DNA of 40,576 nucleotides from NCBI GenBank assembly GCA_031289615.1, contig JAITPD010000045.1, forward strand, positions 1 through 40,576, written 5' to 3'. The notes under the pieces were generated by a model, which was not told the origin of the DNA, did no database searches, and saw nothing but the letters and a program-made list of their open reading frames with translations. Position numbers and translations under genes: made by a program. Position 1 is the stretch's first letter. Every line of letters starts with the position of its first letter. The DNA comes from Lactobacillaceae bacterium. GTDB taxonomy: Bacteria > Bacillota > Bacilli > Lactobacillales > Lactobacillaceae. Positions 1-40,576 of the stretch are shown in pieces.

Positions 1-123
1 AATCTAGCCGAAATTTTTCACGCGTGCTTTAGCGCCGTGAAATTGGCGAATTATTTCGCCATTCGGCATGAATCGTGCAGGGCAAATCCGAAACGTAAAG
101 AATCTTTAGCGGAGCTGATCAGC
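1..123. repeat. Palindromic intergenic repeat, copy A (module 2, cut by window edge)
   Basis: This stretch is nearly identical to the module 2 part of the repeats at 10800-10960 and 31260-31420, and is the reverse complement of 3510-3640. It contains the hairpin TTTCACGCG...CGTGAAA and ends in the shared AGAATCTTTAGCG block. It lies just beyond the stop of the OhrR-type gene. The left part of the element is outside the window. No coding potential is seen. Confidence 0.8.
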
Positions 124-148
124 CAAAAAACCTACAACCACCTACACA

Positions 149-586
149 TCACTCCGAAATATTGTTAAACAATTTCGTCGTCAACGTAAACAAATTCGCC
201 CATTCGTCATCACTGAGACCACTTTGATCAGTGAGCATCTTAGGCAGTGTCATTGCTTCCTCGCGTTTATCACGACCGGCCGGCAAAATATTCACCTGCA
301 CAACCCGCTCGTCATCTTGCATCCGAGTCCGCGAAAGAAACCCCTGGCCCTCCATCCGCTTGAGCAAAGGAGTCAACGTTCCTGATTCCAAATCTAGCAA
401 ACGCCCAATCTCGTTGACCGTCATTGGACTCTGATCGTACAAACTAACCAACACTAAATACTGCGGATAAGTCAGCCCCAGTTCCTTTAACATCGGGTTA
501 TACAACCGCTGAACTGCCCGCGAAGTCACGTATAACGCAAAGCACAGGTGGTTGTCGAGCGCAGTGTTTTCAAGTTCAAATTGCAT
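149..586 (-). CDS. ohrR: OhrR-type MarR family redox-sensing repressor
   Basis: A 145-residue winged-helix regulator. With the start chosen here, the only cysteine is Cys15 in the motif NHLCFALYV, exactly where OhrR carries its peroxide-sensing cysteine. The following TYPQYLVLVSL and SGTLTPLLKRME segments match the OhrR DNA-binding core. The family represses genes for organic hydroperoxide or hypochlorite defence until Cys15 is oxidised. A longer reading frame to 700 would overlap the upstream ABC-F gene and push the cysteine to residue 53. The ATG at 584-586 follows GGAAGAG at suitable distance and gives the family length. It is the last gene of a minus-strand unit with the ABC-F ATPase and the flavin oxidoreductase. 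No ohr gene is in the window, so the target is probably its own operon (inference). Confidence 0.82.
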   Translation of the reverse strand: MQFELENTALDNHLCFALYVTSRAVQRLYNPMLKELGLTYPQYLVLVSLYDQSPMTVNEIGRLLDLESGTLTPLLKRMEGQGFLSRTRMQDDERVVQVNILPAGRDKREEAMTLPKMLTDQSGLSDDEWANLFTLTTKLFNNISE

Positions 587-671
587 TCGCTTCTCTTCCA
601 ATCTTTTGTCTAGTAGCCAATTAAATTGTGCACCATTTAACGCGTTTTGTCCAGCCTCAACCATGTATCGG

Positions 672-2006
672 TCACATTTCCACCAAGCGTTCATTTTCAA
701 TTACAAAATTCGTAAATTCTAAGTCACTCACAAATTGCTGATTATGCGACACCAATATAACCGCTCCATGATACTGAACTAAAAAATCATGTAACGCATT
801 GATTGCTGACAAATCCAAAAAATTAGTAGGCTCATCCAAGATCAATAAATTAGCTTGAGTTAAAAGAGCTTTCACCAAACTGGTTCTGACACGTTGACCA
901 CCACTTAATGTCGCTACTTTTTGATAAATCATTTCACGACGGATCCCCATTGCACCCAAAAAATCACGTGCAATTTGTTCGTTTTCGACAGAAGTACTAA
1001 GAACATTTTCCAAAACAGTGGCGTGCTCATCCAAATTATCCAATTTTTGATCGAAATAACCGACTTTTGTTTTCTGCTGCAACGACAATTTATTCAAAAT
1101 ATGCTGAATGAACATCGTCTTTCCGACTCCGTTAACGCCGCTCAACAAAATTTTATCATTACCACGAAGCACAAGTTGTGGCTCACGAATCAATACTCTG
1201 CCATCCGGTGACAACACATCTTCATCCACCACACGAACTACAATTGTCTGAGCGCGTACATCCATTGTGTGCTGCAATTTCAGACTTTTCTTAACCTTTG
1301 GGCGTGCAACATTGCTTAGTTCATCAGCTCGCATCTGCATGCTATTGCCTTGTTTGTGCAGTTTTGCTTGTAAACTATCAGCCTTTAGTGAATTATGTTC
1401 TCGTTTGATCCTATCGCCGTGTTGGACCTTTTTCTGTGCTTCAAATCGCAGTTTTTGTGCATGCCGCCGACTGTCATTATATTTTTTCAAATCATCTGAA
1501 AATTGATGCTCGATCTTTTTTTGATACTCTTGATAACCCATCTGGAACTGCTGAACTTCTTGATTATTAAAAACCCAAAGACTATTTGCCATTGCTGTTA
1601 AAAAAAATTCATCGTGGGAGACCAAAATCAAAGTTCCATTAAAATGCTTCAGTACTTGAATCAACCACTCCTGATTCGCCATGTCCAAATTCGAAGTTGG
1701 CTCATCTAAAATCAAAATGTCAGGTTGGCGTTTCAAAGCTTCAAGAATGCTCCTTTTCATTTGTTGGCCACCGCTTTCAGCACGCCCGTCATTATTGAAT
1801 TGCGGTACATATTCAATCAAACCATCAGCTGTGATTGAACCAGTATAATCCATATCATCACCGATAATCATTTTCATAAGCGTTGATTTGCCCGCGCCAT
1901 TATCGCCCAAAACTCCGACAATATCTCCACCATTCACGTTTAGTTTAGTTGCTTGGAACAATAATTCGTTGTTTGCTTGTTTATCGACATTTTTAATGTG
2001 TATCAT
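672..2006 (-). CDS. ABC-F family ATPase (ribosome-associated, Vga/Msr-like layout)
   Basis: A 444-residue protein with two ATP-binding domains and no membrane segment, the hallmark of ABC-F proteins that act on the ribosome. Domain 1 has Walker A GDNGAGKST (34-42), signature SGGQQ (78-82) and Walker B LILDEP (98-103). Domain 2 has GVNGVGKT (about 290-297), LSGGQ (about 367-371) and LILDEP (about 388-393). The spacing from Walker A to signature in domain 1 is unusually short (about 40 residues), as in antibiotic-resistance ABC-Fs such as Vga and Msr. A basic, probably helical linker lies around 160-245. The ATG at 2004-2006 is preferred over an upstream TTG because AGAAAG sits 9-10 bases before it. 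It lies between the oxidoreductase and ohrR. The family is certain; whether it protects ribosomes from a drug is not shown by the sequence. Confidence 0.85.
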   Translation of the reverse strand: MIHIKNVDKQANNELLFQATKLNVNGGDIVGVLGDNGAGKSTLMKMIIGDDMDYTGSITADGLIEYVPQFNNDGRAESGGQQMKRSILEALKRQPDILILDEPTSNLDMANQEWLIQVLKHFNGTLILVSHDEFFLTAMANSLWVFNNQEVQQFQMGYQEYQKKIEHQFSDDLKKYNDSRRHAQKLRFEAQKKVQHGDRIKREHNSLKADSLQAKLHKQGNSMQMRADELSNVARPKVKKSLKLQHTMDVRAQTIVVRVVDEDVLSPDGRVLIREPQLVLRGNDKILLSGVNGVGKTMFIQHILNKLSLQQKTKVGYFDQKLDNLDEHATVLENVLSTSVENEQIARDFLGAMGIRREMIYQKVATLSGGQRVRTSLVKALLTQANLLILDEPTNFLDLSAINALHDFLVQYHGAVILVSHNQQFVSDLEFTNFVIENERLVEM

Positions 2007-2061
2007 AAAGGCCAACTTTCTTTGCTTTTAACCACTCGCCTCAATCCATGTTCTTCGTTAC

Positions 2062-3405
2062 CTACACATTGCGCGACGTCATATACTGCAATGATGGGAA
2101 CAGCCAGACGAACTGATCCATCGCCTGCCGATCCATTTTCAACTGCGCATATGGCAAAAGTCCATTAATCTCATCCTCTGCCTCGTAACCAATCGCAGCC
2201 GCACCAATCAACAAATTATCATCGCCATAAACCAGCGTAATTTCGCCTTCTGTTTCGTTTTGCAAGAACTTAAACCAATCACCCGAGCTAGGCAAAATCT
2301 TCACTTGATGCCCCGCTTCATCAACTCCATCGACGACCAAACCAACTGGCATTGTTCCAAACTGTGCAATCCGTGGAATCGTGAACGCCACCCGTGGAAT
2401 ATATGGATATACAATCGCTTCTGTGATCTCACCTGTGAAGACGTGCCCAAGATACTTTGATTCGAAAGCTGCTACCGGCGTAATATCTGGCTGATGATGA
2501 TTTGTCACATCGCCGGTTGCGTAAATATTTGGCACAGTGGTATGCAAAAATTCATCAACTTCAATCCAACCATTTCCATCGACTTGCACATCCGTATTCT
2601 CTAGACCCAGATGATCTGCATTTGAAGTCCGGCCAGTTGCATCTACCACGTAATCTGTTGCTGGCAACTTTTCTCCATTTGCCGTCAAAACAATCCCTTG
2701 CGCCGTTTGTTCAGCTTGCTCAAGAGTACTACCATAAATAATTTTCACACCTTGCTTGGTCAAAACATCCGCCATGCGCGCCACGTAATTTGGATAAAAG
2801 TCCTTGAGAATTTGTTGTCCACGAACCAAGATTGTCACATCTGCGCCAGCTTCTGCACTAATCGAAGCGAGCTCAACTGCAATCAATCCGCCACCGATTA
2901 AAGTAATCTTATTTGGCATCTCTGGCATATCCAAAAAATCATCACTCGTCTTGAATAACTCAGCACCAGGAATATCCAAATGATGCGCACGAGTTCCAGC
3001 AGCAATCACAATCTTGTCCGCTTGATATTCGACACCGGCAACCACGACTGTTTGATTATCCTTAAACTCTGCGTGCCCCTTGATGACCGTCACAGAATTT
3101 TTCTCAAGCTTCGTCCGGTTATTGTGGTCCTGTTGCCCAATAATTTCTTGCTTCACCTTCATCAAATCTGGCCAGTTGGTTGTGAGCTCATTGTTGAAAA
3201 CACGGCCAACCATTCCATCTGTCAAATGCTTGAGCAAAAACGGCCGATCTAGCAAAATTTTGGCATTGCATCCTCGATTTGAACATACGCCACCAAACTT
3301 ATCTTCCTCAATCACCGCAACATTTAGCCCCTTTTGCGCCATTGGAATAGCTCCGTTCCATGCACCTTGTCCAGAACCAATAAATAATACATCAAATTTA
3401 CTCAT
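2062..3405 (-). CDS. FAD-dependent pyridine nucleotide-disulfide oxidoreductase
   Basis: A 447-residue class I flavoprotein. FAD-binding GSGQGAWNG is near residue 10, the redox-active pair C41-SNRG-C46 follows, and the second nucleotide fold has GGGLIAVELA near 172. The FAD motif YATGD lies in the middle. Family members transfer electrons from NAD(P)H to disulfides or metal ions. The C-terminal catalytic His-Glu dyad normally seen as HPTxxE is replaced by FPSLQY, a change shared with mercuric-reductase-like proteins. The substrate may therefore not be a simple disulfide (inference). The start is the ATG at 3403-3405, with AAGGGG upstream. It is the first gene of a unit with the ABC-F ATPase and an OhrR-type regulator, which suggests oxidative or electrophile stress control. 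Confidence 0.85.
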   Translation of the reverse strand: MSKFDVLFIGSGQGAWNGAIPMAQKGLNVAVIEEDKFGGVCSNRGCNAKILLDRPFLLKHLTDGMVGRVFNNELTTNWPDLMKVKQEIIGQQDHNNRTKLEKNSVTVIKGHAEFKDNQTVVVAGVEYQADKIVIAAGTRAHHLDIPGAELFKTSDDFLDMPEMPNKITLIGGGLIAVELASISAEAGADVTILVRGQQILKDFYPNYVARMADVLTKQGVKIIYGSTLEQAEQTAQGIVLTANGEKLPATDYVVDATGRTSNADHLGLENTDVQVDGNGWIEVDEFLHTTVPNIYATGDVTNHHQPDITPVAAFESKYLGHVFTGEITEAIVYPYIPRVAFTIPRIAQFGTMPVGLVVDGVDEAGHQVKILPSSGDWFKFLQNETEGEITLVYGDDNLLIGAAAIGYEAEDEINGLLPYAQLKMDRQAMDQFVWLFPSLQYMTSRNV

Positions 3406-3435
3406 AATCAATTTCCCCTTTGTCTGTTTTTTGCT

Positions 3436-3944
3436 TAATGCGTAGTGCTAGTAGTGAGTTATTCATTGCTTGATCAGCTTCGCAACTTGGTCATTTCTCA
3501 CTTGCAACATGCTCAGCTTCGCTAAAGATTCTTTACGTTTCGGATTAGCCCTGCACGATTCATGGCGAATGGCAAAATAATTTGCCAATTTCACGGCGCT
3601 AAAGCACGCGTGAAAAAACGTTCGCCTAGATTCGGCAAGGGCTGGTCATCCGACGACAGAATTGCTTCGCTGAACAACACAAGCACTTGCCCATTTCATT
3701 CAAAGCGTGGTGGATTGAGATGACGATAGTAGGTGATCAAGCGAGGTAGCGGCACCAATTTGACTAAATTTCGGTCTGCCGAAATTAAAAGTCAAATGGG
3801 ACCGTGTCGCCACTTACTATCTTTATCGAAAATACAACACGCAAGTGAGAAATGGCTAAGTTAGCAATTGGAACCAAATTGCAAAGCTGAGCATGCCACA
3901 AGCGAGAAATGGCCAAAACATTAAATTTCCAGCACTACGCATTA
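3436..3944. repeat. Palindromic intergenic repeat, copy B, with 14-bp perfect terminal inverted repeats
   Basis: The ends TAATGCGTAGTGCT (3436-3449) and AGCACTACGCATTA (3931-3944) are exact inverted repeats. Inside them a second inverted pair, GGTCATTTCTCACTTGC near 3490 and its partner near 3890-3915, flanks two palindromic modules. Module 2 is at about 3515-3685 and module 1 at about 3685-3865. Module 1 folds on itself: GATAGTAGGTG near 3728 pairs with CACTTACTATC near 3812, with an ATTTCGG...CCGAAAT tip. No protein is plausible here. The element fills the gap between the redox unit and the pilin unit. Confidence 0.85.
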
Positions 3945-4001
3945 CTTCCTATCTCTATTATAGATTTTTTTAGCAAAATAAACTTTTAATAACCATCCAA
4001 A

Positions 4002-4044
4002 ACAAAAAACCACCCTCACCCGCCCAAAGCGAATGAAGGTAGTT
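4002..4044 (-). terminator. Intrinsic terminator of the pilin unit
   Basis: On the minus strand a 16-bp stem with GU pairs (4029-4044 with 4008-4023) and a 5-base loop is followed by a run of T. It lies 30 bases beyond the stop of the downstream pilin gene. Confidence 0.85.
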
Positions 4045-4074
4045 TAGTTTTAGCTTTCTCTCAAAGCCGCGTGA

Positions 4075-6864
4075 TTAGTCGTTACGCCCAAACTTTGCGC
4101 GTAGCTTTCCGGCATTCAACATGAAGAACATGATGAGACCGACAATCATCAATCCGATCAATCCAACCCAACCAGTCTTTGGCAAGATGCCTCCGAATGG
4201 ATCGTTTGGATCACCAAGCTTGTAGTTGGCAACAAAGATGTCACCTTCGCCCGCTTGACCATTGATAATTCCCTTATCAGTCCGCGTCAACGTGAACTCA
4301 TAAGGCTTCTCCAAGAGCTTGTAGCCAGTTGGCGCACTCTTTTCGATCAATTGATAATTTCCGCCTGCCAAACCACAGTATTGCAAATAACCATCTGATC
4401 CTGAAATGTGCGTTGTCGCATTTGCTTCAGCCAGAGTCCAGACCACGTCACCCATTGGAGAGTTAGCATCTGAATCCATCATCGGCATTGGCATTTCAGT
4501 TGTAGCGTCCGCGTGCATGAAGTAAACATAACGCGTCTTACCGGCTGCAACATCTGACTTCAATTGTGCAATATCTGCCGCGCTCGCTGTTCCCTTGTAA
4601 CTAGGATATGCAGCGCTTGAATACAATGCGTTCAAAATCGTGCTAATGTTTGCGCTCGTTACTTGGTAAGCTAAGTTAAATCCGGCACCAGCCAAACCAT
4701 TTGTGATCAGGTTGTTCTTCAAAGTTGGTGTTCCGTCGGTTTTAACGATTTCCCAACCAGCTGTGAATGTGTGCGTCTTGTCCTTAGCTGTTCCCTTAGT
4801 AAAGGTTGAAGCCCAGAGCAGTTCCACGTTGTTGACAATGTCGCCCGATTGAGCAGCAGTGTTTGCAAACGCGTCCATCGTCCAGTTCAACTTCCATGAA
4901 CCATCTTTGGCACCATCTGCAAGCAAGTCTTCCATCTTTTCTTGGAGCCATGTTCGCAAATCAGCGTTCAATGATAGCAATGCATACCCATCTTCAACTG
5001 CCTTGCTTTGGTCAACTGTCCGTGAGGCTGCATCGAATGTGTAGACTGAAGTTTTTCCAGCCAATTCAATGTTAGCAGTAGCAGGTAAGTCAGCATTGGT
5101 CTTGGTTACAGTTGGCGCAGTCGCTGCATCGTAGGCAATCGCATTGCCATTAACCGTTGACCCAGCTTCGTTACTTGTATAACCAATTCCTTCGCCAGAA
5201 TCGTGTTCTAACTCAGCAACTCCAAGTGCGTTACGAGGATACAAGTTTTGCATCATCTCAAACAATGAAATGCTTTGTGTCTTGCCGTTCTTGTCAGTAT
5301 AAGTTAATGCTAACTTAGCATCAGTCCAATTTGAGTTGTAAGGAATCGTATCCAATAAATCATATTGGCTGTATGACCCGACATTGCGGTTCAACGTTGA
5401 GTTAATCACCCATTGGAAGATTTGTCCACGAGCAACACCTTGTGAATTATCACCAGTATTTGGCTCATTGAGACCATACGTCTTGCCATTGACAGTCACT
5501 GCTTTGTCCACAGTTGGCGCATCATAATCTTCAAAGGATGTTTCACCCGCTCCAATAATGATCGTCTTGTCTTCAGGGTCAACTTCTTCAGAAATCTCAA
5601 CTGCGTGAATCCCAGGATATTGGTTAGTTCCGTCAAAGACTGGGTCAACCAAATATGGTGCAGGAACATAAATTTCAGCAATGAAGTATGATGCCCCGGC
5701 ATTCATGATTGAAACTGGGTCATCATCCGAGCTAAATGTTGCTATTCCTGTTGCGTCCGTCGTACTAGTTAAGAATTTGGTTGAGCCCAAATATTTCTTA
5801 ACAATATCATCCGCTTTTGTCGGATTATCTTTTAAATCTGTGATGATTTTTTGCACGTTGGCATAGAGTTCGTCAATGTTAACCGCATCTTGCCTTACTG
5901 CTAGGAACTGAGCGCCCTTAATCTTCTTAGCTGTTTCTGCGTCAGTCTTAGTTACCTTAATGGTTGCCGGGTCATATTGCTTGGCAAACAAATGCAAAGA
6001 ATTATTTCCCGTGGCGTCATAGTAGTAATCACTAGCCTTATCAGAAACTGGGTTCATCATTGGCAATTGAATAATCATAGGCACAGCGAATGTTGATTCC
6101 ATCGCTGGATCCTTATATGACGTAATCGCTTGCTTAATAACCCAAGTACCATTGTCTAAGATAAACTTAGTAGTACCGTTGCTATCAGTTGGCTCTGAAT
6201 ACTTAACAACTTTTTGAGCTTCATCGTTTTCGTCAGTGATGACACCGCGTTCAAGCCAGTATGCTAACACCTTATCACGAACCAATTCGTTCAAAGCGAT
6301 AAACGACTCAACTGGCAATTCACCCAAAGCGTAATTGTATTCCAGAGTCCAAGGACTAATCTTTGCGTTATCGGTCTCTTCTAAGTTGTCACCTTCAGTA
6401 TATGTTCCACCGTAGTACGTATCAACCTTGTGAGTTCCGTAAATGTCACTCCATTTGATGTCGATGTCTTTACCGGTTGGCGAAACATCCGCATCCAAGT
6501 GCCCAACCACTTCATCTGAAATAATTGGCTTGAAATCAGTTGCTTTTGTACCTTGCTTAACAACATAATCTGGCAACTTAAAGGCATAGAATGTCTTACC
6601 TTCCTGAGGTCGCCAATCTGAAATACGATTATTTTCTGCATCGTATTCTTCCATTGACTCCCAGAAGTCGGCTTCAGTTCCGTTACCCCAGTAGATGTGC
6701 TTATTCATGTTTTCCTTTGTCGCATAGTTGGCAACGGAATGAATAATTACTTCTGTCTCTGTTGGTCGGTTGTTTTTAGTTGTGGCATAGATTGGTTGAA
6801 TCGTTGCTACCAACAAAGGTAGGATCAGCGTGACAATCAGTGCCAGGTTTTTAAATTTTTTCAT
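4075..6864 (-). CDS. LPXTG-anchored pilin, SpaH/EbpB-like backbone subunit
   Basis: A 929-residue secreted, wall-anchored protein. It has an N-terminal signal peptide (KKFKNLALIV plus a hydrophobic stretch to about residue 27) and a C-terminal sorting signal LPKTG (894-898) with a membrane helix and a basic tail. A fimbrial isopeptide (D2-type) domain follows about residue 480, shown by FQWVINS and YDLLDTIPYNSNW. SpaA/Cna-B-like repeats begin near IKVTKTDAE (about 302) and end in the E-box-like IEKSAPTGY. FAKQ around Lys295 aligns with YAKN of the paralogue at 11220-13931, so Lys295 is a candidate pilin-motif lysine. The matching first-domain E-box (ILETNAP in the paralogue) is here VIKQAIT, so that Glu is lost. 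GGAGAT precedes the ATG, 9 bases after the larger pilin-like gene, so the two are one transcript. Confidence 0.88.
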   Translation of the reverse strand: MKKFKNLALIVTLILPLLVATIQPIYATTKNNRPTETEVIIHSVANYATKENMNKHIYWGNGTEADFWESMEEYDAENNRISDWRPQEGKTFYAFKLPDYVVKQGTKATDFKPIISDEVVGHLDADVSPTGKDIDIKWSDIYGTHKVDTYYGGTYTEGDNLEETDNAKISPWTLEYNYALGELPVESFIALNELVRDKVLAYWLERGVITDENDEAQKVVKYSEPTDSNGTTKFILDNGTWVIKQAITSYKDPAMESTFAVPMIIQLPMMNPVSDKASDYYYDATGNNSLHLFAKQYDPATIKVTKTDAETAKKIKGAQFLAVRQDAVNIDELYANVQKIITDLKDNPTKADDIVKKYLGSTKFLTSTTDATGIATFSSDDDPVSIMNAGASYFIAEIYVPAPYLVDPVFDGTNQYPGIHAVEISEEVDPEDKTIIIGAGETSFEDYDAPTVDKAVTVNGKTYGLNEPNTGDNSQGVARGQIFQWVINSTLNRNVGSYSQYDLLDTIPYNSNWTDAKLALTYTDKNGKTQSISLFEMMQNLYPRNALGVAELEHDSGEGIGYTSNEAGSTVNGNAIAYDAATAPTVTKTNADLPATANIELAGKTSVYTFDAASRTVDQSKAVEDGYALLSLNADLRTWLQEKMEDLLADGAKDGSWKLNWTMDAFANTAAQSGDIVNNVELLWASTFTKGTAKDKTHTFTAGWEIVKTDGTPTLKNNLITNGLAGAGFNLAYQVTSANISTILNALYSSAAYPSYKGTASAADIAQLKSDVAAGKTRYVYFMHADATTEMPMPMMDSDANSPMGDVVWTLAEANATTHISGSDGYLQYCGLAGGNYQLIEKSAPTGYKLLEKPYEFTLTRTDKGIINGQAGEGDIFVANYKLGDPNDPFGGILPKTGWVGLIGLMIVGLIMFFMLNAGKLRAKFGRND

Positions 6865-6873
6865 TTTAATCTC

Positions 6874-9800
6874 CTAACGTCGTCCGCGCTTCACAATAGC
6901 GAATGCAACTAATCCCGCCCCGATAACCAAGAAGGCTACCAGTCCAATTGCCCCTGTCTTAGGGAAAATTGACTTTTCATAATTTTTGATGGCTAAGGTT
7001 CCAAGGAATTCTCCTTCTGCACCTTGAGTCACTCGTAACTCACTCGTTGTAAATAACCCAACTGGATTGTACAAATGTTCACCATATTTATGATACTTAA
7101 CAAAGACCACATCATCTGGTGCTTCACGAGTTAACGTTGTTTGTTGATCCAACCCAGACGTTTCAGCCAACAAGAGCCAATCAGCATACGTCATTACTTG
7201 GAAGTAAACTGATTCGCTTTCCAAGATGTGTCCATCAGGTGCCTTAGTTTCCTTAATCTCATAGGTGACATTGAATGCCAGGTCTCCAGATTGAATTGGT
7301 GCTCCTGTTGCATCGTTCAAAGCAATATAATCAGTGTTTGTATCAGCAACGCGGTATCCAAATTCTGAACCAACCAATGGATTACCTTCTGCATCTAACT
7401 TACTAATCAAGATGTGTGTACTCTTCTTAGTATTTTGCACCTTAGTATAGTAGATATTTTCAGTCGCCGTTCCACGTGACTCAAATTCTAGCTCACCATT
7501 TGGATCGCTCATAACACCAAGTTCATTGACAACAATCGTGTACTTTCCATCGCCATCTTTGTCATAGCCAATGGGTACGCCGGTTTCTTCTAGTTCATAT
7601 TGACCGGGGGCTAAATTCTCCCAAGTCCACAGTGCTCCTGGATGTGCATTTGGCGTTTCCAACTCAGGTGTCGTAAGCGCAGGTTGTTCGACCGTGTCAT
7701 TCACATAATCCCAATCATGCGTCCTATTCAAAGTGAACTCCAGCCCTTCAGGTGAAAGGATAGTTTGTCCATTTGCGTCAGTCTTTTCAACTTGAAGCGC
7801 ACTCTCGATTGGTGTGATACTGTTCTTGACGTCGTTGGTCTTCTTATTTGAAATATTGGTAACCATGTCCGCGCTATTCACAAATGCATAGGCGTGATCT
7901 GGATCCGCATCAGTCTTTACATATAGAAGGAAAGCGATATCGTTTCCGTTGAAATCAATATTGTAAATCCCATGGTTTGGCTCTTGGCTCAGGTTAATTG
8001 TAACTTCAGTCCGTCCGCCCACAACTCGGGTCGTAACAGTGAAATCAGTTCCTTGAACCAAAAGCTGACCATTAGTGTCAAAGACCTTTGCGCTGACAAA
8101 TTCAATTTGTGCTGGCAACAAGTCAACCATCTTGATCATGTCAGGCTTGGCAATTGAGTCAACCCCGATCCGGTAAGTTGGTTGGAAGATCCAGTAGTTG
8201 AAGTTCAACATACCATTAGCATCCGGAACTAGTTGATCCTTCAAATTAATGTCATACGCGTTATCTCCAGCATCCAACCCATTCCCATCAGAAACAGGAG
8301 TGTATGGAGTCGACTTTTCAACTGACGTATCGCCATTTTCTGCAGCTGTTTCGTTGGCAGTATTCTTCCCCGTCACAGCTGTATTGTAATCTGATGAATC
8401 AGGATTAGTCTTAACTGGCCGTGTGACAGACTTCTTAGGATCTGGCAAATTAAGCGCGTGATTGGCGGCACTTGAAATCGATTGCCAAGTGTTACCAGTT
8501 CCTGAGTATAAGCGGAACTTATATTCTGTTCCGTAAATCTTATATGAAAGAGATCCTCGTTCAAATGTGTTTGATCCCAGTTCATCAATCCAACGATTAT
8601 ATGGATCACTCATCCAGTTCGGCAAAGTTCCACTTGGGAAATAATATCCGTGGGTTGTTGAATACCACTTCTTTAGCCCAGCATCATATTGCATGGCTGT
8701 TTTAGCACCATTTCCTGCTGAAGCACTTGTCAACGCGTTTGCAGTTGCAGTTTCGTTGATTGTTGTACTTCCGTTGTTCAACTGTGAAACTGATTCAGCC
8801 CACAGAGTTCGGTTACCATTTACAATTCCGTAATCAGACGTTCCCCAACTAAAGATTCCCCCAGAGCTACCAAAGTTATTCAATGAAGCAAAAGTAAGTT
8901 GCGCCTTTGAAACTTCTTGTTCATTTTCGATTCGATTGTCGACATCAATCTTATCTGTAAATGTGCTCTTACCATCAATTACTTGCATCCGGTAGAAATG
9001 AATTTCCACATCAAGTGAAGCAATTCCTTGGTAAATCAAACCTGAATACAAGTTATTTGGTACATCAATGAATTTAAACTTAGAAACATCGCTGACGTTT
9101 GTTACTCCACTAGCAGGTAGAATGTTTGACACGTTCATCACTGCTCCGATGGCATGCAAGTTACCATCTGGATCAACATAACTACCAACGTTGTCATACG
9201 TTACACTAAATTGGAAGCCGTTCATTGCAGCATCATTTTTAAAACTAACAAAGTATGATGAACGGTTATTTCCATCAGTACTATTATTTTCATATTGACT
9301 GTGGTACTTTGTCTTAACTTCGCGATAAAACGAAACAGGCCCTTGGTTTGTTCCATTATATTGCGTTTGGTCTGAATCATAATTCTGACCACCTTGACGA
9401 CCACTCAACATCCATTGACCATACGTCAACCCAGCATCACCACCGTCAATCTTACCAACAGCTGCATTGAACTTTTTGGTAACCATGACGTTGTTTAGTT
9501 GAGCAGCTTGGTTGTTATAGCCACCAATTGAATTTGGGCTTTCGACTTGTGCGACGTCATTTCCCTGTGACCAGAATTGGAAATTATCAGGATCAGTCAC
9601 GCCACTCGTCTTGTTGACAGGTGTCGTTGAAGTGCTTCGGTCAATCAAAACCGCTTCAACTGTTTCTGCCTTGATGTTTGGCAAGTTATTGTAAGTTGTT
9701 CGAGGATCAGTCGTAACGTACCCTTTTCCATCGCTAGGCATTGGCCCAACTAATGGCGCAACCGCAGTAGCTTCACTCGCTTCAACTTCCTTGAAATCAA

Positions 9801-10296
9801 GAGTTGCAGTTACTGATTGGTTATTTTCAGCCAACAAGTTATTTTGCAACTTAGAATCAGCGAACAAACCTAATTTGATTGGCAATTCAATCTTGGTTGC
9901 AGCTGTTCCAGTGTGTTGCGCAGTCAGAACTAATTTTTGCTCTGCCTTAGTTGCTTCAAACACTACTAGACCGTTGTCAACTGCTAATTCGTCCCCATCC
10001 AAAGTTACCTTCGAATCAGTCAAACCTGCTTTAGCCAAGTCAAACTCAACGCTTGCCCATTGTGAACTCGCAGTTGGACGAGTTAAGTCAAACGTCCAAG
10101 TTGTCGCTTGCTCCTTTTGCTTGTTAGTATTTTTAATTACCAATGTTTGGTCGCTCACAAATTCAGTTGCTTGCGCCAAAACCGTTTGCCCCAGAAGCCC
10201 AAAGTTCACGGCCAGCGGTGCCAAGATTGCAAACAATCCGGCAAACGCAACCGTCCTCCTTTTAGACTTAATTTTATGGTTATTTCTTTTTTTCAT
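6874..10296 (-). CDS. Large wall-anchored adhesin / probable tip pilin
   Basis: A 1140-residue surface protein. Signal peptide residues about 1-42 have a basic start (KKRNNHKIKSKRR) and end near LAQA. A long N-terminal region of about 600 residues, rich in Asn, Tyr and Gly, is not recognised and is probably the binding head. It is followed by a D2-like segment (about 680-850) and two SpaA/Cna-B domains whose E-boxes are intact: YELEETGVPIGY and YEIKETKAPDGH. The sorting signal is FPKTG (1111-1115), Phe replacing Leu, then a helix and RGRR. It is the first gene of the unit, with the smaller pilin 9 bases downstream. Length and order fit a tip subunit, but the ligand cannot be told. AAGGGAG precedes the start. 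Confidence 0.82.
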   Translation of the reverse strand: MKKRNNHKIKSKRRTVAFAGLFAILAPLAVNFGLLGQTVLAQATEFVSDQTLVIKNTNKQKEQATTWTFDLTRPTASSQWASVEFDLAKAGLTDSKVTLDGDELAVDNGLVVFEATKAEQKLVLTAQHTGTAATKIELPIKLGLFADSKLQNNLLAENNQSVTATLDFKEVEASEATAVAPLVGPMPSDGKGYVTTDPRTTYNNLPNIKAETVEAVLIDRSTSTTPVNKTSGVTDPDNFQFWSQGNDVAQVESPNSIGGYNNQAAQLNNVMVTKKFNAAVGKIDGGDAGLTYGQWMLSGRQGGQNYDSDQTQYNGTNQGPVSFYREVKTKYHSQYENNSTDGNNRSSYFVSFKNDAAMNGFQFSVTYDNVGSYVDPDGNLHAIGAVMNVSNILPASGVTNVSDVSKFKFIDVPNNLYSGLIYQGIASLDVEIHFYRMQVIDGKSTFTDKIDVDNRIENEQEVSKAQLTFASLNNFGSSGGIFSWGTSDYGIVNGNRTLWAESVSQLNNGSTTINETATANALTSASAGNGAKTAMQYDAGLKKWYSTTHGYYFPSGTLPNWMSDPYNRWIDELGSNTFERGSLSYKIYGTEYKFRLYSGTGNTWQSISSAANHALNLPDPKKSVTRPVKTNPDSSDYNTAVTGKNTANETAAENGDTSVEKSTPYTPVSDGNGLDAGDNAYDINLKDQLVPDANGMLNFNYWIFQPTYRIGVDSIAKPDMIKMVDLLPAQIEFVSAKVFDTNGQLLVQGTDFTVTTRVVGGRTEVTINLSQEPNHGIYNIDFNGNDIAFLLYVKTDADPDHAYAFVNSADMVTNISNKKTNDVKNSITPIESALQVEKTDANGQTILSPEGLEFTLNRTHDWDYVNDTVEQPALTTPELETPNAHPGALWTWENLAPGQYELEETGVPIGYDKDGDGKYTIVVNELGVMSDPNGELEFESRGTATENIYYTKVQNTKKSTHILISKLDAEGNPLVGSEFGYRVADTNTDYIALNDATGAPIQSGDLAFNVTYEIKETKAPDGHILESESVYFQVMTYADWLLLAETSGLDQQTTLTREAPDDVVFVKYHKYGEHLYNPVGLFTTSELRVTQGAEGEFLGTLAIKNYEKSIFPKTGAIGLVAFLVIGAGLVAFAIVKRGRR

Positions 10297-10339
10297 CTTT
10301 TCAATACTCCCTTGTCGAAGTGTCTGATTTATCGTACTT

Positions 10340-10368
10340 TTTCTACCAGTCTAGTATCTCAAATTCAA
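10340..10368 (-). promoter_or_regulatory. Predicted promoter of the pilin pair
   Basis: On the minus strand TTGAAT (10363-10368), a 17-base spacer and TAGAAA (10340-10345) form a sigma-A-type promoter about 45 bases upstream of the adhesin start. Confidence 0.55.
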
Positions 10369-10435
10369 CCGTTGTTTTTCGCTAACTTTTTGTGTGACTT
10401 ATTAAAAGGAAGTGTGAACGTTTTTAGTTAAATGT

Positions 10436-10470
10436 GTCCTTTTTTCGGGATTTTGTCCATTTTTTCGGAG
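10436..10470. promoter_or_regulatory. Two tandem copies of a pilin-region 16-bp motif
   Basis: GTCCTTTTTTCGGGA (10436-10450) and GTCCATTTTTTCGGAG (10455-10470) are repeated 19 bases apart, upstream of the pilin-pair promoter. The same GTCC-N7-CGGA pattern occurs twice before the other pilin gene (14008-14023, 14051-14066). Position and symmetry fit binding sites for a shared regulator (inference). Confidence 0.5.
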
Positions 10471-10490
10471 TTTATGAAAAGTTAGTGAAT

Positions 10491-11045
10491 TAGGACTTTG
10501 GGTTGCTCGCTTGCGTCATGCTCAACTTCGCAACTTGACCATTTCTGACTTGTGCTGTGTTCAACTTCGCAACTTGACCATTTCTCACTTGTGCTGTGTT
10601 CAACTTCGCAACTTGACCATTTCTCACTTGCGTGTTTGATTTCCGATAATGATAGTAAGTGGCGACACGGTTCCATTCGACTTTTAATTTCGATAGATCG
10701 AAATTTAGTCGGAATTGGTGCCGCTACCTCGCTTGATCACCTACTATCATCATCTCAATCAACCACGCTTTGAATGAAATGGCCAAGTACTTGTGCTGTT
10801 CAGCGTAGCGATTCTGTCGTCGGATGACCAGCCCTTGCCGAATCTAGGCGAACCTTTTCACGCGGGCTTTAGCGCCGTGAAATTGGCAAATTATTTTGCC
10901 ATTCGCCATGAATCGTGCAGGGCAAATCCGAAACGTAAAGAATCTATAGCGAAGCTGAACATGTTGCAAGTGAGAAATGGCTAAGTTAGCAATTGGAAGC
11001 AAATTGCGAAGCTGACCATGCCACTAGTGAAAAATAACCCAAGTT
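10491..11045. repeat. Palindromic intergenic repeat, copy C (inverted relative to copy B)
   Basis: This contains module 1 (about 10640-10785, GATAGTAAGTGGCGACACGG... to CCTACTATC) followed by module 2 (about 10800-10965), in reverse-complement order to copy B. The ends form an imperfect inverted repeat, CTTCGCAACTTG on the left against GCAAATTGCGAAG on the right. It separates the pilin pair from the third pilin gene. Confidence 0.82.
10522..10632. repeat. 39-bp tandem repeat inside copy C (about 2.8 units)
   Basis: Units start at 10522, 10561 and 10600. Each begins TCAACTTCGCAACTTGACC and continues with ATTTCTCACTTGTGCTGTGT, with one base change in unit 1. The period of 39 is a multiple of 3 and creates a spurious repetitive open frame. 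It looks like tandem amplification of the element's terminal segment. Confidence 0.85.
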
Positions 11046-11081
11046 AATTGATTAGTGGATGAGGAGTCAGAAGCCAAAACA

Positions 11082-11112
11082 AAAACCACGGCGTTTCAGA
11101 CCCGTGGCTTTT
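11082..11112 (-). terminator. Terminator of the third pilin gene
   Basis: On the minus strand GCCACGG and CCGTGG arms (11102-11108, 11086-11091) close a ten-base loop and are followed by TTTTTGTTTT. It lies about 110 bases beyond the stop at 11220. Confidence 0.8.
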
Positions 11113-11219
11113 GTCGATCAATCATTGCCGAAGCCCTGACCAATCATATTAAATAGAATTTTTTACATTTAAATCTTCATCCATGTGTTACAAAGAATAA
11201 TCCTTGTTCACACTTTTGA

Positions 11220-13931
11220 TTAAGCTTCGTCGTTCTTGTTGCGCTTTACCAAAGCATATGCCATTGCAACTGCTCCAGCAACCAACATAACTACCAATCC
11301 AATGGCTCCAGTAACTGGGAACATTGACTTCTCGTAGTTCTTGATCTCAACGTGGTTACCAGTGAAGTCACCAGTGATTGCATCATCTGATCCCAAAGTG
11401 TTTCCAGTTGATGAAGTCAAGAATGGGTATTCTGCACTATCAGTGTTTCCAAGTGAGAAGTTTTGGTCAGCCATCTTAGTGTATCCTGATGGTACGATTG
11501 ATTCGATCAAAGTATATTGACCGGCAGCCAAACCACAGTATTGGAAGTATCCAGTGTCACCAGTAACGTGAGTAGTTGCCCACTCTTCTTCAGTAGTCCA
11601 GAAGATGTCTCCCATTGGTGCTGATGATGACATTCCGTTCATGCTGATAACTGGTTGGTTAGATCCATCCATTGTCAAATGTGTGAAGTAAACAGTGTCG
11701 CCAACAGTAAGTCCATCAGCTTGTTCTTCCAACAATGCAGTTACTTCTGCTACTGTAATTCCCTTAGCGGCTGCCAAGTCTTCCAAGCTAGCTTCTGAAA
11801 CAGCAGTTCCCAAGTTAGTTGTTCCCAACAATTGAGCCTTGATTTGGTCGATATTGTCAGCAGTAACTAACAATGCCAAGTCAAATCCTGCACCAGCCAA
11901 AGAATCTCCGGCTGCGTCAGTCTTCTTGAATTCCCAACCAGCATCAAATGTTTCTGATTCGTCTTCAGCATCAACATGGTCATACTTGTTTTCAACGTCA
12001 AGTTCAACCTCATTGTTAATCGCTCCAACTTGCGCAGCTGAGTTCGTTTGCACGTTCAAAGTTACGTCGATGTAGCTCAATTGGTCTCCGATGATTGCAC
12101 GGAATGCAGCTGAAGTTTCGATAGTCAATTGTCCATCAGTGTGTGATGTTACGGCATGATTATTTGCATCAAAGTCATACTCTGAAGTAGTTCCATAAAC
12201 GTGGATCAATGAAGCAACAAGTGCAGCTTCGTCAGTTTCACCTTCTACATAAACACCCTTATTTGCGAAGAATGTCTTACCAGCAGCAGTCAAGCTAAAT
12301 GCAACATTGCTGTCTTCTTCAGCGGCTGAATCGTAGGCAACACCGTGACCAGAATTTCCACCGTTAGTGTATGAGTTGTCATCACTTGTGTTGTCAACTT
12401 GGATCAATGAAGTATAAACTCCACCAACAGTCAAACCAAGTACGAAATCATTTACGTTAACTTGGTATGGAAGTGTATCGACGATGTCATACTTTTCCAA
12501 CTTAGTAGCGTTGTTGATTTCTGAACGGATAGCCCATTGGAATTGTTGTCCACGAGCGACACCCAAGTCATCATCAATTGCTTCAAAGTTTGAGTTAGCA
12601 AATGGTGAATCAGCAGACGTAGCATCAGCGTTACCCTTAACGTTAACCTTCTTTTCAATTGAGAAGTCATCGTTGGTAATGTCAACGTGTGAACCAGTGT
12701 AACGCAAAGCTCCACCAATTAATCCACCGTCAGTGTTTGCAGTAGCTGCATCAGCGTTTGACAAAGTAACAGTCTTTACAGTTGCATCAAGAATGAATTC
12801 AGTCTTGTCAGTTTGTGCAGCAGTTACTCCGTTATCAGGAGCAATCAATTCGACAAAGCTGTAAGTTGCACCAGGTGTCAAACCTGTAAACTTAGCTTCT
12901 GCAGGTGAACCAGTAGTAACCTTGTAGTCTACCAAAGTTGCGCCGTTAGAAACAAGGAATGCTTGCAATGCAGCCAATGCAGCAGGCTTGTCAGCTGAAT
13001 TAGCTGTGTTAGCAGCCTTCAACAAATTCTTACCAGCTTCGGTTTGCAAAGCAGCTTGAACTGCCGCTGCATCACCTTGGAATAATTGAATTCCAGCTCC
13101 AGCCATTTGCTTAGCTGCAGTCTTTGATGCGTAATCATCTGAGTCATACTTGATAACTGTCAAATCACCATCAGTTGGGTAGTTCTTAGCGTACAATTCC
13201 AAAGTAGTTGTAGCACCGTCGAACCAGTAGTTAGTTCCAGTTTCAGTTCCGGCTGGGTTAACCATTGGCAAGTGCAAAACCATTGGTACGGCACGTCCAT
13301 CAAGTGAAACGTTTGCAGGTGCATTCGTTTCCAAGATGATCCAGTTTCCGTTTGCCAAATCGTCAAACTTGGCATCACCAGCAGTGTCAGTTCCTCGCAC
13401 TTGAGTATTAACTCCGGCAGAAACCAAAGCAGCTTGCAATTCAGCAAGTACGATTCCATCTTTAACCTTGATCGTGTATGCGTTCTTCTTGCTAGTAGCA
13501 GCTCCAGTAGTTCCTTGAGTGAATTCAGCATCTCCAGCAGTTACAACGACTGCTTCCAAGATGTTATCCCAAGAAGTGAAAGTTCCGTTCAACGACAATC
13601 CTTCAGTAGTTGAGAACTTAGGCTGGTCAGTTGTAGTAGTATATCCCTTGATAGCGTTTGCTGGGATGTTGAATGCAGTAAATTCATATCCAGTAGATAC
13701 CTTAGTCCAACCAGAAGCAAAAGCGTCCGTTGAGTTAAGATTTCCGTCCCCAAAGTAGTAGCTACCCTTGTTTGAGTTATCAGTTGATTGTGACAAATAC
13801 TTGTGCACCGTTACGTCAGTTGCTGTTGGGCGGTTACCCTTTGCAGCAGCGTCGGCAACACCTTCAATTGCTCCGATTGCCATTGGAATAATCAAAGTTC
13901 CAACAAGCAACGCGTTTTTCCATTTAGCCAT
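11220..13931 (-). CDS. Wall-anchored pilin paralogue with FPVTG sorting signal
   Basis: A 903-residue protein, paralogous to the 929-residue pilin: shared GNRPT, VPMxxxLPMxNP and PMGDxxWT...YxQYCGLA segments. The signal peptide is residues 1 to about 29 (MAKWKNALLVGTLIIPMAIG then VADA). VTVHKY follows near residue 40. The first-domain E-box ILETNAP (about 200-206) is intact, and LYAKN with Lys249 resembles the pilin motif lysine. A D2-type domain (FQWAIRSE, YDIVDTLPYQVN) and a terminal SpaA-like domain (YTLIESIVPSGY) follow. The sorting signal FPVTG (871-875) departs from LPXTG at positions 1 and 3. The ATG at 13929-13931 has AAGGAGA 9 bases upstream; the frame open to 13964 lacks such a site. 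It is monocistronic between terminators. It is probably a major pilin; the sortase is unknown. Confidence 0.86.
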   Translation of the reverse strand: MAKWKNALLVGTLIIPMAIGAIEGVADAAAKGNRPTATDVTVHKYLSQSTDNSNKGSYYFGDGNLNSTDAFASGWTKVSTGYEFTAFNIPANAIKGYTTTTDQPKFSTTEGLSLNGTFTSWDNILEAVVVTAGDAEFTQGTTGAATSKKNAYTIKVKDGIVLAELQAALVSAGVNTQVRGTDTAGDAKFDDLANGNWIILETNAPANVSLDGRAVPMVLHLPMVNPAGTETGTNYWFDGATTTLELYAKNYPTDGDLTVIKYDSDDYASKTAAKQMAGAGIQLFQGDAAAVQAALQTEAGKNLLKAANTANSADKPAALAALQAFLVSNGATLVDYKVTTGSPAEAKFTGLTPGATYSFVELIAPDNGVTAAQTDKTEFILDATVKTVTLSNADAATANTDGGLIGGALRYTGSHVDITNDDFSIEKKVNVKGNADATSADSPFANSNFEAIDDDLGVARGQQFQWAIRSEINNATKLEKYDIVDTLPYQVNVNDFVLGLTVGGVYTSLIQVDNTSDDNSYTNGGNSGHGVAYDSAAEEDSNVAFSLTAAGKTFFANKGVYVEGETDEAALVASLIHVYGTTSEYDFDANNHAVTSHTDGQLTIETSAAFRAIIGDQLSYIDVTLNVQTNSAAQVGAINNEVELDVENKYDHVDAEDESETFDAGWEFKKTDAAGDSLAGAGFDLALLVTADNIDQIKAQLLGTTNLGTAVSEASLEDLAAAKGITVAEVTALLEEQADGLTVGDTVYFTHLTMDGSNQPVISMNGMSSSAPMGDIFWTTEEEWATTHVTGDTGYFQYCGLAAGQYTLIESIVPSGYTKMADQNFSLGNTDSAEYPFLTSSTGNTLGSDDAITGDFTGNHVEIKNYEKSMFPVTGAIGLVVMLVAGAVAMAYALVKRNKNDEA

Positions 13932-14007
13932 GTGGTTAAATCTCCTTATAATCCTGTCTTTCACCCCTCTTACAAAAGAGCTGGAATGACGGTGTTTTGT
14001 TTACAAA

Positions 14008-14066
14008 GTCCATTATGTCGGACAAATGTTACTTACTTACTTTTTATTTAGTCTGATTTTTCGGAC
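14008..14066. promoter_or_regulatory. Pilin-region 16-bp motif, two copies upstream of the third pilin
   Basis: GTCCATTATGTCGGAC (14008-14023) and GTCTGATTTTTCGGAC (14051-14066) match the motif pair at 10436-10470. They lie 77-135 bases upstream of the start codon at 13931. I could not settle the promoter here; TTGTCC with TAAACA 16 bases on is a weak candidate overlapping the first copy. Confidence 0.5.
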
Positions 14067-14211
14067 GTTTTTCTCCTAAATTGTGAAATGTGTGTTTATT
14101 TTTTGTCCTTACAAAAGAAAAGTGCTTTATTTGTGAATTCTATTTTGCGTGTTTGATTATTCTTACTATATGTACTGAGGGAGTAGTATTTATAAAACAT
14201 CTTTTATAATA

Positions 14212-14243
14212 GAAAAAACCTGTCGCGTGTATGGGCGACAGGT
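14212..14243 (-). terminator. Terminator-like hairpin
   Basis: Perfect 9-bp arms ACCTGTCGC (14218-14226) and GCGACAGGT (14235-14243) are followed on the minus strand by six T. It probably insulates the pilin gene from transcripts arriving from the toxin-antitoxin-like locus. Confidence 0.65.
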
Positions 14244-14296
14244 CGGCTAATTTCATTTTTTATATGTTGGGGACTTCCAGTTGAAAATTAATATGA

Positions 14297-14378
14297 TATA
14301 ATGTAAGTACGTTGATTAAAAGTTGAAGGAATTCACCTTTTCCTAGTCCGTCCGTGTCACCGGATGGACTTTTTTTGT
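14297..14378 (+). ncRNA. Predicted small antitoxin-like RNA (about 70 nt) with promoter and terminator
   Basis: A TATAAT box at 14297-14302 (weak upstream TTCCAG, spacer 16) is followed within 45 bases by a strong terminator, AGTCCGTCCG...CGGATGGACT with seven T (14345-14377). A transcript of about 70 nt from about 14309 is predicted, with no ORF. Its 5' part repeats sequences found 247 bases away at 14559-14598: TTGATTAAAA, then AAGGA plus ATTCACC, then CCTTTTCC. Since the facing gene is read on the opposite strand, these repeats make the RNA complementary in trans to that gene's ribosome binding site and start. This is the architecture of RNA II of par/Fst-type systems. Existence of the RNA is a prediction. 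Confidence 0.6.
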
Positions 14379-14380
14379 AT

Positions 14381-14411
14381 AAAAAGAGCCACTATCTTGA
14401 CAATAGTGGCT
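14381..14411 (-). terminator. Terminator of the small ORF facing the antisense RNA
   Basis: Nine-bp arms AGCCACTAT (14387-14395) and ATAGTGGCT (14403-14411) are followed by CTTTTT on the minus strand. It lies tail to tail with the terminator of the plus-strand RNA, 4 bases away. Confidence 0.8.
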
Positions 14412-14461
14412 AATTCCGTAGATTACCCCCAGATGTCACTCTGAGGAACTTGTACTAGCGA

Positions 14462-14578
14462 TTAACGACGATCATCGTCATCAAAGTACTTCCGCAACCA
14501 GATTGCGAATAAGGCAGAATTAACTTGCCAAAGTCCGGCTCGAAGCTGTTGCAGTTCATTGATTAAAAATTCTTCCAA
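14462..14578 (-). CDS. Small protein (38 aa), candidate type I toxin
   Basis: A short ORF with TTG start at 14576-14578, chosen because GGGGGTGA lies 7 bases upstream; there is no better start in the longer open frame to 14644. The peptide begins MEEFLINELQQLRAGLWQ and ends SALFAIWLRKYFDDDDRR. It has a hydrophobic, aromatic centre followed by an acidic-basic tail, a general layout recalling Fst-family toxins (hydrophobic helix, W-L, charged tail). It lacks their usual Pro, and the hydrophobic part is short. The transcript likely starts near 14621 from TGGTAGAAT (14628-14636), giving about 240 nt. It could instead be another antisense-controlled micropeptide. Confidence 0.5.
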   Translation of the reverse strand: MEEFLINELQQLRAGLWQVNSALFAIWLRKYFDDDDRR

Positions 14579-14598
14579 AGGAGATTCACCCCCTTTCC
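14559..14598. repeat. Direct-repeat partner of the small RNA, covering the toxin-like ORF's RBS
   Basis: On the plus strand TTGATTAAAA (14559-14568), AAGGAGATTCACC (14578-14590) and CCTTTCC (14592-14598) repeat segments of 14312-14343 in the same order. They cover the Shine-Dalgarno and first codons of the minus-strand ORF. They are analogous to the DRa/DRb repeats of par. Confidence 0.65.
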
Positions 14599-14796
14599 CG
14601 GCGCTCAATCTCAGCCCCTCGTTATTGATTCTACCAGAGCCCAAAGCTTATTACCATACGCTTTTGCACGTAATTTAAACGAAATAAATGGCTCAATGAA
14701 TTGCTGCATATTTTTTCGATTATAAAGTTGATCAAGAGAATTAATGTACTCTACAATTTGATGTTATAAAATCCACTCATACAGTAGATCAGCATA

Positions 14797-14832
14797 GAAA
14801 AAAAGCCTGGCACATGACTTGCGACAGGCTCT
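14797..14832 (-). terminator. Terminator downstream of gnd
   Basis: On the minus strand AGCCTG and CAGGCT (14825-14830, 14804-14809) close a 15-base loop followed by seven T. It lies about 130 bases beyond the gnd stop. The rest of 14645-14962 shows no gene. Confidence 0.65.
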
Positions 14833-14962
14833 CATTATTACTCCCCAAAAAATAACACATTATGAATTTATTAATTACTAATAGGTATACGACCAACGCT
14901 CGTCCCACTACTGCTTTCGTGCACCGAGAATTGTCGATCGTGCATAACTATACTTGATTGAT

Positions 14963-15871
14963 TTACTTTGCTGAATCCATTGCGTGACCACCAAAGCCAT
15001 TACGCAATGCTGAAACAACCTTACCAGTGAATGTGTCGTCTTGCATTGAACGGTAACGCATCATCAATGACAAAGCGATAACTGGAGCTGGAACTTGCAA
15101 GTCCAATGATTCTTCAATTGTCCACTTTCCTTCACCAGATGAATGCATACGACCAGCGATGGCGCTCAACTTAGGATCCTTTGCAAAGGCTTCTTCAGCC
15201 AATTCCATCAACCATGAACGGATAACTGATCCGTGGTTCCACAACTTTGAAACAGCTTCGTAGTCGTAGTCAAATTGTGAAGCTTCCAAAATTTCGAAAC
15301 CTTCAGCGATTGATTGCATCATTCCGTATTCGATTCCGTTGTGAACCATCTTCAAATAGTGACCTGATCCCAAACGACCAGTGTAAAGGTATCCACCTTC
15401 TTCAGCGATTGACTTAAACAAAGGCTCGATTGTCTTCCAAGCTTGGGCGTCGTCTCCACCGATCATGAAGTTACCACCGTTACGGGCACCTTCCATTCCA
15501 CCAGAAGTTCCGGCGTCAAACAACTTGATTCCAGCAGCGTTTGTGCGCTTGTTTTGTTCCAAATTGTCCTTGTAATTTGAGTTACCACCATCAATGATGA
15601 TATCTCCTTCGTCCATCTTTTCAATCAAAGTGTCGATGGTTGAGTTTGTTGGTACTCCAGCTGGAACCATTACCCAAACAACTTTTGGTGATGGCAATTG
15701 CGCCAACATGTCATCAATATCACTTGCTCCAGAAACCTTATCTGAATAAGATGTCGCAGTTTTAACAAAATCAGGGTTCAAATCATACGCTACGATTTCA
15801 TGTCCATTATCTGCGGCGTTCTCAGCCAAACCAAGTCCCATCTTTCCAAGACCAATCAATGCTAACTTCAT
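14963..15871 (-). CDS. gnd: 6-phosphogluconate dehydrogenase, decarboxylating (short GndA/YqeC form)
   Basis: A 302-residue enzyme converting 6-phosphogluconate to ribulose 5-phosphate and CO2, the oxidative entry to the phosphoketolase pathway. The dinucleotide motif GLGKMG is at 7-12, the substrate loop GTSGG at 121-125, and catalytic Lys174 with Asn178 and Glu181 lie in GHYLKMVHNGIEYG. It is about 170 residues shorter than the E. coli enzyme, typical of the YqeC-like form. The residue after strand beta-2 is Asp30 (AYDLNP) rather than the NRS/NRT of NADP enzymes, suggesting NAD preference (inference). AAGAGGT precedes the ATG. The gene is divergent from an RpiR regulator. Confidence 0.95.
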   Translation of the reverse strand: MKLALIGLGKMGLGLAENAADNGHEIVAYDLNPDFVKTATSYSDKVSGASDIDDMLAQLPSPKVVWVMVPAGVPTNSTIDTLIEKMDEGDIIIDGGNSNYKDNLEQNKRTNAAGIKLFDAGTSGGMEGARNGGNFMIGGDDAQAWKTIEPLFKSIAEEGGYLYTGRLGSGHYLKMVHNGIEYGMMQSIAEGFEILEASQFDYDYEAVSKLWNHGSVIRSWLMELAEEAFAKDPKLSAIAGRMHSSGEGKWTIEESLDLQVPAPVIALSLMMRYRSMQDDTFTGKVVSALRNGFGGHAMDSAK

Positions 15872-15904
15872 GTCTATTTACCTCTTCTTTTTGTGTATGT
15901 TTAT

Positions 15905-15933
15905 ATTATATGAAATATCTTTACTTTTTTCAA
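15905..15933 (-). promoter_or_regulatory. gnd promoter
   Basis: On the minus strand TTGAAA (15928-15933), 17 bases, TATAAT (15905-15910), about 35 bases before the gnd start. Confidence 0.75.
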
Positions 15934-15991
15934 GTGTTAAGTATGAAACTTTTTTACATTCGCGTCAAATCACCGTAAATATATAGGTTCT

Positions 15992-16006
15992 CACTATATA
16001 TTAGTG
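15992..16006. promoter_or_regulatory. Candidate RpiR-family operator
   Basis: The inverted repeat CACTA-N5-TAGTG lies in the divergent gnd/rpiR intergenic region, about 43 bases before the regulator start and next to the TACAAT that may be its -10 box. It is a likely autoregulatory site, but unproven. Confidence 0.35.
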
Positions 16007-16048
16007 TACAATTAAATGAAAATAACTATTTGAAATGGAGCCTTACTA

Positions 16049-16891
16049 ATGGTACAAAGTGGATTTTCACGGATTCGTTCATTCCGTAGTCAACTAAATG
16101 GATCTGATGCCAAAATTGCAGACTATATTTTAGAACATGAAACTGCAACTAAAACCATGACCATTCAAGGGATGGCAGATTCAACTTCACTTTCAACCGC
16201 CACGATTTCGCGCTTTGTCAAACGAATCGGTTACAACTCTTTTCGTGAATTTTCGCTCAGCTTGGCCATCGTTGCTCCCAAGAACAACACCTTCTTTGGC
16301 GAAATTGGTGAAGATGATGACCAAGAACAAATTGTGCAAAAGGTCTTCTCTGGTGCGATCAATGCGTTAGAATCAACGTTAGACATCATCAGCGAGGACG
16401 ATTTAAATAAAGCCGCTGAATGGATTGCAACTGCGCGCAAGGTTGGTTTCTTTGGGATTGGTGGTTCTTCAATTGTTGCGTTCAACGCATATCACAAATT
16501 TTTGCGAACACCGATTGACGGATTCCAACATCCCGATTACGACATTCAAGTCATGCAAGCTGTGCGAATGACTAGTGCTGATGTTGCCGTGGTCATCTCG
16601 CATTCTGGCCGCAATCGCGATACGCTTTCTGTGATGCAACATTTGCAGGCTCACGGAGTTAAGATCATTGCAATTACGGCGTTTCCAAATTCAGAACTTG
16701 CCAAAAATTCGGATCTAGTTTTGGCCAGTGCAGCCGAAGAAGTCAATATCCGAAGCGAATCAATGTCGTCGTTGATTGCACAGTTGACGATTGTCGATAC
16801 TCTTTTCACACTTGTTGGAGTTCAAATGGGCGAACGAACGTCAGCTGTCGTGGATGAGATTCGTGAAGCAATTGAACAAACAAGAAAATAA
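16049..16891 (+). CDS. MurR/RpiR family transcriptional regulator
   Basis: A 280-residue regulator. An N-terminal RpiR helix-turn-helix (about 1-77; TIQGMADSTSLSTATISRFVKRIGY) is joined to a C-terminal SIS sugar-phosphate-binding domain (about 120-250; GFFGIGGSS, VVISHSGRNRDT, IIAITAFPNSELAKNSD). Family members sense phosphosugars. Divergent placement next to gnd suggests control by 6-phosphogluconate or a pentose phosphate (inference). TGGAG precedes the ATG and a terminator follows at 16902. Confidence 0.9.
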   Translation: MVQSGFSRIRSFRSQLNGSDAKIADYILEHETATKTMTIQGMADSTSLSTATISRFVKRIGYNSFREFSLSLAIVAPKNNTFFGEIGEDDDQEQIVQKVFSGAINALESTLDIISEDDLNKAAEWIATARKVGFFGIGGSSIVAFNAYHKFLRTPIDGFQHPDYDIQVMQAVRMTSADVAVVISHSGRNRDTLSVMQHLQAHGVKIIAITAFPNSELAKNSDLVLASAAEEVNIRSESMSSLIAQLTIVDTLFTLVGVQMGERTSAVVDEIREAIEQTRK

Positions 16892-16901
16892 ATATGTAGA
16901 T

Positions 16902-16934
16902 ATCCACTTTGTTATAAAAACAGGGTGGATTTTT
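16902..16934 (+). terminator. Terminator of the RpiR-type gene
   Basis: A 12-bp stem ATCCACTTTGTT / AACAGGGTGGAT with a 5-base loop and TTTT. The remaining gap to 17141 has only short, weak inverted repeats near 17008-17090. Confidence 0.75.
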
Positions 16935-17141
16935 GCTTGGTAACTGGGGATAATTTTGGCGTACTTGTACGTGAATATAAGACTTGTAAATATGCATGTA
17001 AAGAAAAAATGCTCACTTACAAAACGTAAGCATTAATTCAACACATTTCTTGGAACTTTTCGGCGTTAAGGTGAGCAATACCTTAGTGCCTCCAATACAT
17101 ACACTTGTTATATAATGGCTTTCCTTGTATTTCAAGTTAAC

Positions 17142-18497
17142 TTATCTTTCAGCCTGTGCCCGACGCAATGCCTGACTTTGCCAAACCATAATCAAGATTA
17201 GCAGAATCAAAGCCGCTCCTGCAGCCACATACAAAACCATATTCGAAGCCGTCCAGCCAAACTTGTGAACTAGGATTCCAATCAAAGCAGTTGCGGAAAC
17301 TTCACCGATCATGTATTGAAAGAAGCCCATGAAACCAGTTGAAGAACCGACCGCAAACTTTGGCACAGCTTCATTGACCATCAATCCAACCAAAGTCAAT
17401 GGCGCATAAATTAGCGTTCCCATAATAATCAAAGCAACAACAATCATCGTATGATTCGTGCTAGTGAAGTAAACTGACAGGCAGGCAATTAGCCCAACAA
17501 TCGCAGCGATACAAACAACTGCTCGCTTGCCCTTCAAAAAGTCAGAGACAATTCCGAGAACAATGACACCTGGCACAGCTGACAATTCAAAAATTCCAAC
17601 CAACCACTTTGCACTCGATGCATCAAATCCTTTGAATTCATGTAAATATGAAGGAATCCAACTCATGACACCATAGCGAACCAGATAAAGTGACATAGAA
17701 GTCAACGTGATTGCCCAAACAATTTTGTTATTTAATATATAATGCCTAAAAATATACCACAGTGAATAGTCTGAAGTATCACCCTCGACAACTTCACCTT
17801 CGCCAGTAACGACAACATCGCCAGTATATTCTGCAACTGATGGTAATCCAACCGTAGCAGGACGATCAGAACCTAAAATAGTAATTAGAATTGCAATGAC
17901 AATTGAAACTGCCGATGCTGTGTAGAAAACTGCTGACAATGAGTGCGCAAATAAAATCGTGGCAATTTCGATGATGGCAACACACGCAAATCCACCAGCA
18001 TTATGCGCAGATGACCAAACAGCATAAACAGTTCCACGCCATTTTTTACCCCACCATAATTGAATTAATTTTTGGCTGGCTGGTGCTCCCATTCCTTGCG
18101 TCACAGAAATTAAAATCATTAAAAACATCATGACGTACAGGTTTTTAGTAGATCCCAAAATAATATTTAAGATGGCAGATCCCATCAACCCGGCTGCTAA
18201 ATAGTAACGAGGATTTGATTTATCACTCAACGCTCCCATAAACAGCTTCGAAATTCCATACCCTACCCCAAAACAGGCTAGCACTAGTCCAATGTCTGCC
18301 GTTGAAAAATGATAATTCTTCATTATATCTGTTTGCTCTGTAGTAAAAATCAAACGAATAATATAGTAGCCGATGTACCCAACAACAGCTGAAAACAAGA
18401 CCCCAGCTTGGTGCCACTTATATTGTGTCGCAACTTTTCCGGCTGGTACCTTCACCTTTGCATCAGGTCCGGCCATTAAAAACTTAAATGGATTCAT
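17142..18497 (-). CDS. Organophosphate:phosphate antiporter (GlpT/UhpT family, MFS)
   Basis: A 451-residue 12-helix transporter. The family signature SDKSNPRYY is at 91-99, and the substrate-binding Arg48 (YYIIRLIF), His165 (SSAHNAGGF) and Arg274 (YLVRYGVMSW) align with Arg45, His165 and Arg269 of E. coli GlpT. It therefore probably exchanges an organic phosphate (glycerol 3-phosphate, hexose phosphate or phosphoglycerate) for inorganic phosphate at the cytoplasmic membrane. The exact substrate cannot be chosen from sequence alone. A hydrophilic acidic insert lies at about 211-243. No two-component system of the UhpABC kind is nearby; control seems to be through CcpA (cre at 18607). Confidence 0.88.
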   Translation of the reverse strand: MNPFKFLMAGPDAKVKVPAGKVATQYKWHQAGVLFSAVVGYIGYYIIRLIFTTEQTDIMKNYHFSTADIGLVLACFGVGYGISKLFMGALSDKSNPRYYLAAGLMGSAILNIILGSTKNLYVMMFLMILISVTQGMGAPASQKLIQLWWGKKWRGTVYAVWSSAHNAGGFACVAIIEIATILFAHSLSAVFYTASAVSIVIAILITILGSDRPATVGLPSVAEYTGDVVVTGEGEVVEGDTSDYSLWYIFRHYILNNKIVWAITLTSMSLYLVRYGVMSWIPSYLHEFKGFDASSAKWLVGIFELSAVPGVIVLGIVSDFLKGKRAVVCIAAIVGLIACLSVYFTSTNHTMIVVALIIMGTLIYAPLTLVGLMVNEAVPKFAVGSSTGFMGFFQYMIGEVSATALIGILVHKFGWTASNMVLYVAAGAALILLILIMVWQSQALRRAQAER

Positions 18498-18551
18498 AAT
18501 CTCACTCTCCCAAATGACATTCTGTCAAAAATTTATCGGTGGCACGCTCGC

Positions 18552-18580
18552 ACTATAATAGTAGACGCATGAGTAACCAA
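18552..18580 (-). promoter_or_regulatory. Promoter of the organophosphate antiporter
   Basis: On the minus strand TTGGTT (18575-18580), 17 bases, TATAGT (18552-18557), about 55 bases before the start codon. Confidence 0.6.
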
Positions 18581-18606
18581 CTCACGAAAAATACGCATCA
18601 CGGTTT

Positions 18607-18621
18607 TTGCAAGCGCTTACA
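18607..18621. promoter_or_regulatory. CcpA binding site (cre)
   Basis: TTGCAAGCGCTTACA matches the cre consensus WTGNAARCGNWWWCA at all positions. It lies 26 bases upstream of the antiporter -35 box, a position where CcpA can activate as well as repress. Confidence 0.75.
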
Positions 18622-18706
18622 TAACCAAATAAAATTATATCCCCGTGAATCACCAGTGAAGCGAGGTTTATTTAACGTGACTCAAAATAAATCACATTTT
18701 AAGCGT

Positions 18707-18741
18707 TAAAAAAGGACCCACCACGTATTTTCGGTGAGTCC
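18707..18741 (-). terminator. Terminator of the amino-acid permease
   Basis: GGACTCACC and GGTGGGTCC arms (minus strand) are followed by TTTTTT, about 35 bases beyond the stop. Confidence 0.85.
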
Positions 18742-18775
18742 ATCATATTTGTCATTACATAGAAGACTTTTTTAA

Positions 18776-20164
18776 TTAATCTTTTTTCTTAGGTCGTTGG
18801 ATGAAAAATATTCCTGTCATGATCAGCAAGAACGCCACGCCGACTGAAACAGAAACACGCGTGTCAGGATTCAAGAACATAAACAGCAAAATCACTGCCA
18901 ACGCTACCAACGCAAAATAATTTGAAAATGGATAAAGTGGCATCTTCAACGGATGACCTTCCAGCATATCTTTGTTAGCCCGGCGGAAACGCAATTGACT
19001 AACGATAATCACGAACCATGGCACCATTCCAGGCAAAACAGACGAACTATAAACAACCACAAAGAGCTTTGTTCCGACCTTACTAAATGTTTCCAAACCG
19101 GCGTTCATCAAAATTCCAAGCAAAATTCCAAATGAAATCGCCATAATCGCAATGTAAGGCACCTGATGGCTTGAAAGCTTAGCAAACTTCTTTGAAACGA
19201 AGCCATCTTGTCCGAGCTTGTACAACATCCGACTTGAAGAATAAATTCCAGAGTTTGAACCTGACATAGCAGCAGTCAACACGACAAAGTTAATGATTGC
19301 GGCCGCTCCAGTGATTCCAACCTTTGCGAACGTCTCGACGAATGGTGAACCGATATTTCCAAGTTCGTTCCATGGGAAAATTGTCACGATAACAAAAATT
19401 GCACCAATATAGAAAATCAAAATTCGATAGACAACAGAATGGATCGACTTCACAATTGCTTGCCGGGGTGCTTCAGCTTCACCAGCAGTAATTCCAAGCA
19501 CTTCAATTCCTTGATACGAACCAGCGATGATTGAGAGCGAGAACATAAATCCAGTGAATCCGCCAGTAAAGAAGCCACCGTGCGCCCACAAATTGCTAAA
19601 GCCAATTGGATGCCAATGATTTCCGAACCCAAAGACAATCATCATCAAGCCCATGATAATCAGCACAACAATTGTCAAAACTTTAATCATGGCAAAGTAA
19701 TATTCGAGGCGACCGTATGTTTTAACAGAAACCAAGTTCGCCAAAGTCAAAGTTACGATGACCACCAAACCTGAAACCCAGCCAGGCACGCCAGGGAACC
19801 AGTAGTCAATATACGTTCCAACGGCAATCACCTCGGAAATACCAACAACGATGTACTGGAAAATGTTGCTCCACGAAGTCAGCCAACCAGCCACCGGATG
19901 AATATAATTCGTTGCATAATCAGCGAATGAACCCGTCGTTGGATTGATGTACAAAATTTCTCCCAACGCGCGCATTACCAAATACAAAACGAGTCCCATA
20001 AATCCGTACGCTAAAATAACAGATGGTCCCGTCCAGGCAATCGTTGAGGCCGAACCCAAAAATAGTCCGACTCCAATTGTTCCACCCAGGGCAATCATCT
20101 GCATTTGCCCTGAAGTTAGCGATCCTCTAAGCCGTTTTGGCGCACTTTGTTCCTTGTTATCCAT
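18776..20164 (-). CDS. Amino-acid permease (APC superfamily, AAT family), probably threonine/serine
   Basis: A 462-residue, 12-helix permease. The AAT signature is seen in MIALGGTIGVGLFLGSA (about 23-39) and GPSVILAYGFMG, and in SGSNSGIYSSSRMLY in the middle. Such proteins import amino acids with protons. Sequence alone does not give the substrate, but the upstream leader peptide carries six Thr and four Ser codons in front of an attenuator. This points to threonine and perhaps serine (inference from regulation). GGAGA lies 6 bases before the ATG. It is monocistronic. Confidence 0.88.
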   Translation of the reverse strand: MDNKEQSAPKRLRGSLTSGQMQMIALGGTIGVGLFLGSASTIAWTGPSVILAYGFMGLVLYLVMRALGEILYINPTTGSFADYATNYIHPVAGWLTSWSNIFQYIVVGISEVIAVGTYIDYWFPGVPGWVSGLVVIVTLTLANLVSVKTYGRLEYYFAMIKVLTIVVLIIMGLMMIVFGFGNHWHPIGFSNLWAHGGFFTGGFTGFMFSLSIIAGSYQGIEVLGITAGEAEAPRQAIVKSIHSVVYRILIFYIGAIFVIVTIFPWNELGNIGSPFVETFAKVGITGAAAIINFVVLTAAMSGSNSGIYSSSRMLYKLGQDGFVSKKFAKLSSHQVPYIAIMAISFGILLGILMNAGLETFSKVGTKLFVVVYSSSVLPGMVPWFVIIVSQLRFRRANKDMLEGHPLKMPLYPFSNYFALVALAVILLFMFLNPDTRVSVSVGVAFLLIMTGIFFIQRPKKKD

Positions 20165-20211
20165 GTTATTTCTCCAATCAATTCAAGTTCTCTTCATCCG
20201 ACAAATATAAT

Positions 20212-20255
20212 AAAAGGCACCCAGCCGTCGCATGAAAGCAAAACGGTTGGGCGCC
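20212..20255 (-). promoter_or_regulatory. Attenuator terminator upstream of the permease
   Basis: On the minus strand GGCGCCCAACCGT (20243-20255) pairs with ACGGCTGGGTGCC (20216-20228), one mismatch, followed by TTTTATTAT, 50 bases before the permease start. The 5' arm contains CCCAACC (20245-20251), complementary to GGTTGGG in the segment right after the leader stop (20286-20293). That gives a mutually exclusive antiterminator. Confidence 0.75.
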
Positions 20256-20293
20256 TGTAAAATCAATTTACAAGTTCTTCAAAATCCCCAACC

Positions 20294-20356
20294 CTACATC
20301 GAAGTAGTGGTTGAGGTGGTGGTTGAATTTGAGTTGTTAGCGAATAATTGCTTCAT
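20294..20356 (-). CDS. Threonine-rich leader peptide (20 aa) of a transcription attenuator
   Basis: ATG at 20354-20356 with AAGGTGG 8 bases upstream encodes MKQLFANNSNSTTTSTTTSM and stop. Six of the last nine residues are threonine, the pattern of amino-acid leader peptides. Three RNA segments can pair in alternative ways. Segment 1 (CCTCAACC, 20309-20316, inside the Thr codons) pairs with segment 2 (GGTTGGGG, 20286-20293). Segment 2 can instead pair with segment 3 (CCCAACC in the terminator arm). Stalling at Thr codons would free segment 2 to disrupt the terminator. This is the classic trp-operon logic; no T-box elements are seen. Confidence 0.75.
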   Translation of the reverse strand: MKQLFANNSNSTTTSTTTSM

Positions 20357-20386
20357 TTCTTTTTCCACCTTTTCTTGATAGTTAGA

Positions 20387-20415
20387 ATAATATCATCATT
20401 TTTTAATCTGTGCAA
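20387..20415 (-). promoter_or_regulatory. Promoter of the leader-permease transcript
   Basis: On the minus strand TTGCAC (20410-20415), 17 bases, TATTAT (20387-20392). The transcript would start near 20380, about 24 bases before the leader ATG, giving a 5' leader of about 215 nt. Confidence 0.7.
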
Positions 20416-20469
20416 GAAAAAAGACTGAAAAAGTTCATAATGTCTTCAAAAGTGCATTTTAATGCTTGT

Positions 20470-20976
20470 TCAGTATAAGAACGCTGGCAATACACTCATT
20501 AATAACGTAATAACCGCAAGCAAAATTGTACCTCTCTTGTCTTTCCAATTGGTAATCTGATAGTAGCTCAAACTTAAAATGATCAGTTGAATCATGGCAG
20601 GTACTTCTGGCATTAACGTTTTACTTAAAACCGTTACCAGAAGCGCCACTCCATTTCCAATTCCAATTGCTAATATCAGAGAAATAAAAAGTGCCTCTAA
20701 ATTGCGGTTAGGCGCCATGAGCTTCAACAATGCTGAGCTAACTAAATACATCATGGTAAAACTAATAATCGAAAATGCCAAAACCGACAATATTTGAAAC
20801 GTAATCATCTGGTTATTGTTCATATTTAACATTCCACGCAATTCTTTTAATGGTTTGTTAACTGGTAATAACGGTAAGGCTGTGAAGTACAATACTACTT
20901 GCGATAATGGTACTAAACTAAAGATCACTAATGACGCATACCACGGTATCTTTTCAGTACTTTTATTTGTTGTCAT
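20470..20976 (-). CDS. Uncharacterised membrane protein, paralogue of 37412-37921
   Basis: A 168-residue protein with about five hydrophobic helices. Not recognised as a named family. It starts after GGGGGGAGC and begins with a short hydrophilic stretch, then IPWYASLVIFSLVPLSQ. The central signature APNRNLEALFISLILAIGIGN is almost identical to APKRDLEALFISLVLAIGIGN of the protein at 37412-37921, and LILSLSYYQIT also matches. It is alone here, with TTTACT-N17-TATAAT as a possible promoter near 21045-21080. The second copy sits beside an ATPase gene, which is the only functional hint. Confidence 0.75.
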   Translation of the reverse strand: MTTNKSTEKIPWYASLVIFSLVPLSQVVLYFTALPLLPVNKPLKELRGMLNMNNNQMITFQILSVLAFSIISFTMMYLVSSALLKLMAPNRNLEALFISLILAIGIGNGVALLVTVLSKTLMPEVPAMIQLIILSLSYYQITNWKDKRGTILLAVITLLMSVLPAFLY

Positions 20977-21109
20977 ACTTGCTCCCCCCCAATAAGTTCA
21001 TTGATACACACCTGACACCCCTTTTACATCAGATACAATAACTATTATAGATTATATTTAACCAAAAGTAAATAGAAAAACAGATTATGCATAATACTAA
21101 AACCCGATT

Positions 21110-21149
21110 AAAAAATTCATCAATATCCTGATACAAATACTGATGAATT
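21110..21149 (-). terminator. Terminator of the cadD-czrA unit
   Basis: Nine-bp arms AATTCATCA and TGATGAATT (21114-21122, 21141-21149) followed by TTTT on the minus strand. Confidence 0.6.
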
Positions 21150-21161
21150 AATCATAAACCC

Positions 21162-21494
21162 TTAATCTTCGTGGTGTTCTGCCTTGTACTCTTCGTGCGT
21201 TTCATGCAATAAAACATGATCGACGTGGTGCATCGCATTATCCAACAAAATCAAGACGTGTGAATCTGAAAGGCAATACAAAACCTCGCGCCCTTGCTTC
21301 TTGGTTTGAACGAGTTGGGCCTCCCGCAGCAACTTTAGCTGATGCGAAACCGCCGACTGTTCCATTTGCAAAGCTGCGACAATTTCAGACACGCTATACG
21401 CCCGTTCCCTCAGCAATTCCAAGATAGTCAGGCGTTGCTTATTGCCAAGTAATTTAAATATTTGCTCAAGTTCATTAATCGCTTCTTTTTTCAT
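21162..21494 (-). CDS. ArsR-family metal-sensing repressor (CzrA-type site)
   Basis: A 110-residue winged-helix repressor. The recognition helix region is EIVAALQMEQSAVSHQLKLLREA. The last helix carries Asp77-x-His79-x10-His90-x2-His93, the exact spacing of the zinc/cobalt site in CzrA (Asp84, His86, His97, His100). No N-terminal CadC cysteine box is present. It releases DNA when zinc-like ions bind (family knowledge). A start at 21492-21494 gives family length; a longer frame reaches 21533. It is second in a unit with cadD, 62 bases apart, so it is probably autoregulated. Confidence 0.88.
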   Translation of the reverse strand: MKKEAINELEQIFKLLGNKQRLTILELLRERAYSVSEIVAALQMEQSAVSHQLKLLREAQLVQTKKQGREVLYCLSDSHVLILLDNAMHHVDHVLLHETHEEYKAEHHED

Positions 21495-21556
21495 TCTTTC
21501 ATTATAAATCAAAAGTGGCGGATTACAAAACAAAGGAGTCTTTAGTGTAATACTAA

Positions 21557-22168
21557 TTAAATTAATGCAAGCAAATGTTGAATAGTTCCCGCCTCAAACA
21601 TGACGTACACACCCAAAACGATATAAATCACAAGCTGGAATAACTCACCGTATTTTTCAAAGACATGACTCACAACCTGCAATCCCGCGCACCATTTTGC
21701 GACAAAAATCACGATGGTCAACACAACTAGAAACAAAATTAAAATGGCTGGCAAGAAAGTCAAATCAGTGTTTGCAAAATATGGAACATACAGCGCCAAG
21801 TTATCAGCGCCACAAGTTGCGACCGTGATTAAAATAACATTACAAATAATTTGCACTGGAGAAAACGAACCAAGTCGAGCCTTAACTGCAGATTCTTCGT
21901 CATCCCCAAAGAAGTACGCTTTGATTCCCATCACAATCGGAATGATCCCCAGCAAACCAAGTAGCCACTCGTCAGGCACCTTTTTCAACACAACTGCGAT
22001 CAGGAGCGCCACGCCGACCAACAAAAAGTTTCCTACATATGCGCCGATGATGACAGAACGCCGATTTACGCGAGTTCCATAGTGCGCAAAGACAAGGAGC
22101 AAGACAACCAAATAATCAGAAGTTGTTCCCAAATACGAAATTAATGCTGTTACTAACGCTTGAATCAT
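21557..22168 (-). CDS. cadD: Cadmium resistance transporter CadD
   Basis: A 203-residue protein of six predicted helices matching CadD/LysE-superfamily metal exporters. Recognisable parts are TSDYLVVLLLVFAHYG near residue 16, an intracellular loop with GDDEESA, and TCGADNLALYVPYF near residue 118. It exports Cd2+ (possibly Zn2+) across the cytoplasmic membrane. It is first in the unit with the CzrA-like repressor, the usual pairing. Its promoter overlaps two copies of an ATGAA-N6-TTCAT operator. Confidence 0.9.
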   Translation of the reverse strand: MIQALVTALISYLGTTSDYLVVLLLVFAHYGTRVNRRSVIIGAYVGNFLLVGVALLIAVVLKKVPDEWLLGLLGIIPIVMGIKAYFFGDDEESAVKARLGSFSPVQIICNVILITVATCGADNLALYVPYFANTDLTFLPAILILFLVVLTIVIFVAKWCAGLQVVSHVFEKYGELFQLVIYIVLGVYVMFEAGTIQHLLALI

Positions 22169-22192
22169 TTCTTTTTCCCCATTTTCAAATGT

Positions 22193-22242
22193 ATGAATTT
22201 CTTTTCATGTTTAAATTATAGCACACATGAAAAATAATTCAT
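22193..22242. promoter_or_regulatory. cadD promoter with two identical-format ArsR operators
   Basis: ATGAA-N6-TTCAT occurs at 22193-22208 and again at 22227-22242, centres 34 bases apart. A TATAAT read on the minus strand (RC of ATTATA at 22215-22220) lies between them. One operator covers the -35 side and the other the start of the transcript, an arrangement expected for repression. Confidence 0.65.
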
Positions 22243-22252
22243 ATAAATTAAA

Positions 22253-22290
22253 TAAAAAAATCCTCACTCGCTTTAGTTGCGACTGAGAAT
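22253..22290 (-). terminator. Terminator of the CPBP protease gene
   Basis: A 12-bp stem (22279-22290 with 22260-22271, one mismatch) is followed by seven T on the minus strand, just beyond the stop. Confidence 0.75.
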
Positions 22291-22300
22291 CTTAGATGAA

Positions 22301-23020
22301 TTAATGCATCAAACTGCCGACAATGAGTCCGAATGCTCCAATAAATGTGATTACACTGTTGTAAAGCAAGTGAGTCATCACGTTTTGCCAGATGTTACGC
22401 TTACTCAAGAAGAACATTAACTGGAAGAAGACACCCATCACAAAGTACAGCACCAAATTTGGTAGCGACCCATTGACGTTGTTGAAGTGGGCCAACGCAA
22501 ATACCAAGTTCGCAAAGATTGACATCACGATATACAAACTCTTTTTACCCGCAAATGGTGCGATCAAGGCATGGTGATAAATCATTTCTTCTGTGAAAGC
22601 TTGGAGCAATGGTACCAGCATGACCAATAATGTTGGCAGGCTCGTTTGCCAGAAATTGATTGACATGTACGCTTGAACTGGCAAAGTCGATCCGGCTGCT
22701 AAGAATTGGCTCGCCATTTTCGAGATTGGAACCAGCACGATGTACATAAACACCGTTGAACCTAGAGCGATTAAAATATTGCGACCCCAATGTTGCTTCC
22801 ATGCGCCCCAATCCTTTTTCAGAACGCCGTCGCTCCAATAAAATAGTGCTACGAAGAACAAGGAAATGGTGATGGCCAGTACGCGCAATGTCGCCGGCCA
22901 TGTTGAAAGACCGCTCTCTGTGCCTGCTGAGTTGCGCCCAAAGATTGGAATGAACACCAATGCTAACGGGATAACCAAGGCCGTTAGATACTTTACTACA
23001 CTTGCTATTTTCGTCTTCAT
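22301..23020 (-). CDS. CPBP-family intramembrane metalloprotease (Abi/Rce1-like)
   Basis: A 239-residue membrane protein with about seven helices. The three CPBP motifs are present: Glu144-Glu145-MIYH (motif 1), Phe174-ALA-His178 (motif 2) and His217-LLY-Asn221 (motif 3). Motif 1 normally reads EExxxR; here the last residue is His149. Relatives cleave proteins in the membrane, and some protect producers from their own bacteriocins. This gene lies 3.7 kb from a lanthipeptide synthetase gene, but a repeat element separates them and it has its own terminator, so an immunity role is speculative. GGGGAG precedes the ATG at 23018-23020. Confidence 0.82.
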   Translation of the reverse strand: MKTKIASVVKYLTALVIPLALVFIPIFGRNSAGTESGLSTWPATLRVLAITISLFFVALFYWSDGVLKKDWGAWKQHWGRNILIALGSTVFMYIVLVPISKMASQFLAAGSTLPVQAYMSINFWQTSLPTLLVMLVPLLQAFTEEMIYHHALIAPFAGKKSLYIVMSIFANLVFALAHFNNVNGSLPNLVLYFVMGVFFQLMFFLSKRNIWQNVMTHLLYNSVITFIGAFGLIVGSLMH

Positions 23021-23055
23021 GTTTTTTCTACTCCCCAAAATAATCTTTTCTACTA

Positions 23056-23384
23056 CGTTGTGCTAGCTATGCAGTATTGTTCTTTAGTTGATCAGCTTCG
23101 CTAAAGATTCTTTACGTTCGGATTTGCCCTGCACGATTCGGCAAGGGCAAATCCGACGACAGAATCGCTTCGCTGATCAACAAATATCCTGGTCATTTTA
23201 TCCAAGCGTGGTGGGTTGAGATGATGATAGTAGGTGAGCATGCGAGGTAGCGGCACCAATTTGACTAAATTTCGGCTTGCCGAAATTAAAAGTCAAATGG
23301 GACCGTGTCGCCACTTACTATCTTTATCGAAAAGTCACCACGCAAGTGAAAAATGACCAATGTAATACACAGCTAGCACTACAC
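23056..23384. repeat. Palindromic intergenic repeat, copy D, with terminal inverted repeats
   Basis: The left end GTTGTGCTAGCTATGCAG and the right end, read in reverse complement, GTAGTGCTAGCTGTGTATTA match imperfectly. Module 2 is shortened by an internal deletion (about 23090-23180), while module 1 (about 23190-23345) is full length and nearly identical to copy B. The element marks the left edge of the AT-rich lanthipeptide island. Confidence 0.8.
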
Positions 23385-23473
23385 ATTTTTTACTACTTTC
23401 ATATCTTACAATAAGTTCGCAAAAATTACATTGAATTTGTTTGTCGCTACTGACATAAATTAACATCAAACGA

Positions 23474-24727
23474 TCATGCCAATTTTCGTTCCTTTATCCT
23501 AACAAACTGAATATAAGCCAATAAAATCACCGAATAAACTGCCATACATATGAAACTAATCGCCACCCCAAACATACTTGCAATGGACATAAAGATTAGC
23601 GTTCCAATTGGCAACATAAAGCTCATTGTCGTATTTAACACGCCCAACGACAACGCAATATTATCTGGTAACGTATTGTTCATTAACCACGCGTTCAACT
23701 TTGGAACCGTATTCCCTTGGATAAATGCAATCATCATCAACAGCACCAAGATAAGGATTGAATTAATTTTTAATAATCCAAAAATAATCAGCAATAAAAT
23801 TAATAGCATTTGAATGAAAATAAGATTCGTAAACGTTTGCTTTTCAAACCATCTCAATGTCAAAATATTACCAATAATTTCTCCGCAAATAAAAGTGACA
23901 CTCATTAAAGTAATAGTTAGCGCCATATTTCCAATCTGCATATCCTTATTATTTGCAAAATACAGTATAAAAACTTGTTCGATCGCTACTCCAATCAGCC
24001 CTCCAACACTATAAATGGAGACATAAAATCCCAAAAGAGGCACGGCAAAAAGATTTTTAATAGCATTCCCAAATGTCATGTCATTTTTCTTATCTTCCAC
24101 AGTTTCTTTTATCTCATCTTGAATTTTAATTTCTTTAAGATGCCTAATCATCATGAAACTACTGAAAAATAGGGCCCCGTTTAAAATCGAAAAAACTGCA
24201 TAATTACTATTCATTAAACTAAGAAATAACGTTCCAATAAACTGACCTGACACTATGACAGTCTGAATAATTCCACTTTGTAACCCATTCAGTCTTTCAC
24301 GATCGTTTGATTCAATTATTTTTAAAGACATCGGGTACAATAACCCGACCGAGTATTGCCCTACCAGATCAGATGTTAAGTTGATGATAATTAATAGTCC
24401 GAACAAGACAATCGAAAATGATGAATGAATTGCTACAGCAGCGATGAGATACAACAATCCTTGGACCAGTTTAATGGTTTTTGCAATTCTGATTTTATTT
24501 TTAGAGCGATCCGCAAAATACCCCGTTAAAATATTTGCTAACGCTGGAATACTATTAAAAACTGACACAATCGTGATTGCCCAACTTTTAAAATCAGCGG
24601 GAGCCTCATTGGTCACATAGATGATAAAAACAAGATTAAATACGCTCATACCAGTAGATTCTAAAATATTAGATGCAAAAATCCACTTAAAATCGGTGGC
24701 CTTATATTTTTTTAAAATCGCTATCAT
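23474..24727 (-). CDS. MFS transporter of the lanthipeptide locus
   Basis: A 417-residue, 12-helix major facilitator protein. It resembles the MFS_3/drug-export type: NILTGYFADRSKNKIRIAKT between helices 2 and 3 is the loop motif, and DRERLNGLQSG lies mid-protein. Its start codon overlaps the stop of the synthetase gene (ATGA at 24724-24727), so the two are translationally coupled. Context makes it the likely exporter of, or self-protection against, the modified peptide (inference). No ABC exporter or leader protease is encoded nearby. It is AT-rich like the rest of the island. No clear terminator follows. Confidence 0.82.
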   Translation of the reverse strand: MIAILKKYKATDFKWIFASNILESTGMSVFNLVFIIYVTNEAPADFKSWAITIVSVFNSIPALANILTGYFADRSKNKIRIAKTIKLVQGLLYLIAAVAIHSSFSIVLFGLLIIINLTSDLVGQYSVGLLYPMSLKIIESNDRERLNGLQSGIIQTVIVSGQFIGTLFLSLMNSNYAVFSILNGALFFSSFMMIRHLKEIKIQDEIKETVEDKKNDMTFGNAIKNLFAVPLLGFYVSIYSVGGLIGVAIEQVFILYFANNKDMQIGNMALTITLMSVTFICGEIIGNILTLRWFEKQTFTNLIFIQMLLILLLIIFGLLKINSILILVLLMMIAFIQGNTVPKLNAWLMNNTLPDNIALSLGVLNTTMSFMLPIGTLIFMSIASMFGVAISFICMAVYSVILLAYIQFVRIKERKLA

Positions 24728-26691
24728 ATGGCGTGTTCCTCCTTGATCTTGAAATAATATTCAATAATTAAATATAGACCGTCGACTCCATATTTATGCC
24801 CAGATTTAATAGAATTGCTATAAAAATCAAAAAAACCAAACTTATTATCGCTATAGCTTATATAATTTAGTGATGTAATAATCTGAGTATTTGCAAGTTC
24901 TAGATACTTTACGTCTTGAAAAACTCTAAACAATTCAATGTTTGTAAAAGCAATACCTAATAAACCACTCCACAAGCTTGGCGATTTAGAAAAATTAAAC
25001 GACAACATATCTGCATATTTTTCTACAATATTTTTTTGTGTCAATCCACTTTCATACAGCTTAATTAAATATAAAACAGCCCCGGCTCCTCCATCTGAAA
25101 TATATGGAGATATTTTAGCCCTTTTATCTGGATTCATTTTCAAATATAATTTATCTTCAGATTCATCTCTAATCTCTAAATTTTTTAATACTTCGATAAA
25201 TTTGTTAGCATCCTTTACGGTCAATAAGTTAGATTTCAAATAATTATTAACTGATACTCCTATCTCTGTATACCCGTTATCATTAATATCTTGTTTGTCA
25301 TTGAATTTACGAAATTGATTTAAAATAAAAGCCCTTAATTCTTTGGCAGACTCATAATTTTTAAAAGGTAATTTTTTTAATTTATTTACTGCCACCTTAC
25401 CTTTTGGCTTTTTATCGCACAATAAATACGGTACAAATTCTGCGACATAAGGGTTAATTTCATTTATAAATAATAATTGATACAATTGAATAATTATCTG
25501 ATTTTTATTATTATGAGCTGCTAATACAAAGTTTAAATCCCCAATCATAAATAAAAACAGCATCCCAATTCTTCTAAAGTCTTGAACCTTAGCGTCCTTT
25601 GTTTTAAATTCATTAAGCCAATAACCGTGTGTTTTTGTATAATTCTTTGAGTTCCCCGAGTCGAATGAATCCAAATCTAAGAAATATATTTTATTATCAA
25701 TCCATGATAAGTTACTGTCTCTAATATCTAAATTTTTTATATCCGCTGAATGTATATTAACTACAGTTTTTAGTAACTCAACAAATAAATTTTTAATATT
25801 ATCTATTCTTAAATATTTCATCTTATTTGAAAGTATTGGTGAAACAGTCGATGGAAATCTAGATAAATCACCACCATCAAGATGCTCATATACAAAAAAG
25901 ACTGAATATACCTCTTCAACTATTTCAACCCCTTTTATTACATTTATTCCTCCATATTTTTCTAATGCTTTTGCATATTCGAATTCGTTATTCTTTAAGT
26001 CTGCCTTCAAAGCATGTTCACCAGAAAATATATACTTTCTAGCTTCCTTTATTACGTATTTCTTATCATTTATTTCAGCCAAGTAAGTATTACCAGCTGG
26101 TGTCTTCATAATTATGCCCAACAAATTGTATTTGGTTTGGATTTTAGTACCTGTTTGATATACCGAATCTTGAAAAGGGTCTGTAATCCACTCCGGTAAA
26201 TTAAATTCATTTTTTCTATCATCCACAAACTTTTCTCCCAGTGGACCAGTAATAGTATTCTCTTCCGTTCTAATGTTTAAACCATACCGATAATGTACTA
26301 CTTCAGATTCTTTATAAGAACGATCAGTTAAAATTTCTGGTCCATGAAATCCTCTAGTTAATTTTTCTAAACTTTGTAATATCTGTCTTGCTTCTTCTAA
26401 ATTACTAGGATATATAGTAATTAACTTACCAATCTGTGAACTAGAGGTTTTTATACTTAAAAAATCAAAAGCAATCTCAGAACTTCTTACGTATTTAAAA
26501 TTAATTCTTTTCTTAATCAAATATTCACCAACAATATTTAATAATACAGAAAAAGTTTCAAGCTTACTACTAACATGTATTTTCCAAAAATGTTGCGGAA
26601 CTTTATTCTCATTGAAAACAACATTAGTGAAAAATTCTGTTTGGATAATATCTACTGATTCGTCAAATTTTAAAATGTTATTATATATCAT
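24724..26691 (-). CDS. Class III lanthipeptide synthetase (LanKC-like), shortened cyclase
   Basis: A 655-residue three-part enzyme. An N-terminal lyase domain (about 1-165) carries Lys37-x-His39 (WKIHVSS), Lys66 (FKYVRS), GKLITIYP and Arg135 in VVHYRYG, all positions expected for the phosphothreonine-lyase type of LanL/LanKC. The kinase domain (about 185-420) has Lys215 (YVIKEAR), Asp322-x4-Asn327 (LDIRDSN) and the metal aspartate Asp339 (YFLDLD). The C-terminal cyclase-like part begins about 470 and keeps only segments such as SDGGAGAVLYLIKL (532-545) and SLWSGLLGIA (572-581). Class III cyclase domains are usually 350 residues or more, so this one is about half size. No zinc Cys-Cys-His set is present. 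The enzyme would phosphorylate and dehydrate Ser/Thr of the peptide encoded at 26812, then cyclise it onto Cys. It is divergent from that gene. Confidence 0.85.
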   Translation of the reverse strand: MIYNNILKFDESVDIIQTEFFTNVVFNENKVPQHFWKIHVSSKLETFSVLLNIVGEYLIKKRINFKYVRSSEIAFDFLSIKTSSSQIGKLITIYPSNLEEARQILQSLEKLTRGFHGPEILTDRSYKESEVVHYRYGLNIRTEENTITGPLGEKFVDDRKNEFNLPEWITDPFQDSVYQTGTKIQTKYNLLGIIMKTPAGNTYLAEINDKKYVIKEARKYIFSGEHALKADLKNNEFEYAKALEKYGGINVIKGVEIVEEVYSVFFVYEHLDGGDLSRFPSTVSPILSNKMKYLRIDNIKNLFVELLKTVVNIHSADIKNLDIRDSNLSWIDNKIYFLDLDSFDSGNSKNYTKTHGYWLNEFKTKDAKVQDFRRIGMLFLFMIGDLNFVLAAHNNKNQIIIQLYQLLFINEINPYVAEFVPYLLCDKKPKGKVAVNKLKKLPFKNYESAKELRAFILNQFRKFNDKQDINDNGYTEIGVSVNNYLKSNLLTVKDANKFIEVLKNLEIRDESEDKLYLKMNPDKRAKISPYISDGGAGAVLYLIKLYESGLTQKNIVEKYADMLSFNFSKSPSLWSGLLGIAFTNIELFRVFQDVKYLELANTQIITSLNYISYSDNKFGFFDFYSNSIKSGHKYGVDGLYLIIEYYFKIKEEHAI

Positions 26692-26751
26692 ATTTCACAC
26701 CCCATTTTTCTGTTTTTATAATCATACTATAATCGTTCTATAATTAAAAGC

Positions 26752-26780
26752 TTGACGTTTTCTCATTTATGTATTATTAT
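26752..26780 (+). promoter_or_regulatory. Promoter of the lanthipeptide precursor gene
   Basis: TTGACG (26752-26757), exactly 17 bases, TATTAT (26775-26780), about 30 bases before the ATG. This is one of the best sigma-A matches in the window. On the opposite strand, the TATAGT/TATGAT boxes in 26720-26735 may serve the synthetase gene. Confidence 0.8.
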
Positions 26781-26811
26781 ATAAATAATTTAGAAATGGA
26801 GGAATTATATT

Positions 26812-26973
26812 ATGACAAATGCTACTTTGGCTATTAAGCCATCTATTGAGGTTATTTCTTTGAACGCACTCCCTTTTATTCAAAACGACGAGTATTCATA
26901 TACTTCTGACTCACCCTTTACTATGGCAGAAGGAAGTTGGGTCTGCAGTAACAAACTAACAGTATCTTGTTAA
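26812..26973 (+). CDS. Class III lanthipeptide precursor peptide (LanA-like, 53 aa)
   Basis: A short gene with GGAGG 9 bases before the ATG. The leader (about 1-27) contains the hydrophobic stretch IEVISLNALPFI, possibly the helix bound by the synthetase. The tail from about residue 28 holds Ser29, Thr31, Ser32, Ser34, Thr37, Ser42, Ser46, Thr50 and Ser52, with only two cysteines, Cys45 and Cys53, the last residue. Ser/Thr-x2-Ser/Thr pairs (29/32, 31/34, 34/37) before Cys45 recall the class III labionin pattern, though the gap to Cys45 is longer than usual. Two thioether rings are possible. The product is not one I recognise. The gene is divergent from the LanKC gene and is followed by a strong terminator. 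Confidence 0.82.
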   Translation: MTNATLAIKPSIEVISLNALPFIQNDEYSYTSDSPFTMAEGSWVCSNKLTVSC

Positions 26974-26993
26974 TAAATATTCGAGTTTTTAGA

Positions 26994-27042
26994 AAAAGGC
27001 AGATATTATTTGATTTTAGCAATCAAATAATATCTGCCTTTT
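26994..27042. terminator. Bidirectional terminator, perfect 22-bp stem
   Basis: 26994-27015 and 27021-27042 are exact inverted repeats around a 5-base loop, with A and T runs on both sides. It ends the precursor gene on the plus strand and the glucuronate cluster on the minus strand. Confidence 0.92.
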
Positions 27043-27073
27043 ATAGTTGTTTTATAATTAACAATCACACATC

Positions 27074-27763
27074 CTACCCAAAATAATCCGGATGCGTCTT
27101 CATAATCTTTTCAAAATCCGCGTCAAACCCCGCATAATGCTGATCAATCAACTCACTCGTCTTCGCAAAATCCGACCGCGCAATTGTATCAAGCATATCC
27201 AGATGAACCTGAATCAGCTCATCCCGATCGCCTTTCAACAACGTTAGCGACAACCACCGAAAGCGATTGAAATGAATATTGAAATCCTGTTCCCATTGCC
27301 AAAGTTTGTAATAGCCCGAAATTTCGTAAAACTTCTCGTGGAACAAATTATCATATTTCATCACTCGATGCGGATCGTTTTGCTCATAACCCTCGCGCAT
27401 TGAATTAATAATGCTCACCAGCTCAGCAATCGCTTCGGCATCCAAGACCGGAAATGCGAGTTCCATGACCTTCTTTTCAACCTGTGCACGCATCAAATGG
27501 GCTGCTTTAACACTATCAATCCGAATCGGCGCAATATACGTTCCGCTCCCGAGCCGCTTTTCCACGATCGTCTTGTGCTCTAATTCACTCATTGCCACGC
27601 TAATCGGAGTCCGGCCAATTTGGAGTTCATCCCCCAAATGACGCATCGACACCTTGTCGCCCGGCTGATATTCGTTAAACACAATTTTATTTAGCAGAAT
27701 CTCATAAGCTTGATCAGCGAGGCTCTTTGGTTGTATCTCTTCTGGCATCTTAACGACTGACAT
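27074..27763 (-). CDS. GntR/FadR-family regulator of the glucuronate cluster
   Basis: A 229-residue regulator. An N-terminal GntR winged helix (about 8-80; SLADQAYEILLNKIV, YQPGDKVSMRHLGDELQIGRTPISVAMSEL) is joined to an all-helical FCD ligand domain (about 90-225). Relatives such as UxuR/ExuR sense uronate intermediates. The start is uncertain. The ATG at 27761-27763 follows GGAGG by only two bases and overlaps the kdgK end by 14 bases; the ATG at 27746-27748 is the alternative. It is the last gene of the cluster. The perfect palindrome at 35835-35850 before the transporter gene is a candidate binding site. Confidence 0.85.
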   Translation of the reverse strand: MSVVKMPEEIQPKSLADQAYEILLNKIVFNEYQPGDKVSMRHLGDELQIGRTPISVAMSELEHKTIVEKRLGSGTYIAPIRIDSVKAAHLMRAQVEKKVMELAFPVLDAEAIAELVSIINSMREGYEQNDPHRVMKYDNLFHEKFYEISGYYKLWQWEQDFNIHFNRFRWLSLTLLKGDRDELIQVHLDMLDTIARSDFAKTSELIDQHYAGFDADFEKIMKTHPDYFG

Positions 27764-28745
27764 CGCCTCCACTTTGCATGAAGTCGAGTACTTCCTTTTC
27801 ATTGAACTGGTTCATGTCACCCAAGATAGTATGCTTCAAATGACTGGCCGCCGTAGCAAACTCAACCATCGCTTGCGGATCTTGCTTCTTATAATATTGA
27901 GCAAGCATTCCAGCCGCATACGCATCCCCGCCACCAATTCGATCAACAATCGGCTTAATGTCATGCAACTGTGATTGATACAATTTTCCATCTAAATACA
28001 ATGTTCCAAGCAACTGATTGTGCTCACTTGAAATCACCGTCCGAGTTGTCGAATAAATCATCTTTAGGTTCGGGAATGCTTGCAGATACTTTTCATATGC
28101 ACCCGCAACATCATCGAGGTCAATGCCATCTAATTCTAACAGATACTTAGCATCTTTAACACCTGCCGACAAAATATCTACTTGTGGCAAAATCCGCTTC
28201 AAAGCATTTCCAGCAGCTTGCGGTGACCACAATTTTGCCCGATAATTCGAATCAAAACTAATTGTAATCCCACGCTTTTTAGCTTCAGCCAACAATAGCA
28301 TCACGTTTTCGAGCCAAGCAGGTGACAATGCACCAACAATCCCTGACAGATGAAAAATTTCAACATCTGCAAATAATTCGTCAAAGTTCCAAGGCAATTT
28401 CTCAGTCAAAGCAAAACTTGAATACGCCCGATCATAGAAAGCCTTGGCCCCACGAGCACCACTACCTAATTCGAGATAATACGTTCCTAAGCGAGGACCA
28501 TCTTGATAAACTTCAGTCACATCCACGCCCACAGCTCCAAGCGTATTCAGCACAGAATCACCCAATGGATTAGCTGGCACGATTGAAGCATACTTGGTTG
28601 GCACACCATATTGAGCAATCGAATAAGCGACGTTCGCCTCACCACCACCAAGATAACTCTTCAATGCCGGCTCACTAAACATGCGTGTTCCCGCTTCGTT
28701 CGAGATCCGCAACATGATTTCACCTAATGCTAAAAACTTACCCAT
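27750..28745 (-). CDS. kdgK: 2-keto-3-deoxygluconate kinase
   Basis: A 331-residue PfkB-family sugar kinase. It opens MGKFLALGEIMLRIS, has the substrate-side GGGEANVAYSIAQYG near residue 32, and ends with the catalytic DRIGGGDAYAAGML (about 266-279), whose Asp is the general base. It phosphorylates 2-keto-3-deoxygluconate to KDPG, the step between UxuA and KdgA. It starts 5 bases after the kdgA stop and overlaps the regulator gene, so the three genes are one transcript. Confidence 0.93.
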   Translation of the reverse strand: MGKFLALGEIMLRISNEAGTRMFSEPALKSYLGGGEANVAYSIAQYGVPTKYASIVPANPLGDSVLNTLGAVGVDVTEVYQDGPRLGTYYLELGSGARGAKAFYDRAYSSFALTEKLPWNFDELFADVEIFHLSGIVGALSPAWLENVMLLLAEAKKRGITISFDSNYRAKLWSPQAAGNALKRILPQVDILSAGVKDAKYLLELDGIDLDDVAGAYEKYLQAFPNLKMIYSTTRTVISSEHNQLLGTLYLDGKLYQSQLHDIKPIVDRIGGGDAYAAGMLAQYYKKQDPQAMVEFATAASHLKHTILGDMNQFNEKEVLDFMQSGGDVSR

Positions 28746-28750
28746 TGAAT

Positions 28751-29380
28751 TTACCCTTTAATCTCGTGATAACGTGCCATAAACTTCTTGGCAGTTGCAG
28801 TAATTTCGGCTGGCGTTCCCTTAACCAAGCTACCACCAACACCAACAGTGATTACTCCGGCATCGAACCAATCCTTCATATTGTCAAGGTTAACTCCACC
28901 AGTTGGCATCACGTTCATTTGTGGAATCGGAGCCTTAAATGCTGAAACGATTGAAGAATCAAAGGCTGAGCCAGGGAACAACTTCACAATGTCTGCTCCG
29001 GCCATCATCGCAGTCTTGATTTCAGTAATTGTCATGCAACCTGGCAAATATGGAATTTGGTAGAGGTTACAAAGCTTAGCAGTATCTGCGTCAAAGCTTG
29101 GTGAAACCACGTATTCGGCACCAGCCATGATTGCCAAACGAGCAGTCACAACGTCCAAAACAGTTCCGGCCCCAACAACGATGTCAGTTCCAGTGTACTT
29201 GTCGGCCAAGCTCTTGATAACATCTGTCACGTTTGGAACAGTGTAAGTCAATTCAAGTCCGCGAACACCACCAGCAATCAAAGCTTCACACTTTTCCAAT
29301 GCTTCTGCGGCTGAGGCACCACGTACAACGGCGATTACACCGGCTTTTTCAACACGGTTCAAAATATCTGTCTTCTTCAT
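28751..29380 (-). CDS. kdgA: KDPG/KHG aldolase
   Basis: A 209-residue class I aldolase splitting 2-keto-3-deoxy-6-phosphogluconate into pyruvate and glyceraldehyde 3-phosphate. The general-acid Glu lies in GVRGLELTYTVP (about 38-49), GAGTV is at about 71-75, and the Schiff-base Lys in GADIVKLFPGSAF (about 128-140). Length is typical. AGGAGA precedes the ATG. It is first of a kdgA-kdgK-gntR subunit with its own promoter at 29429. Confidence 0.95.
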   Translation of the reverse strand: MKKTDILNRVEKAGVIAVVRGASAAEALEKCEALIAGGVRGLELTYTVPNVTDVIKSLADKYTGTDIVVGAGTVLDVVTARLAIMAGAEYVVSPSFDADTAKLCNLYQIPYLPGCMTITEIKTAMMAGADIVKLFPGSAFDSSIVSAFKAPIPQMNVMPTGGVNLDNMKDWFDAGVITVGVGGSLVKGTPAEITATAKKFMARYHEIKG

Positions 29381-29428
29381 CTTTTCATTCTCCTAGTTTG
29401 GAACATTATTTTGTGAATCTACTACTAA

Positions 29429-29458
29429 ATTATACTAGTTACGAAACACCTTTGTCAT
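29429..29458 (-). promoter_or_regulatory. Internal promoter before kdgA
   Basis: On the minus strand ATGACA (29453-29458), 18 bases, TATAAT (29429-29434). The rest of the 237-base gap (29459-29617) holds a CAACTCG/CGAGTTG hairpin near 29524-29541 and short stretches resembling the repeat family's GGCCATTTTTCAC ends, but no gene. Confidence 0.6.
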
Positions 29459-29617
29459 TACTTCAAAACGAAAATCGTCCGAATATGGCAAAGGTGCTTT
29501 TGAATCATATTACTAACAGCATTGTGCAACTCGTGAACGAGTTGGGTCATTTTTCACAACGTTTTGTTATTCGTGAACTACCTGGGCCATTTTCACACCC
29601 ATCACAATGCGGTTCTA

Positions 29618-31018
29618 TTAATCAACAGTCAATCCCAAATAATCAAGGCAGTTTTGTCCTGAAATCCGAGTCACCAAACGGCCTAGATATTCCAAATCTT
29701 CTGGCGCCCGACCCTGTTCGACCAGCTCACCCAAGAAGTTACACAGCACACGGCGGAAATATTCGTGACGTGGATAGCTCAACAAACTCCGTGAATCTGT
29801 CAACATTCCTACAAAGTTACCAAGCAATGACTGCTCTGCAAAAATCGTGAGTTGATTGTGCATCCCTGAAGCTGTGTCCAAGAACCACCAACCAGAACCG
29901 ATTTGAATCTTTTGCCGGTTTCCGCTTTGGAATGACCCCGCGATAGTTGCCAATGGAAGCATGTCATTTGCGTTCAATGAATACAAAATCGTCCGTGGCA
30001 AAGCATCTTGATCTTCAGCAGCACTCATTAACAATGCAATCTCGTCTGCAATCGCTGGTTGTGACCCAATTGAATCAAAGCCAGTGTTCGCACCGATTTC
30101 ACGCAATCCACGCTTGTTCGCACTCCGCAAAACGTTCATGTGAATTTGCACAGTCCAATCAGCATCATGATACATCTTTAACAATGCCAACATCAAAGCT
30201 GTTTGATACTTGTAAGTCTCTTCCAAAGTCAACGCATTACCAGCAACAGCCTTAGCAAAAATTGATTCCACTTCAGATTCCGTTGCGGCAATAAACTTGA
30301 AATTATTCATACCAGTGTCAGCAAGTACTCCACCGATTGACTTGAAGTAGTCCACGCGCTTCGTCAATGCTTCAACCATCTTTGCAAATGAATCAACCTT
30401 GAGATCGGTCACATTTCCCAACTTAGTCAAATAAGAAGCAAAGTCTGGAGTGATTTCCCAAACGTTGTCAGGTCGGAAAGTTGGTAGCAACTTAAATGCT
30501 CCTTCTTCCTCGGCCAACAATTGATGATACTTCAAATCATCTGCAGGGTCATCAGTCGTACATGCCAGCTTAACCTTCATCCCCTTCATCAACTCGCGCG
30601 GAGTAAATTCTGGAGTGGCAAGCAAAGCATTTGCACGATCCCAAACACTTTTTGCATTGTCCTCTGTCAACAATTCATGAATGCCGAAATAGCGCTTCAA
30701 TTCGTTGTGTGACCATTCAAAAATTGGATTTCCCACCGCATTTTGCATGACCCGTACAAAGGCCAAATATTTTTCGTAATCATCACCGTTTCCAGTAATA
30801 TATTTTTCATCAACTCCATTAGCTCGCAACAAACGCCACTTGTAATGGTCGCCGCCAAGCCAAATTTCAGTCAAATTCTTGTAAGGCTTGTTCTCGTAAA
30901 TTTCTTGTGGTGAAAGATGACAATGATAATCAATAATATTTTCATCTTTTGCGTACTTTTCATACAGTGCAACTGCAAATTCTGATTGTAGCAAGAACTT
31001 TTCATCTAGAAGTGCCAT
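29618..31018 (-). CDS. uxaC: Glucuronate (uronate) isomerase
   Basis: A 466-residue member of the amidohydrolase-like uronate isomerase family, converting D-glucuronate to D-fructuronate. The metal-binding start DYHCHLSPQEI lies near residue 32, the conserved GDHYKWRLLRANGV near 57, and WTVQIHMNVLRSANKR in the middle. The ATG at 31016-31018 is used because GGAGG lies 7 bases upstream; the frame continues four codons further. It is separated from uxuA upstream by repeat copy E. Confidence 0.95.
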   Translation of the reverse strand: MALLDEKFLLQSEFAVALYEKYAKDENIIDYHCHLSPQEIYENKPYKNLTEIWLGGDHYKWRLLRANGVDEKYITGNGDDYEKYLAFVRVMQNAVGNPIFEWSHNELKRYFGIHELLTEDNAKSVWDRANALLATPEFTPRELMKGMKVKLACTTDDPADDLKYHQLLAEEEGAFKLLPTFRPDNVWEITPDFASYLTKLGNVTDLKVDSFAKMVEALTKRVDYFKSIGGVLADTGMNNFKFIAATESEVESIFAKAVAGNALTLEETYKYQTALMLALLKMYHDADWTVQIHMNVLRSANKRGLREIGANTGFDSIGSQPAIADEIALLMSAAEDQDALPRTILYSLNANDMLPLATIAGSFQSGNRQKIQIGSGWWFLDTASGMHNQLTIFAEQSLLGNFVGMLTDSRSLLSYPRHEYFRRVLCNFLGELVEQGRAPEDLEYLGRLVTRISGQNCLDYLGLTVD

Positions 31019-31045
31019 TGGATCCTCCATGTTTATATATAATAT

Positions 31046-31425
31046 TACTCTTGGTCATTTTTCACTTGCGCTGTGGATTGTAGATAATAATAGTAAGTGG
31101 CGACACGGTCCCATTCGACTTTTAATTTCGGTACACCGAAATCTAGTCGAATTGGTGCCGCTACCTCGCTTGATCACCTACTATCATCATCTCAAGCCAC
31201 CACGCTTTAAATTAAATGACCAAGGTGTTACGTTAAAATATTGCTCTTTGGTTGATTAGCGAAGCGATTCTGTCGTCGGATGAACAGTCCCTGCCGAATC
31301 TAGGCGAACCTTTTCACGCGCGCTTTAGTGCCGTGAAAATGGCAAATTATTTTGCCATTCGACATGAATCGTGCAGGGCCAATCCGAAACGTAAAGAATC
31401 TTTAGCGAAGCTGATCAGCAAATGC
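31046..31425. repeat. Palindromic intergenic repeat, copy E, inside the glucuronate cluster
   Basis: Module 1 (31051-31224) has its own terminal inverted repeats, CTTGGTCATTT and AAATGACCAAG, and the same TAGTAAGTGGCGACACGG...CCTACTATC fold as the other copies. Module 2 follows at about 31255-31420. It sits between uxuA and uxaC, so if transcribed it would form very large hairpins in the mRNA. Confidence 0.82.
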
Positions 31426-31444
31426 AAACCCGTTACTCCATACA

Positions 31445-32545
31445 TTATTTAACCGGCTTAACCGCACCAAGCTTTGCATCTTTCTCAACTGCTTCAAACA
31501 ATCCGTTCAAATAAGTGGCTCCCAAAGCACGGTCATACAATCCGTAACCAGGACGACCATCGTCACCCCAAATCATTCGACCGTGATCAGGACGAACATA
31601 GCCATCCCAACCAGCTTCAACCAACGCACGAACAACTCCATACATGTCAACTGATCCGGCGCTCGTCAAATGAGCTGATTCGTGGAAGTTCAACTTAGTA
31701 TCATCAGTAAACTTGATATTGCGCATGTGCATGAATGGCACACGATCGCGAGCAGCAAATTCCTTTGTAATCGCAACAACATCGTTCTTAGGATTTGCAC
31801 CCAATGAACCAGTACACAAAGTCAACCCGTTATAAGGATTGTCGACTGCATCCAACATCTTACGCAAATTGTCTTGCGTGTTGATAATCCGTGGCAATCC
31901 AAACAATGAATATGGAGGATCATCAGGGTGAATTGCCATTTTTACATCGGCAGCCTCACAAGTTGGCATGATTGCTTCAAGGAAGTAGACCAAGTTGTCA
32001 AACAAGATTTCATCAGTCACACCTTCGTACTTAGCAAACAAACCTTTGATGTTTGCCAAACGCTCTGGTTCCCAACCAGCCATCGAGAAACCATTTGAAG
32101 CTTCCTCAATGTTTTTAATCAATGTTTCAGCAGACTCTGGCACTTCATCCTTGAAGTAGGCCAAAGCATTTGACCCGTCTGGCAAAGGATAAGCCAAATC
32201 AGTCCGCAACCAGTCAAAGACCGGCATAAAGTTATAACAGATTACCTTTACGCCATACTTACCCAACGTCGTGATAGTCTTCTTGTAGTTCTCGATGTGT
32301 TGATCGCGCAAAGGACCGGCGTTTTTAATATCATCTGAAATGTTCACAGACTCAATTACTTCTGCTTCCAAACCTTCTGCGTGAATCCCCTCAATCAAAG
32401 CTTTAATCTTGTCTTCAGGCCATTCGTCACCAGCTTGCATATCAAACAACGCAGGAACAACCCCACTCATGCCAGGGATTTGCTTAACTTGTTCTAGTGT
32501 AATGGGATCATCATTGAAACCATACCAGCGAAATGTCATCTTCAT
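31445..32545 (-). CDS. uxuA: D-mannonate dehydratase
   Basis: A 366-residue TIM-barrel enzyme turning mannonate into 2-keto-3-deoxygluconate. It opens MKMTFRWYGFNDDPITLEQV, a typical UxuA start. Metal-site and barrel motifs include MAIHPDDPPYSLFGLPRI, LCTGSLGANP, HMRNIKF and RPDHGRMIWGD. Length is normal. GGAGAGA lies upstream of the ATG. It is placed after uxuB with a mini-repeat between them. Confidence 0.95.
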   Translation of the reverse strand: MKMTFRWYGFNDDPITLEQVKQIPGMSGVVPALFDMQAGDEWPEDKIKALIEGIHAEGLEAEVIESVNISDDIKNAGPLRDQHIENYKKTITTLGKYGVKVICYNFMPVFDWLRTDLAYPLPDGSNALAYFKDEVPESAETLIKNIEEASNGFSMAGWEPERLANIKGLFAKYEGVTDEILFDNLVYFLEAIMPTCEAADVKMAIHPDDPPYSLFGLPRIINTQDNLRKMLDAVDNPYNGLTLCTGSLGANPKNDVVAITKEFAARDRVPFMHMRNIKFTDDTKLNFHESAHLTSAGSVDMYGVVRALVEAGWDGYVRPDHGRMIWGDDGRPGYGLYDRALGATYLNGLFEAVEKDAKLGAVKPVK

Positions 32546-32641
32546 CGTTCTATCTCTCCTGTTTCATATTACTTTAACTACACATTGTTATTGTGTGTCA
32601 AAACATCTTGGTTATTTTTCGAATGCGTATTTGCTTTCGAT

Positions 32642-32689
32642 CTTGGCCATTTTTCACTTGCGTTGTATCCTTTTGATAAAATGGCCAAG
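32642..32689. repeat. Mini-copy of the repeat family (12-bp perfect inverted repeat)
   Basis: CTTGGCCATTTT (32642-32653) and AAAATGGCCAAG (32678-32689) are exact inverted repeats. The left one is followed by TCACTTGCG as at the ends of the long copies. It looks like two terminal repeats with the interior lost. It lies between uxuB and uxuA. Confidence 0.65.
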
Positions 32690-32719
32690 TTGTTTCGCGA
32701 ACAATATCGCAACTAATTT

Positions 32720-34195
32720 TTAGACTTCCAAATACTTAGCCAAAGTTTGGCGAATCGCTCCAGGTCCAGCAACTAATTCTGCCACATACCCTTCAATCTT
32801 TTCGCCCAATCCAACACTGTACAAATCTTGTGCAAAAATTGTTTCATCACTCAAAAGTGGTTGCAAGATTGCATGAAGCTCTTCAGCCGAACCATTCCAC
32901 CCCAACTTCAAGTCAGCCAAAATTGCTTGGCTCGACTCTAACTTTGGATCTGGTGACAACGTAATTTTCTCGCCAGCATCATTCACACCAAGCAAGTAAC
33001 GCACCCAACCGGCCAAAACTAATGGCACATACTTCAAATCAGCTGCCGTCAATGGTGCTGCTTCTCCGGCCGCATAGCGTGAAATGTTCTTTCCAAAGCG
33101 AATTGGCAACTTTTGTGAAGTATCTGTTGCAATTCGTTGTGGTGTGTCAGGAATATAAGGATTTGGCAAGCGGTCATTCACCACTGCGTCAATGAAGTCC
33201 TTAGGGTTGATCACCTTTGGATCCACAACAACTTTCATTCCTTCGTTATAGCCGACCTCTTTGATCAACTTAACCATTTGGGCATCCTTCATCATTGAAG
33301 AAATTGAAGGGAATTCCAAAATTGTTCCGTAAATTGCCAAAGCCGTATGCAAAGGATTCAAACACGTGCAGACCTTCATCTCATCAATCTTTTCAACTGT
33401 CGTCTTGTCAGTCAAGATGATTCCACCCTTGTCCAAAGCCGGACGTCCATTAGGGAAATTATCCTCGATGACCAAATAATGCGTTTCCTCAGTGTTAGCA
33501 AAGTAAGCAATATTTGTATTCTTAGCTGAATGCAAAATCGTGGCTTGTTCTGGAGTTGCTTTTCCATCCTTCACCAACAATTCAGCAATTGATGTTGCTG
33601 GATTTGGTGTAATTCGATCAATCATTGACCATGGGAATGAAACCTTTGTCTCATCCGTCAAATACGCCACGAAATCTGGTTCGTTGTATTCCTTAGCAAC
33701 TTCCAAAACGGCAGCTTTCAAGACATCCCCGTTACGTGAGAAGTTATCAGTTGAAACCATTGCAATTGGAAGAGCACCATTCGCAAAACGTTCGTGCAAC
33801 AACTCAGTGTACAGCGCTACTGATGGGCTTGGCTTACCATTTGGCAATGGCTTATAACCCTTTTCAGTAATCGTAATCGTGACGAATTGCAATGAAGGAG
33901 CGCGGAAAATTTCTAGCGCGCGTTCCTTTTGCTCAGGCCCGACGAAGATTGCTTCTGAAACGGCCTTCAAGACTTCTGTATCATATGACCCATCCGCCTT
34001 TAAGGTTACATTCAAAATTTCATTATCATAATGATTGTAAATTTTTTCGATGACTTCTTCGTCCCATGTTTCGGCAACGATGACTCCATTATCTAATTCA
34101 CCTTGTTCTTGTAAATGTTGGGCAATTTCAGCATGGAATCCACGGAACAGATTTCCACCACCAAAATGTAACCATGTTGGATTTGCAACAGTCAT
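32720..34195 (-). CDS. uxuB: Fructuronate reductase (mannitol dehydrogenase family)
   Basis: A 491-residue long-chain polyol dehydrogenase. The N-terminal nucleotide fold starts LHFGGGNLFRGFHAE (about 9-23). The catalytic motif Lys-x5-Asn-x2-His is in KVCTCLNPLHTAL in the middle, and a C-terminal substrate domain follows. Members reduce fructuronate to mannonate or interconvert mannitol and fructose; the flanking uxuA, uxaC and transporter genes decide for fructuronate reductase. It starts 38 bases downstream of the transporter coding end, so it is cotranscribed. Confidence 0.88.
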   Translation of the reverse strand: MTVANPTWLHFGGGNLFRGFHAEIAQHLQEQGELDNGVIVAETWDEEVIEKIYNHYDNEILNVTLKADGSYDTEVLKAVSEAIFVGPEQKERALEIFRAPSLQFVTITITEKGYKPLPNGKPSPSVALYTELLHERFANGALPIAMVSTDNFSRNGDVLKAAVLEVAKEYNEPDFVAYLTDETKVSFPWSMIDRITPNPATSIAELLVKDGKATPEQATILHSAKNTNIAYFANTEETHYLVIEDNFPNGRPALDKGGIILTDKTTVEKIDEMKVCTCLNPLHTALAIYGTILEFPSISSMMKDAQMVKLIKEVGYNEGMKVVVDPKVINPKDFIDAVVNDRLPNPYIPDTPQRIATDTSQKLPIRFGKNISRYAAGEAAPLTAADLKYVPLVLAGWVRYLLGVNDAGEKITLSPDPKLESSQAILADLKLGWNGSAEELHAILQPLLSDETIFAQDLYSVGLGEKIEGYVAELVAGPGAIRQTLAKYLEV

Positions 34196-34249
34196 ATTTT
34201 TATCTTCCTTTTTGATTAATTTTTTAAACAGATTGCGCTGCTAATTTTT

Positions 34250-35800
34250 TTAGTTTTGATCGCTATACTTTTGTTCAGGCCACACCGTTTCATATGGATG
34301 TCCTGTCAATTCTTCAACAACCAACTTGGTCTCTGGAGTAACATCGGCCTTTGACCCACCAGCTTCCAAACGGTTAATTTCTTCCTTCAAAATTTCGTGC
34401 GTTTGACGGTTCAACTTAAATGTCCAAGCAACGATCAACGCAATTACCAACAAAACAACTGGGCCGATAAAGAAAATCAAGGCGATGTTGTTTCGCACAC
34501 CAATACCAGGACGCGTGTTAGTTGAAACATAACCAATCGCTTCAAGCAAAATTCCGACTATATAGGTTGCCAAAGCACCAGTTGACTTACGGAAGAATGT
34601 CATAACGGCGGCATATGTTCCGGCCTTGTCTTCACGGGTCATGATGTGGTCAACGTCTGGAATGAATGGGAACACGTTCCAAGGAGTGAATTCCAATATT
34701 CCACGTGACATTTGGTAAACAATTGTAACAACAATCAAGATCACAAATGGATTGCTGATGTGCAAGAAGTAAGTTGTAACGTACGCGATCATCGAAATAA
34801 TAATTCCGATATATGCCATCTTATAAAGTGTCCGTGGTCCCTTCGTCAACATGATCTTAGCTGCGATCAACGTTGACAAAATTCCAAAGACTGCCATTGC
34901 ATTCAAGACCCAAGGGATATTGTCCTTTAATTGCATTGAGATCACGATGAACGTTGGCAACAAAGTAGCATAGAAGTCTTTACCCGTAAATGAGAAAATA
35001 TAAACTAACAAATGCTTCCGGAATGACTTGTTCTTGAAAGTTTCAGCATAATCATGCACTGTTTCCTTCAAGAATCCGCCAAGTGACAACTTTGGACGAG
35101 CATCCAATTCTTCAACGAACTCATCCGTCAAAGCGCGCTCCCAAGTTGTGCGGTATGAAATGAAGATTGCAACAACGAACAAGATTGTCCAGAAAATTCC
35201 AGCTAACAAGTACGCATTTTTCTTAGCTTCTTCTGATGGCAAAGATTGTAGAAAGGCCAAGATGAAGAAAACAATTGACGTTCCAGTAGCTGAGATGAAC
35301 ATCCGTGAACCTGACAAAATAGTTCGCTTTGAGTAATCATCAGTCATTTCAGTAGGAAGTGTTTCCCATGGAATCAAAATCATTCCAACAAATATTTCAG
35401 TTAATGAATAAACGATTAAGTAGTAAATGAAGTCGTGCCCTGGTCCAAAGACTGAAGTAGCTGGCACCCAAAAACTTAAGAATGAAATTGCAAACCCAAA
35501 CATTCCAACTAACATCCAGAAATGTCGGCGCCCAAACTTCTTACCGAGCTTTGTCTTATAGAAGCCATCAGTGATCGCTCCAAACAACAATGAGAAAATC
35601 GCATCAACGATTCGGGCAATACCTGTAATAGCACCAGCCATCGCAGGGTTCAATCCAACTGATAATGTAAGATATGCAAAGATTACGCCGGAAACGATGT
35701 TATTCCATCCGCCTCCCATCAAGTCAGTCAAACCGTATTCGATTCCACGGCCGACATTGATGTCTTTGGGCGTATATACCCAATTCTTTTTCTGTTCCAT
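34250..35800 (-). CDS. Glycoside-pentoside-hexuronide (GPH) transporter, probably glucuronide/glucuronate
   Basis: A 516-residue, 12-helix MFS-type cation symporter. GPH features include the cytoplasmic loop DGFYKTKLGKKFGRRHFWML (about 80-100) and IPWETLPTEMTDDYSKRT (about 145-162). Relatives UidB and YihO carry uronides and sugars. As the first gene of the glucuronate cluster it most likely imports glucuronate or a glucuronide; no beta-glucuronidase is in the window, favouring the free acid. The ATG at 35798-35800 is chosen over an upstream GTG. Confidence 0.88.
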   Translation of the reverse strand: MEQKKNWVYTPKDINVGRGIEYGLTDLMGGGWNNIVSGVIFAYLTLSVGLNPAMAGAITGIARIVDAIFSLLFGAITDGFYKTKLGKKFGRRHFWMLVGMFGFAISFLSFWVPATSVFGPGHDFIYYLIVYSLTEIFVGMILIPWETLPTEMTDDYSKRTILSGSRMFISATGTSIVFFILAFLQSLPSEEAKKNAYLLAGIFWTILFVVAIFISYRTTWERALTDEFVEELDARPKLSLGGFLKETVHDYAETFKNKSFRKHLLVYIFSFTGKDFYATLLPTFIVISMQLKDNIPWVLNAMAVFGILSTLIAAKIMLTKGPRTLYKMAYIGIIISMIAYVTTYFLHISNPFVILIVVTIVYQMSRGILEFTPWNVFPFIPDVDHIMTREDKAGTYAAVMTFFRKSTGALATYIVGILLEAIGYVSTNTRPGIGVRNNIALIFFIGPVVLLVIALIVAWTFKLNRQTHEILKEEINRLEAGGSKADVTPETKLVVEELTGHPYETVWPEQKYSDQN

Positions 35801-35834
35801 CTCTTTTAAACCCACCTAAATTTTTTTGTTCAAC

Positions 35835-35901
35835 AAGTGGCATGCCACTTTTGACATAATTAAATATACCATATCATTTATTAATTTGGAACCGTTTTCA
35901 A
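35835..35901 (-). promoter_or_regulatory. Promoter, cre box and operator of the glucuronate cluster
   Basis: On the minus strand TTCCAA (35886-35891), 17 bases, TATATT (35863-35868). A cre-like box TTGAAAACGGTTCCA (35887-35901, one mismatch) overlaps the -35, predicting CcpA repression. AAGTGGCATGCCACTT (35835-35850) is a perfect 16-bp palindrome just after the expected start point, a good candidate operator for the cluster's GntR-type regulator. Confidence 0.65.
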
Positions 35902-36327
35902 CAAACATATTGTGACTTAATGTTTTTGTAATATTTGATTAAAATGGTTGAAATAGATTATCTGCTTTTTCAGAATCATTAGCTGTGATACGATTTTTCT
36001 TCCTACGCTGCGCTGTTTAATGCTATTTATTGGCTGGATGGTTGTTGGTGATGAAAAAATAATCACGTCGTTAAATAGGCTGGTTTAGTGTTTCCGGTTT
36101 GTTATGTAACAAAATGTTGAATTTTTCACATTGATTTTGTTAAGAGAAATTGTAAGGTTACGCGCTAATTAAAACCACACAGATTCTGTGTGGCTAGTGT
36201 GTTTACGAATAATCCCTGCCATATTAGGGCCTCCCCTATAAAACAAATTAGCCAATTTATGTTTAGTAAGTGTAAGCTCAATCCCTACAAAAGTCAAAGT
36301 TTCTTATTATTTTAACGTTAGGTGCCA
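35902..36327. other. Intergenic stretch without a gene
   Basis: No ORF with a convincing ribosome binding site was seen. CCACACAG/CTGTGTGG (36175-36193) with TTTT on the minus strand, and CCCT...AGGG near 36215-36235, are possible terminators for the ATPase transcript ending at 36328. Confidence 0.5.
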
Positions 36328-37392
36328 TCAATCATAAGTGTAATCCAAGAACTCTTTAAAATATGGAAGCTTAAAGCTAACCATTCCTTGCCCGCTTTTC
36401 TCCGTAATCCCCCAGTGATTCAAGCAAGCTTTACGTACTTTCACTTGATTAATAGATCCTTTCAGCACACACTTTAAATAACTAGTTGCTACATCTTTCC
36501 CACCACAATCATTAATTGCAAAGACCAACTCACGATCTTCTTGTGATAGGTCACTCATCACCTTTGAATAAACAGCTTCGTATAAGTTCATTTTTGCGAA
36601 GACAATTGCTGCTTCAATCTCAACATCTTTGACTAAATTGGTTGTATGTTCCCAAAGACAGTGCCCTATTAACTGATACAAATACGGGTAGCCAGCCGAC
36701 GCTTCTGCCATCCTGAACGCTTGTTTTTCTTTCAAGCCTAGACCTTTAAACAGATTTAAATATAAATCTACAATTGTAGCTAGATTTAAAGGTTGTAATT
36801 TTATTCTATTTGCTCTTAATAAAAAAGTTAACGATTCATCATTTAAAACTGCATCAATCGAAGAAGGAAGACCAGCAGCTGCCACTACAATCGGCAACTC
36901 ATCAATACAATACATTAAATATGATGCAAAAAAAGTCCGTAACTGTGCTGTAATGTTTTGAACCTCATCAATTAAAATTACAACCGTTTTATTTGCACGA
37001 TCCACGCGCTGCAATAACGTTTCAAAATCATACTGAAAAGATCCGTGCGTTTCTTGATCGCAAAATTTAAAATTCAGACCCGGAAGTGCAAAATTTAATT
37101 CTTTAAGTTCTGAAGAAATGCTCAGTTCTTTCTCCACACCAGTCATAATATTATCCAAAAGATCTTCATTTGAAGAAAGTTTAACCGGAATTATATTTGG
37201 GATTTTTTCTAATTGCTTGTCGAGATATGATAACAAACTAGTTTTACCTGAACCACGCATTCCAACTACAAAAGTTGTCCGCAACTGACTGTTTTCATCA
37301 TTAGTTGCACTTATTAAATTATTCAAAATAACATCGTCGCTAATAAAACTTGCCTTGTTATAATCAAATGCAATATTAAACGGATTATTCAT
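36328..37392 (-). CDS. AAA-type ATPase of unknown role
   Basis: A 354-residue P-loop ATPase. Walker A GMRGSGKT is at 44-51, Walker B VVILIDEVQN has Asp143-Glu144, and FFASYLMYC and VVAAAGLPSSID follow as sensor-region strands. The C-terminal third (about 260-354) looks like a winged-helix-type tail (YLKCVLKGSINQVKVRKACL). This layout is that of Orc1/Cdc6-like or MalT/STAND-like bacterial ATPases that act with a partner. It begins 19 bases after the small membrane protein gene, with GAGAGGAG before the ATG at 37390-37392, so the two are cotranscribed. Membrane association through that partner is a reasonable guess. The function is not known to me. Confidence 0.72.
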   Translation of the reverse strand: MNNPFNIAFDYNKASFISDDVILNNLISATNDENSQLRTTFVVGMRGSGKTSLLSYLDKQLEKIPNIIPVKLSSNEDLLDNIMTGVEKELSISSELKELNFALPGLNFKFCDQETHGSFQYDFETLLQRVDRANKTVVILIDEVQNITAQLRTFFASYLMYCIDELPIVVAAAGLPSSIDAVLNDESLTFLLRANRIKLQPLNLATIVDLYLNLFKGLGLKEKQAFRMAEASAGYPYLYQLIGHCLWEHTTNLVKDVEIEAAIVFAKMNLYEAVYSKVMSDLSQEDRELVFAINDCGGKDVATSYLKCVLKGSINQVKVRKACLNHWGITEKSGQGMVSFKLPYFKEFLDYTYD

Positions 37393-37411
37393 CTGTTCCA
37401 CTCCTCTCAAA

Positions 37412-37921
37412 TTAAACCAACAACTGTGCAAATGACGGCAGTACGCTCACCAAGAAAACTATAATACTCAAAACAACACACCCTCTGACATCCTCCTTCT
37501 TTGTTAAGTGGTAATAACCTAAGCTTAAAATCAACATCTGAGCAACTGCCGAAACTTGTGGTAGATCAATCTTAAACAAAAACATCGTGATAATCGCAAC
37601 AGCATTTCCAATCCCAATTGCCAGCACAAGCGAAATAAAAAGTGCTTCCAAGTCACGCTTTGGCGCAAAAATCCGCAATAATAACCAATCAATTAAGTAG
37701 ATAAATATAAATCCGATAATTGAAAAAGCCAGAGTTGATCCGATCTGAGACATCATTAATTGTTTTTCCGGAATCTGCATCATCTTGCTTAAATTAGCGA
37801 GTTGCATTTGTTTGGGCAAGAATGGCAACGATACTAAATAGGCAATGATGTTTGACAATGGCACAATGCTGAAAAGTAGCATTGATAAATACCATGGCAA
37901 TTTTTCCTTATTTTGTTTCAT
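37412..37921 (-). CDS. Uncharacterised membrane protein, paralogue of 20470-20976
   Basis: A 169-residue protein with about five hydrophobic segments, starting after GGGGGG. It shares the central APKRDLEALFISLVLAIGIGN segment and the LPWYxSxxxFSxVPLS start with the copy 17 kb away. Residues conserved between the copies cluster at the cytoplasmic-looking N-terminus and this loop. Unlike that copy, it is in an operon with an AAA-type ATPase. No named family could be assigned. Confidence 0.75.
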   Translation of the reverse strand: MKQNKEKLPWYLSMLLFSIVPLSNIIAYLVSLPFLPKQMQLANLSKMMQIPEKQLMMSQIGSTLAFSIIGFIFIYLIDWLLLRIFAPKRDLEALFISLVLAIGIGNAVAIITMFLFKIDLPQVSAVAQMLILSLGYYHLTKKEDVRGCVVLSIIVFLVSVLPSFAQLLV

Positions 37922-37999
37922 AAGCCCCCCGCTTTGTTATACGTTGAATAATTCAGTATTTAACACCAATGAAAAATTCGTTCAGTTTATCCATTTCCA

Positions 38000-38029
38000 T
38001 TGACAAAGTATTAAACTTTGTACTATAAT
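38000..38029 (+). promoter_or_regulatory. Strong promoter with internal operator-like palindrome
   Basis: TTGACA (38000-38005), 18 bases, TATAAT (38024-38029). The spacer and -35 contain ACAAAGT-N5-ACTTTGT (38003-38021), a perfect inverted repeat well placed for an XRE-type repressor. The next 200 bases to the XRE gene hold a GGCGT...ACGCC hairpin (38041-38059) and a second promoter. A small RNA here is possible but not shown. Confidence 0.55.
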
Positions 38030-38120
38030 TTTATACATAAAGGCGTCTTTAAAAACGCCACCCCGTCCGTATTTTAATCTCCTGCAAGCTATTTAATTAC
38101 GGATAAATATTTTAAAAACA

Positions 38121-38149
38121 TTGTAAAAAACGGGTATGTTTAATATAAT
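38121..38149 (+). promoter_or_regulatory. Promoter of the XRE regulator gene
   Basis: TTGTAA (38121-38126), 17 bases, TATAAT (38144-38149), about 80 bases before the start codon. Confidence 0.6.
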
Positions 38150-38230
38150 AGATTAAGTATAATCGTTTGTCAATATAACAAAAGATTTTATTTAGTACTA
38201 ATTAATTACATACCTTTATGAGGTATAGAA

Positions 38231-38590
38231 ATGAATGTTGTAGACAGAATTAAAGAGACCGCTAAGAAGCAGTCTCTCACCCTTTTAACTGTTTCCGAGC
38301 GCTCTGGTTTGGGCGAAAAAACAATCTATCAATGGAACAAGCACAGCCCTAAGTTGGCGACTCTGCAAAAGGTCGCTGATGTTTTGAACGTTTCGGTCGA
38401 TTATTTACTTGGCAATACTGATGATATGCACAGCAATACGCGCAATGCCGGCCAATCAACGGAAATCGATCTTGATGATGCTTTGCACGATAAAGGAGTC
38501 GTGATGCGTTTTAATGGAAAAGAACTCTCAACAAAAGCGAAGAAAGGCATTTTGGATATTATCAATTTGGTCGATGGTGACGAGGAATAA
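38231..38590 (+). CDS. XRE-family helix-turn-helix regulator
   Basis: A 119-residue Cro/CI-type protein. The helix-turn-helix covers about 5-60: LTLLTVSERSGLGEKTIYQW then TLQKVADVLNVSVDYLLGNT. The C-terminal half is acidic and helical, as in small phage or integrative-element repressors. It is preceded by GAGG and followed after 3 bases by a gene for an HExxH metalloprotease, the standard repressor / anti-repressor protease pair. No integrase or phage structural gene is in the window, so it is either a remnant or a stand-alone stress switch. Confidence 0.85.
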   Translation: MNVVDRIKETAKKQSLTLLTVSERSGLGEKTIYQWNKHSPKLATLQKVADVLNVSVDYLLGNTDDMHSNTRNAGQSTEIDLDDALHDKGVVMRFNGKELSTKAKKGILDIINLVDGDEE

Positions 38591-38593
38591 TAT

Positions 38594-39016
38594 ATGGACA
38601 ATCTTCAAACGGTGGACGAACTTTTAGACCGGCTGATTACCGAAAATCAGGTTGGTTTGTATTACGATAGTTGGCTGAAAACAGATCCTGACATTGTGAT
38701 GCTTAGAAATCGGAACCCGTTAATTATTATTAATAGAAATTTCAACACTAAAATACCGATCACATATAGAAAAGCTCATGAGCTTGCGCATATTTTATAT
38801 GGAACCCTTGAAAACAACGAACTTTATGAATTTTCACCACAGCTTTTGCAAAAAGAGGAAGTCGTTGCCAATCATGGTGCCGTTTCTATTTTGTGCGAAC
38901 TGATTTACTCTGGTATGCCAATGGAAGAACGTAATTGGGCAAAATTTATGAATGCTTTTTGTCTACCAGATGCGTATCAAGGTGTGGTTAAAGATACGAT
39001 TGAATTAGTTCGCTAA
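38594..39016 (+). CDS. ImmA/IrrE-type metalloprotease
   Basis: A 140-residue protein with zinc motif His62-Glu63-LA-His66 (KAHELAHILYG) and a third ligand candidate Glu89 in EEVVAN, matching ImmA/IrrE proteases that cut XRE-family repressors under stress. It begins 3 bases after the XRE stop. The sequence suits cleavage or inactivation of the upstream repressor (family knowledge plus context). Confidence 0.85.
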   Translation: MDNLQTVDELLDRLITENQVGLYYDSWLKTDPDIVMLRNRNPLIIINRNFNTKIPITYRKAHELAHILYGTLENNELYEFSPQLLQKEEVVANHGAVSILCELIYSGMPMEERNWAKFMNAFCLPDAYQGVVKDTIELVR

Positions 39017-39033
39017 TTTTTTGAATAAACAAA

Positions 39034-39074
39034 AGCCCTCCAGCGTGAGATTTCTCAGCTAAAGAGCAATTTTT
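39034..39074. terminator. Bidirectional terminator between convergent genes
   Basis: A long imperfect stem (GCCCTCCAGCG...GAGA with TCTCAGCTAAAGAGC, several GU pairs) is flanked by TTTTT on the plus strand and TTTTG on the minus strand. It serves the protease gene and the LURP-one gene. Confidence 0.7.
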
Positions 39075-39096
39075 AGTGAATTTTGACTACCTATCT

Positions 39097-39585
39097 TTAG
39101 TTATTATGGCCACTCTCTTCATCTTTCAAGAAATTAATCGCAATGACCAGCCCTAGAATTATTTCAGTGTACGCCTCATCCTCAATTGCAACGTCGTAAG
39201 TATTCATCACCGAAATCCAGCGCTTATCAACAACGGCAATTTCTTTATTACCTTTAGTCACGCTGAAATTCATATCCAGCCAACTACCCTGAATCTCTAA
39301 TCCCATTGCATTAATGTCGTATTTTGCTCGTATCACCGACAAACGTTTTTTAATCACAGCAACTTCTTTATTTTGACTAGAAACCACAAAAGTAGGCAAG
39401 AATGAAATCATCTTTTTTGTGATTCGCATACGCTCGTGACCAGACGCATCGCTCAAAGTAAACTGCTTTGGAATATGCACCAGCGATCCCTTAACAAGAT
39501 AGGCATCATTCCCTTGCGCATCCGTAATCGTTGAAGAGCCCCGCATTGATAAGAAATTTTGTTTAACTGTATAATGAACTGTCAT
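39097..39585 (-). CDS. LURP-one-related (YxjI-like) protein
   Basis: A 162-residue protein of the tubby-like LURP-one fold: alternating beta segments such as FLSMRGSSTITDAQGN, YLVKGSLVHIPKQFTLSDASG and IRAKYDINAMGLEIQGSWLDMNF. Family members may bind membrane lipids; the biochemical role is unknown. It lies 19 bases beyond the queH start-side neighbour and ends at a shared terminator. It is probably cotranscribed with queH, though no functional link is evident. Confidence 0.82.
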   Translation of the reverse strand: MTVHYTVKQNFLSMRGSSTITDAQGNDAYLVKGSLVHIPKQFTLSDASGHERMRITKKMISFLPTFVVSSQNKEVAVIKKRLSVIRAKYDINAMGLEIQGSWLDMNFSVTKGNKEIAVVDKRWISVMNTYDVAIEDEAYTEIILGLVIAINFLKDEESGHNN

Positions 39586-39604
39586 TTTATTTCACCAATC
39601 CCGC

Positions 39605-40351
39605 TTAATCTTGAACTAACTTGTTGATTAATTGCTTTTTCACCAAAAATTCTTTTGCCTCAGCATCAATTGCTTTCAAATCAATTCCCTGCTGCTTGGC
39701 CGCAAATACACACCCACAATAACATTGCCGATAAATATCGTATTCATCGCACATCTGAACAGAACGAGCATATCCATTATTTTTCTTGAAATCTGCTGGC
39801 AAAAAATTCACTGTATAAATCTTTTGAACATCGAGGCCAACCTCATTTACCTGTTGACTATTTTTGTGAGGCGAAATCGTTAACGCCGTTCCAAAATAAT
39901 CAAATCCCCGCTCCACAGCTTCTTTTGCCACAATGTCTAAGCGCATTTGGAAACAGGCCGTACACCGTGCACCGCCTTCTGGTTCATATTGCAATTGATG
40001 CAGCCCGACCATCCGCATATAATCATTAGGTTGGTACGGTGAAGCGATAAACCCAACGTTGCTCCCGGTCCGGCGATTGAACTCCTCGACAAACTCTTTT
40101 TGTACAAGCTCTCGACGTTGATATTCGCTCTTTGGATGAATGTTAGAGTTTGCAAATAGAATTGTCACATCTGCGTATTGCACCAGATATTCCAAACTAT
40201 AGGTACTGCAGGGTGCGCAACAACTGTGTAGCAAAATTTTAGGTCGTTCTTGATTTGCGGTCCAGTCGGCGACAACTTTTTGCAAAATTCGATCATAATT
40301 AACTTTTTCATTCGGCGAAAGCTTTTCTAAAAAATCGTCGGCATTCTTCAT
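39605..40351 (-). CDS. queH: Epoxyqueuosine reductase QueH
   Basis: A 248-residue metal enzyme for the last step of queuosine synthesis in tRNA. Conserved cysteines are Cys44-Cys45 with Cys48 (HSCCAPCS), the pair in ARCTACFQMRL and those in YRQCYCGCVFA, which hold the iron-sulfur cluster and second iron in QueH. FANSNIHPKSEYQRR and TALTISPHKN are family blocks. GAAAGGAG precedes the ATG. No other queuosine genes are nearby. Confidence 0.93.
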   Translation of the reverse strand: MKNADDFLEKLSPNEKVNYDRILQKVVADWTANQERPKILLHSCCAPCSTYSLEYLVQYADVTILFANSNIHPKSEYQRRELVQKEFVEEFNRRTGSNVGFIASPYQPNDYMRMVGLHQLQYEPEGGARCTACFQMRLDIVAKEAVERGFDYFGTALTISPHKNSQQVNEVGLDVQKIYTVNFLPADFKKNNGYARSVQMCDEYDIYRQCYCGCVFAAKQQGIDLKAIDAEAKEFLVKKQLINKLVQD

Positions 40352-40576
40352 GGCTAGCTCCTTTCAGTCACATTTGTCTATTTGATTGTACCAAATAAAG
40401 ATGTTTGTTTACAGGCTCTATTTTTTAACGTGTTTGTTCTAAGTTTTCGTTCACAAAAAAATGGTTCTACGTCAAATAGGACTGATGAACAAAAAATCAA
40501 GTAAATTAACCATTCAAGATCAAGCAGCGGAATTTAAAAGTTCTGTTGCTTTTCTTTCGTAATTTTTCGCGAAAAA
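40352..40576. other. Gene-free window end; possible insertion-sequence terminus
   Basis: GGTTCTACGTCAAATAGGAC at 40463-40482 reminds me of terminal repeats of ISL3-type elements of lactic acid bacteria, but the partner end would be outside the window. The 33-codon frame from 40461 is not convincing. Confidence 0.2.

Follow-up and report, generated by a model that had tools for sequence, protein, structure and literature searches.

A small AT-rich set of genes in a Lactobacillaceae bacterium raises the question of whether a synthetase, an exporter, and a single short open reading frame are sufficient to make and export a lanthipeptide, and of which kind. The window, i.e., the whole stretch of DNA analyzed here, comprises 40,576 nt (GCA_031289615.1, contig JAITPD010000045.1, positions 1-40,576, forward strand). 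Its locus of interest consists of three genes, encoding a LanKC-type synthetase, an MFS exporter, and a 53-codon precursor (Table 1). Judging from sequence comparisons, we consider it likely that a very small lanthipeptide is the product of this locus, made and released by a scheme of leader binding, dehydration, ring closure, and MFS export.

Table 1. Positions of the locus genes, their sequence signals, and the adjoining features
Feature	Position	Strand	Description
CAAX/CPBP protease gene	22301-23038		just past the repeat; G+C 44.6%
Repeat	~23051-23388	unassigned	at the low-coordinate edge, outside the system
MFS exporter gene	23474-24727	-	417 aa; MFS_1 E 4.5e-15; ATGA overlap (4 nt, 24724-24727) with the synthetase gene
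LanKC-type synthetase gene	24724-26691	-	655 aa; lyase ~18-174, kinase ~185-430, shortened LanC-like end ~494-612
Promoter-like TTGACG-17-TATTAT for precursor	26752-26780	+	10/12 consensus matches
Ribosome-binding site GGAGG	26798-26802	+	9 nt before ATG; from sequence
Precursor gene	26812-26973	+	ORF, 53 aa, MTNATLAIKPSIEVISLNALPFIQNDEYSYTSDSPFTMAEGSWVCSNKLTVSC; faces the synthetase gene
Leader motif LNALP	26860-26874	+	from sequence comparison
Predicted ring 1 motif SWVC	26935-26946	+	Ser42-Cys45
Predicted ring 2 motif TVSC	26959-26970	+	Thr50-Cys53, C-terminal end
Intrinsic terminator	26994-27042	+	perfect 22-bp stem, 5-nt loop, T-rich tail

The preliminary description of this DNA had proposed a minimal locus with an MFS partner and a facing precursor gene. 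This layout was supported: coordinates and gene contents were as described, and the ATGA coupling of the exporter gene to the synthetase gene was present. With G+C contents of 28.0% (LanKC), 33.5% (MFS), and 37.0% (peptide gene) versus 42-44% in the closest 1-kb windows on the outside, the set is indeed richer in A+T than its flanks, and it ends at the strong terminator that had been noted. The precursor ORF, its GGAGG site, and the TTGACG-17-TATTAT element were found, but such promoter-like matches were not above chance across the region (26 vs. 22.4 ± 4.6 in shuffles). No immunity gene was seen in the locus. An Rfam search of the window returned no match, and a PADLOC run gave weak kinase-type matches and nothing else.

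The synthetase carries an N-terminal lyase domain of the RamC/OspF type (Pfam RamC_N, E 2.1e-38, 132.2 bits, cut-off 27) followed by a central Ser/Thr kinase domain. The residues K37, H39, K66, R135, K215, D322, N327, and D339 were all present, and all eight were invariant in a six-row alignment (A2) of the window synthetase and five relatives, two of which are near-identical. The best fold matches of the synthetase model were ThurKC, CuvL, SalKC, and PneKC. Together with the lyase match and the eight residues, these class III matches bear out the claim of a LanKC-like enzyme with intact lyase and kinase residues. The Pfam profile check that had been suggested for 24724-26691 was positive in part: RamC_N and LANC_like (25.8 bits, cut-off 23.2, profile positions 184-306 of 350) exceeded their cut-offs, but Pkinase, at 26.7 bits, stayed below its cut-off of 31.7. 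Scores were far under the NCBIfam thresholds for the class III LanKC equivalog (NF038151, 202.7 bits vs. 575) and for class IV LanL (NF038150, 176.6 bits vs. 650); the latter class has a LanC domain that binds zinc, whereas the window protein contains no Cys after residue 425. The gene product is a divergent class III-like lanthipeptide synthetase.

The cyclase end was modelled poorly (pLDDT 37-56 in blocks 441-530), and it is short: 316 residues follow the DFG Asp, about 170 fewer than the median of ABC-type synthetases (485.5). This shortening and the missing Cys residues would fit a linear, dehydrated or phosphorylated product, in which case the cyclase would close no rings and thioethers would be spontaneous or absent. 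A lyase-only protein (L045, 214 aa, RamC_N 1.6e-40), which has an MFS partner gene coupled to it and a TxxC precursor alongside, and PNA-style LanKC proteins that have no cyclase at all (L052/L053, with 114 residues beyond the DFG Asp) point in the same direction. We nevertheless regard a linear product as unlikely, as, in the listed precursors, the distance from Thr/Ser to Cys is constant though the neighboring residues vary, and as known class III enzymes with zinc-free LanC-like domains are competent. A Lactobacillus LanKC without zinc residues is described in the accessible part of PMC10673953.

In the tree, the synthetase fell into a clade of 11 (SH-aLRT 98) with members from Lactobacillaceae, Lactococcus, and Streptococcus, in which 290-331 residues follow the DFG Asp, compared to 338-532 in 28 ABC-linked synthetases. 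The short form is common to all 11 rows of this supported clade and is therefore no private deletion. This argues against a decayed locus, that is, an AT-rich remnant of an acquired cluster with an eroding cyclase and no product, as do the intact window ORFs and the retained K/H/K/R and kinase residues. Decay would be in line with the shortened cyclase, the low G+C, and the visibly broken relatives (L196, L201, L204, L074, L065, and L061); on balance, it appears very improbable.

The peptide itself had no Pfam or NCBIfam match. Its suggested role as a precursor gained support from counterpart ORFs beside related loci, but the residue listing does not contain the classical class III core SxxSx(2-5)C; two (S/T)xxC motifs are found instead. 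Two such motifs also occur in the two nearest relatives of the window peptide, and the arrangement [ST]xxC-x3/4-[ST]xxC recurs in L054, L066, and L194. Beside 18 of 23 loci, window included, there is a small ORF whose core contains (Ser/Thr)-x-x-Cys, versus 12 of 828 windows in the control set; the rule behind these counts was drawn up after the ORFs had been inspected. Of 658 unrelated small ORFs that have an RBS-like site, 96 also carry (S/T)xxC within the last 20 residues. Five of the 23 loci (L055, L201, L204, L205, and L046) fail this rule; looser rules did list a TxxC ORF at two of them, L055 and L201. In the leader, LNxLP is shared by several relatives and L..L[PS] by 11 of 23 listed precursors, and the pair L193/L165 differs by two non-synonymous and no synonymous changes in this part, which counts against the proposed reading.

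The lack of a profile match and the orientation of the ORF, which is divergent from LanKC whereas the precursors of Lactococcus and streptococci are co-directional, could mean that the synthetase acts on some other peptide. Divergent precursors are also present at L045, L054, L055, and L065, however, and the two-motif arrangement agrees with that of the nearest synthetases, so that we give another substrate hardly any credence.

The exporter was assigned to the MFS by its Pfam match (MFS_1, 55.8 bits, cut-off 33.4, residues 17-375); no sequence relative was found in the PDB at E 0.1. In 19 distinct loci, the window locus and a second LanKC-MFS locus elsewhere in the same genome among them, an MFS gene adjoins LanKC in the same orientation. 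Within the clade of 11, nine members are paired in this way and two were not seen paired. As the tree requires at least four label changes, pairing with an MFS gene is not a single ancestral trait. Cores with (S/T)xxC also stand beside ABC exporters (L058, L063, and L200).

Occurrence of the synthetase was patchy: the locus was found in one of the 28 genus genomes, its own being among them, and RamC_N matches in 33 of the 397 genomes sampled from the family. Related sets are located in other lactic acid bacteria, on Lactococcus plasmids, and in streptococci. No nucleotide relatives of the locus were detected in plasmids and, by tblastn, no relatives in phage records. Among 40 stretches of viral contigs, one distant relative (25% identity) was found, whose neighbor reads as ABC-type. 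A first single-protein search of genome contigs left none of 28 stretches confirmed. A third match in the same genome (E 8.9e-4) falls within an ORF of 532 aa, apparently an ABC transporter, and was taken as chance. The order-wide search with alignment A2 gave matches in 313 of 395 genomes, but the many at about E 1e-8 over 177-351 read as ordinary Ser/Thr kinases and were not used.

The repeat had been put forward as a mobile-looking mark of an acquired unit. It has 40 long matches in its own genome, including the window copy (40 of 239 candidate places were scored), and because of this genome-wide dispersal it does not mark an island or an acquisition boundary. A comparison of 29 copies revealed a two-module element; within the genus, it was confined to its own genome apart from two short matches in genome G022. 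Matches to the flanking GntR gene were obtained in 16 of 28 genus genomes (at most 32% outside its own genome) and to the flanking CPBP gene in 7 of 28 (at best 43%). As neither gene was seen in synteny in these 28 genomes, an empty-site comparison is impossible. The CPBP protease was rejected as an immunity or maturation gene of the set, as its G+C is host-like and blastp against the other compared loci gave no relative (E 0.01). The earlier description of a set lacking a protease is thus true of the AT-rich genes, the CPBP gene lying beyond the repeat.

For the likely route to a small lanthipeptide, we infer the following steps. The LanKC-type enzyme would bind the 53-residue precursor through its leader, probably in the region of LNALP, and phosphorylate Ser/Thr in the core; the lyase domain would eliminate the phosphate, and the shortened cyclase-like end would close thioether rings Ser42-Cys45 and Thr50-Cys53. 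The leader may be removed by an unclustered host peptidase. The predicted product is a small peptide that lacks a canonical labionin motif, has (methyl)lanthionine rings of four residues, and would be exported by the MFS protein through proton exchange. Since no immunity gene was seen, efflux is possibly self-protection too. A broader idea, speculative and rather improbable, is that such loci make minimal MFS-exported thioether peptides with one or two four-residue rings, sensed in Streptococcaceae by an adjacent Rgg-type regulator; if true, they would parallel lactone and thiolactone peptide signals, with thioethers instead.

If correct, the proposed route would represent class III-type lanthipeptide making in a smaller form than in structurally known enzymes, with the kinase motif followed by about 300 residues, a four-residue ring, and a proton-driven pump replacing the ABC exporter. 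The shortened cyclase would offer a natural experiment on the extent of LanC-like domain required for ring closure, and the Lactococcus plasmid loci are convenient material for laboratory work. The genome-mining rule of PMC7268733, as given in the part of that source available to us, is LANC_like plus Pkinase. It would probably miss proteins such as the clade members L194, L066, and L054, because LANC_like matches are absent in all three and Pkinase matches in L194 and L066 (at E 0.001). The literature searched, with subscription papers mostly outside it, yielded no description of a LanKC-MFS locus with TxxC precursors, which is weak evidence of absence.

Among known systems, ThurKC, PneKC, SalKC, CuvL, and CurKC share the lyase-kinase-LanC-like order and the catalytic residues with the window enzyme and are the source of its best fold and PDB profile matches. 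They comprise ~850-870 residues, compared to 655 in the window enzyme, which has a shortened C-terminal part and scores under the NCBIfam class III cut-off. Classical class III precursors are likewise small leader-core peptides beside a LanKC gene; as far as the accessible parts of PMC7268733 and PMC11251773 describe them, they form labionin/lanthionine from an SxxSx(2-5)C core behind an LxLQ leader. In contrast, the window peptide has LNALP in its leader and lacks Ser/Thr three residues before SWVC and TVSC. The accessible part of PMC11251773 also reports 46 single-cysteine class III precursors without the labionin motif and names no MFS partner, short cyclase, or two-ring form for them; by this description, the set may include one-ring members of the (S/T)xxC family. 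The Lactococcus plasmid pMRC01 (NC_001949.1) differs in its single motif, an upstream Rgg-family gene, and 28% identity, but carries a comparable locus: a 614-aa LanKC-type protein, annotated as "hypothetical protein", an MFS gene overlapping by 4 nt, and a TxxC precursor of 32 aa.

The three ORFs read between 23474 and 26973 represent a real variant of class III-type lanthipeptide biosynthesis, marked by a short cyclase, (Ser/Thr)-x-x-Cys, or (S/T)xxC, cores and MFS export; judged from sequence, the variant is probably functional. The gene set of the preliminary description, a LanKC-type ORF with a coupled MFS ORF and a facing small ORF, was recovered as described, and the strong terminator proposed there corresponds to a perfect 22-bp hairpin 3' of the small ORF. 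The near-consensus promoter held in part: a TTGACG-17-TATTAT match lies upstream of this ORF and GGAGG precedes its ATG at 9 nt, but promoter-like matches as a class were not above chance (26 vs 22.4 ± 4.6 in shuffles). The direct repeat flanking the precursor gene may represent operators, or chance in AT-rich DNA.

Features of the window discussed in the text
Feature	Coordinates	Strand	Remarks
LanKC ORF	24724-26691	-	655 codons
MFS ORF	23474-24727	-	417 codons; downstream of LanKC ORF, 4-nt ATGA overlap
Precursor ORF	26812-26973	+	53 codons; faces the LanKC-MFS pair
Direct repeat	26728-26747 and 27042-27061		20 nt, 85%
Dispersed two-module repeat	23051-23388 and 3510-3854

In a tree built from the lyase and kinase part of 47 LanKC proteins, the window enzyme fell within a clade of 11 (SH-aLRT 98), together with two Lactobacillaceae loci (L054 and L066, its nearest relatives), three Lactococcus and five streptococcal-type rows. 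An MFS label was assigned to nine of the 11; the contig of L054 ends just after the LanKC gene, and L087 (Streptococcus sciuri) showed MFS-like pieces only, on the other strand, with a 627-aa ORF adjoining. Beyond the aligned DFG aspartate, the clade members possess 290-331 residues (median 316), compared with 338-532 (median 485.5) in 28 ABC-linked proteins. The corresponding lengths in the MFS-labelled rows that fell elsewhere in the tree were 314 (L055), 434 (L004) and 487 (L205). The window LanKC contains no Cys beyond residue 425, and that of L066 none at all.

MFS pairing required at least four changes on the tree and was thus gained or lost several times. Overall, 19 distinct loci carried an MFS gene beside LanKC on the same strand. 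Among these, LanKC was split or frameshifted in six (L065, L074, L089, L196, L201, L204) and reduced to the lyase in L045. The 214-aa RamC_N protein of L045 (5952-7843), which lacks a kinase or cyclase part, overlaps the MFS gene by 4 nt and is faced by a TxxC precursor; one RamC_N match was found in that genome.

The compared enzymes are adjoined by ORFs of about 27-57 residues with an (S/T)xxC core near the C terminus, such as ITFMC (plasmid pMRC01), ITFGC (L078, L065), VTFGC (L192), ATYKC (L193), LTYRC (L089) and ARSTMC (L004). A rule devised after sight of these ORFs, which asked for an ATG-started frame of 25-60 residues with an RBS-like site and the core motif, lying on either strand no more than 600 bp upstream, scored at 18 of 23 loci; of 828 control windows taken from those loci, 12 scored. 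It missed L055, L201, L204, L205 and L046; a TxxC ORF was found in L055 and L201 under looser rules, L204 contains TIVIC, and the ORFs listed for L205 and L046 held no core of this spacing. The single motif is common, occurring in the last 20 residues of 96 of 658 other RBS-bearing small ORFs. The double form [ST]xxC-x(3,4)-[ST]xxC is rare (3/658), and the three cases are L194's own precursor from an earlier start, an ORF in L058 on the strand opposite another LanKC gene and 257 bases upstream of it, and one in L092, a LanKC locus. Double motifs were present in the window (SWVC SNKL TVSC), in L054 (TGGC PTV TIHC) and L066 (TNNC TIN TASC), which also have the enzymes nearest to the window's, and in L194 (SPGC KIT TKSC). 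The core of the ABC-linked L058, SKFCSNKFTIFC, resembles the window's SWVCSNKLTVSC (7/12 identical), and their enzymes lie on different branches.

Comparison of the pMRC01 and L090 precursors showed 15 leader codons to be identical, 4 to differ synonymously and 1 non-synonymously; in the core the corresponding numbers were 2, 3 and 7, and Thr24 and Cys27 were conserved. L193 and L165 lean the opposite way, their leaders differing by two non-synonymous changes and no synonymous one and their cores by 1 and 4, respectively; Thr and Cys were again conserved.

Contig C40 of this genome (L004, 4000-7676) bears a second LanKC-MFS locus, which comprises a 781-aa LanKC-type ORF overlapping an MFS gene and an upstream 30-codon ORF, MDILLALNKLSKDNNVDVIVEARSTMCYEN, with an STMC core, in an AT-rich stretch of its own (29-30% G+C vs 39-46% around). 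Its closest parallel is L074, whose precursor ends in ARSTKCPTKEGD. Since its enzyme groups with other, mostly ABC-linked ones on a different branch from the window's, the organism possesses two LanKC-MFS sets that differ in descent.

The AT-richness noted earlier was confirmed: G+C is 28.0% in LanKC, 33.5% in the MFS gene and 37.0% in the peptide gene vs 42-44% in the closest 1-kb windows beyond the set. A protein relative of the window LanKC occurred in one of 28 genus genomes, its own, and RamC_N matches in 33 of 397 sampled Lactobacillaceae genomes. Among 72,556 plasmid records, 76 matched, 14 of them over ≥80% of the query, all below 60% identity. The best matches were Lactococcus plasmids, including pMRC01, where a LanKC-type protein annotated 'hypothetical protein' is flanked by genes for an Rgg-family protein and an MFS protein. 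The order there (L076, 5846-9059) is Rgg, TxxC precursor, LanKC, MFS, the last annotated 'MFS transporter'. The goat-gut MAG contigs L084 and L085, labelled Clostridia, carry pMRC01-like LanKC and MFS ORFs, L084 with an identical precursor; mis-binning or transfer is possible. In Mycoplasmopsis gallopavonis (L080, 3749-6833), a 687-aa LanKC-type ORF and an ITFYC precursor lie between two IS3 genes, with no MFS or ABC match adjoining the former.

Acquisition as a unit from a mobile-looking repeat edge had been suggested. Only composition and patchy occurrence support lateral gain of the three genes; the repeat does not, and was rejected as part of the locus. It is a dispersed element of this 2.0-Mb genome: of 239 candidate places 40 were scored, and these gave 40 long copies with 79-90% identity to that in the window, while only one other of the 28 genus genomes showed matches, all short. 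The CPBP protease gene beyond it was likewise rejected, being host-like.

We infer lanthipeptide chemistry for the window locus. The single LanKC enzyme would most likely bind the leader, phosphorylate, eliminate and close the rings; a protease encoded outside the locus would remove the leader, an arrangement documented in other class III systems (PMC10885120), and the MFS protein would export the product. Neither Ser42 nor Thr50 is preceded by a Ser/Thr at a distance of three residues, so the window core lacks the canonical labionin motif and two simple rings are expected. The product may be antimicrobial or a signal. With five Rgg queries drawn from these same loci, co-directional Rgg-like genes no more than 1.4 kb from LanKC were found at 10 of 23 loci, all Streptococcaceae-type; the window gave none, nor did the seven further Lactobacillaceae loci of the set, except for two weak matches in L046. 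They also occur at some ABC-type loci (L198, same strand; L044, L081 and L200, opposite strand), and are at most a hint of signalling. Lactobacillus class III clusters (PMC10673953) and single-cysteine class III precursors without the labionin motif (PMC11251773) have already been published, which limits the novelty of the window system.
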